The translations under genes were made by a program, and so were the position numbers. A DNA stretch of 47,472 nt, taken from positions 1 through 47,472 of the forward strand of contig NZ_QNHG01000004.1 in the NCBI RefSeq assembly GCF_003290025.1, read 5' to 3'. Numbering within the stretch: the stretch's first letter is position 1; each line of letters starts with the position of its first letter. Source of the stretch: Pseudogemmobacter bohemicus. Lineage in GTDB: Bacteria; Pseudomonadota; Alphaproteobacteria; Rhodobacterales; Rhodobacteraceae. The notes beneath the pieces were generated by a model. It searched no databases, was not told where the DNA came from, and worked only from the letters and a program-made list of their open reading frames with translations. Of the stretch, positions 1 to 47,472 are shown piece after piece.

Positions 1-282
1 GGGCTGGTGTGGTCTCATCTCGCCGACCACTAAGACCTTCGCCGACATGCAGGCATGGGTGCTTAATTCGTGTGAGACCTTTGACCCCCTCAAAGTGAAC
101 CCAGCCTCCTCTCGGCATCCCAACGCTTACGATCGGCGCGCCGCAAATTGGGCAGGCCCGCCTAAAGAAGGAGTTCTTGCTGCGTGCCTGATCGCCTCGA
201 ACAGCCCAACTGCCACGCACAGAGATCGTCAGTCCCGTCCGCAATCGGCGGGCGTGAGCTTTCCGATAATACCACCGATCTG

Positions 283-3200
283 TCATCCAAGCCCCCTTCG
301 TTCCTCCACCCGACTGCCACTCGGCGTCGAACGCACGTAGAATCCCTGAGGAATCGCCTCTTGCACCAAACCGACGTGGGAGATCAGACCCACCGACCGG
401 CTGCCTACGGTCAGTTCTGCAAGAACCTGAAGCACCTGATCGAGTGTCCCGGCGCCATTCTCGGTATCGAGACTGCCGAATCCTTCATCGATGAAAATAG
501 TGTCCATCCGCACCTTGCCCGACAGGCTTTCGACCACATCGGCAAGCCCGAGCGCCAGAGCCAGCGCCGAGATGAAGGTCTCGCCCCCCGACAGGGTGGC
601 CGTTGGGCGCGCCTTGCCGGTATTGATATCGAACACATCGATCCCAAGCCCGCGCTTGCCCCGCCCGCCCGCGCCTTCGGCCGCGCGCTCCAGCCGATAG
701 CGGCCGCGCGTCATCGGATCGAGCCGCATATTCGCCGCCTCCAGCACCTGATCGAACATGGCCGCAATGGCAAAGGTCTCCAGCGTCATGTTGAAATCAT
801 TCTTGCCATTGGCCAGATCGGCCAATCCCCGCAGCGGGCCGGTCCCTGCCTCCAGCGCCTCGGTTGCGGCAAGCGCATCGGCCAGCGAGCCCTTGAAATC
901 CGTCAAGCCCTCGACCGCCGTCTCCGCCTCGGCCAATGCGGTCATCGCCGCCCTTACCCGCTCCGCCGCCGCCGCTTGCACCTGCATCAACTGCCCAAGA
1001 TCGGGGCGGTCACAGCCCTCGCAATCGGCCTTGGCATTCTGCAGGGTCGTGCGCGCCGCGATCAGCCCCTCCTCATGGTCACGCACCGCCTTGCGGTCAT
1101 CGCCAAGCGTCGGGAAATGCAGCTTGCAGGCAGCATAGCCCGCCTCATACAGCCCAACATCATGCAGGCGGGCGGTGAAATCAGCCTGCGCCCGCGCCGC
1201 CCGCCCGGTTTGGGCCTCTTGCATCCGCTGTGCCGCCGCAAGCTGCTCCTGCGCCCGGGTCAGCGCCTCGGCAGCGGCGCGATCCCGCTCTGCCGCCCGA
1301 ACCAGAGCCTCGGCAAGCCGGGTTTCTTCCCCCTGCAAAGCCGCCCGCCGGCCTGCCACGGCCTCGGGCGTGCGCAGCCCCTCGGGCAGTGCATCCACCA
1401 CCGTATCGCGCCGCGCCGCCGCCCCGGCCAAGGCCTGCGCCGCCGTGTTGGCGCCGGTCCGGGCCGTGGTCGTGGCCGTCTCGGCCTGCGTAAGCTTTTG
1501 TTTCAGATCGGCAAGCCGCGCCGCCATCGCCCCAAGATCGAGCGCCGCGCCGATCGCCGTCAGCGCCGCGTCCAGCCGCGCCTTGTCAGCCTCAAGCTCT
1601 GCCAAGGGCCGCGCCGGCCGGTCCAACTCGGCCAGCGCCTGCCGCTTTTCCTCACAAGAGCGCCGGCAATTCGCCAGCTCGGTCTCGGCGCGCACCTTGG
1701 CTTCGGCGGCTGATCGAGCCGCCGTCTGCGCCTTGCGAAAGGCCTCGGTCAGACCGGATTGTTCCGGGCTGCCCTGCGCCGGTGCGGGGTGATCCGTGCC
1801 GCCACAGACTGGACAGGGTGCGCCCTCGGCCAGCTTTTCGGCCAGAATGATCGCCTGCGTGCGCGCCAGCCGCGCCTCGGCCTCGGTCAGGGCAGTCTCA
1901 GCCGCGTCAGTATCGGCAATCCGCGCCGCCAGATCGCCCGCCGCCGCATCGATCCGGCCTTCGGCCTCGGCCACCGCAGCCGTGGCCTTGGACAGCGCAG
2001 CGGCCCGTGCCAATTCATGGCCCAATCCCGCCAGCTCCGCCGTCAGCTGACCGCGGCTGGCCTCGGCCCGGCGCGCCTGCTCCAGCGCCAGATCGGCGGC
2101 GTCGCGCTGCGCCAGCAGGGATTCACGCCCGGCCTCGGCCATGGTCAGCGCCTGTGTCGCCTTGGCCGCATCCTCGCTGGCCCGCTCAAACGCCGCCTGA
2201 AAATCGGCCGCCTGCCCGACCTTTACCCCAACCTCTTGCAAAAGCGTCAGATCGGCCTGCACCGCGCGCAGCCTCTCCTCGCCGGCCCGCGCCTCCTCCA
2301 GCCGCTGCCCCGCAACATCCCGCGCCTGCCTGGCGGTTTCCAGATCCGCCGCCGCCATGGTGACCGATGCCACCGCATCGCGGCTGGCCGCTGCCGCATC
2401 ATGCCATGCAGTTTCCAGATCCCGCGCCTGCAGCGCATTGCTGACGGTCTCGACCCGCTTTTCCAGCTGGCCGATCACCGCCGCCTTCGCCTCCAGATCC
2501 TCCAGCGCCTTGCGCGCCCCATCCGCCGCGACAAAGGCCTTTTCAAGCCTTTCACCCTCGGCCAGAGCCGCCCGCGCCGACAGCTGCGCCGCATCCTCGG
2601 CCTGTTGCCGGTCCCGCGCCTCCTCGACCCGGGCCGTGGCTGTGGTGATGCCGATCTCCAGCGCCTCGGCGCTTTCAAAGCCGCGCTCGATCAGCCGCGC
2701 CAGATAGAGCGCGCGTTGCTCCCGCAGCGCCCGTTCCGCCTGCGCAGCCTCATCCTTCAGCCGCGCGGCAAGGTCGCGATAGATCTTCACATCGAAAAGC
2801 TCGCGCAGGATCTCAACCCGGGCATCGGTTTTCGCCGCCAGAAAGGTCTCGAACCGGCCCTGCGGCAACAGCACGATCTGGCGAAACTGATCCGGCCCAT
2901 AGCCCAACAGCTCGCGCAACTGCTTGTCGACGACCGAGACCTTTTTCTCGGCCAGAACCCGGCCCGATTGCCCCTGCCCGATCAGATCAGGCGCGATCCC
3001 CGTCACATCGAACAGCGCCGCCTCGGCCGCATCGGCGGTCATCCCGGCGCCGCGCGCCTTGGGTCGCTCCTGCGCCGGGCGGCGGCGGATCAGATAGCTT
3101 TTGGCACCCAGTTCGAACAGGAATTCCACCTCGGTGGGCAGATCCGCCGCCGCATGGTCCGACCGCAGCGAGCGCGGCTCCTGATCGGCCTTGGTCGGCG

Positions 3201-3363
3201 CGCCGAACAGGGCAAAGACCATCGCCGAAAACAGCGTCGATTTGCCCGCCCCGGTCTGGCCATAGATCCCGAACAGCCCGGTTTCGAGCGCGGATCGGAA
3301 ATCGACGATTTCGGTGGTCGCAAAGGGGCCAAAGGCTTGCAGCGTCAGGCGGATCGGTCTCAT
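283..3363 (-). CDS. sbcC: SbcC, ATPase subunit of the SbcCD nuclease
   Basis: This 1026-residue protein is an SMC-like ATPase. It works with SbcD to open and cleave DNA hairpins and blocked double-strand ends in the cytoplasm. The N-terminal Walker A is GQTGAGKST at residues 35-43. Long Ala/Glu/Arg-rich coiled-coil arms flank a zinc hook, CPVC at 517-520. The C-terminal half-ATPase carries the LSGGE signature at about 924-928 and a Walker B FIDEGFG near 955. Length and domain order match the family. The start is the ATG that overlaps the sbcD stop as ATGA (4 bases), so the two genes are translationally coupled. A long antisense reading frame lies over this gene, caused by GC-rich codon bias. 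Function comes from family knowledge; the motifs are directly visible. Confidence 0.97.
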   Translation of the reverse strand: MRPIRLTLQAFGPFATTEIVDFRSALETGLFGIYGQTGAGKSTLFSAMVFALFGAPTKADQEPRSLRSDHAAADLPTEVEFLFELGAKSYLIRRRPAQERPKARGAGMTADAAEAALFDVTGIAPDLIGQGQSGRVLAEKKVSVVDKQLRELLGYGPDQFRQIVLLPQGRFETFLAAKTDARVEILRELFDVKIYRDLAARLKDEAAQAERALREQRALYLARLIERGFESAEALEIGITTATARVEEARDRQQAEDAAQLSARAALAEGERLEKAFVAADGARKALEDLEAKAAVIGQLEKRVETVSNALQARDLETAWHDAAAASRDAVASVTMAAADLETARQARDVAGQRLEEARAGEERLRAVQADLTLLQEVGVKVGQAADFQAAFERASEDAAKATQALTMAEAGRESLLAQRDAADLALEQARRAEASRGQLTAELAGLGHELARAAALSKATAAVAEAEGRIDAAAGDLAARIADTDAAETALTEAEARLARTQAIILAEKLAEGAPCPVCGGTDHPAPAQGSPEQSGLTEAFRKAQTAARSAAEAKVRAETELANCRRSCEEKRQALAELDRPARPLAELEADKARLDAALTAIGAALDLGAMAARLADLKQKLTQAETATTTARTGANTAAQALAGAAARRDTVVDALPEGLRTPEAVAGRRAALQGEETRLAEALVRAAERDRAAAEALTRAQEQLAAAQRMQEAQTGRAARAQADFTARLHDVGLYEAGYAACKLHFPTLGDDRKAVRDHEEGLIAARTTLQNAKADCEGCDRPDLGQLMQVQAAAAERVRAAMTALAEAETAVEGLTDFKGSLADALAATEALEAGTGPLRGLADLANGKNDFNMTLETFAIAAMFDQVLEAANMRLDPMTRGRYRLERAAEGAGGRGKRGLGIDVFDINTGKARPTATLSGGETFISALALALGLADVVESLSGKVRMDTIFIDEGFGSLDTENGAGTLDQVLQVLAELTVGSRSVGLISHVGLVQEAIPQGFYVRSTPSGSRVEERRGLG

Positions 3364-4493
3364 GGCTGGTCCTCGGCCTCGGCGGCGTGTAACCTGTCGG
3401 CGGCAAGCGCCAGTTCGGCGGCATCGGGCGCCCTGCCCCGCATCGCCGCCAGAAAATCGCCAACCATATCAATGGGCGGGATCGCCGCCCGCCCTGCCCT
3501 CAAAGCCCGGGTTTCCGGCGCGCGCGCCTGCCGCGCATAGGCAAGATGGCAGGCATTGGGATAGACCGCGCGCAGCCGCTTCATCGGATCGATCAGCGGC
3601 GTCTCATCGCTCAGGATCGCCTGAATCAAATCCTCAGACGGGGTGCCGGCCAAAAGTTCGGCAAAGCTCCCGGTCAATGAGCGCACCTGCCGCTGCGGGC
3701 GAAACGGCACGGTGCGGATATCGCACCCTTGGGCATGCAGATCGACGATGGTCATGGATTTCTCCTGCCCCGCCTCATCAAAGCCAAAGGCCAGCGGCGC
3801 CCCGGAATAGCGGATATGGCGCGCACCCACCTCTTGTGGCTTGTGCAAATGGCCGAGCGCGACGTAATCGGCGCCCGCAAACACCTCGGCCGGCACGGTT
3901 TCAATACCGCCAACCCGGGTCAGGGCGCGTTCGGCCTCACCAACCGCCCCGCCGGCGACAAAGGCATGCGCAACCACCACCCAGCGCGCGCCCTCCGGCA
4001 CCTGCGCCCGGGCGGCAGCGATCTGGGCCGCGATCACATCTGCGGGCGTGCTGATGCTTTCATCGCCGAACAGTTCGCGTGCGGCATATTCATAGGAAAA
4101 CGCCAATGCCGAAAAGGCGACCTTGCCCTGCGCATCCTCCAGCACCAGGGGCGCCTCCACCCGCTCGGCAATCCCGCGCACCAGCACCCGCGCGGCGGTC
4201 GAAAAGACCGACATCGCCTCGATCCGGTCGCCGGAATCGTGATTTCCTGAGATCATCACCACGGCGGCGTCTGTCTTTTCTGCGACCCGTTTGAGAAACC
4301 GGTTGAACTGGCGGATAGCCGTATTGGGGGGAGAAGCCCGGTCAAACACATCGCCTGCGATCACCAGCACGTCGACCGCTTCAGCCACCAACGTCTCGAC
4401 GACCTGGCTCAGGACGGCCTCATGGTCCTCATCAAGGCTAAGCCCCATGAACTGCCTGCCCAGATGAAGATCTGCCGTGTGAAGTACTCGCAT
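3360..4493 (-). CDS. sbcD: SbcD, nuclease subunit of SbcCD
   Basis: This 377-residue calcineurin-like metallophosphoesterase is the Mn-dependent exo/endonuclease partner of SbcC. The metal-binding motifs are in the expected order: D8-L-H10, GDVFD at 47-51, GNHD at 83-86, the His of VAHAF near 176, and GHLH at 214-217. A capping region follows towards the C terminus. It is the first gene of the leftward sbcDC operon. Its start codon lies 71 bases from the divergently transcribed WYL-regulator gene, so the two share one short promoter region. This gene marks the left edge of the accessory block. Confidence 0.96.
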   Translation of the reverse strand: MRVLHTADLHLGRQFMGLSLDEDHEAVLSQVVETLVAEAVDVLVIAGDVFDRASPPNTAIRQFNRFLKRVAEKTDAAVVMISGNHDSGDRIEAMSVFSTAARVLVRGIAERVEAPLVLEDAQGKVAFSALAFSYEYAARELFGDESISTPADVIAAQIAAARAQVPEGARWVVVAHAFVAGGAVGEAERALTRVGGIETVPAEVFAGADYVALGHLHKPQEVGARHIRYSGAPLAFGFDEAGQEKSMTIVDLHAQGCDIRTVPFRPQRQVRSLTGSFAELLAGTPSEDLIQAILSDETPLIDPMKRLRAVYPNACHLAYARQARAPETRALRAGRAAIPPIDMVGDFLAAMRGRAPDAAELALAADRLHAAEAEDQP

Positions 4494-4495
4494 CG

Positions 4496-4570
4496 GTATA
4501 TCCAGTTTCTATACGTGTTGTTACTGTATGGACGTGGCGCGACGAGTCAAGTAGTCTTAGCTGTATGGAC
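4496..4570 (+). promoter_or_regulatory. Repeats in the sbcD/WYL divergent promoter
   Basis: An inverted repeat GTATA (4496-4500) / TATAC (4510-4514) is separated by nine bases. A 10-base direct repeat CTGTATGGAC occurs at 4524-4533 and again at 4561-4570, the second copy spanning the ATG of the WYL gene. BrxR/CapW-type repressors often autoregulate through sites in their own promoters, so one of these could be the operator. That is inference; only the repeats are seen. Confidence 0.4.
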
Positions 4571-5356
4571 CTTGAATCTCTCAATCACGCGCAGCGCGAA
4601 CGGATCCTGTTTCTGGATCAATGCCTTACGTGGAAAGGTCAGGCTAACCGCCGGGACTTGATGGATCGCTTTGACATTTCCACAGCGCAGGCGGCCGTCG
4701 ACTTTCGAACCTATCTGTCGCTGACCCAGACACCTCCAGTCTATGATTCGACTGCGAAGGCCTATTTCTCGAACGACGAACACAGTCCGTTGTCTGATGT
4801 CAGCACCGAGCAGGTCTTTGACCTGCTCAAGGAAAAGAGCTCCCATCTCGAAGCAAGCATCCCGCTGCCCAATCGCGTCATGGACTCCGCCGTCGTCGCC
4901 CAGCTCTACCGCGCGATGGCACGCGAGAGAGATATCCAGATCACTTACACCTCAATGAACAGTGGGCTCTCCGAACCGCAATGGATCAGTCCGACACGGT
5001 TTCACTTCGACGGAGAATCCATTCATCTCAGAGCTTGGAGCCATAAGCATGGGGAATACCGTGATTATCTCCCGATCAGAATATTGAAAAAAGATAATAT
5101 TGTAACGCGAGACAGGTCTTCACCGCTACCGTTTGACACGGAGTGGAACCAATTTGTGCGCTTGCGGATAGGCCCGCGTTCGGGACTCTCTGACGCGCAG
5201 GCTCGGGTCGTCCGGCTGGAGTACGGATTTCCGGAGAAGACACACATCACAATTGAAACACGAAAGGCCCTAGTGTTCTACGTTAGAAGGCGGTGGCGCC
5301 TCGATGACGATAGGGCTCGACTCCAGCTGGCGCGCATCGAAGAAGTAGATGTGTGA
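4565..5356 (+). CDS. WYL-domain transcriptional regulator, BrxR/CapW-like
   Basis: This 263-residue protein has the layout of defence-island WYL repressors. A winged helix-turn-helix occupies about residues 8-70 (RRDLMDRFDISTAQAAVDFRTY is recognition-helix-like). A linker follows, then a WYL-type Sm-fold at about 115-180, including HLRAWSHKHGEYRDYLPIRI. A C-terminal WCX-like region lies at about 190-263. Family members repress CBASS, BREX or other defence operons and probably sense a nucleic-acid ligand. It points away from sbcD and converges on the Gabija-like pair, whose stop lies 151 bases downstream. It is therefore not in the same transcript but is a plausible regulator of the block. The downstream sequence is AT-richer than sbcDC, consistent with transfer. 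The target genes are unknown. Confidence 0.8.
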   Translation: MDLESLNHAQRERILFLDQCLTWKGQANRRDLMDRFDISTAQAAVDFRTYLSLTQTPPVYDSTAKAYFSNDEHSPLSDVSTEQVFDLLKEKSSHLEASIPLPNRVMDSAVVAQLYRAMARERDIQITYTSMNSGLSEPQWISPTRFHFDGESIHLRAWSHKHGEYRDYLPIRILKKDNIVTRDRSSPLPFDTEWNQFVRLRIGPRSGLSDAQARVVRLEYGFPEKTHITIETRKALVFYVRRRWRLDDDRARLQLARIEEVDV

Positions 5357-5482
5357 GAGTGCATATTTTTGCCCAGCCGGAAAACGAAAATGGCCGCGCA
5401 AGTTCTACGGATGCACCTCTTTAAAACAAGAAAATACGCACATGATCAGGCAGTAAGGAGTGCCGTTAGCATAGAGGTAGCT

Positions 5483-5499
5483 CCGGAAACATGTTCCGG
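5483..5499. terminator. Possible hairpin between convergent genes
   Basis: Arms CCGGAA (5483-5488) and TTCCGG (5494-5499) enclose a five-base loop. It sits between the convergent WYL and helicase genes, where a bidirectional terminator would be expected. The stem is short and no clear T-tract follows, so this is weak. Confidence 0.3.
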
Positions 5500-5507
5500 C
5501 GATTTCC

Positions 5508-6647
5508 CTATTCGAATACAGTAAATCCTGCTAGAACTTCGCCATCTGTGGGGTCATAGACCACTGCCACCGCATGCCTGGCGCGGGTGAGGCCAACATA
5601 AAGTTTTGCGCGAGTTTCAGCCTTCAATGCCGATTTGTCATTCTTCAGCCAGTTCATCATTTCTTTAGTGGGATAGATAATTACGCGATCGAAGCCGAGG
5701 CCCTTGGACCGTCCAAACGTTAGGGTCGGCAGATTGGCAGATTCAATCTTTACGGTTGAACTCCATCGGAGTTGTACCGGGCGCCTCGACTCGAGATAGC
5801 GGGGCAGATCCTTTGGCCGAACGATAACAAGGCCCGCATCTACAGGGACCGGTCGTCTACAGTCGGGACATTTGCAGGCGGTCGCAGCAGCCAATTTTGG
5901 ATAGAGCTTCGACGATAGTTCGCAGATGGCAGCGCTATTGCGGTGCGATGTCACGAGGCTGGTCACATCGACTTCGCAAGCGATTTTTCGGGGGAGTTCC
6001 TCCCGAATGAAGTCAGTAATACCGCCGTCCCTGTACTTTTTGAAACGGGCCTCCAGATGAGTGACATAGGTGACCTGTCGGGGATCACCTACCATGACGA
6101 CGGTAGCAGCACTTCTGAAAAGTTCCATCAAAATGTCGAGGTCGTGACCCGCCAGATCCTGCACCTCATCCACGAAAATAAACGGATAAATACGGGAAAG
6201 CCGCTCGATAACAGCGCCGTCCGATACCTCGTTACACCGTATCGTCAGTCTTGACAGTTTGTCGGAATAGACGCGATTTCGACGATCGAAGTAGCAGTGC
6301 CTGAAATCTTTTTCACCCCAATACATGGGGCGGCCTTGCCGATCCCTCCCGCGGAAACCGGATCTCTGTGAAACCAGAACCATGCCGCCGACATCCCAAT
6401 CGAACAACCCACCTTGAAAGGGCTTGATGCCGTGCTCGATCAGTAGACTGAACCAAGTCTGGATATGCACATTGCCCGGCACTGAGCCGTGGATCTCGAA
6501 AAATTTGCGCCGAATCTCTTCTTCGTTCGATTCTGTGTAGGTGGTGATGAGGACACGCTTTTGTCCAACCGCAAGCGCCTGCCTAACGAGGTAGGTAGTT
6601 TTCCCGGAGCCTGCAGCAGCTATGACGAGCTTATTGGTACCGATCAT
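5508..6647 (-). CDS. Gabija-like GajB, UvrD-family helicase (short form)
   Basis: This is a superfamily 1 helicase of 379 residues if started at the ATG that overlaps the gajA stop (TAATG, one base shared). The frame stays open 24 codons further upstream, but that part lies inside gajA, and the coupled start places the protein just ahead of Walker A. Visible motifs: AAGSGKTT at 11-18 (I), FVDEVQDL at 158-165 (II), MVGDPRQ at 185-191 (III), TSHRN at 233-237 (IV), FGRSKGLGFD at 311-320 (V) and LYVGLTRARHA at 349-359 (VI). A Cys cluster, CKCPDC at 258-263, lies between motifs IV and V. In Gabija the partner senses nucleotides or DNA ends and activates the GajA nuclease. This copy is shorter than the roughly 490-residue reference GajB, so part of the 1B/2B subdomains is reduced or missing. 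Confidence 0.82.
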   Translation of the reverse strand: MIGTNKLVIAAAGSGKTTYLVRQALAVGQKRVLITTYTESNEEEIRRKFFEIHGSVPGNVHIQTWFSLLIEHGIKPFQGGLFDWDVGGMVLVSQRSGFRGRDRQGRPMYWGEKDFRHCYFDRRNRVYSDKLSRLTIRCNEVSDGAVIERLSRIYPFIFVDEVQDLAGHDLDILMELFRSAATVVMVGDPRQVTYVTHLEARFKKYRDGGITDFIREELPRKIACEVDVTSLVTSHRNSAAICELSSKLYPKLAAATACKCPDCRRPVPVDAGLVIVRPKDLPRYLESRRPVQLRWSSTVKIESANLPTLTFGRSKGLGFDRVIIYPTKEMMNWLKNDKSALKAETRAKLYVGLTRARHAVAVVYDPTDGEVLAGFTVFE

Positions 6648-8275
6648 TAAGCGATCGCATCCAGAATATACTTTGGGTAAGTTATTGTCGTCTCCGTCGA
6701 AAAAATCTTCAGTGCGCACTCGGTCTTGTTGTTCTTCATATAACGATGAAGATTATCGATATTGTGCTTGGTACCGAACAGCGTATTGAGGATCTCTAAG
6801 CTATTAGACTTGACCAGCTTAGGCTCGAGGGTGTTATAGTTGAAGGGCTTGCCGTTGAGGATGAGGTCGCCCTTATCCTCAATAGGATCGTAGCAGATCT
6901 TAATATGATCGATATCCTTATATTTGGAGTATTTCTTTTCAAGCGCAGCAACATCCCCGTCATTGTCGGTCGCGACCACGACGGGGATCTTCAATGCCGT
7001 CGCCAGTTCGAGAAAACGCAGGAATGTAAGTCCGACCGAGATGACGTCGATCTCGTCGTCAATCGGCAGTCTTCCCCCGTTGGCATCCATATAGGCACGT
7101 TGAACGACCAGCTCGTCCGCATCGCCCTCGACAAGGATCGATTTCTTAGACAGCACGAGACGCAAAGTGTCGTAACCTGGGAGCTTGTGAAAGAAATCGC
7201 TCGCCTCTAGATCCTTGATCCGTGCGACCTTCGATTCCCGCAGCAATATCAGATGGTCCAGTCCGAGTTTATTCGCAACGAAACTGCTATGTGTGGTGAT
7301 GATAATCTGCTTGCCGCTATTGTCGGTATTGATATCGCTGATGAGCTGGTTGAGCTTTGAGTGCGACAGGTGGTTTTCCGGCTCTTCGATCAGCAGTACT
7401 ATCGCTTCACGGTTCTTCTTGCTGCTCAGCGCAAGGCGCGTCTTGACGATGCACTGCTCGCCCTTTCCGATATAGTGGAAAGGGACATCCTCGATAAACG
7501 TCATGAGGCTGTTTTCCCAGGCATTATGGGACGACATGTCGACCGCAATGCTAACCCTTTTCCGGCTGATCTTCGCTGCCTCTGCCAGTCTCTCATTGAT
7601 AGCGCCCACATTGCCATCGGCCTTAAATGCATCTTTCAGCTTGCGATGAGCTTGGGATATCGCAACACGTTCCTTGTCGTCCAGAAACTCTTTGACGATG
7701 CGTGAGATGTACATATCCGAACCGCTCTGCACACGTGTGCTCGTTGAATCGATGAGGGCCGACTTGATAGGAATGGTGCGGGCCATCGCCGGTTGACGGG
7801 AGAATTCAGACCATTGTACCTGATAGAATTCCAAGGGTATCGAGCTAATCTCCTGGCTCTTCATCATTTCGGAATATGCATCATCATACTTATTATCGAA
7901 CTCAATTGAGAAGAGTAGGCCGCGAGCCTTGTCGTTCTTCTCGGAGTTTCCGTTTCCACGTAAATCTTCCAACACATCGTTATCCCCGCCAAGATACAGT
8001 TCGATCTGGATCTCTGGCGGATCGAGAGGTTTCTTTGCAGCAACGCTGTCCAGATAGGCGCGCTCGGTCCTCCTGTTAAATAGGTATGGAGATAGTTCGT
8101 TTCGAATATACTTTCCATTCAGCATACCCGTCAGACATAGATGAATCGCTTCCAGCAGCGTTGATTTTCCGGCCTCATTGTTGCCCACAATGATGTTGAC
8201 GCCCTGATTAAAATCAACTTCGAACCAACCTTCAAAGCATTTGAAATTCCTGATCTTGACCTTATCGATGTACAT
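6647..8275 (-). CDS. Gabija-like GajA, OLD-family ATPase with TOPRIM nuclease
   Basis: This 542-residue protein has an ABC-type ATPase half: Walker A GNNEAGKST at 31-39, a signature-like GKGEQ at 270-274, Walker B VLLIEEPE at 293-300, and the switch His in TTHS near 327-330. A C-terminal TOPRIM domain follows, with VEGDADE (Glu383) and TDNDGD (Asp437/Asp439/Asp441). This is the class 2 OLD architecture, and its adjacency to a UvrD-like helicase is the hallmark of Gabija anti-phage systems, where GajA nicks phage DNA when nucleotide pools fall. All catalytic residues appear intact. The gene follows a 423-base non-coding stretch with stacked palindromes and is coupled to gajB through TAATG. Assignment to Gabija rather than another OLD/helicase pair is inferred from architecture. 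Confidence 0.87.
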   Translation of the reverse strand: MYIDKVKIRNFKCFEGWFEVDFNQGVNIIVGNNEAGKSTLLEAIHLCLTGMLNGKYIRNELSPYLFNRRTERAYLDSVAAKKPLDPPEIQIELYLGGDNDVLEDLRGNGNSEKNDKARGLLFSIEFDNKYDDAYSEMMKSQEISSIPLEFYQVQWSEFSRQPAMARTIPIKSALIDSTSTRVQSGSDMYISRIVKEFLDDKERVAISQAHRKLKDAFKADGNVGAINERLAEAAKISRKRVSIAVDMSSHNAWENSLMTFIEDVPFHYIGKGEQCIVKTRLALSSKKNREAIVLLIEEPENHLSHSKLNQLISDINTDNSGKQIIITTHSSFVANKLGLDHLILLRESKVARIKDLEASDFFHKLPGYDTLRLVLSKKSILVEGDADELVVQRAYMDANGGRLPIDDEIDVISVGLTFLRFLELATALKIPVVVATDNDGDVAALEKKYSKYKDIDHIKICYDPIEDKGDLILNGKPFNYNTLEPKLVKSNSLEILNTLFGTKHNIDNLHRYMKNNKTECALKIFSTETTITYPKYILDAIA

Positions 8276-8331
8276 TGTTCATCCCACTTCCCACGAGATA
8301 ACCATAGCTTACTCCAAACAAATAGGTGATC

Positions 8332-8381
8332 CAGAATGATTAATTATTCTGCACTGATAGTGCGGCGGAGATCTAGCCGCC
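8332..8381. repeat. Three stacked palindromes upstream of gajA
   Basis: Three inverted repeats follow each other within 50 bases. They are CAGAAT-8 bases-ATTCTG (8332-8351, with a near-palindromic centre), GCACT-GAT-AGTGC (8351-8363), and GGCGG-8 bases-CCGCC (8364-8381). They begin 57 bases upstream of the gajA start, in its promoter or leader. They could be operators, a structured leader, or a terminator for the upstream gene; the sequence alone does not decide. Confidence 0.55.
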
Positions 8382-8698
8382 CTTTTCCCTCGTTTTTCAG
8401 TCACGAGCAAAGCGCGCTCTCGGCCTCGCCGGAATGCATTTCCTTCTTGCCGTTCATTACCCATGCTGACAAAGCGACACTCTTCCTCGGTGGTCGCTCA
8501 TCATAGATGAAAGCTTTAAGGAAATACGCTTGCCCTGCACGTTCTGGTCACCCACACAGCAGCTCCCCTCGTTGCTCCTGAGATTAGATCTGAAGCATCG
8601 AACCACCGTAAAGTTCCCAAACATTAGTTGATTAGTCCGACCCCAACACAACACCAGACTAGAAGGATCTTAACGCAAGGATAGTAAACATTAGCCAA
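8382..8698. other. Gene-free stretch between the PLD-like gene and gajA
   Basis: No convincing coding region is visible. A 65-codon leftward frame (8457-8654) has no recognisable domain, ribosome site or conserved composition. The stretch is AT-richer than the flanking core genome and probably holds the gajA promoter and leader. Confidence 0.5.
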
Positions 8699-9355
8699 TC
8701 AGCTCCTAGAACCGACCGGCCTGAGGCATAAATCTCTCAACTCCGACATTACAGAGATCACATCATAATCAGGCAAGTCCATCATGGCGAAGAACTTAGA
8801 ACCAAAGCCGCCAAAAGATGTTCCTATCACCCTACCTTCCGTACCATCCTTAATAATAAATCTATCGTGCAGTTTATCTGAGCTAAAGTGTCTAATATTT
8901 CTTCCACCCTTCAACTTTCCCATAACGCATTTGCGAACAGGCGACGAATAGCTATTGCTGAATATGTCAATGTGTCTCGCGCTTGCGGGAAGGATCTCCG
9001 CCAGTCCATCGGCATACTCTTCTATTGTTTTGAAAAGCTGAGATGGTTTGAAATGAAGAAAGTATGGGTCGCAGATTGTTATCTTATTCGCACCTTTGAG
9101 CCAGTCCTTGAGATCTAAAATGCCATTTCTTGCAGAACTCACGTCTCCCCGAATGATAAGGTGCATAAAGGGGGATTCTTTTTCATCACCGTCTTTGCAA
9201 CCTTCAAGTGCCCCTTCCAGACTTTCCGAAAGACTCAAGAGCGCAGACTTATACTCCGCATTATTGATAAATGAATTTGAAACCTCGCCACTCTCTAAAA
9301 GCCCTCTCCATATAGAGACCTGGACTAAACAGCTTTGAACTAGCGCCCTATCCAT
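8699..9355 (-). CDS. Uncharacterised PLD-like protein next to the Gabija-like pair
   Basis: This 218-residue protein is of no family I can name with certainty. The N-terminal half (1-85) is helical with an acidic patch (GCKDGDEKE near 52-60). The second half resembles a single phospholipase-D-like domain. It has KITICDPYFLHF at about 91-102 and HDRFIIKDG at 163-171, where an HKD-type His would sit, followed by the glycine-rich GTSFGGFGSK at 178-187. A strict HxK motif is not present, so catalysis is unproven. It may be a nuclease, or an inactive effector or regulator. It is transcribed in the same direction as gajA and gajB and lies 423 bases upstream. Its AT-rich codon use matches theirs rather than sbcDC. 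It could be an accessory of the defence locus or an independent defence gene. Confidence 0.6.
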   Translation of the reverse strand: MDRALVQSCLVQVSIWRGLLESGEVSNSFINNAEYKSALLSLSESLEGALEGCKDGDEKESPFMHLIIRGDVSSARNGILDLKDWLKGANKITICDPYFLHFKPSQLFKTIEEYADGLAEILPASARHIDIFSNSYSSPVRKCVMGKLKGGRNIRHFSSDKLHDRFIIKDGTEGRVIGTSFGGFGSKFFAMMDLPDYDVISVMSELRDLCLRPVGSRS

Positions 9356-9950
9356 ACCGCTCCCACTCCCATCTTCGGAGGCTTCCTTGCTGTAGCATTT
9401 AATTTCGAAACATAATCTTCAAATAGTATGAAGCCTTTTCCCTTCAAGGAGCCGAAACTCTATGGCTGTGCCGCACTTTATCAGAGATGATCACTTGATC
9501 AAGCAGCCCTCAGCGCCATTGGGAGGGGCAATGGAAGGCTCACGCCCACCCTTCGGGTCAGTGGTTGTCTTGTTGGGCGATGACAGCGAACGGCAGCTAC
9601 GTCCCGTATCTCTACCATCCTGACCGGGTCTTTGCTGCAGCGCATGACGAATGGCCGCTTCCGGGAATGCGGCCATGCAGCATATGTCGTGGCTGACCGG
9701 CGGCTAAGGGCCGCGCTCGCCTGTCGTGGTGAGCGAAACGGCTGACGGTGCCGAACCTGACAGTTGCTGTGGCGCAGCATGTTGCTCGGAGGCTATACCG
9801 GACCTTTACACTGTGCCTGTGCGCAGCTCGCAAAGCTCCGCGCCAGACCCCGTTGCCCACCTGCCCAAATCGGCCCAACTCAAATTCAGTGTCTCGCTCA
9901 CGCTGGAAAAAAGTTGGGGTCAATGGCACGTTTGCACGAGGATACTGTCA
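9356..9950. other. Gene-free boundary region
   Basis: No supported gene is present. Composition changes here from the AT-rich defence block to GC-rich sequence. Several short overlapping frames on both strands have low-complexity Arg/Ala/Ser translations, typical of non-coding GC-rich DNA or decayed mobile sequence. This is a likely junction between separately acquired segments. Confidence 0.45.
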
Positions 9951-10883
9951 CTAAGGGGAAAGATTTTCACACGCCCTGCCGTTTGTTTTGATCGTTTCAA
10001 TCAGTGCCCGCAGTCCGGACGAGACGTGTCGGCGGCCCGGATAATAGAGGCACAGGCCGGGAAATTCCGGGCACCATTCGTCCAGAACCTGCTCAAGTTT
10101 ACGTTCCTGTAGGGCGTCTTCGACGAGGAAGTCCGGAACAAAAGCGATTCCGATACCGTCGATGGCGGCTTCAACCATCAGGACCTGGTCCGTCAACGTA
10201 AGCGGCCCAGCGACGTTGATCGTCTCCGCGATGCCATGGCGCTCGAACTCCCAGCGATAAATCGCACCGCTCTCGAAGCGAAAGCGGATGCAATCGTGCT
10301 GATAGAGGTCTTGGGGAACGATTGGCCGACGACGGGTGCGGAGATATTCGGGTGATCCTACTGCTGCAAACCGTACGGTATCAATGATGCGGACGGCGAT
10401 CATGTCCTGCGGTACCGCTTCGGCAAGCCGGATGCCGGCATCGAAGCCTTCGGCGACGATGTCCCCTAGCCGCCCATCCGTTACAATATCGAGATGAACC
10501 TCGGGATACGCCTTGTGAAACCGGGTGAGCAGTGGGCGCAGAACCATCCGGATCGCCACATCGCTGGCGTTGATCCGGACGGTGCCGCTCGGCGTACCGC
10601 GAAAATCATCAACTTCCTGCAACGCTTCCGTGATCGAAGATATGGCCGGACGAAGCTTTCCCGCGAGCCGCTCTCCTGCCTCGGTCAACGAGACGCTACG
10701 CGTCGTTCGATTGAACAAGCGCACTCCGAGGCGCTGCTCAAGGCTCTTTACCGAGTGGCTGACCGCCGATCTGGTGACATTGAGTTCGACGGATGCCGCA
10801 CGAAAGCTGCGATGGTTCGCAACGGCAAGGAACGCGCTCAGTGTGAACAGGTCGCCGGATTTAGACTGGTGAATTGTTTTCAT
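9951..10883 (-). CDS. LysR-family transcriptional regulator
   Basis: With the start at the internal ATG before KTIHQSKSGDLF, this is a 310-residue LysR regulator; an upstream ATG would add 13 residues. The N-terminal helix-turn-helix (roughly residues 15-75: FLAVANHRSFRAASVELNVTRSAVSHSVKSLEQRLGVRLF, here split by position) is followed by a periplasmic-binding-protein-like effector domain. It is divergently transcribed from the hydrolase gene at 10964, the usual arrangement for a LysR protein controlling its neighbour and itself from the shared ~80-base spacer. The ligand is unknown. It resembles the AaeR/PecT-type group acting on small aromatic or redox-active compounds, but that is only an impression. 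Confidence 0.9.
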   Translation of the reverse strand: MKTIHQSKSGDLFTLSAFLAVANHRSFRAASVELNVTRSAVSHSVKSLEQRLGVRLFNRTTRSVSLTEAGERLAGKLRPAISSITEALQEVDDFRGTPSGTVRINASDVAIRMVLRPLLTRFHKAYPEVHLDIVTDGRLGDIVAEGFDAGIRLAEAVPQDMIAVRIIDTVRFAAVGSPEYLRTRRRPIVPQDLYQHDCIRFRFESGAIYRWEFERHGIAETINVAGPLTLTDQVLMVEAAIDGIGIAFVPDFLVEDALQERKLEQVLDEWCPEFPGLCLYYPGRRHVSSGLRALIETIKTNGRACENLSP

Positions 10884-10963
10884 CTCGCCATCAAGAATTG
10901 GCGAGATAGTTACGACAGTCAAGCTGGCCTAGATATGAACGACAGGAAAAGGAGAAATGCACG

Positions 10964-11941
10964 ATGGCCAATCATGGCAACTACAATCCCGAGAAAGTTA
11001 CGTTCCCCTCACATGGCGAAGACCTCGTCGGCGTCATCTATCGTCCCAAGGGAGACGGCCCGTTTCCCGCCGTCGTTCTGCTGGGACCCTATTCCTTCGA
11101 GAAGGAACAGGCCCCGACGCATTATGCAACGCGGATGGCCGACGAGGGCTTTCTGGCGCTAGTCTTCGATCCGCGCACGGTCGGCGAGAGCGGCGGGACG
11201 CCGCGACGGCTGGAAAATCCCAAGATGAAGAACGAGGACGCCGTATCGGCGCTTGACTATCTGCTTACCCGGCCGGATGTCGATTCCGGACGCATCTTCG
11301 GCCTAGGCATCTGCCAGGGCGGTCCCGAGATGCTCGACATCGCTTCATACGACGATCGCATCAAGGCGGTCGCCTCTGTAACAGGCTACTATCGCGACCG
11401 CGAGACCGACCTGTTCATGATTGCGGCCGGCGTTACGGAAAACCCGTTCGACAAGGCGAACGCCCCCACAACCGAAGAACTGGAGGCTCTGCTTGCAGCG
11501 CGTCTCGAACGCGCACGCGATGCGAAGGCTCGCTACGAGGCAACGGGCGAAGTTGTTTATCGCCCGCTGGTCGCTCCGGAGCTCGGCGATCGCGAGACGG
11601 GTTCGGAGGCGGGATTGCCGGGACCACTGGTCTGGAGCTGGTACGGACCTTGGACGCTGAAGGGTTGGGAGAACCGTTACGCTGTCATGAGCGATCTCGA
11701 CCATTTCGACTATACGACCGTGCCCGGTGTGGCGAAGCTCGACAAGCCCGCCCTCATCGTTCACTCGGACATGTGCATGAACCCGGCGGCGGCGCGTCGT
11801 CATTTCGAATCGATTCCAACGAAGAACAAGAGGCTGATCTGGGAGAACGACACCAACCACTTCCAATATTACGAGCAGCCCGACGTCGTCGATCGCACGG
11901 CCGGGCATGCCGCCGACTGGTTCCGCGAACACATGGCTTGA
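10964..11941 (+). CDS. Alpha/beta-hydrolase, dienelactone-hydrolase-like with Cys nucleophile
   Basis: This 325-residue cytoplasmic hydrolase has a nucleophile elbow reading GLGICQGG. Cysteine takes the place of the usual serine, as in dienelactone hydrolases. The probable acid is the Asp in VHSDMCMNP, and the catalytic His lies in NDTNHFQYYE near the C terminus. An inserted lid (about 150-215) is charged and helical. A good ribosome site (AAAGGAG) precedes the ATG. No signal peptide is visible. It is divergent from a LysR gene, which suggests substrate-induced expression. The substrate, possibly an ester or lactone, cannot be read from sequence. Confidence 0.88.
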   Translation: MANHGNYNPEKVTFPSHGEDLVGVIYRPKGDGPFPAVVLLGPYSFEKEQAPTHYATRMADEGFLALVFDPRTVGESGGTPRRLENPKMKNEDAVSALDYLLTRPDVDSGRIFGLGICQGGPEMLDIASYDDRIKAVASVTGYYRDRETDLFMIAAGVTENPFDKANAPTTEELEALLAARLERARDAKARYEATGEVVYRPLVAPELGDRETGSEAGLPGPLVWSWYGPWTLKGWENRYAVMSDLDHFDYTTVPGVAKLDKPALIVHSDMCMNPAAARRHFESIPTKNKRLIWENDTNHFQYYEQPDVVDRTAGHAADWFREHMA

Positions 11942-12469
11942 GGGCGCAAGTGGTAATAGGGCGCGGCGCGGGCAACCCGCCGCGTCAGGATAAATTTATG
12001 GGGACAGCCCATCCTGGAGTGATGGCTGAATCCGCTATCACCACCATACTTGCCCGAATCTTGCTGCGGCAGCCGGCGAAGGGCGGCTTAGGAGGCGGCG
12101 ACCGGGCAGAAGCTAAAGTAGCTGAGCGGCCGTTCAGGGCCGACCTCGCCAAGCTCCGGCCGCCCCCTGCCCCCAGCGATCCCTAGCGATCGCTGCGGCG
12201 CAGTTGTTACTCCGAGCCTTAGCTTGCGGTCGTACGTTTGTGTGACGTGTTGATCCAGGACATCCGTTCCATGAGCCGGAACTTCAGCACTTTCTTCAGC
12301 CCGCTATCGTCGAAAAAGTTAGGGGCGCTCAACGCCCTTCAGCAGCTCATCCAGTATTTCCTTGGAGATCGTCCACCATGCTTATTTTCGATGAAGCATG
12401 GACCGGATCAGCCATACACAAAAGACTGAACACTCTCACTGAATACGTTGAGCCGCGCCCTAAAAGCAG
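11942..12469. other. Gene-free stretch
   Basis: No supported gene. The segment contains short frames without domains and G/C-rich patches (around 12060-12200) that look like decayed or recombination-derived DNA rather than a regulatory array. Confidence 0.4.
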
Positions 12470-12685
12470 TCAGATACTCTCGAACATGCGTCCGAGGACG
12501 ATAACACTAATCAGCAGCCCGACAGACAATAAAGCGCAACAGAAACCAAAGCGGTTCAGCCTCTCTTCCGCCGATGCGGCCCCACCGAGCTTCCTGAGCT
12601 TTTTGCTACGGAGAATGGCCAGGGCGGCGGCGGCCATTCCCATAAAGCTGACTGCCGAAGCGAGGAGAGTTGCCAGTAGTGCCAT
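12470..12685 (-). CDS. Small two-helix membrane protein, unknown
   Basis: This 71-residue protein starts at the ATG preceded by GAGGAGAAGCT, a very good ribosome site; a longer frame begins 22 codons upstream without one. It has a hydrophobic helix at about residues 1-24, a basic and polar stretch with KKLRKLGG, and a second hydrophobic helix near 48-68, predicting a small inner-membrane hairpin. I do not recognise a family. It stands alone between two gene-poor stretches. The ribosome site and clean two-helix pattern make it probably real. Confidence 0.5.
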   Translation of the reverse strand: MALLATLLASAVSFMGMAAAALAILRSKKLRKLGGAASAEERLNRFGFCCALLSVGLLISVIVLGRMFESI

Positions 12686-13120
12686 AGCTTCTCCTCTATA
12701 TTTCAGGTCAACCGGCACGGTGAGCAAAATGCGGCATCCGGTCAAGGCCATGCGCAGATTACCCCCTTCACGACCAGCTTAGCCCGATCGGATAGGCTAT
12801 CTTGAAGCTCAATGACCGCATCGCTGCGATCGAGGCCGACAGTTTACTGCGAAGCAAGATGGAAGGCAGCTTCCGAGTTTACATCAAGCAACATAGACAG
12901 AGGCCCGCTGGCAGCAAAGTGCCATATGCGGCGATCGACCGCGCCTGCACCAACGCATTGCAACGCCTAGGTTTGTTCGCCGCGCTTTGGTTTTCATACG
13001 CGGCGGCCGAGGCCGTCTTCGTCTTGCACACATCCCCGATGCCTGTGGAGGTGCAGCTTCTGGCAACAGCGCCTCAGCGGACCTCATCCTGAAAGCCCAC
13101 GTCCCGTCGCAGCCTTTTCG
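12686..13120. other. Gene-poor stretch
   Basis: A 96-codon rightward frame (12802-13092, TTG start) is open but has no recognisable domain and no clear ribosome site, and it ends in low-complexity sequence. It may be a decayed gene. Nothing else is visible. Confidence 0.35.
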
Positions 13121-13756
13121 TCAGGCGGCGCATCTCTCCAGCCAGACCAGATTGTCCCAAAGCTCAGCCGATGCGCCATCAGGGCCTTTTCCCTGACGCG
13201 AGACCTTCTCGGCCCTCAGAATGATCCAATCCTCTGGCGCATCCGCGATTACCTCCAGTTCTTCGTCCACCGTTGGGAACGGATCTGCTTTCGCCAGCAT
13301 CTCCGCGCTCGCCCAGGGCGGCGGTGCCGCATGCGAGACGATCAAAAGATGGCCACCTGGCGCGACGCGTCCGGCTGCCTCCCGCAGAACCCGGGAGCGC
13401 GGCAGATCAACATGGCTCTGAAAGTAGAGCGCAGTGATCAGATCGAAAGGTCCGTCCGGCACGCCCTGCCCCAGATCCCGCGCCTCAAACCGGGCGCGGT
13501 TCTGCAGGTCGAGCGACGCGGCGCGCGCCGTGGCGCGGTCGCAGGCGACGCCCGAGATGTCGACTCCGAGGGCGTGCCAGCCCTGCGTCGCAAGCCAGAT
13601 GACATCGTCGCCATTCGACGAGCCGAGATCGAGAGATCGCCCCGGGGTCAGGCCTTCCGCGATCTGCACCAGCAGCTTGCTTGGCTGCCCCGACGAAGTG
13701 CTGCGCTTCGTGCGGTAGATCTCGTCCCAATGCGTACGGGGAGCGGTGTCGGTCAT
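13121..13756 (-). CDS. Class I SAM-dependent methyltransferase
   Basis: This 211-residue methyltransferase has motif I LDLGSSNGDD, the post-I acidic residue in GVDISG, and GPFDLITALYFQSHV at motif IV. The overall pattern resembles small thiopurine/tellurite-type or mercapto-compound methyltransferases. The chosen ATG follows AAGGAGG at ideal spacing; the frame's upstream extension overlaps the next gene. It lies 40 bases downstream of the thioredoxin-reductase-like gene and is probably the last gene of the rrf2-led operon. That context suggests handling of thiol or chalcogen compounds under oxidative or nitrosative stress; the substrate is inferred, not shown. Confidence 0.85.
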   Translation of the reverse strand: MTDTAPRTHWDEIYRTKRSTSSGQPSKLLVQIAEGLTPGRSLDLGSSNGDDVIWLATQGWHALGVDISGVACDRATARAASLDLQNRARFEARDLGQGVPDGPFDLITALYFQSHVDLPRSRVLREAAGRVAPGGHLLIVSHAAPPPWASAEMLAKADPFPTVDEELEVIADAPEDWIILRAEKVSRQGKGPDGASAELWDNLVWLERCAA

Positions 13757-13796
13757 GGTAGCCTCCTTGAATTTCGAACCGGCGGACTCGCAGCTA

Positions 13797-14684
13797 TCAG
13801 CCTTGGGGCCAGACCAGCGAGCGGTGGAGCTGTGCGCCCGCCCAGGCGCCATCACCCACCGCGAGCGACACCGAATGCGGCACCCCGGCCGCATCGCCGC
13901 AGGCGAAGACGCCGGGCAGATCGGTCTCCTTCGTCTCTCCGGTCGCAATTTGCAGGCCCATCGGTGTCTCCATCAGCCTGCAACCCATTTTCGCCGCCAG
14001 ATCACTGGCTGGCGTGCAGCGTGGCGCGGCGAACAGACCCGCGAAGTTCAGCCGGCGCCCGTCGGTCAGCACCACCTTGGCCTCCGCTTCGATCGCTGCG
14101 ATCGGCTGCCGCTCCACTGTGACCCCGCGACGGCCGAGATCCGCTTCCGCCTCGGCATCAAGGGGCGTGACGCCGTTGGTGAACAGGGTCGTCTCACCCC
14201 ATTCCGGCAGCAGTTGCGCCTGGTGGACCGACATCGGTCCCGTGCCGATAACACCGATGCGACCCTGGTTCAGCTCGTAGCCATGGCAATAGGGACAATG
14301 AAACACCGACCGCCCCCAGCGATCCGCCAGCCCCGGGACCATTGGCAACTCGTCCCTCACCCCGGTTGCGAACAGCAAGCGGCGCCCGCGATGCTGGATC
14401 CCCCCGGCCGTCTCCACCACGAAATCGTCCTTCTGCCCCGAGGCGGCGATCACCCGGTCTTCGATCCATTCGAGCGTCGGATAGGCGGTCAGCTGATCGC
14501 GGGCACTCGTATGGATGACCGCCGGATCGACCCCATCCTGCCCCAGAAACCCATGCGAGTGGCTGGCAAACCGGTTCCGCCGCTCTCCGGCGTCGATGAT
14601 CAGCACTTTGCGCCGGGCACGCAGAAGCTGCAGGGCGGCTGCCATTCCGGCGTAGCTGCCCCCGATCACGATCACATCCTGCAT
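13797..14684 (-). CDS. Thioredoxin-reductase-like FAD/NAD(P)H oxidoreductase
   Basis: This 295-residue flavoprotein has an N-terminal FAD site IVIGGSYAGMAAA, a CPYC redox pair at 130-133 placed as in thioredoxin reductase, a second Rossmann motif GVIGTGPMS near 144, and a C-terminal FAD motif GVFACGDAAG. The start is the ATG that begins MQDVIVIGG, five bases after the rrf2 stop. The ordering rrf2 - reductase - methyltransferase suggests one stress-controlled operon. It may reduce a small redox protein or low-molecular disulfide. The partner is unknown, because no thioredoxin-like gene lies nearby. Confidence 0.9.
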   Translation of the reverse strand: MQDVIVIGGSYAGMAAALQLLRARRKVLIIDAGERRNRFASHSHGFLGQDGVDPAVIHTSARDQLTAYPTLEWIEDRVIAASGQKDDFVVETAGGIQHRGRRLLFATGVRDELPMVPGLADRWGRSVFHCPYCHGYELNQGRIGVIGTGPMSVHQAQLLPEWGETTLFTNGVTPLDAEAEADLGRRGVTVERQPIAAIEAEAKVVLTDGRRLNFAGLFAAPRCTPASDLAAKMGCRLMETPMGLQIATGETKETDLPGVFACGDAAGVPHSVSLAVGDGAWAGAQLHRSLVWPQG

Positions 14685-14689
14685 CTGGT

Positions 14690-15133
14690 CTAATCCCTGG
14701 TTGCGCGCCTTTCCGCATGCCGCCGCGCGAAATCGGCGGCCAGATCGGCGAGGGTTACATCGGCGAAGCGGTCGAGCAGCAGCGCCTCCGCCTCGAGGAA
14801 TGCTTTGTCGAGCGCGGCATTCACCGCCTGCTCCACAAGGCATTCCGGAGTTTCATTGCGATTGCCGATCGCGAAGATCGCGGGCTCGCCCAGTGCCGCA
14901 TGCAACTGGCGCAGGCTGACGGTCTTCAGATCGGCGCTGATGCGCCAGCCTCCCGAATGCCCCCGCTCGGCAGAGACCAGCCCCGCCTCGCGCAAGAGCC
15001 CCATCGTGCGGCGCACGACGACGGGATTGGCCCCGAGGCATTGCCCCAGGGTCTCAGAAGTCATCGGCCCGTCATGCTCTGCCATATGCAGCAAAGCATG
15101 GAGGACGGAGGAGAGACGGCTGTCACGCTTCAT
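14690..15133 (-). CDS. Rrf2-family transcriptional regulator
   Basis: This 147-residue winged-helix protein starts MKRDSRLSSVLHALLHMAEH, the typical Rrf2 opening; an ATG four codons upstream is also possible. The recognition region includes NPVVVRRTMGLLREAGLVSAERGHSGGW. Only one Cys lies in the effector helix region (PECLVEQ), not the three needed to ligate an Fe-S cluster as in IscR or NsrR. It is therefore more like the cluster-free YwnA/CymR-type members, possibly acting by thiol modification. It is the first gene of the operon, and a palindrome overlaps its start, indicating autoregulation. Neither candidate start has a strong ribosome site. Confidence 0.9.
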   Translation of the reverse strand: MKRDSRLSSVLHALLHMAEHDGPMTSETLGQCLGANPVVVRRTMGLLREAGLVSAERGHSGGWRISADLKTVSLRQLHAALGEPAIFAIGNRNETPECLVEQAVNAALDKAFLEAEALLLDRFADVTLADLAADFARRHAERRATRD

Positions 15134-15150
15134 GTAACTATACATGTTAC
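15134..15150 (-). promoter_or_regulatory. Probable Rrf2 operator
   Basis: Perfect half-sites GTAAC (15134-15138) and GTTAC (15146-15150) are separated by seven AT-rich bases, directly abutting and overlapping the two candidate rrf2 start codons. Position and symmetry fit autorepression; binding is inferred. Confidence 0.55.
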
Positions 15151-15268
15151 GATTCAGAGCGAAGGTCAAGCCTGATGCCGAAATCTTATTGTGCCAACCT
15201 CCGGCGCTGACTTGCCACAAAGGCTCTATATCCAGCAGATCTTGGCCGGGCAGTGAAGCCGCTCTCGC

Positions 15269-16189
15269 TCACGTCGCCCTGTGTCGCCCGGCACTTGCTA
15301 CCGTCAGCCCGTTGTCCCCGAGGGCCTCCTCGAGCGCCTGACGCCCACTGCCCGCGAGCCAGGAACGCAGGCTGAGCAGCTCCGGATTGATCTCGCGCAT
15401 GGCATCAAGATCGACCACCTCCGAAAGCGGGCCATCTTCCAGGCTTTTGGCCATGTGCGCGAGATCCGCGTTTGCGGCGAGTACCTTATCTGGGAAGCGT
15501 TCATAGGTGATCTGACGGCCCGCAATCTCAGAGAACGCCACCTCAAGCTCGCGCCCGGTCACCCGGTCGCTGGCAATCTTCATTGTCTTGCCGCCGAAAC
15601 GGGCCCCGTCGGCAAATACGGCCGCGGCAAATTTGCCGATATCTTCCACCGCGGTCAGGTGAATCGCATGATCCCGCCGGATCAGCGACACTAGGCGCCC
15701 CTGATCCAGGCCGAAGCCGGGCCGCACCAGCATCTCCATGAAGATCATCGGCCGGATGATGGTGGTCGTGATGGGAAGGTCTCGGAAATGCGCCTCGATA
15801 CGGGGCTTGGCGTCGAAGCGCGGCACGCCTGTCAGCACATCCCCCGCGCTGGCGCCCGAAGAATATATGAAATGCCCGATGTCGGCACCGGCAGCGATAT
15901 CCGCAATCGCCACCCCATGGCGGACTTCGTCTTCAGCGGTCAGGTTCCCCGGCAATACGCTGAAGACGCCATAAGCGCCTTTCATGGCCGAGCGGATAAC
16001 ATCCCTGTCCTCGAAAGAGCCCTGCACTAGTTCAACACCCTCATCCCGCAGCTTCAGGGATGCGGTCCCCGTGGCGTCCAATACAAACGCACGAACCGGC
16101 CGCCCTGCCCTCAGCAAGGCCTTGACGACAGATCCTCCCTGTCGCCCGGTGGCGCCGAAAACCAGAATGGGTCTTTTGTCATCGATCAT
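15269..16189 (-). CDS. NmrA-like NAD(P)-binding protein
   Basis: With the start at MIDDKRPILVFGATG this is a 306-residue atypical short-chain dehydrogenase of the NmrA/HSCARG group. The N-terminal GATGRQGGSVVKALL is the GxxGxxG nucleotide site. No canonical YxxxK catalytic pair is evident, as usual in NmrA proteins, which often act as redox sensors or quinone-type reductases. It is divergently transcribed from an HxlR regulator, a common pairing, and the ~90-base spacer presumably holds a shared promoter. Upstream in-frame ATGs would lengthen the N terminus without adding conserved sequence. Confidence 0.88.
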   Translation of the reverse strand: MIDDKRPILVFGATGRQGGSVVKALLRAGRPVRAFVLDATGTASLKLRDEGVELVQGSFEDRDVIRSAMKGAYGVFSVLPGNLTAEDEVRHGVAIADIAAGADIGHFIYSSGASAGDVLTGVPRFDAKPRIEAHFRDLPITTTIIRPMIFMEMLVRPGFGLDQGRLVSLIRRDHAIHLTAVEDIGKFAAAVFADGARFGGKTMKIASDRVTGRELEVAFSEIAGRQITYERFPDKVLAANADLAHMAKSLEDGPLSEVVDLDAMREINPELLSLRSWLAGSGRQALEEALGDNGLTVASAGRHRAT

Positions 16190-16278
16190 GGGATACCCTC
16201 GCATGGAACAAGGGCTATCCATATATACCAACATAAACTTGCCGGAAGACGGCACATTTTCCTGCATCAGGCACAAGG

Positions 16279-16692
16279 ATGATACCCTTGGACGAACAGA
16301 TACATGCCGACACACCACAAGGGTTCGAGAACAGTCGAGTGTTCCGCCCCGTTCCATCAAACGGCGTCTGTGCGCTCATGAGTGACAAGTGGACTGTCCC
16401 GGTCCTTTGGCGGCTTTCGCTCGCAGAGGGACATCGGCTCCGCTTCTCAACGCTCAAGAAGGAGGTCGATGGCGTGACGCAGCGCATGCTGACACTTACG
16501 CTCCGCAACCTTGAGCGCGATGGGCTGGTTGCCCGCTATTACTTCCCGGAAGTACCGCCGCGCGTCGAATACGAGCTCACCGATATGGGGATCGGCGCCT
16601 TGCGCGCCCTTGAGAGGTTCAATTTCTGGATCCGCGACAACCTACAGACCATCAGGGAACACCGCCGCGCTTACGACGAAGTTGGTTCGTAA
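16279..16692 (+). CDS. HxlR-family transcriptional regulator
   Basis: This 137-residue winged-helix regulator has the core VCALMSDKWTVPVLWRL, RFSTLKKEVDGVTQRMLTLTLRNLERDGLVAR and the wing EVPPRVEYELTDMG (each motif is given in part). These are diagnostic for HxlR/YodB/HypR. The Cys just ahead of the DKW motif is where redox-sensing family members carry a reactive thiol. It is divergent from the NmrA-like gene, which it probably represses until an electrophile or quinone is sensed. Inducer unknown. Confidence 0.92.
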   Translation: MIPLDEQIHADTPQGFENSRVFRPVPSNGVCALMSDKWTVPVLWRLSLAEGHRLRFSTLKKEVDGVTQRMLTLTLRNLERDGLVARYYFPEVPPRVEYELTDMGIGALRALERFNFWIRDNLQTIREHRRAYDEVGS

Positions 16693-16827
16693 GCCTTTAT
16701 CATTCAAACCCTTCACGAGAAACATACGCCCCCTCGCCGCGTTTGACCAAACGCCCGGCTCAAAGCACGACGCTATGCGACATCAATCGCTCTCGAGCTC
16801 TCGATGTCGAACAAGACGCACCCTTCC

Positions 16828-17754
16828 TCAGACCGGCACGTCCTCGGGCACCAACCGAGCAACCGACATCGCATATTGCCCCGGCGGTTGGCCGACCTCG
16901 CGGGCAAAAGCCGTGTTGAATGCGCTGGCCGAGCCATAACCCAGGGCAGCGCCGATCTCGGCCAGACTGCCGTCCCCTCGCCGCAGCCGGTCCCTGGCGA
17001 GGCTCATCCGCCAGCCGGTCAGATAGGCCATCGGCGCAAGCCCGAATTCGCGCTCGAACCGGGTAAAGAAGGCAGAGCGTGACAGGCCCGCAGAACGGGC
17101 CAGTTCCGCCACCGTCCAGGATCGCGCCGGATCGGAGTGCATGGCGCGTAAGGCGATGGAAAGGTGCGGATCACCAAGCCCCCGCAGCAGGCCCGGCGGG
17201 GCGGTGATGCCGCTGGATGCGCGGAAAGCCTCGATCAGCAGAACCTCCAGCAGCCGTTCCAGCACCACCTCGCGCCCGGGCCGTGTTGCCCGCGCCTCAT
17301 CGGCGACGAGGCGGATCAGCATCGCAAGCCGCGCCTCGCCACGGATGACAACCAGATCGGGGAGCAGTGTCAGCAGCAGCGTGGCATCCCGCGCGCCAAA
17401 GGTGCAATGGCCGACAAGCTGCTGCGTCGTGACAGGCAGATCAGGATCGCCGATACGCACCTGCCCGGGCGCGAGCAACACAGGCTCGGAGAACTGCCCC
17501 TTTGGCAGGACGGGATCAGGGCTTGAGATCGTGAAGCGCCGGGCGGCCGGGATCAGCGCGAAGTCACCCTCCTCCAGCAGGATAGGCGGGCGCCCGTCCA
17601 CTTCAAGCAGCGCCTGCCCTGCAAGCGTCAGGTTGTAGAAGACGATGCTGTCCTCATCCCGGCGCACCCGCCAGGCACCAGAAGCGCTGGCGATCTTGGC
17701 ATAGGGCGCGCCGGGGCGAAGCAAGGTCACGATCTCGGTCAGCGGATCGGTCAT
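16828..17754 (-). CDS. AraC-family regulator with cupin domain
   Basis: This 308-residue regulator has an N-terminal cupin domain of the Cupin_6 type (SASGAWRVRRDEDSIVFYNL.., EEGDFALIPAARRF) and a C-terminal double helix-turn-helix (SWTVAELARSAGLSRSAFFTRF... and LAEIGAALGYGSASAFNTAFAREVG). The PxxYAM-like ending GQPPGQYAMSVAR is typical. It is divergently transcribed from the SDR gene at 17860 across a 105-base spacer, implying control of that gene. Members of this group often control short-chain dehydrogenases or oxidative-stress genes. Effector not deducible. Confidence 0.92.
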   Translation of the reverse strand: MTDPLTEIVTLLRPGAPYAKIASASGAWRVRRDEDSIVFYNLTLAGQALLEVDGRPPILLEEGDFALIPAARRFTISSPDPVLPKGQFSEPVLLAPGQVRIGDPDLPVTTQQLVGHCTFGARDATLLLTLLPDLVVIRGEARLAMLIRLVADEARATRPGREVVLERLLEVLLIEAFRASSGITAPPGLLRGLGDPHLSIALRAMHSDPARSWTVAELARSAGLSRSAFFTRFEREFGLAPMAYLTGWRMSLARDRLRRGDGSLAEIGAALGYGSASAFNTAFAREVGQPPGQYAMSVARLVPEDVPV

Positions 17755-17859
17755 GGCCAGCTCAGTTTGGACTTTCGATAAATCATCTCGGACTTCGGAT
17801 TATAGGTCGTCGACTACGGGATGGCTAGATCGGGAGGGCAACTGAGAGAGGACTTCCCC

Positions 17860-18612
17860 ATGCCCACCATTCTGATCACCGGCTGCTCCTCGGGCTTCGG
17901 CCTGGAGACCGCCCGGCATTTCCTGGCCGAAGGCTGGAACGTCATCGCGACGATGCGGACCCCGAAAGCTGATATTCTTCCTGCCTCCGAGCGGTTGACG
18001 ATCCTGCCACTGGACGTCACCGACGCCGCAAGCATCGCCTCGGCGGTGGCAGCCGCAGGCGAGATCGACGTGCTGTTGAACAATGCAGGTATCGGCTGGC
18101 TGAACGCGGTTGAAGGCACGCCGATCAACGTCGTGCGCGACATCTTCGAGACCAATACCTTCGGCACCATCGCCATGATCCAGGCTGTGCTGCCGCAGTT
18201 CCGCACACGCCGCGCGGGGGTGATCATCAACGTGACCTCCAGCGTGACGCTGAAGAATTACGACCTGCTGTCGGTCTATACCGCCAGCAAGGCTGCCGTG
18301 AATGCGCTGACCGAGGTGATGGCGCTGGAACTCGCCCCGTTCGGGATCCGCGCCCATGTCGTACTGCCGGGCCAGGCGCCGGGCACCGCCTTTGGTGCCA
18401 ATGCCCGCGAACGCCTGACGCAGGCCGGCGGCTTCCCGGTACCCTATGCAGAGATGGTTCAGGCGGTCTTCGCGCGGCTAGCCAGCGGGTCAGAAGACGA
18501 ACTGACCAGGGCAGAAGATGTGGCCGCGGCGATCTGGCGCGTCGTGACTGACCCGACCGCGCCCATGCGTGTACCTGCGGGCGCCGATGCCGTGGCGTTG
18601 TTCAAGGGCTGA
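17860..18612 (+). CDS. Short-chain dehydrogenase/reductase
   Basis: This 250-residue classical SDR has a TGCSSGFGLE cofactor loop near the N terminus, NNAG in LLNNAGIGW, a catalytic Ser in NVTSS, and YTASK (Tyr/Lys). The ATG chosen follows GAGAGGA; an upstream in-frame ATG adds 13 non-conserved residues. NAD(P)-dependent oxidation or reduction of an unknown carbonyl compound is expected. Probably controlled by the divergent AraC regulator. A scrap resembling its last codons lies 1.6 kb downstream (20249-20299), suggesting an old duplication or exchange. Confidence 0.92.
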   Translation: MPTILITGCSSGFGLETARHFLAEGWNVIATMRTPKADILPASERLTILPLDVTDAASIASAVAAAGEIDVLLNNAGIGWLNAVEGTPINVVRDIFETNTFGTIAMIQAVLPQFRTRRAGVIINVTSSVTLKNYDLLSVYTASKAAVNALTEVMALELAPFGIRAHVVLPGQAPGTAFGANARERLTQAGGFPVPYAEMVQAVFARLASGSEDELTRAEDVAAAIWRVVTDPTAPMRVPAGADAVALFKG

Positions 18613-18636
18613 GGCTGGACAGCGACGCGCTGAAGC

Positions 18637-19134
18637 TCAGCGCGGCACGGCGCTGAAGTTGTTCCCCGAGCGGCGCAGATGTAGAATCTGCGCCGTCAGG
18701 CCGACCACAAGCAAGACGATCAGTGTGCCGAGCGCGCCGAGCAGGATCGGCGAGTCCGGTCCCTTCGCGATGGGATTGCCATTTGGCACCCGGGTCAGGG
18801 TCTCGTTGACCGTAGGCACCAGCAACAGAAAGACCGTCAAACTCAGAAAGATGGTCTCAAGGTAACGGGCGGCGCGGCCAAGTGCCGATACGCGCCCGAC
18901 CGTATAGCCTGCGACAAGCAGCACCAGGGTCACGACGGCGATCCCGATACTGACCGGCTGTTTTGCGATCAAAAAGACCGTCAGCCCGCCGATCGCCATG
19001 AAGATGAACCAGGCCACACCCGCACCGGATCGGGGCAGGATCCTCCCGTGGCGGGCAAGCATCCAAAGCGCAAGTGGAATGGCGGGCAAGCTGCCAAGCG
19101 TATGCAGCCAGCCCAGGGGAGAGATCCCGAACAT
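18637..19134 (-). CDS. Membrane protein, unknown function
   Basis: This 165-residue protein is predicted to have four or five hydrophobic segments (about 8-28, 40-57, 61-82, 90-110, 127-150). A polar loop, VNETLTRVPNGNPIAKGPDSP, lies between the last two. The C terminus is basic. No family is recognised with confidence. It is convergent with the SDR gene (25 bases between stops) and tandem with ohr, whose stop lies 101 bases upstream, so it may be read from the ohr promoter. Confidence 0.72.
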   Translation of the reverse strand: MFGISPLGWLHTLGSLPAIPLALWMLARHGRILPRSGAGVAWFIFMAIGGLTVFLIAKQPVSIGIAVVTLVLLVAGYTVGRVSALGRAARYLETIFLSLTVFLLLVPTVNETLTRVPNGNPIAKGPDSPILLGALGTLIVLLVVGLTAQILHLRRSGNNFSAVPR

Positions 19135-19234
19135 GGTATTTTCCTGAGATGATATTGGTTGGAGGGATGCCGCCGATGTCTGGCGGGAGTGGCGACAGCC
19201 GGGCTGCGGCTGTCGCGGATACCGGGGCTTAGGC

Positions 19235-19660
19235 TCAGAGCAGAGTCAGACCAACTGCGACGTTGTTACGGGTGGCGTTGGAATAGGGACAGGTCTGGTG
19301 CGCGGCCTCGACCAGCTTTTCCGCTTCTTCGCGCGCAATTCCCGGGAGGCTGATCTCCAGATCCGCCGTGATGCCGAAGCCGCCCTCGCTGCGCGGCCCG
19401 ATCCCCACGGTTGCTGTGATTGCGGCGTCCGCGGGAAGCTTCACCTTGTGTTGCCCCGCCACGACTTTCAGTGCGCCGAGGAAGCAGGCGGCATAGCCTG
19501 CTGCGAAGAGTTGTTCGGGATTGGTGCCCGGGCCGCCGGCACCGCCGAGTTCCTTCGGCGTCGACAGCACAACCTCGAGTCTGCCGTCTTCACTGCGGGC
19601 CTGCCCCTCACGGCCGCCGGTTGCGGTGGCTTTGGTGCGATAGAGAACCTGGACTGACAT
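19235..19660 (-). CDS. ohr: Organic hydroperoxide resistance protein Ohr
   Basis: This 141-residue OsmC/Ohr-fold peroxidase reduces organic (lipid) hydroperoxides using two active-site cysteines. They are the Cys in [10 protein letters not shown] and the Cys in [11 protein letters not shown]. The upstream Arg needed for catalysis is probably in the N-terminal strand region. The start follows AAGGAAGA; a 40-codon upstream extension reads through the operator region and is not real. Length is as expected. It is divergent from ohrR, with two palindromic sites between them. Confidence 0.96.
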
Positions 19661-19691
19661 GGTCGTCTTCCTTTCTATTTCTCGATAATAC

Positions 19692-19755
19692 TTATTGCGA
19701 TAATATTCTTTAGGTCGCCCGCCCGACCCTGTCCAGCTTTTTATTGTCGCGATAA
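19692..19755. promoter_or_regulatory. Two probable OhrR operators
   Basis: TTATTGCGATAA (19692-19703) and TTATTGTCGCGATAA (19741-19755) are imperfect palindromes with the same TTAT...ATAA arms, one close to each divergent gene. A third partial copy, CTCGATAATA, lies at 19681-19690. The arrangement fits one OhrR dimer at each promoter. Inferred from symmetry and position. Confidence 0.55.
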
Positions 19756-19778
19756 CGAGTTTCGTGATAAGCAGCCTC

Positions 19779-20222
19779 ATGGCCCATGATCTGACCCTCG
19801 AAGACCAGCTCTGTTTCTCGCTTTATGCGACCTCCATGGCGATCAACCGCCTCTACAAGCCACTGCTCGACCAGTTGGGGATAACCTATCCGCAATATCT
19901 GGTGCTGAGCGTGCTTTGGGAGGAGGACGGCCGCGGCGTCGGCGCTATAGCGACGCGACTGGATCTGGAGCCGAGCACGATCACGCCGCTGGTCAAGCGG
20001 CTGGAGGCAGCCGGTATGGTCACCCGCACCCGCCGCCCGGATGACGAGCGCAGTGTCTCGGTCGCGCTGACCCCGCGCGGGGCAGCGCTGAAGAGCGAGA
20101 GCCGTTGCCTTGGTGAAGCCCTGTTTACAAAGGCGGGCATGGCCGCAGAAGAGATGATCGCGCTCAACCGCAAGGTTCGGGATTTGCACGACGCCCTGAC
20201 GGGCAGAACAAGCAAAATATAA
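19779..20222 (+). CDS. ohrR: MarR-family peroxide sensor OhrR
   Basis: This 147-residue winged-helix repressor carries the lone N-terminal sensing Cys ([22 protein letters not shown] region, residue 12). The Tyr residues that contact it in OhrR and the wing [14 protein letters not shown] are also present. Oxidation of the Cys by organic hydroperoxides releases DNA and induces ohr. The start [13 protein letters not shown] is chosen over an upstream ATG because it gives the usual spacing to the Cys. It is the standard divergent ohr/ohrR pair. Confidence 0.95.
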
Positions 20223-20248
20223 GCTCTCCGAGGGCGACCGATCCCTCC

Positions 20249-20299
20249 GCGCTGACACGTGTGCCCGCAGACGCTGAGGCTATAGCCCTGTTCAAAGGT
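20249..20299 (+). pseudogene. 3' fragment of a second SDR gene
   Basis: The frame reads RVPADAEAIALFKG. It matches the end of the intact SDR at 18612 (RVPAGADAVALFKG) almost residue for residue, but here the stop codon is changed and no upstream coding part remains. It is a truncated relic of a duplicated or exchanged gene. Confidence 0.6.
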
Positions 20300-20734
20300 T
20301 GTGGTCGGCCTCAGGGCGCAGAAGACATCGTCGTCCTACGCCCCCCCATCCTTCTCTTTCCTTGCGGGCACCCGCTCTCATGCTCCTATCGACGCACGTC
20401 GCGGACGAAGACTCGTCATCCTTTAGTCAGATTCCAAACTAACTCAGGGTCGAAAACTACGCTGCACCCCGCCAGACCACGAAATTCTGCGATCAAAGCA
20501 TGAACATGAATTGCACACGACAGAGAGCAACACACTGATTTAAAAAAGAAAAACACCCAATCCATCATCGGGGCGACAGATAGCCTACAACTGCCGAAAG
20601 TATATTGTTTTTGTTCAATTTTATGCGATACGGCGGTCATGCAATTCATCTCATTTTTGGCCGATTCAGGCCTATTTACGTCCATTTCTGAATTTAGCAT
20701 GACGCGAGTCATACGGATTCGGATGGAGTCATAT
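20300..20734. other. Gene-free stretch upstream of the integrase relic
   Basis: No gene is supported. The right half (20500-20700) is markedly AT-rich and presumably held the integrase promoter and the left attachment junction. No tRNA gene or clear direct repeat (att site) is visible. Confidence 0.4.
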
Positions 20735-21599
20735 ATGGCGTCGATTGTTGGACGGACCAGAAAGGACGGCTCGACCGTCTACTTAGCACAAATCGTACGC
20801 AGGGGCCACGGGTTCCAAGAATCGCGGTCCTTTAACAAGGAGAAAACCGCAAAAAATTGAGCTAAGAAGCGCGAGGCCGAGATTGACGCCATGATCGCGG
20901 ATGGCCTCAAGCCCAAGACGACGAAAACGCAGAAAAAGACGCTTGGTGACACCATCGACAAGTACACCGAAGCGTCCATGAAGGCCATCGGCAAGACCAA
21001 GACGCAGGTCCTGCGGACGATCCGCAAGGAATACGATATTGCCGAAAAGCGTTGCGATCAGATCGACTCCACAGGGATCGTCAAATTCGCGCAGGAACTA
21101 CACCTGCACCCCGGATTGGACTCACCCGCCACCGTCTTGAACTACCTGTCGCACCTGTCAGCGGTCTTCACTCATGCGCCCGCCCTGTGGGGCTTCGACC
21201 TCGATCCCCACGAAATGAAAAAGGCGATGGGGGCAGTCAAGCACATAGGAGTTGCCGCCCGACCTAATGAAAGGGACCGACGCCCGACGCTACAAGAACT
21301 CGACAGGCTGATGGCATACTTCGCCACTGCTTCGGCGCACGACTCCCGAGCTATTCGGGTGCACCGGATCGTCGCATTCGCCATCTTCTCGACACGGCGG
21401 CAGGCCGAAATCTGCCGCATCACATGGAAGGACTACAAGGCCGAAGATGGCCGGGTGATGGTCCGCAAAATGAAGAGCGCCGGCGACAAGGGCGGACTGG
21501 ATACTTGGGTGGAACTGCCGGCCCCCTGCGGCGCGATCATCGCCGGGATGCCTAGCGCCAAGGCGGCGATCTTCCCGTTCAATGGTGACAGCCCCGGGT
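20735..21599 (+). pseudogene. Tyrosine-recombinase integrase, nonsense and truncated
   Basis: The N terminus MASIVGRTRKDGSTVYLAQI begins a phage/island-type integrase. At 20858-20860 a TGA sits where relatives have Trp (..AKN-stop-AKKREAE), and the same frame then continues through a core-binding domain (TLGDTIDKYTEASMKAIGKTKTQ region). The catalytic domain start follows, with the first active-site Arg in FSTRRQAEICRITW. The frame is lost after FPFNGDS at about 21590-21600, where an IS66-type fragment begins. The second half of the catalytic domain (His, Arg, Tyr) is therefore gone. It is the best evidence that an integrative island once entered here. The nucleotide sequence upstream is AT-rich and unlike the host. 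Confidence 0.85.
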
Positions 21600-21695
21600 G
21601 CCAGCCGAAAGAACCTCCACTGTCGTCTCCCTGGAGAAAATCCATGCCAGTAATCCCCATGGTCCGGTGAAGCGATCACGAGGAAAGCCCGCAGG
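21600..21695 (-). mobile_element. IS66-family 5'-end remnant
   Basis: About 95 bases align, at roughly three-quarters identity by eye, with 26691-26786, the 5' end and leader of the IS66-type tnpA. The tnpA start codon equivalent is mutated (CTGG in place of CATGG on the top strand at 21631). It is fused directly to the broken integrase. The two copies differ too much to be arms of one recent transposon. Confidence 0.6.
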
Positions 21696-21901
21696 GGCCT
21701 GTATCCGCCAAAGCGGCGGTCCCTGGTGATACCGTTTGCTACCGGCCCCCTTTGTGCGGGTTTCCGCCGGGCGCGCGGCTCTGACTGATCTGTTGCGCAG
21801 GCAAGGCGTGGTTTTTGCGCTAACAGCGCAGAACGGTATCGGAAATTTCTGACGGGATACGGTTTTTCGATCCCTGTAACCGGATGAGGGACGGGCGAAA
21901 A

Positions 21902-23074
21902 ATGGCGTTGAATGATGCGACGGGAGCAGAAACTGCGGCCAGGCCGCGCAGACGTGGCAGGGTGTTCCTCTGGCTGGGCGTTGGTGCGATTTTGATCGGG
22001 GCTGCCGTGGTATTCCTGCGGCCTGCGGCTGACGGCACGACCGGCGACGCGGCCCCGGAAGAGACGCCTGCCCCTGTTGTGATGCAGCTTCTGCCCTCCG
22101 AGCTTTACGCGGTCCGGACCGGCACGCTCAGCGATACGGTGCAGATCACCGGCACGCTGGTGCCTGCGCGCTCGCTTTCCATCCCGGCTGAGGTTTCCGG
22201 ACGGATCGACTCGGTGAAATTCCGCGTTGGCGATCAGGTGCCCGAAGGGGCAGAGCTGGCCACGATTGATGTCGAGACCCTGCGCAACCGGCTCGAGCAA
22301 AGCCGCGCCACCGCCGAAGCGACCCGTGCCCAGCTGGTGCTGGCCGAGGCGCAGCTGCAACGCACCACCGATCTGGTGCGGCGCGGCGTCTCTTCCACCT
22401 CGGCGCTGGAGACGGAGGCCGCCAATCTCAGCCAGATCGAGGCGAATTACACCGCGCTGCAGCGCCAGGTCGAGACGGCCGAGGATGATCTTTCCAAGGC
22501 GCGCATCACCGCGCCTTTCGCAGGCGTGATCTCGGCCCGTTCGGTCGATCCCGGCACCTATGTCACGCTCGGGACCGAGCTTCTGGGCCTTGTCGATATG
22601 ACCGCGCTGGATCTGGAGGGCGGCGTGCCGGCGGTGCATGCGACCCGGCTGAAACCAGGGCAGCGGGTCGATCTGGTGGTCGATGGCCTTGCCGATCACC
22701 GGTTCGAGGGTGTGATCGACCGGATCGCCCCTGTCGCCGTGTCGGGCACCCGTGTGCTGCCGGTGTTTGCGCGGATCGAAAATACAGACGGGCTGCTCAA
22801 GGGCGGCATGTTCGCCTCGGGCACGCTGGTGCTTGAGGAATCCACAGACGGGATCGGCATTCCCGCCGATGCGCTGCGCGAGGATGACGAGGGCAGCTAT
22901 GTGCTGAAAATCACCGGCGACCAGGCCATCCGCCAGCCGGTCGGGGTGGTGCGCAGCTGGAACCGGGGCCGCGTGGTCGAGATTTCTTCGGGCCTTGAGC
23001 CCGGCGACACCATCGTGGCGCTGAAGATGGAGCGCCTGCAGTCTGGCGCCACGGTCTCGCTGGTGGGGCGCTGA
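21902..23074 (+). CDS. RND efflux periplasmic adaptor (membrane fusion protein)
   Basis: This 390-residue adaptor links an inner-membrane RND pump to an outer-membrane channel. The N terminus has a basic patch and one membrane anchor (RVFLWLGVGAILIGAAVVFL, about residues 22-41). Then come the lipoyl half (TLVPARSLSIPAEVSGRIDSV in part), an alpha-helical hairpin (about 120-195, rich in Ala/Gln/Glu), and the second lipoyl half FAGVISARSVDPGTYV. Beta-barrel and membrane-proximal domains end the protein. The start at MALNDATG is preferred over an ATG six codons earlier, though neither ribosome site is strong. It is followed after three bases by the pump gene, forming an operon. No outer-membrane channel gene is nearby, so a TolC-like partner elsewhere is needed. 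Confidence 0.92.
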   Translation: MALNDATGAETAARPRRRGRVFLWLGVGAILIGAAVVFLRPAADGTTGDAAPEETPAPVVMQLLPSELYAVRTGTLSDTVQITGTLVPARSLSIPAEVSGRIDSVKFRVGDQVPEGAELATIDVETLRNRLEQSRATAEATRAQLVLAEAQLQRTTDLVRRGVSSTSALETEAANLSQIEANYTALQRQVETAEDDLSKARITAPFAGVISARSVDPGTYVTLGTELLGLVDMTALDLEGGVPAVHATRLKPGQRVDLVVDGLADHRFEGVIDRIAPVAVSGTRVLPVFARIENTDGLLKGGMFASGTLVLEESTDGIGIPADALREDDEGSYVLKITGDQAIRQPVGVVRSWNRGRVVEISSGLEPGDTIVALKMERLQSGATVSLVGR

Positions 23075-23077
23075 GCG

Positions 23078-26000
23078 ATGTTCCTGACCCGCATCGCCGT
23101 CCGCCAGCCGGTCTTTGCCACCATGATCATGGTGGCAATCTGTGTGATCGGTATTTTCTCTTACAGCCGCCTGCCGATTGACGAGCTGCCCGAGGTCGAT
23201 TTCCCGGTCGTGGCCGTGGTGACATCATACCCCGGCGCGACGCCCGAGGCGGTCGAGAAGGATATTATCGAGCCCATCGAGGACTCTGTCTCGACGCTTT
23301 CCGGGATCGACACCATCACCTCGACCGCACAGACCGGCTCGGCGATGGTGCTGATCATGTTCGACCTTGAGGTCGACAGCGCCACCGCAGCCCAGGATGT
23401 CCGTGACCGTGTTTCGCAAATCGCAGGCAGCCTCCCCGATACCGCGACCGATCCTCGTATCCTGCGCTTCGATCCGTCCGAGATGCCGATCCTGTCAATC
23501 GGCCTTACCTCTGCCACGCTGAGCGCGGGCACGCTGACCACGATTGCGGAAGATGAAATTTCGACCCGCATCTCGAATATCAAGGGGGTGGGCCAGGCGA
23601 CCGTGGTGGGCGGGCTGCCGAATGAGGTGCAGATCCGGCTGGATCCCTTGCGCCAGACCGCGCTGGCGGTGGGTGCAGTGCAGGTGACCTCGGTTTTGCG
23701 CGACGCCAATGTCGATTTGCCGGCGGGCTCGGTGACGGATGCCTCGACCAGTCAGTCGGTGCAGGTCGAGGGGCGCATCCCCGATCTGGCAGGGTTCGAG
23801 GATCTGATCATCGGCCAGCGCGGCGGTTTCCCGATCCGGCTGGGCGATCTGGCGATGGTCGGCACCGATCTGGCCGAGGCGGAAAGCCTTGCGATGATCG
23901 ACGGGCGCCGCGCGATCACCATCGACGTGTTGAAGACGCAAGGCTCGAACACCGTGGCCGTGGCCGAGGCGGTGCGCAAAGACATCGCCCTGATGCAGGC
24001 CGATCCGGCCTATGAAGGGATCGAGATTGCGCTGATCCGCGACAATGCGGTGCCGGTCGAACAGAGTTTTGCCGCCGTGCAGAGCATGCTGATCGAGGGC
24101 GCGATCCTGGCCACCGTGATTGTGTTTCTGTTCCTGAATTCCTGGCGCTCGACCGTGATCACCGGGCTGACGCTGCCGATCTCGATCATCGGCACCATGG
24201 CGGCGGTCTGGTTCATGGGCTTCACGCTCAATATGATGACGATGATGGCGCTGTCTTTGTCCATCGGCATCCTGATCGACGATGCCATCGTCGTGCGCGA
24301 AAACATCATGCGCCATCTGCATATGGGCAAAAGCCATGAACAGGCCGCGCTGGATGGCACCAGTGAGATCGGCCTTGCGGTGCTGGCGACCACGCTTTCC
24401 ATCGTCGCGGTCTTCCTGCCGGTGGCGTTTATGGAGGGCATCCTTGGCCGCTTCTTCCTGCAATTCGGGGTGACGGTCTCGGTCGCGGTGATGATTTCGA
24501 TGTTCGTCTCCTTCACGCTTGATCCCATGATGTCGGCAGTCTGGTATGACCCGGCTTCGGAACCCGGTGCGCAGCGCGGGCCCATCGGCCGCGCGGTGGC
24601 GCGGTTCGACACCTGGTTCGAAGGGCTGATCACGCGCTATCGCAGCGTGCTGGCCTGGGCGCTCAACTGGCGCAAGACCACGCTCTCCATCGCGGGGCTG
24701 ACCTTTATCGGCGGGCTGATGCTGTTCCCGTTCATCGGCGCGGAATTCTCGCCTGCCTCGGACAATTCCGAAGTCCAGGTCGAGATGGAACTGCCCATCG
24801 GCACGCCGCTTTTGCGCACCGAGGCCAAAATCGCCCAGGTCGATGCGGTTCTGCGCCAGTTCCCCGAGGTGATCGGCACCTATGCGACCGTTGGCTCCAG
24901 CGGGGCAGCCGGCCAGAACCAGGCGACGATCACCGCGCGCCTCTCGGAACCCACCGCGCGCGAGCGGGATCCTGTGGCGCTGGCGCCGCCGATCCGCGAT
25001 GCGCTGGAGCAGATTCCCGGTGCGCGCTTTCGCGTTGGCGCAGGCGGCGGCATGGGCGGCGGCGTGACGGCGCCGGTCGAGGTGAAGCTCTTCGGCCCCG
25101 ATCTCGATGTGCTCAAACGCCTCGCCGATGAACTGTCCGAAAAGTTCGAAGAGGTGCCGGGTCTGGTCGATATCCGCACCTCGCTGGACGAGCCCCAGCC
25201 GACACTCGGCATCCAGGTCCATCGCGAGGCAGCCTCGGATCTCGGCGTGACGCTGTCGCAGGTCGGCCAGGCGCTCTCACCGATGATCGCGGGCGAGACC
25301 GTCTCGGAATGGACCGCGCCGAATGGCGACAGCTATGACGTGGTGGTGCGGCTGCCCTCGGAATATCGCGAGGACATCACCAGCCTCAGCAGCCTGCCGA
25401 TCACTGCGACCGCAGATGGCAGCGGCATCGTAAGGCTCGACCAGATCGCAACGGTCGAGCCTTCGCAAAGCGCGGGCGAGATCACGCGCGAGGATGGTCA
25501 ACGCTCGGTCAGCGTCACGGCGGGGCTTGACGGGATCGACATCCTGACAGCATCAACCGGCATTCAGGCCGCCCAGGATGCGCTGGATCTGCCGCCCGGT
25601 TACCGGATAGGCACCGGCGGCGATGCCGAGAGCATCATGGAATCGGCGATCTCGGCGCTGGTGGCGCTTGGCCTCGCAATCATCTTCATCTACCTCGTGC
25701 TGGCCTCGCAATTCGGCAGTTTCCTGCAGCCGATCGCCATCATGTCATCATTGCCGCTGGCATTGGTGGGTGTGATGCTGGGGCTTCTGATCGGCGGCAG
25801 CACTTTGAACATCTTCTCGGTGATCGGGTTCATCATGCTGATGGGGCTGGTGGTGAAGAACGCGATCCTGCTGGTTGACAATGCCAACCAGCACCGGCGC
25901 GAGGGGATGGAGGTCCGTGAGGCGCTGATCGAGGCAGGCGCCACCCGTTTCCGCCCCATCGTGATGACCACGCTCGCGATGATCTTCGGGATGATCCCGC

Positions 26001-26185
26001 TGGCGGTGAACCTGCATGGCGGCACCTCGCAAAATGCCCCCATGGCCCATGCGGTGATCGGGGGACTGATCTCGTCTTCGATCCTGACGCTGGTGGTGGT
26101 GCCGGTTCTGCTGACCTATATCGACGGTTTCCAGCGCCTGATCCGCCCCTGGATGCCGCGTGCGCCCGACAGTCACGCGACCTGA
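23078..26185 (+). CDS. RND-family multidrug efflux transporter (HAE1/AcrB-like)
   Basis: This 1035-residue proton-driven pump has the full RND plan: TM1 near residues 9-28, a large periplasmic loop, TM2-6 at about 335-480, a second periplasmic loop, and TM8-12 at about 860-1015. The proton-relay aspartates are Asp401/Asp402 in GILIDDAIVVREN. Twelve helices and intact length indicate function. Typical substrates are lipophilic drugs and solvents, but specificity cannot be read. It follows the adaptor gene closely. The operon is intact although both flanks are IS debris, suggesting it was carried in and kept. No local regulator gene is present. Confidence 0.95.
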   Translation: MFLTRIAVRQPVFATMIMVAICVIGIFSYSRLPIDELPEVDFPVVAVVTSYPGATPEAVEKDIIEPIEDSVSTLSGIDTITSTAQTGSAMVLIMFDLEVDSATAAQDVRDRVSQIAGSLPDTATDPRILRFDPSEMPILSIGLTSATLSAGTLTTIAEDEISTRISNIKGVGQATVVGGLPNEVQIRLDPLRQTALAVGAVQVTSVLRDANVDLPAGSVTDASTSQSVQVEGRIPDLAGFEDLIIGQRGGFPIRLGDLAMVGTDLAEAESLAMIDGRRAITIDVLKTQGSNTVAVAEAVRKDIALMQADPAYEGIEIALIRDNAVPVEQSFAAVQSMLIEGAILATVIVFLFLNSWRSTVITGLTLPISIIGTMAAVWFMGFTLNMMTMMALSLSIGILIDDAIVVRENIMRHLHMGKSHEQAALDGTSEIGLAVLATTLSIVAVFLPVAFMEGILGRFFLQFGVTVSVAVMISMFVSFTLDPMMSAVWYDPASEPGAQRGPIGRAVARFDTWFEGLITRYRSVLAWALNWRKTTLSIAGLTFIGGLMLFPFIGAEFSPASDNSEVQVEMELPIGTPLLRTEAKIAQVDAVLRQFPEVIGTYATVGSSGAAGQNQATITARLSEPTARERDPVALAPPIRDALEQIPGARFRVGAGGGMGGGVTAPVEVKLFGPDLDVLKRLADELSEKFEEVPGLVDIRTSLDEPQPTLGIQVHREAASDLGVTLSQVGQALSPMIAGETVSEWTAPNGDSYDVVVRLPSEYREDITSLSSLPITATADGSGIVRLDQIATVEPSQSAGEITREDGQRSVSVTAGLDGIDILTASTGIQAAQDALDLPPGYRIGTGGDAESIMESAISALVALGLAIIFIYLVLASQFGSFLQPIAIMSSLPLALVGVMLGLLIGGSTLNIFSVIGFIMLMGLVVKNAILLVDNANQHRREGMEVREALIEAGATRFRPIVMTTLAMIFGMIPLAVNLHGGTSQNAPMAHAVIGGLISSSILTLVVVPVLLTYIDGFQRLIRPWMPRAPDSHAT

Positions 26186-26450
26186 ACGCGGCCTCTGGTC
26201 CGTATAAAATGCCCGGACCTGCGAAGGGTTGCAGAGGCTGGCCGGACAACCTGCTGCCGGAGGCCATCCTTTGGCGCGTGGTGCAGGCTTCCAGTGCGTT
26301 CCGGGTGAGCCGCTTCCGGATCGCGGCCTGCTCTTTGGCCTCTCGCGGCCTCCGGTCTGATTGATGCGGGCTTTCAATCTCGCCTCGTCGTAAGCATGGC
26401 GGCGTTCGCTGATGCTGTGCGGCTTGTCGTGGCGCCAGGAGTCAGCCCCC

Positions 26451-26723
26451 TCATTGGCGCAGATCGTGCTCGAGAACCTCGACAGCGCGATTGTCGAAAT
26501 CGCCCGCCCGGTCCGGCGCTGGCAGCACCAGCCGCCCTTTCCGCGCCAGTATGCGCCAGGCAAAAACGTGGTTCGCCGGAACACCATGACGCCGCGCCAC
26601 GGCATGCACCGTGATACCCGGCGTCAGCGTCGCCGCCACGATCCGGGCCTTCACCTCATCAGGCCACTTCCGGTTCCGACGGCCACGACCGCCAACCGGG
26701 AGAACCTCCAATGTAGTCTCCAT
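26451..26723 (-). mobile_element. IS66-family tnpA remnant
   Basis: This 90-residue frame beginning METTLEVLPVGGRG contains RRKWPDEVKARIVAATL-like and VHAVARRHGVPANHVFAWR motifs of the IS66 accessory protein TnpA (a helix-turn-helix protein). It ends early (VEVLEHDLRQ), without the usual C-terminal part, and no tnpB or tnpC follows. It is a relic. Its 5' leader is related to the fragment at 21600-21695. Confidence 0.75.
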
Positions 26724-26795
26724 GGAGAAAATCCATTCCAACAAGCACCAGGGTCCAAAGAACCCATCACGATGAGAGCCGGAAGCTGGGAGCCA

Positions 26796-27433
26796 GGAAA
26801 CGATTACGAATGGCTGGGTCTCATGCCCGATCGGGAGGCCGCGTGGCGTGGCGACACGCGCTTCGCCAACCGGCTCAGGCATGCGAAGATGCGCTTTCCG
26901 ACCGCCGGCTGATCATGTCGCTGGCCCAGGGCGGCTGGCGCAAAGCCCGCGAACAGATCATACTGACCGGCCAGACCGACACCGGAAAGACCTGGCACGC
27001 CTGTGCCTTCGCCCATCAGGCCGCGCGGATCGACAAATCCGTCGCCTATGCCCGGATGCCGCGCCTCTTCGACGAAATGGCCACCGCACGCCTCGTTGGC
27101 CGGCTCCCGAGACTGATCGACAAGCGCGTCCGCGTACAGCTGCTGGTCCTTGACGATTGGGGCACTCACTGTCTGACAGGCCAGCAGCGCCTGGACCTGC
27201 CCGAACTCTTCGAGGAACGCTATCAGCGCCGGTCCACCCTTCTCACCGCCCAGCTCCCGGTCCCAGGCTGGCATCAGAAGATCGGCGAGCCCACCATCGC
27301 AGACGCTGTCCTCGGCCGCATCATACACAACGCCCATCGCATCGAACTCAAGGGAGACAGCATGCGCCGAAAAAGCGCCAGGCCCGGATTGACCAGGACC
27401 GAAAACCCCGAAATCCTCATCCAGGTCGAATGA
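26796..27433 (+). pseudogene. IS21-family istB, truncated and frameshifted
   Basis: The reading starts mid-gene (NDYEWLGLMPDREAAWRGDTRF) next to the IS66 leader. It shifts frame near 26880-26900 and continues as the AAA+ helper ATPase: ILTGQTDTGKTWHACAF (Walker A, with Asp in place of the usual Gly/Val), LLVLDDWG (Walker B), and RRSTLLTAQLPVPGWHQKIGEPTIADAVL, ending IELKGDSMRRK. The N terminus and the partner istA are missing. A probable IS21 right end (CCGAAATCCGCA) lies near 27500-27510. Confidence 0.8.
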
Positions 27434-27896
27434 CAGCAACCCAACGACCAGCCGCCGTTCAACTCTCCGCGACTTACTGAAAACGCTGTCCGGTTCTGCC
27501 GAAATCCGCAATTGTTGCATGAGGCTGGTACTGCCTCCACTCGCCCGATCCAACGCTGATCAGAGTCAGTCAGTCTTGCGTCAATTGAAAATGCCGGGAC
27601 GTCATTAATGAGGCTTGTGAGAAGGGCGAGTGGTTATTCCGGGGAGGTCGTGCTCATGGCGCTGAGGTTCCGGCCCGGCCCGCTCCGGGTCAATCCGCCG
27701 CACCCCGCATAAGCCGCTTTGTAAGTATACCCGTTCCCAATGATCACTTGCGAACGAAAAAGGGCGCTGCATGCCTGCAACACCCTGCCAATGCGACGAC
27801 TGCCTGGACAACCGCCTGCACAGATTTTTCAGCCGCTTTCCGCCTCACCCCAACCTTATGAAATCAAGGGTAAACCAGCCTGGCGACACAAGATCA
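27434..27896. other. IS21 right end and gene-free tail
   Basis: The first ~80 bases look like the non-coding right end of an IS21 element. The rest has no supported gene. This is the probable right border of the accessory region, ahead of the core gene rpmG. Confidence 0.45.
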
Positions 27897-28064
27897 TCAC
27901 TTGATCTTGCCTTCCTTATACTCGACATGCTCCCGCTTGACGGGGTCGTATTTCTTCACAACCATCTTCTCGGTCATGGTACGGGCATTCTTTTTGGTCA
28001 CATAGAAGTGCCCGGTGCCCGCCGTCGAGTTCAGACGGATCTTGATCGTCGTCGGCTTCGCCAT
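27897..28064 (-). CDS. rpmG: 50S ribosomal protein L33
   Basis: This 55-residue basic protein begins [20 protein letters not shown] and ends with [12 protein letters not shown], the typical L33 pattern. It lacks zinc-binding Cys pairs (C-minus form), so it is the zinc-independent type. It is a core translation gene located between the IS21 relic and the cobalamin operon. A ribosome site (AGGAGAG) precedes the ATG; the long upstream extension of the frame is spurious. Confidence 0.97.
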
Positions 28065-28239
28065 AGTCGTCTCTCCTGGATCGGGAAAGCTGACTTCCCC
28101 GCGAAATCTTTGAACCCGCCTTTTAAGGGCATTGGGGCCAGAGTCAACAGTCAAAAACACCCGGAAATGCGAGTCTCCGTCACGGTCCGGGGCAGGCCCG
28201 CAAGCGCACCGCCTCAGGCTTCCGGCGGAGCCTCCGGCG

Positions 28240-28297
28240 GGGATATTTAAGGACAGATGAAGCAAGTTTCTTTCATTCATCTGTCCTTAAATATCCC
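28240..28297. terminator. Perfect 22-bp inverted repeat after cbiZ
   Basis: Left arm 28240-28261 and right arm 28276-28297 are perfect reverse complements around a 14-base loop. The arms contain GGATATTT then GGACAGATGAA, and the same motif recurs once at 35535-35557. It lies 14 bases beyond the cbiZ stop and would end the cobalamin operon transcript. On the rpmG side it is upstream of the promoter. Confidence 0.7.
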
Positions 28298-28310
28298 GGG
28301 GGGAGGGCCG

Positions 28311-29000
28311 TCAGGCCCTGGGGGGCAGCGCCCCCCTTTCCTGCCGTTTCTGTTCGCGCCATGTCATCCAGCCTGCGCCAGCGCGCGTCACCGCCGCGCG
28401 CACCGCAGCCCCGACTGCCTCACCGGTGGCTGTGTGAAGCCCGGCATAGAGCCCCTGCCCCGCCTCACAGGCCAGTGCGAGGCAATCTGTTCCGGTGCCG
28501 GTGGCCCGCCCGGTTGGCAGATCCAGCCCGAGATCCATAATCGCAGCCGTGCGGGCCTGAACCGCGATGGTCAGCGCCTCGATCTGCGCGGTTTCCGTCA
28601 GCGCCGCATCTGTGGCGACGAGGATATTCACCGTGCCATAGCCCGCCCCATCGGCGCTGTGCCAGGGCAGGCGCCGGCCCACCGCTTCGGCATTGGAAAG
28701 CCCAAGAGTCACCAGCGCCGCCGCGCGAACCCCCTCACATTGCGCCTCGGCCAGCACGCGCGAAGACACGTCGCGCGAGGTCATCATGCCCACCGTCGCC
28801 GCCATGGGCGCGCGGGACATCTCGGCGCGAAACCAGTCCTCTACAGGGAAATCCGGGCTCAGATCGCTGTTCTTCACCTCCCGCCAGGCGATGCTGTCGC
28901 CCCTAACGAACCCTGATCCGAAGGGCGCATGGGAAAGGATGCGCATCGGCCCGGGCAGCCGGGCGATCAGCCAGGGCCGGGCGAGGTGATCCACGATCAC
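28311..29000 (-). CDS. cbiZ: Adenosylcobinamide amidohydrolase CbiZ
   Basis: This 229-residue enzyme cleaves the amide bond of adenosylcobinamide or pseudocobalamin-type corrinoids so that they can be rebuilt with the cell's own lower ligand. Family signatures include TLGLSNAEAVG, GYGTVNILVATD and ATGTGTDCLALAC. The start is GTG, overlapping the btuD stop as GTGA. It is the last gene of the riboswitch-controlled operon. The 3' coding end runs into a G-run hairpin (28319-28337) and then the inverted repeat. Confidence 0.9.
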   Translation of the reverse strand: MIVDHLARPWLIARLPGPMRILSHAPFGSGFVRGDSIAWREVKNSDLSPDFPVEDWFRAEMSRAPMAATVGMMTSRDVSSRVLAEAQCEGVRAAALVTLGLSNAEAVGRRLPWHSADGAGYGTVNILVATDAALTETAQIEALTIAVQARTAAIMDLGLDLPTGRATGTGTDCLALACEAGQGLYAGLHTATGEAVGAAVRAAVTRAGAGWMTWREQKRQERGALPPRA

Positions 29001-29740
29001 CGGATCACCCCGAGCGGCTGGAAGATCAGCCCGTCCTCGTTTTCGAACAGATGGGCGCGGATATGGAACACGCCGGCCAGCCTGGCCTCTGACAGCACCT
29101 CGCGCGGCGGGCCATCCGCGACCAGCCGACCGCGCTCCAGCAGGATCAGCCTTGTGCAATGGCGGGCGGCAAGGCCCAGATCATGGACCGAGGCCAGCAC
29201 CGCGCGCCCGTCTTGCGCCAGACCGGCAAAGATCGTCATCATGCGGATCTGCGCCTCGGGATCGAGCCCTGCCCCGGGTTCATCCGCGATCAGAAGCGGT
29301 GTCTCCTGCGCCAGCGCCCGCGCGATCAGTGCCCGCGCCTGCTCGCCCCCGGAGAGGCTGGTGGCCGCACGGGAGGCGAAGCCCTCCAGATCCAGCCGCG
29401 CCAGCGCGCGCCGCACCGCCGGGTCGGCGGGATCGGCATTGCCCCAGGGCGCGCGGCCAAGCGCCACCAGATCGGCGACCGAAACCGGCCAGGCGATCTC
29501 GCGCCCCTGGGGCAGAAAGGCCACCGCGCGCGCGCGCCGCGCGGCGGACATCTGCGCGAGATTTGAGCGGCCCTCATGCGGCAAAAGCCCAAGCGCCGCC
29601 CGCATCAGCGAGGTCTTGCCGGCGCCGTTCGGACCGATCAGCCCGACAAACTCGCCTGCGCTGACCGTCAGGCTGACGCCATCGACCACCGATAAGGTGC
29701 CGCGCCGCACGGTGATGTTTTCCAGGCTGAGCAGACTCAT
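28997..29740 (-). CDS. btuD: Cobalamin ABC transporter ATP-binding protein
   Basis: This 247-residue ABC ATPase has Walker A GPNGAGKTS, a Q-loop in FLPQGREI, signature LSGGEQARALIARAL, Walker B LLIADEPGAGLD and the switch His in SVHDLGLAARH. It powers the BtuC permease at the inner membrane. It overlaps btuC by four bases (ATGA) and cbiZ by four bases. Operon context with a cobalamin riboswitch, btuB and cbiZ supports a corrinoid rather than siderophore substrate. Confidence 0.92.
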   Translation of the reverse strand: MSLLSLENITVRRGTLSVVDGVSLTVSAGEFVGLIGPNGAGKTSLMRAALGLLPHEGRSNLAQMSAARRARAVAFLPQGREIAWPVSVADLVALGRAPWGNADPADPAVRRALARLDLEGFASRAATSLSGGEQARALIARALAQETPLLIADEPGAGLDPEAQIRMMTIFAGLAQDGRAVLASVHDLGLAARHCTRLILLERGRLVADGPPREVLSEARLAGVFHIRAHLFENEDGLIFQPLGVIR

Positions 29741-30720
29741 GCCTCGACCCTCCGCATCTTCCAGATCAGATGCAGGAAAAACGGCGCCCCGACCAGCGCC
29801 GTCAGGACGCCGAGTTTCAGGTCACGGTCGGGCGCAATCAGCCGCGTCGCGATATCGGCCGCGAGCAGCACCGCCGCGCCTCCAAGTGCCGAAGCCGGCA
29901 AGAGCCGCGAGGGCCGTGCGCCCACCAGCGGGCGCAGCACATGCGGCACCACAAGGCCCACGAAACCAATCGCGCCCGCCACCGCGACCGAAGCCCCCAC
30001 CGCCGCCGCAGTGCCACAGATCAACACGAAGCGCAGCCTTGCCGGCCTGATCCCGAGGCTCTCGGCGGCATCCTCGCCCAAAGTCATCGCATCAAGCCCC
30101 CGCCCCAGCGTCATCAGCGCCGCCATCCCCGCAAGGATGAAAGGCGCTGCCAGCCAGACATGGGTGAACGAGCGGTCGGCCAGCGAGCCCATCATCCAAT
30201 AGACGATCTCGGCCGCCGCAAAAGGATTGGGCGAGAGGTTCAGCACCAGCGAGGTCGCCGCCCCCGCCAGGGCGGAAATCGCAATCCCGGCAAGGATCAG
30301 CGCCAGCGCGCCGCCACGCGGGCCGGCCAGGGCGAGGATCAGAAGCGAGGCAAGCCCCGCCCCCGCCAGCGCGGCCAGCGGCAAGGCCAGCGAGAACGCC
30401 GCCGCGAGGCCGGTCTGCAGCGTCAGCACCGCGCCAAGCGCCGCCGAGGCAGAAACCCCGATCAGCCCCGGCTCGGCCAGCGGGTTGCGCAGATAGCCCT
30501 GCATCGCGGCGCCCGACAGCCCCAGAGCGGCGCCGACCAGCAGGCCCAGCAGCGCGCGCGGCAACCGGATCTCCTGCATCACCAGCACGACCGGCCCGCC
30601 CTCGCCGGTGAAAAGCGCGCGCAGGCTCTCGCCCAGCCCCATGGCCGCCGGACCGATCAGCAGCGAGGCGCAGAACAGCAGCGCCACCAGCACCGCCAGC
30701 AGCGGAAGCAGATATTTCAT
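29737..30720 (-). CDS. btuC: Cobalamin ABC transporter permease
   Basis: This 327-residue FecCD/BtuC-type permease has about ten transmembrane helices and a hydrophobic N-terminal helix. Family motifs include LPRALLGLLVGAALGLSGAAMQG, NPLAEPGLIGVSAGA-like and GFVGLVVPHVLRPLVG. It forms the membrane channel with BtuD and receives substrate from BtuF. It overlaps both neighbours by four bases. Confidence 0.93.
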   Translation of the reverse strand: MKYLLPLLAVLVALLFCASLLIGPAAMGLGESLRALFTGEGGPVVLVMQEIRLPRALLGLLVGAALGLSGAAMQGYLRNPLAEPGLIGVSASAALGAVLTLQTGLAAAFSLALPLAALAGAGLASLLILALAGPRGGALALILAGIAISALAGAATSLVLNLSPNPFAAAEIVYWMMGSLADRSFTHVWLAAPFILAGMAALMTLGRGLDAMTLGEDAAESLGIRPARLRFVLICGTAAAVGASVAVAGAIGFVGLVVPHVLRPLVGARPSRLLPASALGGAAVLLAADIATRLIAPDRDLKLGVLTALVGAPFFLHLIWKMRRVEA

Positions 30721-31598
30721 TCGCCCGCGCCCTCCGGCTGTGCTGTAGCCACGCCCCCCGCCGACAGGCGCGCCGCGCGCATCGCCGCCACCGCCCGCAG
30801 GATATGCGGCGTGCCACAGATCCAGTCGGCATCGCTGAAGGCCACCACGCCGACCCGGCCTTTCAGTTGTGTCAGCGCCGGGTGGCTGAGGATTTCCTCG
30901 GATCGCGACGCGCCCGGATAGGGTTTCGAGGTCACCACCAGCGCAGGCTCCGCCATCACCAGCAGCTCCATCGGCAATATCCCCCCGCCGGTCACCCCCG
31001 CGCTGGCACCGATATTTGAAAAGCCGGTATGGGCGAGGACATCATCCGAGAGCGTCCCCTTCCCCGTCGTATAGCCGTTCGGGTAATACAGCGCCGCCGG
31101 CACCAGCGCCTGGTCGGGCGGCTCTCCGGGCGGCAGATCGCTGGCGAGGGCCGCAAGCGCGGCCTCGAATTCGGCAACCAGCGCCTCGCCTTCGGCCTCG
31201 CGACCCATTGCAGCGGCGACCTGGCGGATCTGGATGCTGACACCCGCCAGCGAGGTGACCGGCTCCACCTGCTCCACCCTGACCCCGAGCCGGCGCAAAA
31301 GATCGACGCTGGCCCGCGCGGTATAGGTGCCGGCCAGAACCAGATCGGGTTTCAGCAGAAAGACCTGCTCTGCCCCGCCCCGGTTCTGCACATATCCGGC
31401 CGCCTCTTCCGGCATCGAAGAGGCCAGCGGGTCCGAGGCCAGCTCGCTGACCGAGATCAGCTGATCCGGGCCCGCCAGCATCATCGCAAGCTGATCGGTG
31501 CAGAGATTGATAGAGACCACCCGCGCCGGCACCGCAGAGGTTTCCGCCGCCGCCGGCAGTGCGAGGCACGCGACCAGACAGGCGGCGGCGCGCAGCAT
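30717..31598 (-). CDS. btuF: Periplasmic cobalamin-binding protein BtuF
   Basis: This 293-residue class III binding protein has a cleavable signal peptide (MLRAAACLVACLALPAAAETS, cut near AAA-E). Two lobes are joined by a long helix. Early residues VVSINLCTDQLAMMLAG and QLISVSELASDPLAS match Fe3+/B12 binding proteins. It overlaps the btuB stop by one base (TGATG), so translation is coupled. It delivers corrinoid to BtuCD. Confidence 0.9.
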   Translation of the reverse strand: MLRAAACLVACLALPAAAETSAVPARVVSINLCTDQLAMMLAGPDQLISVSELASDPLASSMPEEAAGYVQNRGGAEQVFLLKPDLVLAGTYTARASVDLLRRLGVRVEQVEPVTSLAGVSIQIRQVAAAMGREAEGEALVAEFEAALAALASDLPPGEPPDQALVPAALYYPNGYTTGKGTLSDDVLAHTGFSNIGASAGVTGGGILPMELLVMAEPALVVTSKPYPGASRSEEILSHPALTQLKGRVGVVAFSDADWICGTPHILRAVAAMRAARLSAGGVATAQPEGAGE

Positions 31599-33485
31599 CA
31601 GAACTTTGTCCGCAGGCCGAGGAAGATCTGGCGCCCGGGCTGGCCGTAATTGCGCGCGGTCTGGTATTCCTCATCGAACAGGTTCTCGACGCGGAGCCAG
31701 GCCTCGGTCTTCTCGTTCAGCTCATAGGCCAGGGTGATATTGGCAAGGGTGTAATCCGGCAGCTCCTCCTGCACGAGGACCATCGCGCCCCAGTCCCAGT
31801 ATTCATCCCGCACCCCGGCCATGCGGGTGACCGACAGTGCCGCGCTGAAGCGATCGGTGATCTGGCCCTCGGCGCCGATGGTCAGGTTGTGACGCGGGGC
31901 GCGCGGGGCGCCACGCTCCTGTCCGGCCTCGTCGATCACCACATCGGCATAGGTGTAATTGCCGAAAAGCTGCCAGCCCGAGGCGATTTCGACCCGGCCG
32001 GTCAGCTCGACACCGCGACTGGTCGAGGTGCCGTCGATCTGGCGATAGATGAAGGGCACATTGTCAAAGATGATCTGGTCGCTGATCCTGGTATCGAACA
32101 GCGTCACCTGGACCGAACCATTGGCAAACAGCTTTTCCGCGCCCAGCTCGAAGCTGCGGCTGTTTTCCTGGGTAAAGGCGGGATTGCCATAGCCGGAATG
32201 CAGCTCGTAAAGCGAGGGCGCCCGGTAGCCTTTGGCCGCGACGGCGCGAAGGATCCAGCTTTCATCGGGCCGCCAGGCCAGCGCTGCACGGGCCGAATTC
32301 TGGCCACCGAACCGGCTGTGATCATCATGGCGCAACGCGAGCGACAGGTCGAGATCGGGGGTCGCCGCCCAGAGGAGCTCGGCCGAGGCCGAGCTGGTGC
32401 GCGCGGTGCCGGCCTCGGAACCATAGGGCGACAGGGTGGTGAAATTCTCTTCCTTATGCTCAAGCCCCCAGTTCAGCGACAGGCTGTCGCTGACGCTCCA
32501 GCCGCCATGCCAGGCGATCACGTCCCGCTCGCTGTCGAACAGGAACTGGTCCAGCTGCGAGGTCCAGCTGTTCCATTCATAGGTCTCGCGGTCGGTCTTC
32601 ATCTTCGTGACCGACAGCTCATGCCAGGTCGCGCCGAGATCCGCGCGCAGGAAGACACGGCCGCCGGTCAGATCCGCATTGCCATGGTTCGGCGCATCGC
32701 CGGTGCCGGTGTCGAAGTCGTTATACGAGGATTTCCGGAAGCCGTTAAAGCCCAGCGTCACGCTGTCGGTCAGGTCATAAGCGCCGTAAACCGTGAGCGA
32801 GCTGGCGCGGAAAGCGTCATCCTCGATGCCCTTCGCATAAGAGGAAATGCCGTCTGATGGTGCGGTTGGCAGAGATCGCGAATGCGCTGCGGGCGTCACG
32901 AAAGCCAAGGGACAGCGTGCCGGCCCAGGTCTGATCGGTGCCGCCTTCCAGCGCGGCCTCGCCTGAGACGCCATCTGCCTCGGGGCGCCAGCTGGTGATG
33001 TCGATCACGCCCGCGACCGCCTCGGAGCCGTAAAGCGCCGATTGCGAGCCGCGCAGCACCTCGATCCGCGAGACGCCTGCGGTGGTCGTGCCACCGAAAT
33101 CAAAGAAATGCTGGGTATTTGACGGGTCGGAGACGTCGATCCCGTCGATCCGGCTGCCGATATAATAGCCCGGCAATCCGCGCAGGCGCAGTGTCGTGGT
33201 GGCCCCCATGCCGCCATTCGAGGCCAGCGCCACCGAAGGCAGTTGCCGCAACAGCCCCGCCAGCGACAGCGTGCCGCGTTTTTCGATCTCTGCCGCCGTC
33301 AGCACCGTCACCGTCGCGCCTGTGCGGCTCAGCGCCACCGGCTCGCCGCTTGCGGTCAGCGTGATGGTGCCCAGATCGACCGGCTCGTCCGCCGCTTGCG
33401 CCAGAGCGCCGCCGGAGCCGAGGCCCGTCGTCAGGCCCGTCGTCAGGGCGGTGATCAGCGCAAGATGGGAAACCCTGTGAAGCAT
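31598..33485 (-). pseudogene. btuB: TonB-dependent cobalamin receptor BtuB, frameshifted
   Basis: Two overlapping frames together spell one receptor of about 628 residues. The N-terminal frame carries the signal peptide (MLHRVSHLALITALTTGLTTG), a TonB-box-like segment after cleavage (GTITLTASGEP), the plug domain (VLTAAEIEKRG, RGSQSALYGSEAVAGVIDI) and the first strands. It reads correctly to ANRT (residue 209). The beta-barrel frame takes over at DGISSYAKG, ending with the C-terminal Phe of FLGLRTKF. The switch is at about 32855-32858, where one extra base (or a loss of two) would explain the shift. This may be a true lesion, a programmed slip, or a read error. The rest of the operon is intact. 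Confidence 0.9.
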
Positions 33486-33639
33486 GTCTCGTCTCTCGTG
33501 TTTCGGAGCCGGCAGATCCGCCTGCCGCCCGGATGCGTTTTCGCCACAAGTGGGGAACAGCCCGCCTGCGACGCATGAACGTCACCTCTGGCGGAACTCC
33601 GCCCTCCGCCGCACGCCCCGTGCGAGGGAAAGGGTGATC

Positions 33640-33800
33640 GGCAGCGGCAGGTCTCCTGGCTTCGCGGGTCTGGGCAGACGGCTGGCCTTCCCGGAGACGC
33701 CCTTTCGAAGGCCTCCAGTGGCATGTTCAACCGCCGCTCGCCGCTTACAGTTGCGGGGGCAGCTGTGGCGGGGGCCGGAACGGCCCGTCCACATTCCCTA
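33640..33800 (-). ncRNA. Cobalamin riboswitch
   Basis: On the minus strand the leader of btuB carries the B12-box core GCCACTGG (33715-33722). It also has the flanking conserved blocks whose complement reads GGCAGGTCTCCTGGCTTCG (33645-33663) and CCGCTTACAGTTGCGGG (33741-33757), the standard cobalamin aptamer layout. It lies 150-300 bases upstream of the btuB start. Binding adenosylcobalamin would switch the operon off. The ends are approximate. Confidence 0.88.
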
Positions 33801-34027
33801 TTCTCCCTTCCTTCTTTCTTGCGAAAGCGACCTGGGAACCGATGCTGTCTCCTCCATGAAACCCGCCCCGGCGGCTGTCAAGCCACTGGCGCGGGCGGAT
33901 GTCGCGGACGGTGCCGCTTTCGTCGCGGCTGCCACATGGTTGCGATAACGGCGATGTCTGGCGGCTCTGGACCTTTCTACGATGCCGCGTCCAGACTGGC
34001 GCCGGAATGGCAAGCGGGGAATCGCGG

Positions 34028-35473
34028 ATGATCGGGGATCTGGGTGCGCGGGATGCGACCGAACTGGCGGGGCTGGTGGCAAAGGGCGAGGTAAGCCCGG
34101 ATGAGCTGCTTGATGCGGCACTGGCTGCGGTAGAGGCGCGCAATCCCGCGATCAATGCGGTGGTGCTGGTGCAGGAAGAGGTTGCGCGGGCGGAAATCCG
34201 CGCCGGCCTGCCGCGCGGGCCGTTTCGCGGTGTGCCCTTCCTGATCAAGGATCTGGGGCTGGAGGCAAAGGGTCTGCCCTCGCATAACGGCTCGCGCCTT
34301 GATCCGGGCAAGACCTATGCCGCCGATTGCAATCTGATGGCGCGGATGCGGGCGACCGGCGTGGTGACGTTCGGGCGCACCACCAGCCCCGAAGGCGGCA
34401 TCGGCATCGCGACCGAGGCCGCCGTCTATGGCGGCCCGACCCGCAACCCGTGGAACCCCGGCCATACCGCCGGCGGCTCTTCGGGTGGCGCGGCGGCGGC
34501 GGTGGCGGCGGGGATCGTGGCATTTGCACATGGCTCGGATGGCGGCGGCTCGGTCCGGGTGCCGGCGGCAAGCTGTGGGCTGTTCGGGTTCAAACCGACC
34601 CGGGCGCGGCTGCCCGATGGCCCCTGGTCCGGCGAGGGCTGGGGCGGCATGGCGATTGACGGGTTCCTGACGCGCTCGGTGCGCGACACCGCCGTGATGC
34701 TTGATGCCTGCGAGGGGGCTGACGCTGGCGCGCCCTACTATGCGCCATCGCTGGCGAAAGGCTATGCCCAGGCGATTTCCGCGCCACCCCGTCGGCTCAG
34801 GGTGGCTTTGTGTGACACCACCTTCACCGGAGGTGCGATTGACCCCGAGGTCGCGGCGGCGGTGCAGGAGGCCGGGCGGCTGCTGGAAGGCCTTGGCCAT
34901 CATGTCGAGCCCGCGCGGCCAAAGGCCGATATCGCCACCATGATGCGGGCCTGGACCGATATCGTCGCGGTCGGCACCGCGCTGTCGATCCGGCAAAAGC
35001 TGAAGGGCCGCGCGCTGACCTCCGATCTGGTCGAGGGCATCGGGCGCGGCGCGGTGAAGCATGCCGAGGCGCTTGGGCCGCTGCGCTATCTGGAGGCGGT
35101 CGAGGATATCCATGATTTCGGCCGCGAAATGGCGTCTTTCTTCCGCCCCGAAACAGGGCCTGGCTATGACATCCTGCTTTCCGCCACCCTGGCCGAACCG
35201 CCGGCGCGGGTTGGCCGCTTCAGCCATGATACCGAGGATTATGTCGATTACCGCCTCGGACCGGGGCGCTGTTTCGATTATTCGCCCTTTGCGGCGGTGT
35301 TCAATGCAAGCGGCCAGCCGGCGGCGTCTTTGCCTCTGGGCTGGTCGGGATCCGGCCTGCCCATCGGCGTGCATCTGGCGGCGCCTTTCGGGGCGGATGA
35401 AGAGTTGATCGCACTTTGCGCCGAGGTGGAGGCAGCGGTTTACTGGAACCGGCGCGCCGCATTGGCCGGGTAA
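34028..35473 (+). CDS. Amidase-signature family hydrolase
   Basis: This 481-residue amidase has the Ser-cisSer-Lys triad: Lys74 in PFLIKDLG, cis-Ser151 in GGSSGG, and nucleophile Ser175 in GSDGGGSVRVPA. Length and motif spacing are normal. It could hydrolyse small carbonamides or amino-acid-related amides; the glutamyl-tRNA amidotransferase role is less likely because no gatB/gatC is near. The start at MIGDLGARD gives the usual N terminus, although an ATG seven codons upstream is possible. It is a single-gene unit ending in a G-run hairpin with the intergenic repeat. Confidence 0.92.
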   Translation: MIGDLGARDATELAGLVAKGEVSPDELLDAALAAVEARNPAINAVVLVQEEVARAEIRAGLPRGPFRGVPFLIKDLGLEAKGLPSHNGSRLDPGKTYAADCNLMARMRATGVVTFGRTTSPEGGIGIATEAAVYGGPTRNPWNPGHTAGGSSGGAAAAVAAGIVAFAHGSDGGGSVRVPAASCGLFGFKPTRARLPDGPWSGEGWGGMAIDGFLTRSVRDTAVMLDACEGADAGAPYYAPSLAKGYAQAISAPPRRLRVALCDTTFTGGAIDPEVAAAVQEAGRLLEGLGHHVEPARPKADIATMMRAWTDIVAVGTALSIRQKLKGRALTSDLVEGIGRGAVKHAEALGPLRYLEAVEDIHDFGREMASFFRPETGPGYDILLSATLAEPPARVGRFSHDTEDYVDYRLGPGRCFDYSPFAAVFNASGQPAASLPLGWSGSGLPIGVHLAAPFGADEELIALCAEVEAAVYWNRRAALAG

Positions 35474-35491
35474 GAGTGACAGCCGTGGAAC

Positions 35492-35557
35492 GGGGGGCTG
35501 TCTGCCCCCCGTGCGCGGGGTCCGCGCTCCCCCCGAGGATATTTCCGGACAGATGAA
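35492..35557. repeat. G/C-run hairpin plus GGATATTT..GGACAGATGAA module
   Basis: A hairpin GGGGGGC (35492-35498) / GCCCCCC (35504-35510) with a five-base loop is followed by a single copy of the 35535-35557 motif. The same two parts occur together, in opposite order, at 28240-28337. It likely ends the amidase transcript. Such modules are a recurring intergenic feature in Rhodobacterales, from general knowledge. Confidence 0.6.
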
Positions 35558-35613
35558 GGGGGGTGTTCGGCGCGGCAGGATCATGCGAGGGCTCTGGAAA
35601 GCGGAGGTGGGTC

Positions 35614-36555
35614 ATGGGGCTGAAGGTTCTGGTGGTGGGGGCAGGCTCGATCGGGCGGCGCCATTATGACAATCTGCAGGCGCTTGGTGCGGAGGCGACA
35701 TTGCGCGGCTGGCGCGATTACGGCGCCGCAGGCTTTGCGGCAGAGATTGCCGGGTTTGACGCGGCGGTGATCGCGACCGCAACCGATGTGCGGCTGGAGC
35801 TGATCGCCCTGGCGGCAGCGGCGGAAAAGCCGCTTTACATCGAAAAGCCGCTGGCCTTTTCAAGACGCGAGCTGGAAGAGATCGAGGCGGTGATTGCGCC
35901 TGTCGCTCAGCGTTCGGTGCTTGGGTATATGATGCGCTACCACCCGGCCTTGCGCGCACTGGCGGCGCGCGATCTGTCGGGGGTGTTTCAGGCCTCGTTC
36001 TCGATTGGCCATGATGTGACGCAATGGCGGCAGAACTGGACGTTTTCCGGGAGTTATTCGGCGCGGGCAGCGGGGGGCGGCGTGCTGCTTGATCTCTGCC
36101 ATGAGCTCGACATGGCGCACTGCCTGTTTCCCGGCCTTGCCGTTCAGACGGTCGAGGCTCAGGGCCATGCCGCTTACCCGGGGGTCGATATGGCGAGCCG
36201 TATCACCCTTTCGGGGGGCGGTGTGGCAGCGGAGGTCGCGATGGATTACCTGACGCCGAAGCTGCATCGCCGCACGATTCTGCGCGGGCTGCGGGAGGTC
36301 TGCGATTTCGATTTCGCGGCGCAGCGCTACCTGGTGACCGATATGAATGGCGAGACGTCCCTGGATAAACCGCTGGACAGAAACGAGATGTTTCTGTCGT
36401 TGATGCGCGACTTTCTGGCGCTGGTCTCTGGCCGCGAGACCTCGGGCAACAAGCTGCTGCCGCGGCTTGATCTGGCTCTGCCCTCGGCAAGGCTGGTGGC
36501 CGATGCCTGGGAAGCGCGGCGGTTTATCGGCATGATTGAAAAGGAAATCCCATGA
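35614..36555 (+). CDS. Gfo/Idh/MocA-family oxidoreductase
   Basis: This 313-residue NAD(P)-dependent oxidoreductase has the N-terminal Rossmann site VLVVGAGSIGRRHYDNL and the EKP motif in PLYIEKPLAFSRREL, which contributes to catalysis. A C-terminal alpha/beta substrate domain follows. The ATG has a good GGAGGTG ribosome site. Operon position ahead of the CMP-sugar synthetase suggests it oxidises or reduces a sugar for a nonulosonic acid or its later decoration. Exact substrate unknown. It overlaps the next gene by ATGA. Confidence 0.88.
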   Translation: MGLKVLVVGAGSIGRRHYDNLQALGAEATLRGWRDYGAAGFAAEIAGFDAAVIATATDVRLELIALAAAAEKPLYIEKPLAFSRRELEEIEAVIAPVAQRSVLGYMMRYHPALRALAARDLSGVFQASFSIGHDVTQWRQNWTFSGSYSARAAGGGVLLDLCHELDMAHCLFPGLAVQTVEAQGHAAYPGVDMASRITLSGGGVAAEVAMDYLTPKLHRRTILRGLREVCDFDFAAQRYLVTDMNGETSLDKPLDRNEMFLSLMRDFLALVSGRETSGNKLLPRLDLALPSARLVADAWEARRFIGMIEKEIP

Positions 36556-37262
36556 TCCTGGGTCATATCGGGGCGCGTAAGGGCTCTAAAGGCGTGCCAC
36601 GCAAGAATTTCAGGCTGATCTGCGGCAAGCCTCTGATCGACTGGTCGCTGGATCAGCTGTTCGCGCACCGGCAGGTCGATGCGGTGGTGGTCTCGACCGA
36701 TGATGAAGAGATCTACGATCATGCGGTGGCGAAGGGCGCGCTGAAGATCGGGCTGCGCCCGGCGCATCTGGCGACCGATCAGGCGGGCAAATGGGGGGTC
36801 TGGCAGCACGCGCTTGAGGCCTCACAGGGGCTGCTGCCCCGCGCGGTGACGGGGTTTCTTGACCTCGACTGCACCTCGCCTTTACGGCTGCCCGAGGATA
36901 TCACCGGCGCGCTGGATCTTTTCGCGCAAGAGGCGCCCGATATGGTCATGTCCTGCTGCGAGGCGCGAAAGAACCCCTATTTCAACCTTGTCGAGCGCGA
37001 TGCGAGTGGCGCGCTGCATGTGTCGAAACCGCTGCCCGGTGGCGTCGTCGCCCGCCAGCAGGCGCCGGTGGTTTATGAACATGCGGCCAGCACCTATGTC
37101 GTCGCGCCCGCATACCTGCACCGCTCGAAAGGGCTTTGGGAAGGGCGCGTGATCCCCTTCCTCATGCCGCCCGAGCGCTGCGTCGATATCGACAGCCCGT
37201 TCGATTTCCGGCTGGTCGAGTTTTTGCTGAAAGAAGCTCAGGAAGGGGCGCATCATGGCTGA
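36552..37262 (+). CDS. CMP-nonulosonate synthetase (NeuA/LegF-like)
   Basis: This 236-residue acylneuraminate cytidylyltransferase activates a nine-carbon sugar acid with CTP. The nucleotide-binding loop GARKGSKGVPRKNF (ARxGSKxxxxKN-type) and GKPLIDWSLDQL are visible. The metal-site Asp cluster DLDCTSPLRLP and a late DIDSPFDFRLVEF are also typical. The start overlaps the Gfo gene by four bases and the end overlaps the SDR gene by eight. Whether the sugar is sialic or legionaminic acid cannot be told here. Confidence 0.9.
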   Translation: MILGHIGARKGSKGVPRKNFRLICGKPLIDWSLDQLFAHRQVDAVVVSTDDEEIYDHAVAKGALKIGLRPAHLATDQAGKWGVWQHALEASQGLLPRAVTGFLDLDCTSPLRLPEDITGALDLFAQEAPDMVMSCCEARKNPYFNLVERDASGALHVSKPLPGGVVARQQAPVVYEHAASTYVVAPAYLHRSKGLWEGRVIPFLMPPERCVDIDSPFDFRLVEFLLKEAQEGAHHG

Positions 37263-38046
37263 TCAGCTGAAAGGCCGCACGGTTTTCATCACGGGTTCTG
37301 GCGGGGTTCTGGGGTCGACCTATGTGCGGCGGATGCTGGCCGAAGGCGCCCGGGTCGTCAGTTCCGACCTGCCCGGCAACCGCGCCGAGGCACTGCAGGA
37401 GGCGCATCGGGGCAATGAGAATTTCCGCTTCTACGAGCTTGATGTCTCGGATGAGGATCAGGTCGTAACCATCTTCAAACGCATCGAAAAAGATGGGTGG
37501 GAGCCGAATGTCGTCCTCAACAATGCCGCCATCACCGGCGAGCTTTTGATGGGCGCCGGCAAAGGCTTTCCCGATTTCTGTGACCTGGAGGTCAGGGATT
37601 GGGAAAAGACCATGCGCACCAATCTGACCGCGCCTTTCATGGTGGCGCGGCAGATGGACCGCGATATCGTCGGCAAGCGCCCCTGCACCCTGGTCAATGT
37701 CGCGTCGATGTATGCGCTGAACGGGGCGCATCACAAGATTTATGAGGGGATGCCCTTCAAGAATTTCTCGGCCTATGGCGTGTCGAAAGCCGGGGTGCAT
37801 GGGCTGACGGTCTGGCTGGCCGGCTACTGGGCGGGGCGCGGCGCGACCGTCAACACCATTGCGCCGGGGGCGGTGTTCAACGGCCATTCCGAGGAATTCC
37901 AGAAACGCGTCGGCGAGCTGATCATGCTGGACCGCATGGCGAAACCCGATGAGATCGCCGATGCGATGCTGTTTCTGGCGAGCCCGCAGGCCGGCTATAT
38001 CACCGGCCAGCTGATCAATGTGGATGGCGGTTTCTCGGGCTGGTAA
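37255..38046 (+). CDS. Short-chain dehydrogenase, PtmA-like
   Basis: This 263-residue SDR has the cofactor loop TGSGGVLGSTY, NNAA in LNNAAITGE, a catalytic Ser in NVASMYALNG, and YGVSK. The C terminus GQLINVDGGFSGW is classical. It resembles the PtmA-type dehydrogenase that sits beside the CMP-sugar synthetase in flagellin-sugar loci of campylobacters, based on context and general similarity. It probably modifies a nonulosonate precursor. Its stop lies seven bases from the convergent NeuC-type gene. Confidence 0.85.
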   Translation: MADQLKGRTVFITGSGGVLGSTYVRRMLAEGARVVSSDLPGNRAEALQEAHRGNENFRFYELDVSDEDQVVTIFKRIEKDGWEPNVVLNNAAITGELLMGAGKGFPDFCDLEVRDWEKTMRTNLTAPFMVARQMDRDIVGKRPCTLVNVASMYALNGAHHKIYEGMPFKNFSAYGVSKAGVHGLTVWLAGYWAGRGATVNTIAPGAVFNGHSEEFQKRVGELIMLDRMAKPDEIADAMLFLASPQAGYITGQLINVDGGFSGW

Positions 38047-38053
38047 CCGCCCC

Positions 38054-39193
38054 TCAGTCGCGAAACGCCTTTTGCAAGGGCCGGTCCCAGAAGGCGGGAT
38101 CGGCCAGCACTTCGACGAAACGATCCGCCGCAGCCCCCTCGCCGAAGCCGGCATCGCGGGGCGCTTTCTGGCCCCAGGCATTGGTGAGAAAGCCCAGGAT
38201 CGCCCCGCGGTCAAAAGCCGACACGGCGGTGACAGAAGCCGCGTCCGAGCGGTTGGTCTGCCGTGTGCCGACATCCAGCGAGGGCACGCCGAGGAATGGC
38301 GCCTCGCGCACGCCCGCCGAGGAATTGCCGACGATACAGGCGGCATTGCGCATCAGCTCGGAAAAATGCGCGAAGCGCATCGAAGGCAGCACCCGGAACC
38401 GCGCTTTCGGCAAAGCGTCGAGCACCCGGAAAATCGCCTCTGATCCCGGATCGTTATTCGGTGCGATCACCACGAAATTGCGCTGGCTGTCCGCGAGCGC
38501 CGCGAACAAAGCCTCGGCCTGAGGGCCCATCGTCGCCTGTTCCGAGGTCACCGGATGGAAGGTCGCGATGCCGTAATCCGTAAACGGGATCGCATAGCGC
38601 GCCCGCACCTCATCAAGGCTGACGCCCGAAGGGCGCGCGTGGAAATCGAGTTCCGGCGAGCCGATCACATGGATCACGTCCTCGGGTTCCCCCAGTGCCA
38701 TCACCCGCCGTTTCGCGGTCTCGGACGAGACAAAATGATGGGTGCAGAGCTTGGTATTGCAGTGGCGGAACACCTCGTCGATGGTGCCCGAGACCTCGCC
38801 CCCCTCGATATGGGCCGAGCGGATGTAATTCGTGGCCGAGACCAGCGCGCCCGCCATCGCCTCGATCCGGTCGCCATGGATGACGATCAGGTCGGGGCGG
38901 CTTTCGGTGATGAAATCCGAAAAGCCGGTTACGGTTTTCGCCAGCACGATATCCTGCGGATCGCCGGGACGCTGGTTGAGGAATTCATGCGTCGCGATGC
39001 CGGGCTGGCGCCGCACCTCATGCGCGGTCAGCCCGTAGCGGGTCATCATATGCATGCCGGTCACGAAGAACGTGACCTCATGGCCGGCATCGCGCGCCGC
39101 CGCCGCCAGCGGCTCCAGCTTGCCGAAATCGGCGCGGGTGCCGGTGAGGAAAAGGATCCTGCGCGCCCCGGACGTCACGCCAGATCGCTCCAT
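38054..39193 (-). CDS. Hydrolysing NDP-sugar 2-epimerase (NeuC/LegG-like)
   Basis: This 379-residue GT-B fold enzyme converts UDP-GlcNAc or a related NDP-sugar to the ManNAc-type hexose that feeds the synthase. Conserved patches include FLTGTRADFGKLEPL, IVIHGDRIEAMAGAL, EGGEVSGTIDEVFRH, VIGSPELD, and a C-terminal VGNSSAGVREAPFLGVPSLDVGTRQ. It starts 19 bases inside the end of the synthase gene. Downstream in the same leftward operon, it is the step immediately before NeuB. Legionaminate versus sialate type is open. Confidence 0.92.
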   Translation of the reverse strand: MERSGVTSGARRILFLTGTRADFGKLEPLAAAARDAGHEVTFFVTGMHMMTRYGLTAHEVRRQPGIATHEFLNQRPGDPQDIVLAKTVTGFSDFITESRPDLIVIHGDRIEAMAGALVSATNYIRSAHIEGGEVSGTIDEVFRHCNTKLCTHHFVSSETAKRRVMALGEPEDVIHVIGSPELDFHARPSGVSLDEVRARYAIPFTDYGIATFHPVTSEQATMGPQAEALFAALADSQRNFVVIAPNNDPGSEAIFRVLDALPKARFRVLPSMRFAHFSELMRNAACIVGNSSAGVREAPFLGVPSLDVGTRQTNRSDAASVTAVSAFDRGAILGFLTNAWGQKAPRDAGFGEGAAADRFVEVLADPAFWDRPLQKAFRD

Positions 39194-40227
39194 TTCAGCT
39201 GGGTGTTGCGGGTCACAGCACGGGTCAGGCGCTTGCCGATCAGCTTGTCGAAATCATAGGCCGGGATCTCACCGGAACCCGGACGCCGCGCCCAGATGTC
39301 GGTCTCATGGATCACATGGCCCAGGGGCAGATCGCGATCCGCCACCACCGAGCCGCGCGCGAAACGGTAGACATCCTCTTCCGGCGCCGAGCGTTGTTTC
39401 GGGTTGTTCGCGGCGATCCAGATCTCTTTCGAGCGGTCGATCAGGAACCTCAGCTCCGCAGGGTCCATCGAATTGATGATGTCCGGCCCTTTGCGGTAGC
39501 GACTGTCGGTATAATGGCGCTCAAGGATCGTGGCGCCAAGGGCCACCGAAGCCAGCGCCATTTCCGGCCCGATGGAGTGATCCGAGAAGCCGACAACCGC
39601 ATTCGGAAAGGCGTCTTTCAGTTCGGTCACGCCGCGCAAGCTGACGATTTCCGCCGGGCTCGGATAGAGATTGGTGCATTCCAGCAGCGCATAGGGCACG
39701 CCCGAGGCATCCAGAATATCGACGCTGGCGCGGATCGTCTCGATGGTCTGCATGCCGGTCGACATGATCACCGGCCTGCCCTTCTTCGCGATATGGCGAA
39801 TGAGCGGCAGGTTGTCGGCCTCGCCCGAGCCGATCTTATAGGCCGGCACGTCCAGCGTTTCGAGGAAATCCGCCGCCGCGCGCGAAAACGGCGTCGAGAT
39901 CCAGATCATCCCGAGGCTTTCGGTATAGCGCTTCAGCTCGGCCTCGGCATCTTGCGACAGGGCGCAGCGCGCCATCACATCCCAGATCGAGACATCGGCA
40001 TTCGGAGGGAATATCTGCTTCGCCTCCTCGGTCATCTCGTCTTCGATGATATGGGTCTGATGCTTGACCATCTCGCAGCCGGCCCCGGCGGCAAGGCGCA
40101 CCATCTCTTTCGCGACATCCAGATCACCGCCATGATTGATGCCGATTTCGGCAATGACCAGCGGCGGATGGGCCGGGCCGATCTCGCGGCCGGCAATGGT
40201 GATGGAACGGGTGGTCGGGCGGGTCAT
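39175..40227 (-). CDS. Nonulosonic acid synthase (NeuB/LegI-like)
   Basis: This 350-residue enzyme condenses a six-carbon amino sugar with phosphoenolpyruvate. The TIM-barrel part carries VIAEIGINHGGDLDVAKEMV, VKHQTHI, YKIGSGEADNLPLI, MSTGMQT and FSDHSIGPEMALASVALGATILERHYT in order. The C-terminal SAF (antifreeze-like) domain spans about residues 285-350. The start ATG before TRPTTRS gives the normal length; the longer upstream frame is spurious. It heads the leftward two-gene operon. Confidence 0.93.
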   Translation of the reverse strand: MTRPTTRSITIAGREIGPAHPPLVIAEIGINHGGDLDVAKEMVRLAAGAGCEMVKHQTHIIEDEMTEEAKQIFPPNADVSIWDVMARCALSQDAEAELKRYTESLGMIWISTPFSRAAADFLETLDVPAYKIGSGEADNLPLIRHIAKKGRPVIMSTGMQTIETIRASVDILDASGVPYALLECTNLYPSPAEIVSLRGVTELKDAFPNAVVGFSDHSIGPEMALASVALGATILERHYTDSRYRKGPDIINSMDPAELRFLIDRSKEIWIAANNPKQRSAPEEDVYRFARGSVVADRDLPLGHVIHETDIWARRPGSGEIPAYDFDKLIGKRLTRAVTRNTQLKWSDLA

Positions 40228-40300
40228 GGGGCTGGCCTGCTTTCTGTCCTGGGCGTAACGGATCAAACTTTGCCCGTGCTGCACCCCTGCTTTGCGCTTG

Positions 40301-40882
40301 TCAAGGAAGCGTACCCGAGCCCGGCGGCGGGCGGCGGGCTTCGGTGAAAGGATAGCGGGCCAGTTCGCTGTAGCGGGGGCCGCCTTCGGTGAGCTCGCTG
40401 TGCCACAGCACCATCTCATCGACCCGCCAGGGCCCGGCGGCAAAGCCCGCCCCGGCGGCGATGCCGCGTTCAAGCCGCATCAGAGTGGCCGGATCGGGGC
40501 GCGCGAACCGGCCCAGCGTCACATGCGGCACAAAGCGGCGATGCGGCAGGTCAAGCCCGGCGCGCCGCCCCGCCGCCTCGACCGCGGCCTGCAGCGCGAC
40601 AAGCCCGTCCGATTGCGCCACCCCGGCCCAGGCGCTGTGCGGCCTGTTGCCACCGAAAAGCCCCAGCCCGGCAAGCGTGAGGTCAAAGCCCGGCAGATGC
40701 AGCGAAGACAGCGCATCATGCAGCGCCCCGGCCGCGTCATCACGCAGCTTTTCGCAAAAAACCAGCGTGATATGCAGATCCTCGGCCGGAACCCGGCGCT
40801 GCAAGGGCAAAAGGAATTGCTGCATGACCAGCGCCTCGCGCAGAGGTCCCGGCAGATCCAGTCCGATAAATACGCGCATCAT
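40301..40882 (-). CDS. thpR: RNA 2',3'-cyclic phosphodiesterase (ThpR family)
   Basis: This 193-residue 2H-phosphoesterase has the two catalytic HxTx motifs, HITL at 37-40 and HVTL at 120-123. The first 15 residues (MRVFIGLDLPGPLREAL) are typical. It hydrolyses 2',3'-cyclic phosphate RNA ends; the older name is 2'-5' RNA ligase. It stands alone, with its start 216 bases from the Nudix gene in the opposite direction. Confidence 0.92.
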   Translation of the reverse strand: MMRVFIGLDLPGPLREALVMQQFLLPLQRRVPAEDLHITLVFCEKLRDDAAGALHDALSSLHLPGFDLTLAGLGLFGGNRPHSAWAGVAQSDGLVALQAAVEAAGRRAGLDLPHRRFVPHVTLGRFARPDPATLMRLERGIAAGAGFAAGPWRVDEMVLWHSELTEGGPRYSELARYPFTEARRPPPGSGTLP

Positions 40883-41098
40883 CCGTTTTCACCCCCGCCC
40901 TGACGGGGTCATTGCCACATCTGCCATCATAATATTGTGTATATTAGTCTCATAAACAGAAAATCTTGCGGAAAAGCCATATAATCATATGCCGACAGGC
41001 TCGTATCATGCACATTAATTCATATGTATAACAGACGCCCGGGCTGGCAGTTTTTTTCTGCATGCGCCAAGGGATGCGTTGCGTAGCTGGTAAGTGTT

Positions 41099-41590
41099 AT
41101 GAACAGGCAGGTCAGGTCACTCTATCGGGATTCCGGTTTGGAAAGCAGGTTGCAGCTTGCCGCTTTGTGCTGGAATGAGGGCAAAGACGGGACAAAGATC
41201 CTGCTTATCACCAGCCGCGATACCGGCCGCTGGGTGTTGCCCAAGGGCTGGCCGATGGCGGATCGCAGCCATGCCGATGCCGCGCTGACCGAGGCCTGGG
41301 AAGAGGCAGGGGTCACCGGCACCGTCGACGGGCCGCCGCTGGGACGCTACAGCTATGACAAGGTGCTCAGCCGCGAGGCCGATCTGTCGCTGCGCTGCGA
41401 TGTCGAGGTCTATCCGCTGCGGGTAGCCAAACTTGCGCGCAAATATCCCGAGCATCGCCAGCGGCAGCGCAAATGGTTCAGCCCGGAAAAAGCCGCCCGC
41501 AAGGTGGATGAGCCGGAACTGCAGCAGCTGATCCTCGCCTTCGCGGCCAGGGAGACGGGCGGGGCCTCCGGCACCGACGGTCAGTCCTGA
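41099..41590 (+). CDS. Nudix hydrolase
   Basis: This 163-residue hydrolase has a Nudix box at 50-72: Gly50, then EAWEEAGV with the metal-binding Glu residues. The position normally held by the first Glu is Arg or Ala here, and the Arg of REUxEE is Thr, so the box is degenerate but the EExxG core is kept. The N-terminal part resembles diphosphoinositol-polyphosphate or dinucleoside-polyphosphate phosphohydrolases. The preceding spacer is AT-rich and presumably holds its promoter. Confidence 0.87.
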   Translation: MNRQVRSLYRDSGLESRLQLAALCWNEGKDGTKILLITSRDTGRWVLPKGWPMADRSHADAALTEAWEEAGVTGTVDGPPLGRYSYDKVLSREADLSLRCDVEVYPLRVAKLARKYPEHRQRQRKWFSPEKAARKVDEPELQQLILAFAARETGGASGTDGQS

Positions 41591-41734
41591 GGGACCCGGG
41601 CCGAGGCACCGAAGATGCGACCGGCAGGGTTGTATTGACGCCTTGACCCTGGCCCGGGAAGCACTAGCTTCTTCATATCACGGTCGCGCAATGCTGCGGA
41701 TATACGCCGCCGGGCCGGCAGAAGGGTGAGCAGA

Positions 41735-42226
41735 ATGATCCGCTACGCGCTGCAATGCGAGACAGGGCACAGGTTTGAAAGCTGGTTCGCGGATGGTCAG
41801 ACCTTCGACGGGCTGGCCTCGTCCGGCCATCTCTCCTGCCCGGTCTGCGGCAATGCGCATGTCAGCAAGGCGCTGATGGCCCCCTCGCTGAGCCCTGGCC
41901 GCAAGGCGGGCGGCCACGGGGCTGAGCCAGCCGGGGCGGGATCAGCGCCTGCATCTGCCGGACTGCCTGCCGGCGAAACACCCTCCCCGCCCGCGCCGGG
42001 CCGCGAAGAAATGGAAAAGGCGCTTGCCGCTTTACGCCGCGAGGTTGAAAAGAATTCGGAATATGTCGGCATGAATTTCGCAGTCGAGGCGCGCCGCATC
42101 CATGAGGGCGACGCGCCCGAACGCTCGATCTATGGCGAGGCAAAGCCCGAAGAGGCCCGTCAGTTGCTGGAAGATGGCGTGCGCGTCGCCCCGCTCCCCT
42201 TCCTGCCCCGGCGCAAGACGAACTGA
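41735..42226 (+). CDS. DUF1178 family protein
   Basis: This 163-residue protein starts MIRYALQCETGHRFESWF with paired Cys (CETGH and CPVCGN) that suggest a zinc ribbon. A Pro/Ala/Gly-rich linker (about 55-90) follows, then a helical tail ending in PLPFLPRRKTN. DUF1178 is widespread in alphaproteobacteria and of unknown function. An ATG with an AAGGGTGAGC ribosome site is chosen over a GTG three codons upstream. Confidence 0.85.
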   Translation: MIRYALQCETGHRFESWFADGQTFDGLASSGHLSCPVCGNAHVSKALMAPSLSPGRKAGGHGAEPAGAGSAPASAGLPAGETPSPPAPGREEMEKALAALRREVEKNSEYVGMNFAVEARRIHEGDAPERSIYGEAKPEEARQLLEDGVRVAPLPFLPRRKTN

Positions 42227-43959
42227 GCATCCTGGCTGCGCCGGAAACGGCAATCCTCCCCATGGTTGCGGGGATGCGCAAGCAAGGCTTTCCCATGCGC
42301 CGTGAACATGGGACACTCGATTGCGAAAGAGCCGTTTTTCGGCGCCTCAGAGGACGCCCCTGCTCCGTCAGGCCTGGAGCGGAGTGGCGGTGCCGAAGCT
42401 TTGCCGCCAGCACGGCGAGGCTCGCAAAATGGCGCTCCCGGTGTGGCGGTATGGATGAGCCGGATGAAGATGCCTGTGGCTCACGGGCGTGTTGTACTCA
42501 ATGGTCCCGCATTGCGCCCGATCGGGCAACAATGGCTGGTAAACGGCGGGTATTTCCGGGATTTTCCGGCATAAGCCAGGATCCGCCGGTTGAGAAATGC
42601 GTCGCGGGACCGCCAAAGCGCCGCAGAAACTGAACTTGCAGGTCCGGCCCGAGGCATTCGACACAGGGCGCGCCCTGTGTGGAGGCTTTTGGCATCGGAC
42701 CGGCGAATAAGGACATGGAAACCTCCGGCGTAGGCAGGCGCATTCGTCCCGGATCAGATCGTCAAATGTGAGAGATCGACCATCTGGGGCGCTGCGGAAC
42801 TCAATTCGGCGCCGTTTCGCGATTCACTATAAGAGCTGCCGGGTGCGAGCCGGTGGCCATCTTCGCCTCACCACCGTCAGAGTTTTCAACCCCGGCCGGG
42901 CACCCGGCGCTCCGGCATGATGCAGTGATCTGGTCTCTTGCCCGGATCATGGAGTGGTATGCCGCCACGCGCAATTGTGCCTGCTATGACATCCTCCAGG
43001 ACATGCGGGTCAGTCCTGATGACCACCTCGCCTGTTTTCAGGACTGGGGGCATCCCACCGATTAAAACGCGCACCGCGTGATAGCGACCCCCTGGACCCG
43101 GTGGATACAGGATGGCACCCCTCGCACCATCAGCACAGACAAGATGCTGACGCGCGGGGCCGGGGTGACCTGGTGGACCAGGCGCGGCGGGCCCGGCCCT
43201 CGCTGAACCCGAATGGGGTGCCGGCAGGGCACAGGCTCTGATCCGGATTGGCGAGAGGCGCATCCCCGGACCAGATCGCCGCTGTGATCGGGGATTATAT
43301 CGAGGCCGTGCTGATGGAGCCGGGGGGGGTGCGCACCGAAAGCACATGATCTGACCGCTGCCAGCACCGGCTGGCGTCAGGGTCTGGCGCGCAGTTGCAG
43401 ACCTCTGACAGATCCTGACAGATGCATTTTCATCCGGATGCCAGGCCATCACAGTCCGGAAATTGGCGCGCGGCGACACTCACGGTTCCGGATCCGGAGA
43501 CAGAACCCAACCGGCGCCCCCATCGAGCGGAAGCGGGCGGAACGGGCCATGGCCGATGCATGATTGCCCCGCCAGGGCTTTCTGAACACGAAAGCTGCCG
43601 TGATTTGCGGACCTGCCCGCACGGATATGCTTCGGTCCGGGGGGGCAGCCCGGCCCGGGCAGAAGCCCCGCCTCTGTAGCGGATCCCGGCAGAGGCCGGG
43701 TGGCGCCACCCGAATGTCCTCCGGGAGCACAGCAGGAGCCGGCGGCGCTGCGCTTCAGCAGCTGGGCGGTATCAGGGGCAATCCTCCCATGGCACCCATA
43801 CACCAGCGCTGGCGCTGGCAATGGGCAGCGCCTGATCGCCGCCCACCGCGCAGGGCGCGGAACGCGCCGGTATCCGTACTCCCTGCGTTCCGGTCTCGGC
43901 TATGAAGGCGGTGATCGCAGGAAGCCTCTCGCTGGCGCAGTCAGCAAATCCGGCGCGGG
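42227..43959. other. Unexplained 1.7-kb gene-free region
   Basis: No recognisable gene, RNA or repeat array is visible. Frames up to ~120 codons occur on both strands but translate to low-complexity Arg/Pro/Gly/Cys sequence. One leftward piece (within 42886-43479) ends HAVRVLIGGMPPVLKTGEVVIRTDPHVLEDV, which looks protein-like, but no family is recognised. It is likely a graveyard of a decayed insertion. Confidence 0.45.
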
Positions 43960-44457
43960 TCAGTAAATGTAGCGGATCTGTTCGGTCCAGAACCGTTCCA
44001 TCCGGCGCAGCGAGGTGTTGATCTCATCCATACCGCTCACGTCGATCACGCCGCGCTTCTCCAGCCCTTCGGCATGGCGGCGGAACAGATCCGAGACCTG
44101 GTTGCGCAGCGTGCGGCCCTTTTCGGTCAGCCGCACGCGGACGGATCTGCGGTCAATCTCGGAGCGCTGATGGTGCATATAGCCCAGATCGACCAGCTTC
44201 TTGAGATTGTAGCTGACATTCGAGCCCTGATAATAGCCGCGGCTTTTCAGCTCGCCCGCGGTCACCTCATTTTCGCCGATATTGAAGAGCAGCAAGGCCT
44301 GGACGGGATTCACCTCCAGCACGCGAAGACGCTCGAACTCATCCTTGATGACATCCAGCAGCAATCTGTGCAGGCGTTCTACCAGGCCCAGATTGTCGAG
44401 ATAGCAGGAGAGGAACGCTTTCTGCGATCCATCGAGAACGGATTGATGGAGGGACAT
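43960..44457 (-). CDS. MarR-family winged-helix regulator
   Basis: This 165-residue regulator has a MarR-like fold. Dimer helices flank a winged helix (ENEVTAGELKSRGYYQGSNVSYNLKKLVDLGYMHHQRSEIDRRSVRVRLTEKG, in part). The form with GYYQGSNVSYNL is common in Rhizobiales/Rhodobacterales and includes LdtR-type regulators linked to cell-wall L,D-transpeptidases. No enzyme target lies beside it. It ends at the edge of the gene-free region and starts ahead of sdhE with an AT-rich spacer of 87 bases. Confidence 0.9.
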   Translation of the reverse strand: MSLHQSVLDGSQKAFLSCYLDNLGLVERLHRLLLDVIKDEFERLRVLEVNPVQALLLFNIGENEVTAGELKSRGYYQGSNVSYNLKKLVDLGYMHHQRSEIDRRSVRVRLTEKGRTLRNQVSDLFRRHAEGLEKRGVIDVSGMDEINTSLRRMERFWTEQIRYIY

Positions 44458-44544
44458 TTATACTTTTCTCCGTACTGAACAGACGGATACAGAATCAGCA
44501 CAAAGCACAAACAATCCGTAAACTCGCGGAGATTTTTCCGAGAT

Positions 44545-44850
44545 TTATCGCAAATCCTGACGCGCCAGCCGCGCAGCGGAAAAGGCGGCGATCCGGGGCA
44601 GCAGGGGCGCGGTCCAGCCGGGTGCGGGCACGGTGCCCAGAACCCAGGTCAGCAGGTCCTGATCATTTTCCGACAAAAGGCGGTCGTAAAGATCAAGCTC
44701 CGCCCCGGTCAGATCCGCCAGCCCGCTATCGGCAAAGGGGCCGAAAACCAGATCCATCTCCTTGATGCCACGCCGCCAGCTGCGCATCCGCATCCGCTTC
44801 AGCCGCGCCTCATGGCTTTCGCCCGGCACCGCCCCCTCTTTCGCCACCAT
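44545..44850 (-). CDS. sdhE: FAD assembly factor SdhE
   Basis: This 101-residue SdhE/Sdh5-type factor promotes covalent flavinylation of succinate dehydrogenase SdhA. The invariant RGxxE motif is visible as RRGIKEMD at 26-33, within a short helical bundle. It is directly downstream of the XRE regulator (its ATG three bases after that stop). The sdhABCD genes are not in this window. Confidence 0.93.
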   Translation of the reverse strand: MVAKEGAVPGESHEARLKRMRMRSWRRGIKEMDLVFGPFADSGLADLTGAELDLYDRLLSENDQDLLTWVLGTVPAPGWTAPLLPRIAAFSAARLARQDLR

Positions 44851-44853
44851 CGC

Positions 44854-45276
44854 TCACTCCTGCCGCAAAGCCTGTCTGAGCCGCTTCTCCACCGTTGCGA
44901 TCTCCTGCACAAGTCCCGCTGCCTGCACCCGAAGCCGGTTCAGATCGGCCAGCGCATCGCGCAGCGGCGCCGAAAGCGGTGGGGCGTCTCCGATCGTCAC
45001 GCCCTCGCCCTCGGCTGTGATGAGCCAGGTGATCGAGACATTCAAAAGCCCGGCCAGCGTCGAGAGGCGATTGCCCCTCGGCTCGGCCATGTCATCTTCC
45101 CAGGCATGAACCGTGGTCAGACGCACGCCAAGACGCTGCGCCAGATCCTCCTGCGTCAGGCCCGCCGCCTCGCGCGCACCTGCGATCCGGTCGCCAAGGG
45201 TCGCCACATCCGCCGAGAACCAGTCCTCGGGGGAAAAATCGGTGCCCGGCTCACGTTCTGTGCTGCTTTCCGCCAT
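44854..45276 (-). CDS. XRE-family helix-turn-helix regulator
   Basis: This 140-residue DNA-binding protein has a Cro/cI-type HTH at about 25-85 (LGDRIAGAREAAGLTQEDLAQRLGV and LTTVHAWEDDMAEPRGNRLSTLAGLLNVS, in part) and a helical tail (ADLNRLRVQAAGLVQEIATVEKRLRQALRQ) that may form a coiled coil. The ATG follows AAAGGAGAGG. The long upstream extension antisense to the aminotransferase is not used. Likely co-transcribed with sdhE; target unknown. Confidence 0.9.
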   Translation of the reverse strand: MAESSTEREPGTDFSPEDWFSADVATLGDRIAGAREAAGLTQEDLAQRLGVRLTTVHAWEDDMAEPRGNRLSTLAGLLNVSITWLITAEGEGVTIGDAPPLSAPLRDALADLNRLRVQAAGLVQEIATVEKRLRQALRQE

Positions 45277-45336
45277 CACGCCTCTCCTTTGCTGATATCG
45301 CTTGTATGAACGGGGGGGCAAGCCTAAGACCCGTGA

Positions 45337-46575
<1,239 letters not shown>

Positions 46576-46592
46576 GCGGGACGGTCGGGGCA

Positions 46593-46961
46593 ATGATGGG
46601 TGACCGGATCACCGCCAATCTGCCGGCGCGCGACATGCGGGCGACGGCAGATTTCTACGGCCGCCTCGGCTTTGAAACGCGTTATTTCAGCGAAGGCTGG
46701 ATGATCATCGGGCGCGGGGCGCTGGAGCTGGAGTTTTTCGGCTGGCCCGATCTTGACCCCAAAAGCAGCAACTTCTCGGCCTGTATCCGCCTGGATGACC
46801 CGGATGCAGTGCTGGCGGAATGGCAAAAGCTGGGCCTGCCTTCGGGAAGCGAGGGAATTCCGCGCCTGACCGGCTTCTTCCGCCCGGATGGGGCGCCGAG
46901 GATGTTCGCGCTGATCGACCCCGATGGCTCGCTTTTGCGGGTGATCGACAACCGCGACTGA
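46593..46961 (+). CDS. VOC-family protein, bleomycin-resistance-like
   Basis: This 122-residue vicinal-oxygen-chelate protein (MGDRITANLPARDMRATADFYGRLGF start) has the beta-alpha-beta-beta-beta pattern and ALELEFFGWPD, close to small bleomycin-binding or glyoxalase-like proteins. Binding of a hydrophobic or antibiotic ligand is possible; a catalytic metal site is not clear. It follows the aminotransferase by 17 bases and may share its transcript. Confidence 0.85.
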   Translation: MMGDRITANLPARDMRATADFYGRLGFETRYFSEGWMIIGRGALELEFFGWPDLDPKSSNFSACIRLDDPDAVLAEWQKLGLPSGSEGIPRLTGFFRPDGAPRMFALIDPDGSLLRVIDNRD

Positions 46962-47472
46962 CGGGAGAGACCCGGTATGGGCCCGTTTGAAATCAGAAAA
47001 TTTACGCGCGCTTGGGGCAGAATTTGCGCATAGCGCGGGCAGGCTTTGTCCTGAGAGTATGACCAGGAGACCCGAACGCCCCCCGTGACGGTGACCAGCC
47101 TGCGAGGCGCACCCGGACCTGGCGACGGAAGATGTGTCCTGCATTCCGCTGCCTGACCATGACGCTCAGCGCGAAGACGGGTTAAGGGCGGAAAGGCGAG
47201 AGCCGATAAGCGCCCGCCCGGGGATTGATCCGCCCCATGCGAGTGCTCCGGGTTGAAACTGAGTGCGTGGCCGGCCTTTGGTTCATCGCGACGCTGGTTG
47301 TCCAATCCGCTGGCCTCGAAGACCTTGTCGCGCTGGAGGAAGCGGTCAAACCAGCACCGAAAAGGCACGCTCCTTACAAACCCCTCAAAACGACATTTCA
47401 GACTGCCCCAATAGCAGAGACCCGCAGGGGCTGGTTTTTGCTGGGTCTTGCGCTTAAATCAGCGGGATTGAG
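46962..47472. other. Gene-free right end of the window
   Basis: No supported gene. Short frames on both strands lack domains. The last ~110 bases contain a G/C-rich arm followed by a T-run near 47430-47450 that could be a terminator for a gene beyond the window. Confidence 0.35.

Follow-up and report, generated by a model that had tools for sequence, protein, structure and literature searches.

A Gabija-type gene pair beside a WYL-SbcCD module in Pseudogemmobacter bohemicus, apparently one of several cargos of a variable slot

Gabija, as solved for Bacillus cereus VD045 (GajAB, 8sm3), consists of an OLD ATPase with a TOPRIM domain, followed by a UvrD-like helicase, and SbcCD is a nuclease of the Mre11-Rad50 type. 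Among the WYL-domain regulators, CapW is reportedly released from its operator upon infection. In uninfected cells, it binds palindromes that cover the -10 site of CBASS promoters and represses CBASS (PMC9122588), and 48% of the BrxR homologs studied co-localize with known defense systems (PMC9122601). Neither "SbcC" nor "Gabija" occurs in the main text of these two papers or of PMC9122589, a third WYL paper of 2022, and the titles and abstract openings of the open-access matches listed by our search named neither a WYL-SbcCD pair nor a WYL-controlled Gabija.

The stretch of DNA analyzed here in its full length of 47,472 nucleotides (the window) is G000:C4:1-47472 and therefore begins at the start of its contig; G and L numbers denote genomes and loci, respectively. 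A sequence-only reading had described it as carrying a regulated, possibly three-part Gabija variant. The layout on which this was based proved correct (table 1): the four genes lie beside sbcDC, all four ORFs of the defense region read as intact, the gajA stop and the gajB start overlap by one base in TAATG (read by eye), and GC content is 0.45–0.53 in the 1-kb windows from 4501 to 9500, versus 0.54–0.72 elsewhere except in two edge-straddling 1-kb windows (0.58 and 0.51). Its assignments to Gabija and to the BrxR/CapW family also stand, but no support was found for the roles given to the WYL protein as repressor of this Gabija and to the phospholipase D (PLD)-like protein as its third part. 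We rather think, with a probability of about three in four, that two units lie side by side, a WYL-sbcD-sbcC module and an ordinary Gabija pair, next to an unrelated PLD-like gene. The case corrects a natural misreading, as a WYL regulator adjoining a defense operon need not control that operon.

Table 1. Positions of the genes and sites of the window discussed in the text
Feature	Position	Strand	Evidence or remark
CPxCG-containing small protein, partial third gene of the sbcDC run	2..286	-	leaves contig edge; homolog in 21/32 loci (count includes the window and one partial match)
sbcC, Rad50-like ATPase	283..3363	-	PF13476, PF13558
sbcD, Mre11-like nuclease	3360..4493	-	PF00149, PF12320
Probable WYL operator, imperfect palindrome between WYL gene and sbcD	4506..4523	.	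fixed position in 30 loci
Promoter-like TTGACT-16-TACAGT pointing to sbcD	4523..4550	-	consensus match
WYL regulator, BrxR/CapW family	4565..5356	+	divergent from sbcD, convergent with gajB
gajB, short UvrD-like helicase, 379 aa	5508..6647	-	PADLOC PDLC00148; motifs AAAGSGKTT, DEVQD, GDPRQ, LTRAR
gajA, OLD-family ATPase with TOPRIM domain, 542 aa	6647..8275	-	PADLOC PDLC00102; fold match GajA 8sm3_A
Conserved stretch 5' of gajA, possible own promoter	8276..8346	-	resembles several of 11 relatives
PLD-like protein, rare	8699..9355	-	absent beside Gabija elsewhere in searched loci

The OLD/TOPRIM ATPase and the UvrD-like helicase are a real two-gene Gabija-type pair, as their Pfam domains, their best PADLOC and solved-fold matches, and the coupling of gajA to gajB bear out. 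The best PADLOC model covers residues 1–541 of GajA (E 2.6e-226) and residues 5–368 of GajB (E 2.6e-139), and Pfam recognizes PF13175 and an OLD-like TOPRIM domain (PF20469; 44.2 bits, cut-off 23.2) in the former, and PF13361 and UvrD (PF00580; 50.9 bits, cut-off 23) in the latter. The catalytic motifs of both proteins are intact; E383, D387, E388, D437, and D439, which we take to be the TOPRIM residues, and K37, presumably that of Walker A, are invariant across 25 GajA homologs. A GajA model built from these 25 sequences (mean pLDDT 80.6) has VD045 GajA, 8sm3_A, as its top solved match (E 1e-18, TM 0.53 by query length, 15% identity, rmsd 9.1) and the OLD nuclease 6p74 as its third best. Full confidence is tempered by the sequence searches, as solved GajA was absent from the phmmer (E 0.001) and profile (E 0.01) results for the window GajA, and by the length of GajB. 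The GajB profile reaches solved GajB (8sm3_B) at 2e-9, ranked under several UvrD-type helicases, and the protein has 379 residues versus 493–499 in solved GajB chains; the two best-fitting PADLOC GajB models are likewise short (369 and 365 positions). The pair thus shares domains and gene order with VD045 Gabija but differs from it by its distant GajA and its shorter GajB. In public genomes, GajB was found at E<1e-20 in 60 of 64 GajA loci; among the other four, a contig edge cuts L046, L059, and L061 off within gajA, and L064 yields no more than a fragment match. The GajB alignment comprises 21 of the 25 genomes of the GajA alignment, L055 (stop), L030, L037, and L056 being left out.

The WYL protein contains the WYL domain (PF13280; 30.6 bits, cut-off 21.8), and its matches to solved CapW (7tb6, E 3.5e-28), the WYL protein 7qfz (2.3e-25), and BrxR (7t8k, 2.4e-18) justify the label BrxR/CapW-like. 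Its gene is tied to sbcDC. Within the order, 55 of 292 sampled genomes have some WYL match and 96 some SbcD match, many of them weak. Only 12 contain sbcD at E<1e-90, the next best match being at 3.9e-30, and in 11 of these 12 a WYL gene adjoins sbcD and diverges from it; in the remaining one, G097, no WYL match was found at E<=1. Outside the window's own genome, the ten top-ranking WYL matches coincide with those adjoining sbcDC. On plasmids, an SbcD match lies beside WYL in 37 of the best 40 WYL matches (of 666 records), and conversely the first 37 of the best 40 SbcD matches (of 157 records) have a WYL gene, the last three, from Cupriavidus, having none. The three WYL matches without a listed SbcD, among the best 40 of 666, come from R. 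leguminosarum (two, including L172, in which the sbcD region is broken up) and from Sphingobium JS3065 (L179, with another nuclease pair). We then compared 32 loci picked by WYL match (the window, L112–L121, and L159–L179). WYL and sbcD diverge in 31, with a gap of 70–77 bp in 30 of them. The WYL gene therefore belongs with sbcDC and, by analogy with CapW and BrxR, most likely controls SbcCD rather than Gabija. It resembles these repressors in sequence family, in diverging from its presumed target, and in the palindrome near the presumed -10 site, but the partner across the promoter is sbcDC instead of a CBASS or BREX operon, and any defense genes lie on the other side. Likewise, this SbcCD has the domain set of other Mre11-Rad50 pairs, but it is accessory, often plasmid-borne, and has a WYL gene of its own. 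Pfam gives no match (E 0.01) for the small CPxCG-containing protein at the contig edge. In L117 (G159), there is an in-frame stop within sbcD. L168, L169, L170, L175, and L176, whose WYL proteins are of a divergent type (33–38% identity, tblastn), have a small gene that overlaps the WYL gene at its end; except in L168, the annotation calls its product a WGR domain protein.

The WYL-sbcD intergenic region is itself conserved. GTCAA, the reverse of the -35-like box TTGAC directed toward sbcD, is present in 30 of 30 such regions and ATGGAC in 28; 18 bases ahead of ATGGAC starts a 10-bp palindrome with a mean self-complementarity of 0.80 over the 30 loci, versus 0.40 in the best of 500 single-base shuffles, a contrast that is overstated because the loci are related. 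Its sequence is TATACGTATA in eight relatives whose WYL protein is 70–74% identical to that of the window, and mostly TACACATGTA or TGCACATGTA in seven loci with WYL at 37–42% identity, SbcD being 79–81% identical in both groups. The window itself has TATACGTGTT, with one arm degenerate (6/10); L170 (4/10) and L174 (2/10) have scarcely a palindrome, and L168 and L120 deviate. Operator similarity correlates with WYL similarity when SbcD is controlled for (partial r 0.45; 0 of 2000 permutations as high), and not with SbcD when WYL is controlled for (-0.02). The palindrome thus appears to follow the type of WYL and not SbcD, which could also reflect plain linkage because it adjoins the WYL gene, and we consider it a probable WYL operator on the strength of its sequence and position. 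Promoter-like sites of the kind pointing to sbcD number five in the region, versus 5.2 expected by chance.

On its other side, the WYL gene faces a slot of variable content, which could be read in 30 of the 31 WYL-sbcD loci, L120 stopping at a contig edge. A recognized or PADLOC-candidate defense gene lies beside WYL in 13 of the 30, in a raw count over loci some of which are near relatives. The cargo is Gabija in the window and L112, SIR2-HerA or SIR2 plus an ATP-binding protein in L114, L160, and L175, PADLOC candidates in L116 (PDC-S46), L119 (PDC-S06), and L121 (PDC-S64), a PaeR7I restriction-modification system in L159, BREX genes in L169, AbiEii in L172, and CBASS-like nucleotidyltransferase, ThiF, Mov34, and SAVED genes in L177; in L170, AbiEii comes about 3.6 kb on, past unnamed genes. 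PADLOC covered ten proteins from seven of these loci, and plasmid cargo is named from the record annotation. The slot looks empty in four loci because a conjugation coupling protein gene follows WYL within about 5 bp (L163, L164, and L171 by annotation, L117 by eye), and it holds IS or metabolic genes in three (L162, L166, and L178). Nothing was recognized in the remaining ten of 30 slots (L113, L115, L118, L161, L165, L167, L168, L173, L174, and L176); there is a ParDE pair further along in L161 and a ResIII-type helicase in L113. Some defense-like genes are also found on the sbcC side, such as the TIR genes of L159 and L160. On alphaproteobacterial plasmids, the WYL-SbcCD unit is thus the anchor of a variable slot that often contains defense genes, and the unit itself may be regulated and have a part in defense. 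With the WYL gene accounted for by its link to sbcDC, the adjoining GajAB looks like one cargo among several. In line with this, the nearest GajA relatives (80–90% identity, mostly Rhizobiales) have no WYL-SbcCD unit within the available flanks and adjoin other genes, such as a Qat-type set on plasmids, and the nearest WYL-SbcCD relatives (WYL 70–74%, SbcD 79–81%) have no Gabija within theirs.

By analogy with CapW and BrxR, the palindrome close to the sbcD promoter is most likely occupied by a WYL dimer, which would repress sbcDC and perhaps its own gene until phage infection or DNA damage brings up a ligand for the WYL domain, whereupon the dimer would come off the DNA. This first unit often includes a further small gene. 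The Gabija pair with its short GajB probably entered the variable slot downstream of WYL from a gene pool in which Rhizobiales share, and it is probably expressed from a promoter of its own; as in known Gabija, cutting or nicking of DNA would fall to GajA, partnered by GajB, and the pair would presumably confer protection. Its own promoter may lie in the roughly 70 bp 5' of gajA, which resemble those of L001, L006, L007, and L008 and, to a lesser degree, of L009, L011, and L012; among the 11 relatives compared, the likeness is absent in L002, L005, L010, and L014. Although 8276–8346 gave no consensus promoter match, this conservation points, in some members of the family, to a candidate promoter that travels with gajAB. 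All 11 relatives are devoid of the PLD-like gene, and several with a similar upstream region have neither it nor WYL.

These data bear on the idea, unlikely in our view, that this Gabija has a repressor of its own in the WYL protein, which would reach gajA from afar or via a second site. Profile searches of the 64 public GajA loci, which extend at least 2.5 kb past gajB in 50 cases and before gajA in 59, found a WYL gene in one (L014), and together with the tie of WYL to sbcDC in 11 of 12 genomes this argues against such a role. The picture is nevertheless mixed, since the co-occurrence of WYL and GajA, seen in a single one of these loci from outside the order, is more frequent inside it: of three genomes with strong GajA matches, G000 and G003 have the WYL-gajB-gajA layout and G094 does not, so that a special link between WYL-sbcDC and Gabija is conceivable. 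The layout indeed recurs in a second genus in L112 (G003), with WYL 44%, GajA 38%, and GajB 28% identical to those of the window, and L014 (Nitratireductor) contains a distant WYL gene divergent from an operon-like yhaO-yhaN-gajA-gajB run, which it could therefore govern. In the window, however, the WYL gene and gajB converge, and some 3.7 kb separate the probable operator from the start of gajA. No further operator copy occurs in the window within two mismatches (12-mer) or three mismatches (18-mer), the six other 12-mer matches each having three mismatches and none lying at the gajA start, and the window scan found no WYL-type palindrome 5' of gajA. Moreover, L014 apart, no WYL was seen in the available flanks of close GajA relatives, several of which share the upstream region of gajA. 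Just as improbable seems a recurring functional partnership that joins WYL and Gabija to SbcCD or YhaON, pairs of the Mre11-Rad50 type, which would make or trim the DNA ends on which Gabija acts. An SbcD/YhaO-like gene is present in seven of the 64 GajA loci (L014, L019, L044, L020, L021, L062, and L038; five once L019/L044 and L021/L062 are merged), as well as in the window and in L112 of G003, versus none of 20 arbitrary 18-kb windows from seven genomes of the order, and in L014, L019, and L038 the pair precedes gajA on the same strand at a distance of 11–49 bp, as it also does in L044, judging by the 95% match of that locus to L019. However, most GajA loci are devoid of it, including the four plasmid GajA loci and L122 (G094), as are six loci of more distant WYL matches, and we retain the link as a rival only because such a pair is also carried by one of 14 loci with other OLD-type ATPase matches, so that an excess over such loci is not evident.

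Least probable of all, and to our mind very improbable, is that the PLD-like protein is a third, effector component of Gabija in this lineage. Its gene is on the same strand, 423 bp upstream of gajA, and a stretch conserved in the three PLD-like homologs, LHDRF..KD....G..IGTSFGG, is presumably a variant HKD motif. This motif and weak PADLOC matches (PDC-S05 at 1.5e-5 and 0.0015; NsnC at 0.0013) speak for the PLD-like label, but Pfam gave no match (E 0.1) and NCBIfam VPA1262_N scores 21 bits, far under its cut-off of 80, leaving it weakly supported; a literature search with the PADLOC names NsnA/B/C found no paper, and the single-sequence model (mean pLDDT 47.5) was too poor for a fold search. 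Against a third component, the family is absent from all 64 GajA loci, and among the 292 order and 385 class genomes sampled the gene occurs only in its own. A search of 72,556 plasmids at E 10 found two homologs (45–47% identity), neither beside Gabija and both on repABC plasmids, where they follow repC directly or by about 250 bp (L066, L067); a third row, at E 9, was taken as chance. The co-occurrence test set by the sequence-only reading thus goes against the PLD-like gene as a third part, although with only three homologs in all it is thin. A terminator-like hairpin at 8693–8721 also speaks against it, though such hairpins are no commoner in the region than in shuffles. Relatives of the PLD-like protein were found neither in phages (E 0.01) nor in viral contigs, and WYL was not found in the latter, by a scan that detects close relatives only. 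The gene is a rare, probably unrelated neighbor of Gabija, perhaps of plasmid origin.

Returning to a WYL-sbcDC module flanked by an independent Gabija pair, we tentatively propose, as a possible but doubtful extension, that the WYL-SbcCD unit is a regulated, plasmid-borne immunity or DNA-end-processing system, in which phage attack or incoming foreign DNA would cause a CapW-like sensor to free an accessory nuclease of the Mre11-Rad50 type, and whose downstream slot would collect interchangeable defense systems, Gabija included. With a CapW-like sensor, an accessory SbcCD, and a presumed operator conserved on alphaproteobacterial plasmids, the unit is compact and testable. Because BREX, CBASS-like, SIR2-HerA, restriction-modification, AbiEii, and Gabija genes are already there, the slot beside it may serve as a landmark for finding new defense systems. 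Among the GajA loci, L068, L069, and L070 (Rhizobium and Agrobacterium plasmids) have a Qat-type set about 150 bp from gajA and divergent from it, and a HipA-type toxin gene past gajB. Elsewhere in the window, about 7.3 kb (from about 12.9 to 20.2 kb) match a Paracoccus aminovorans replicon at 92%.
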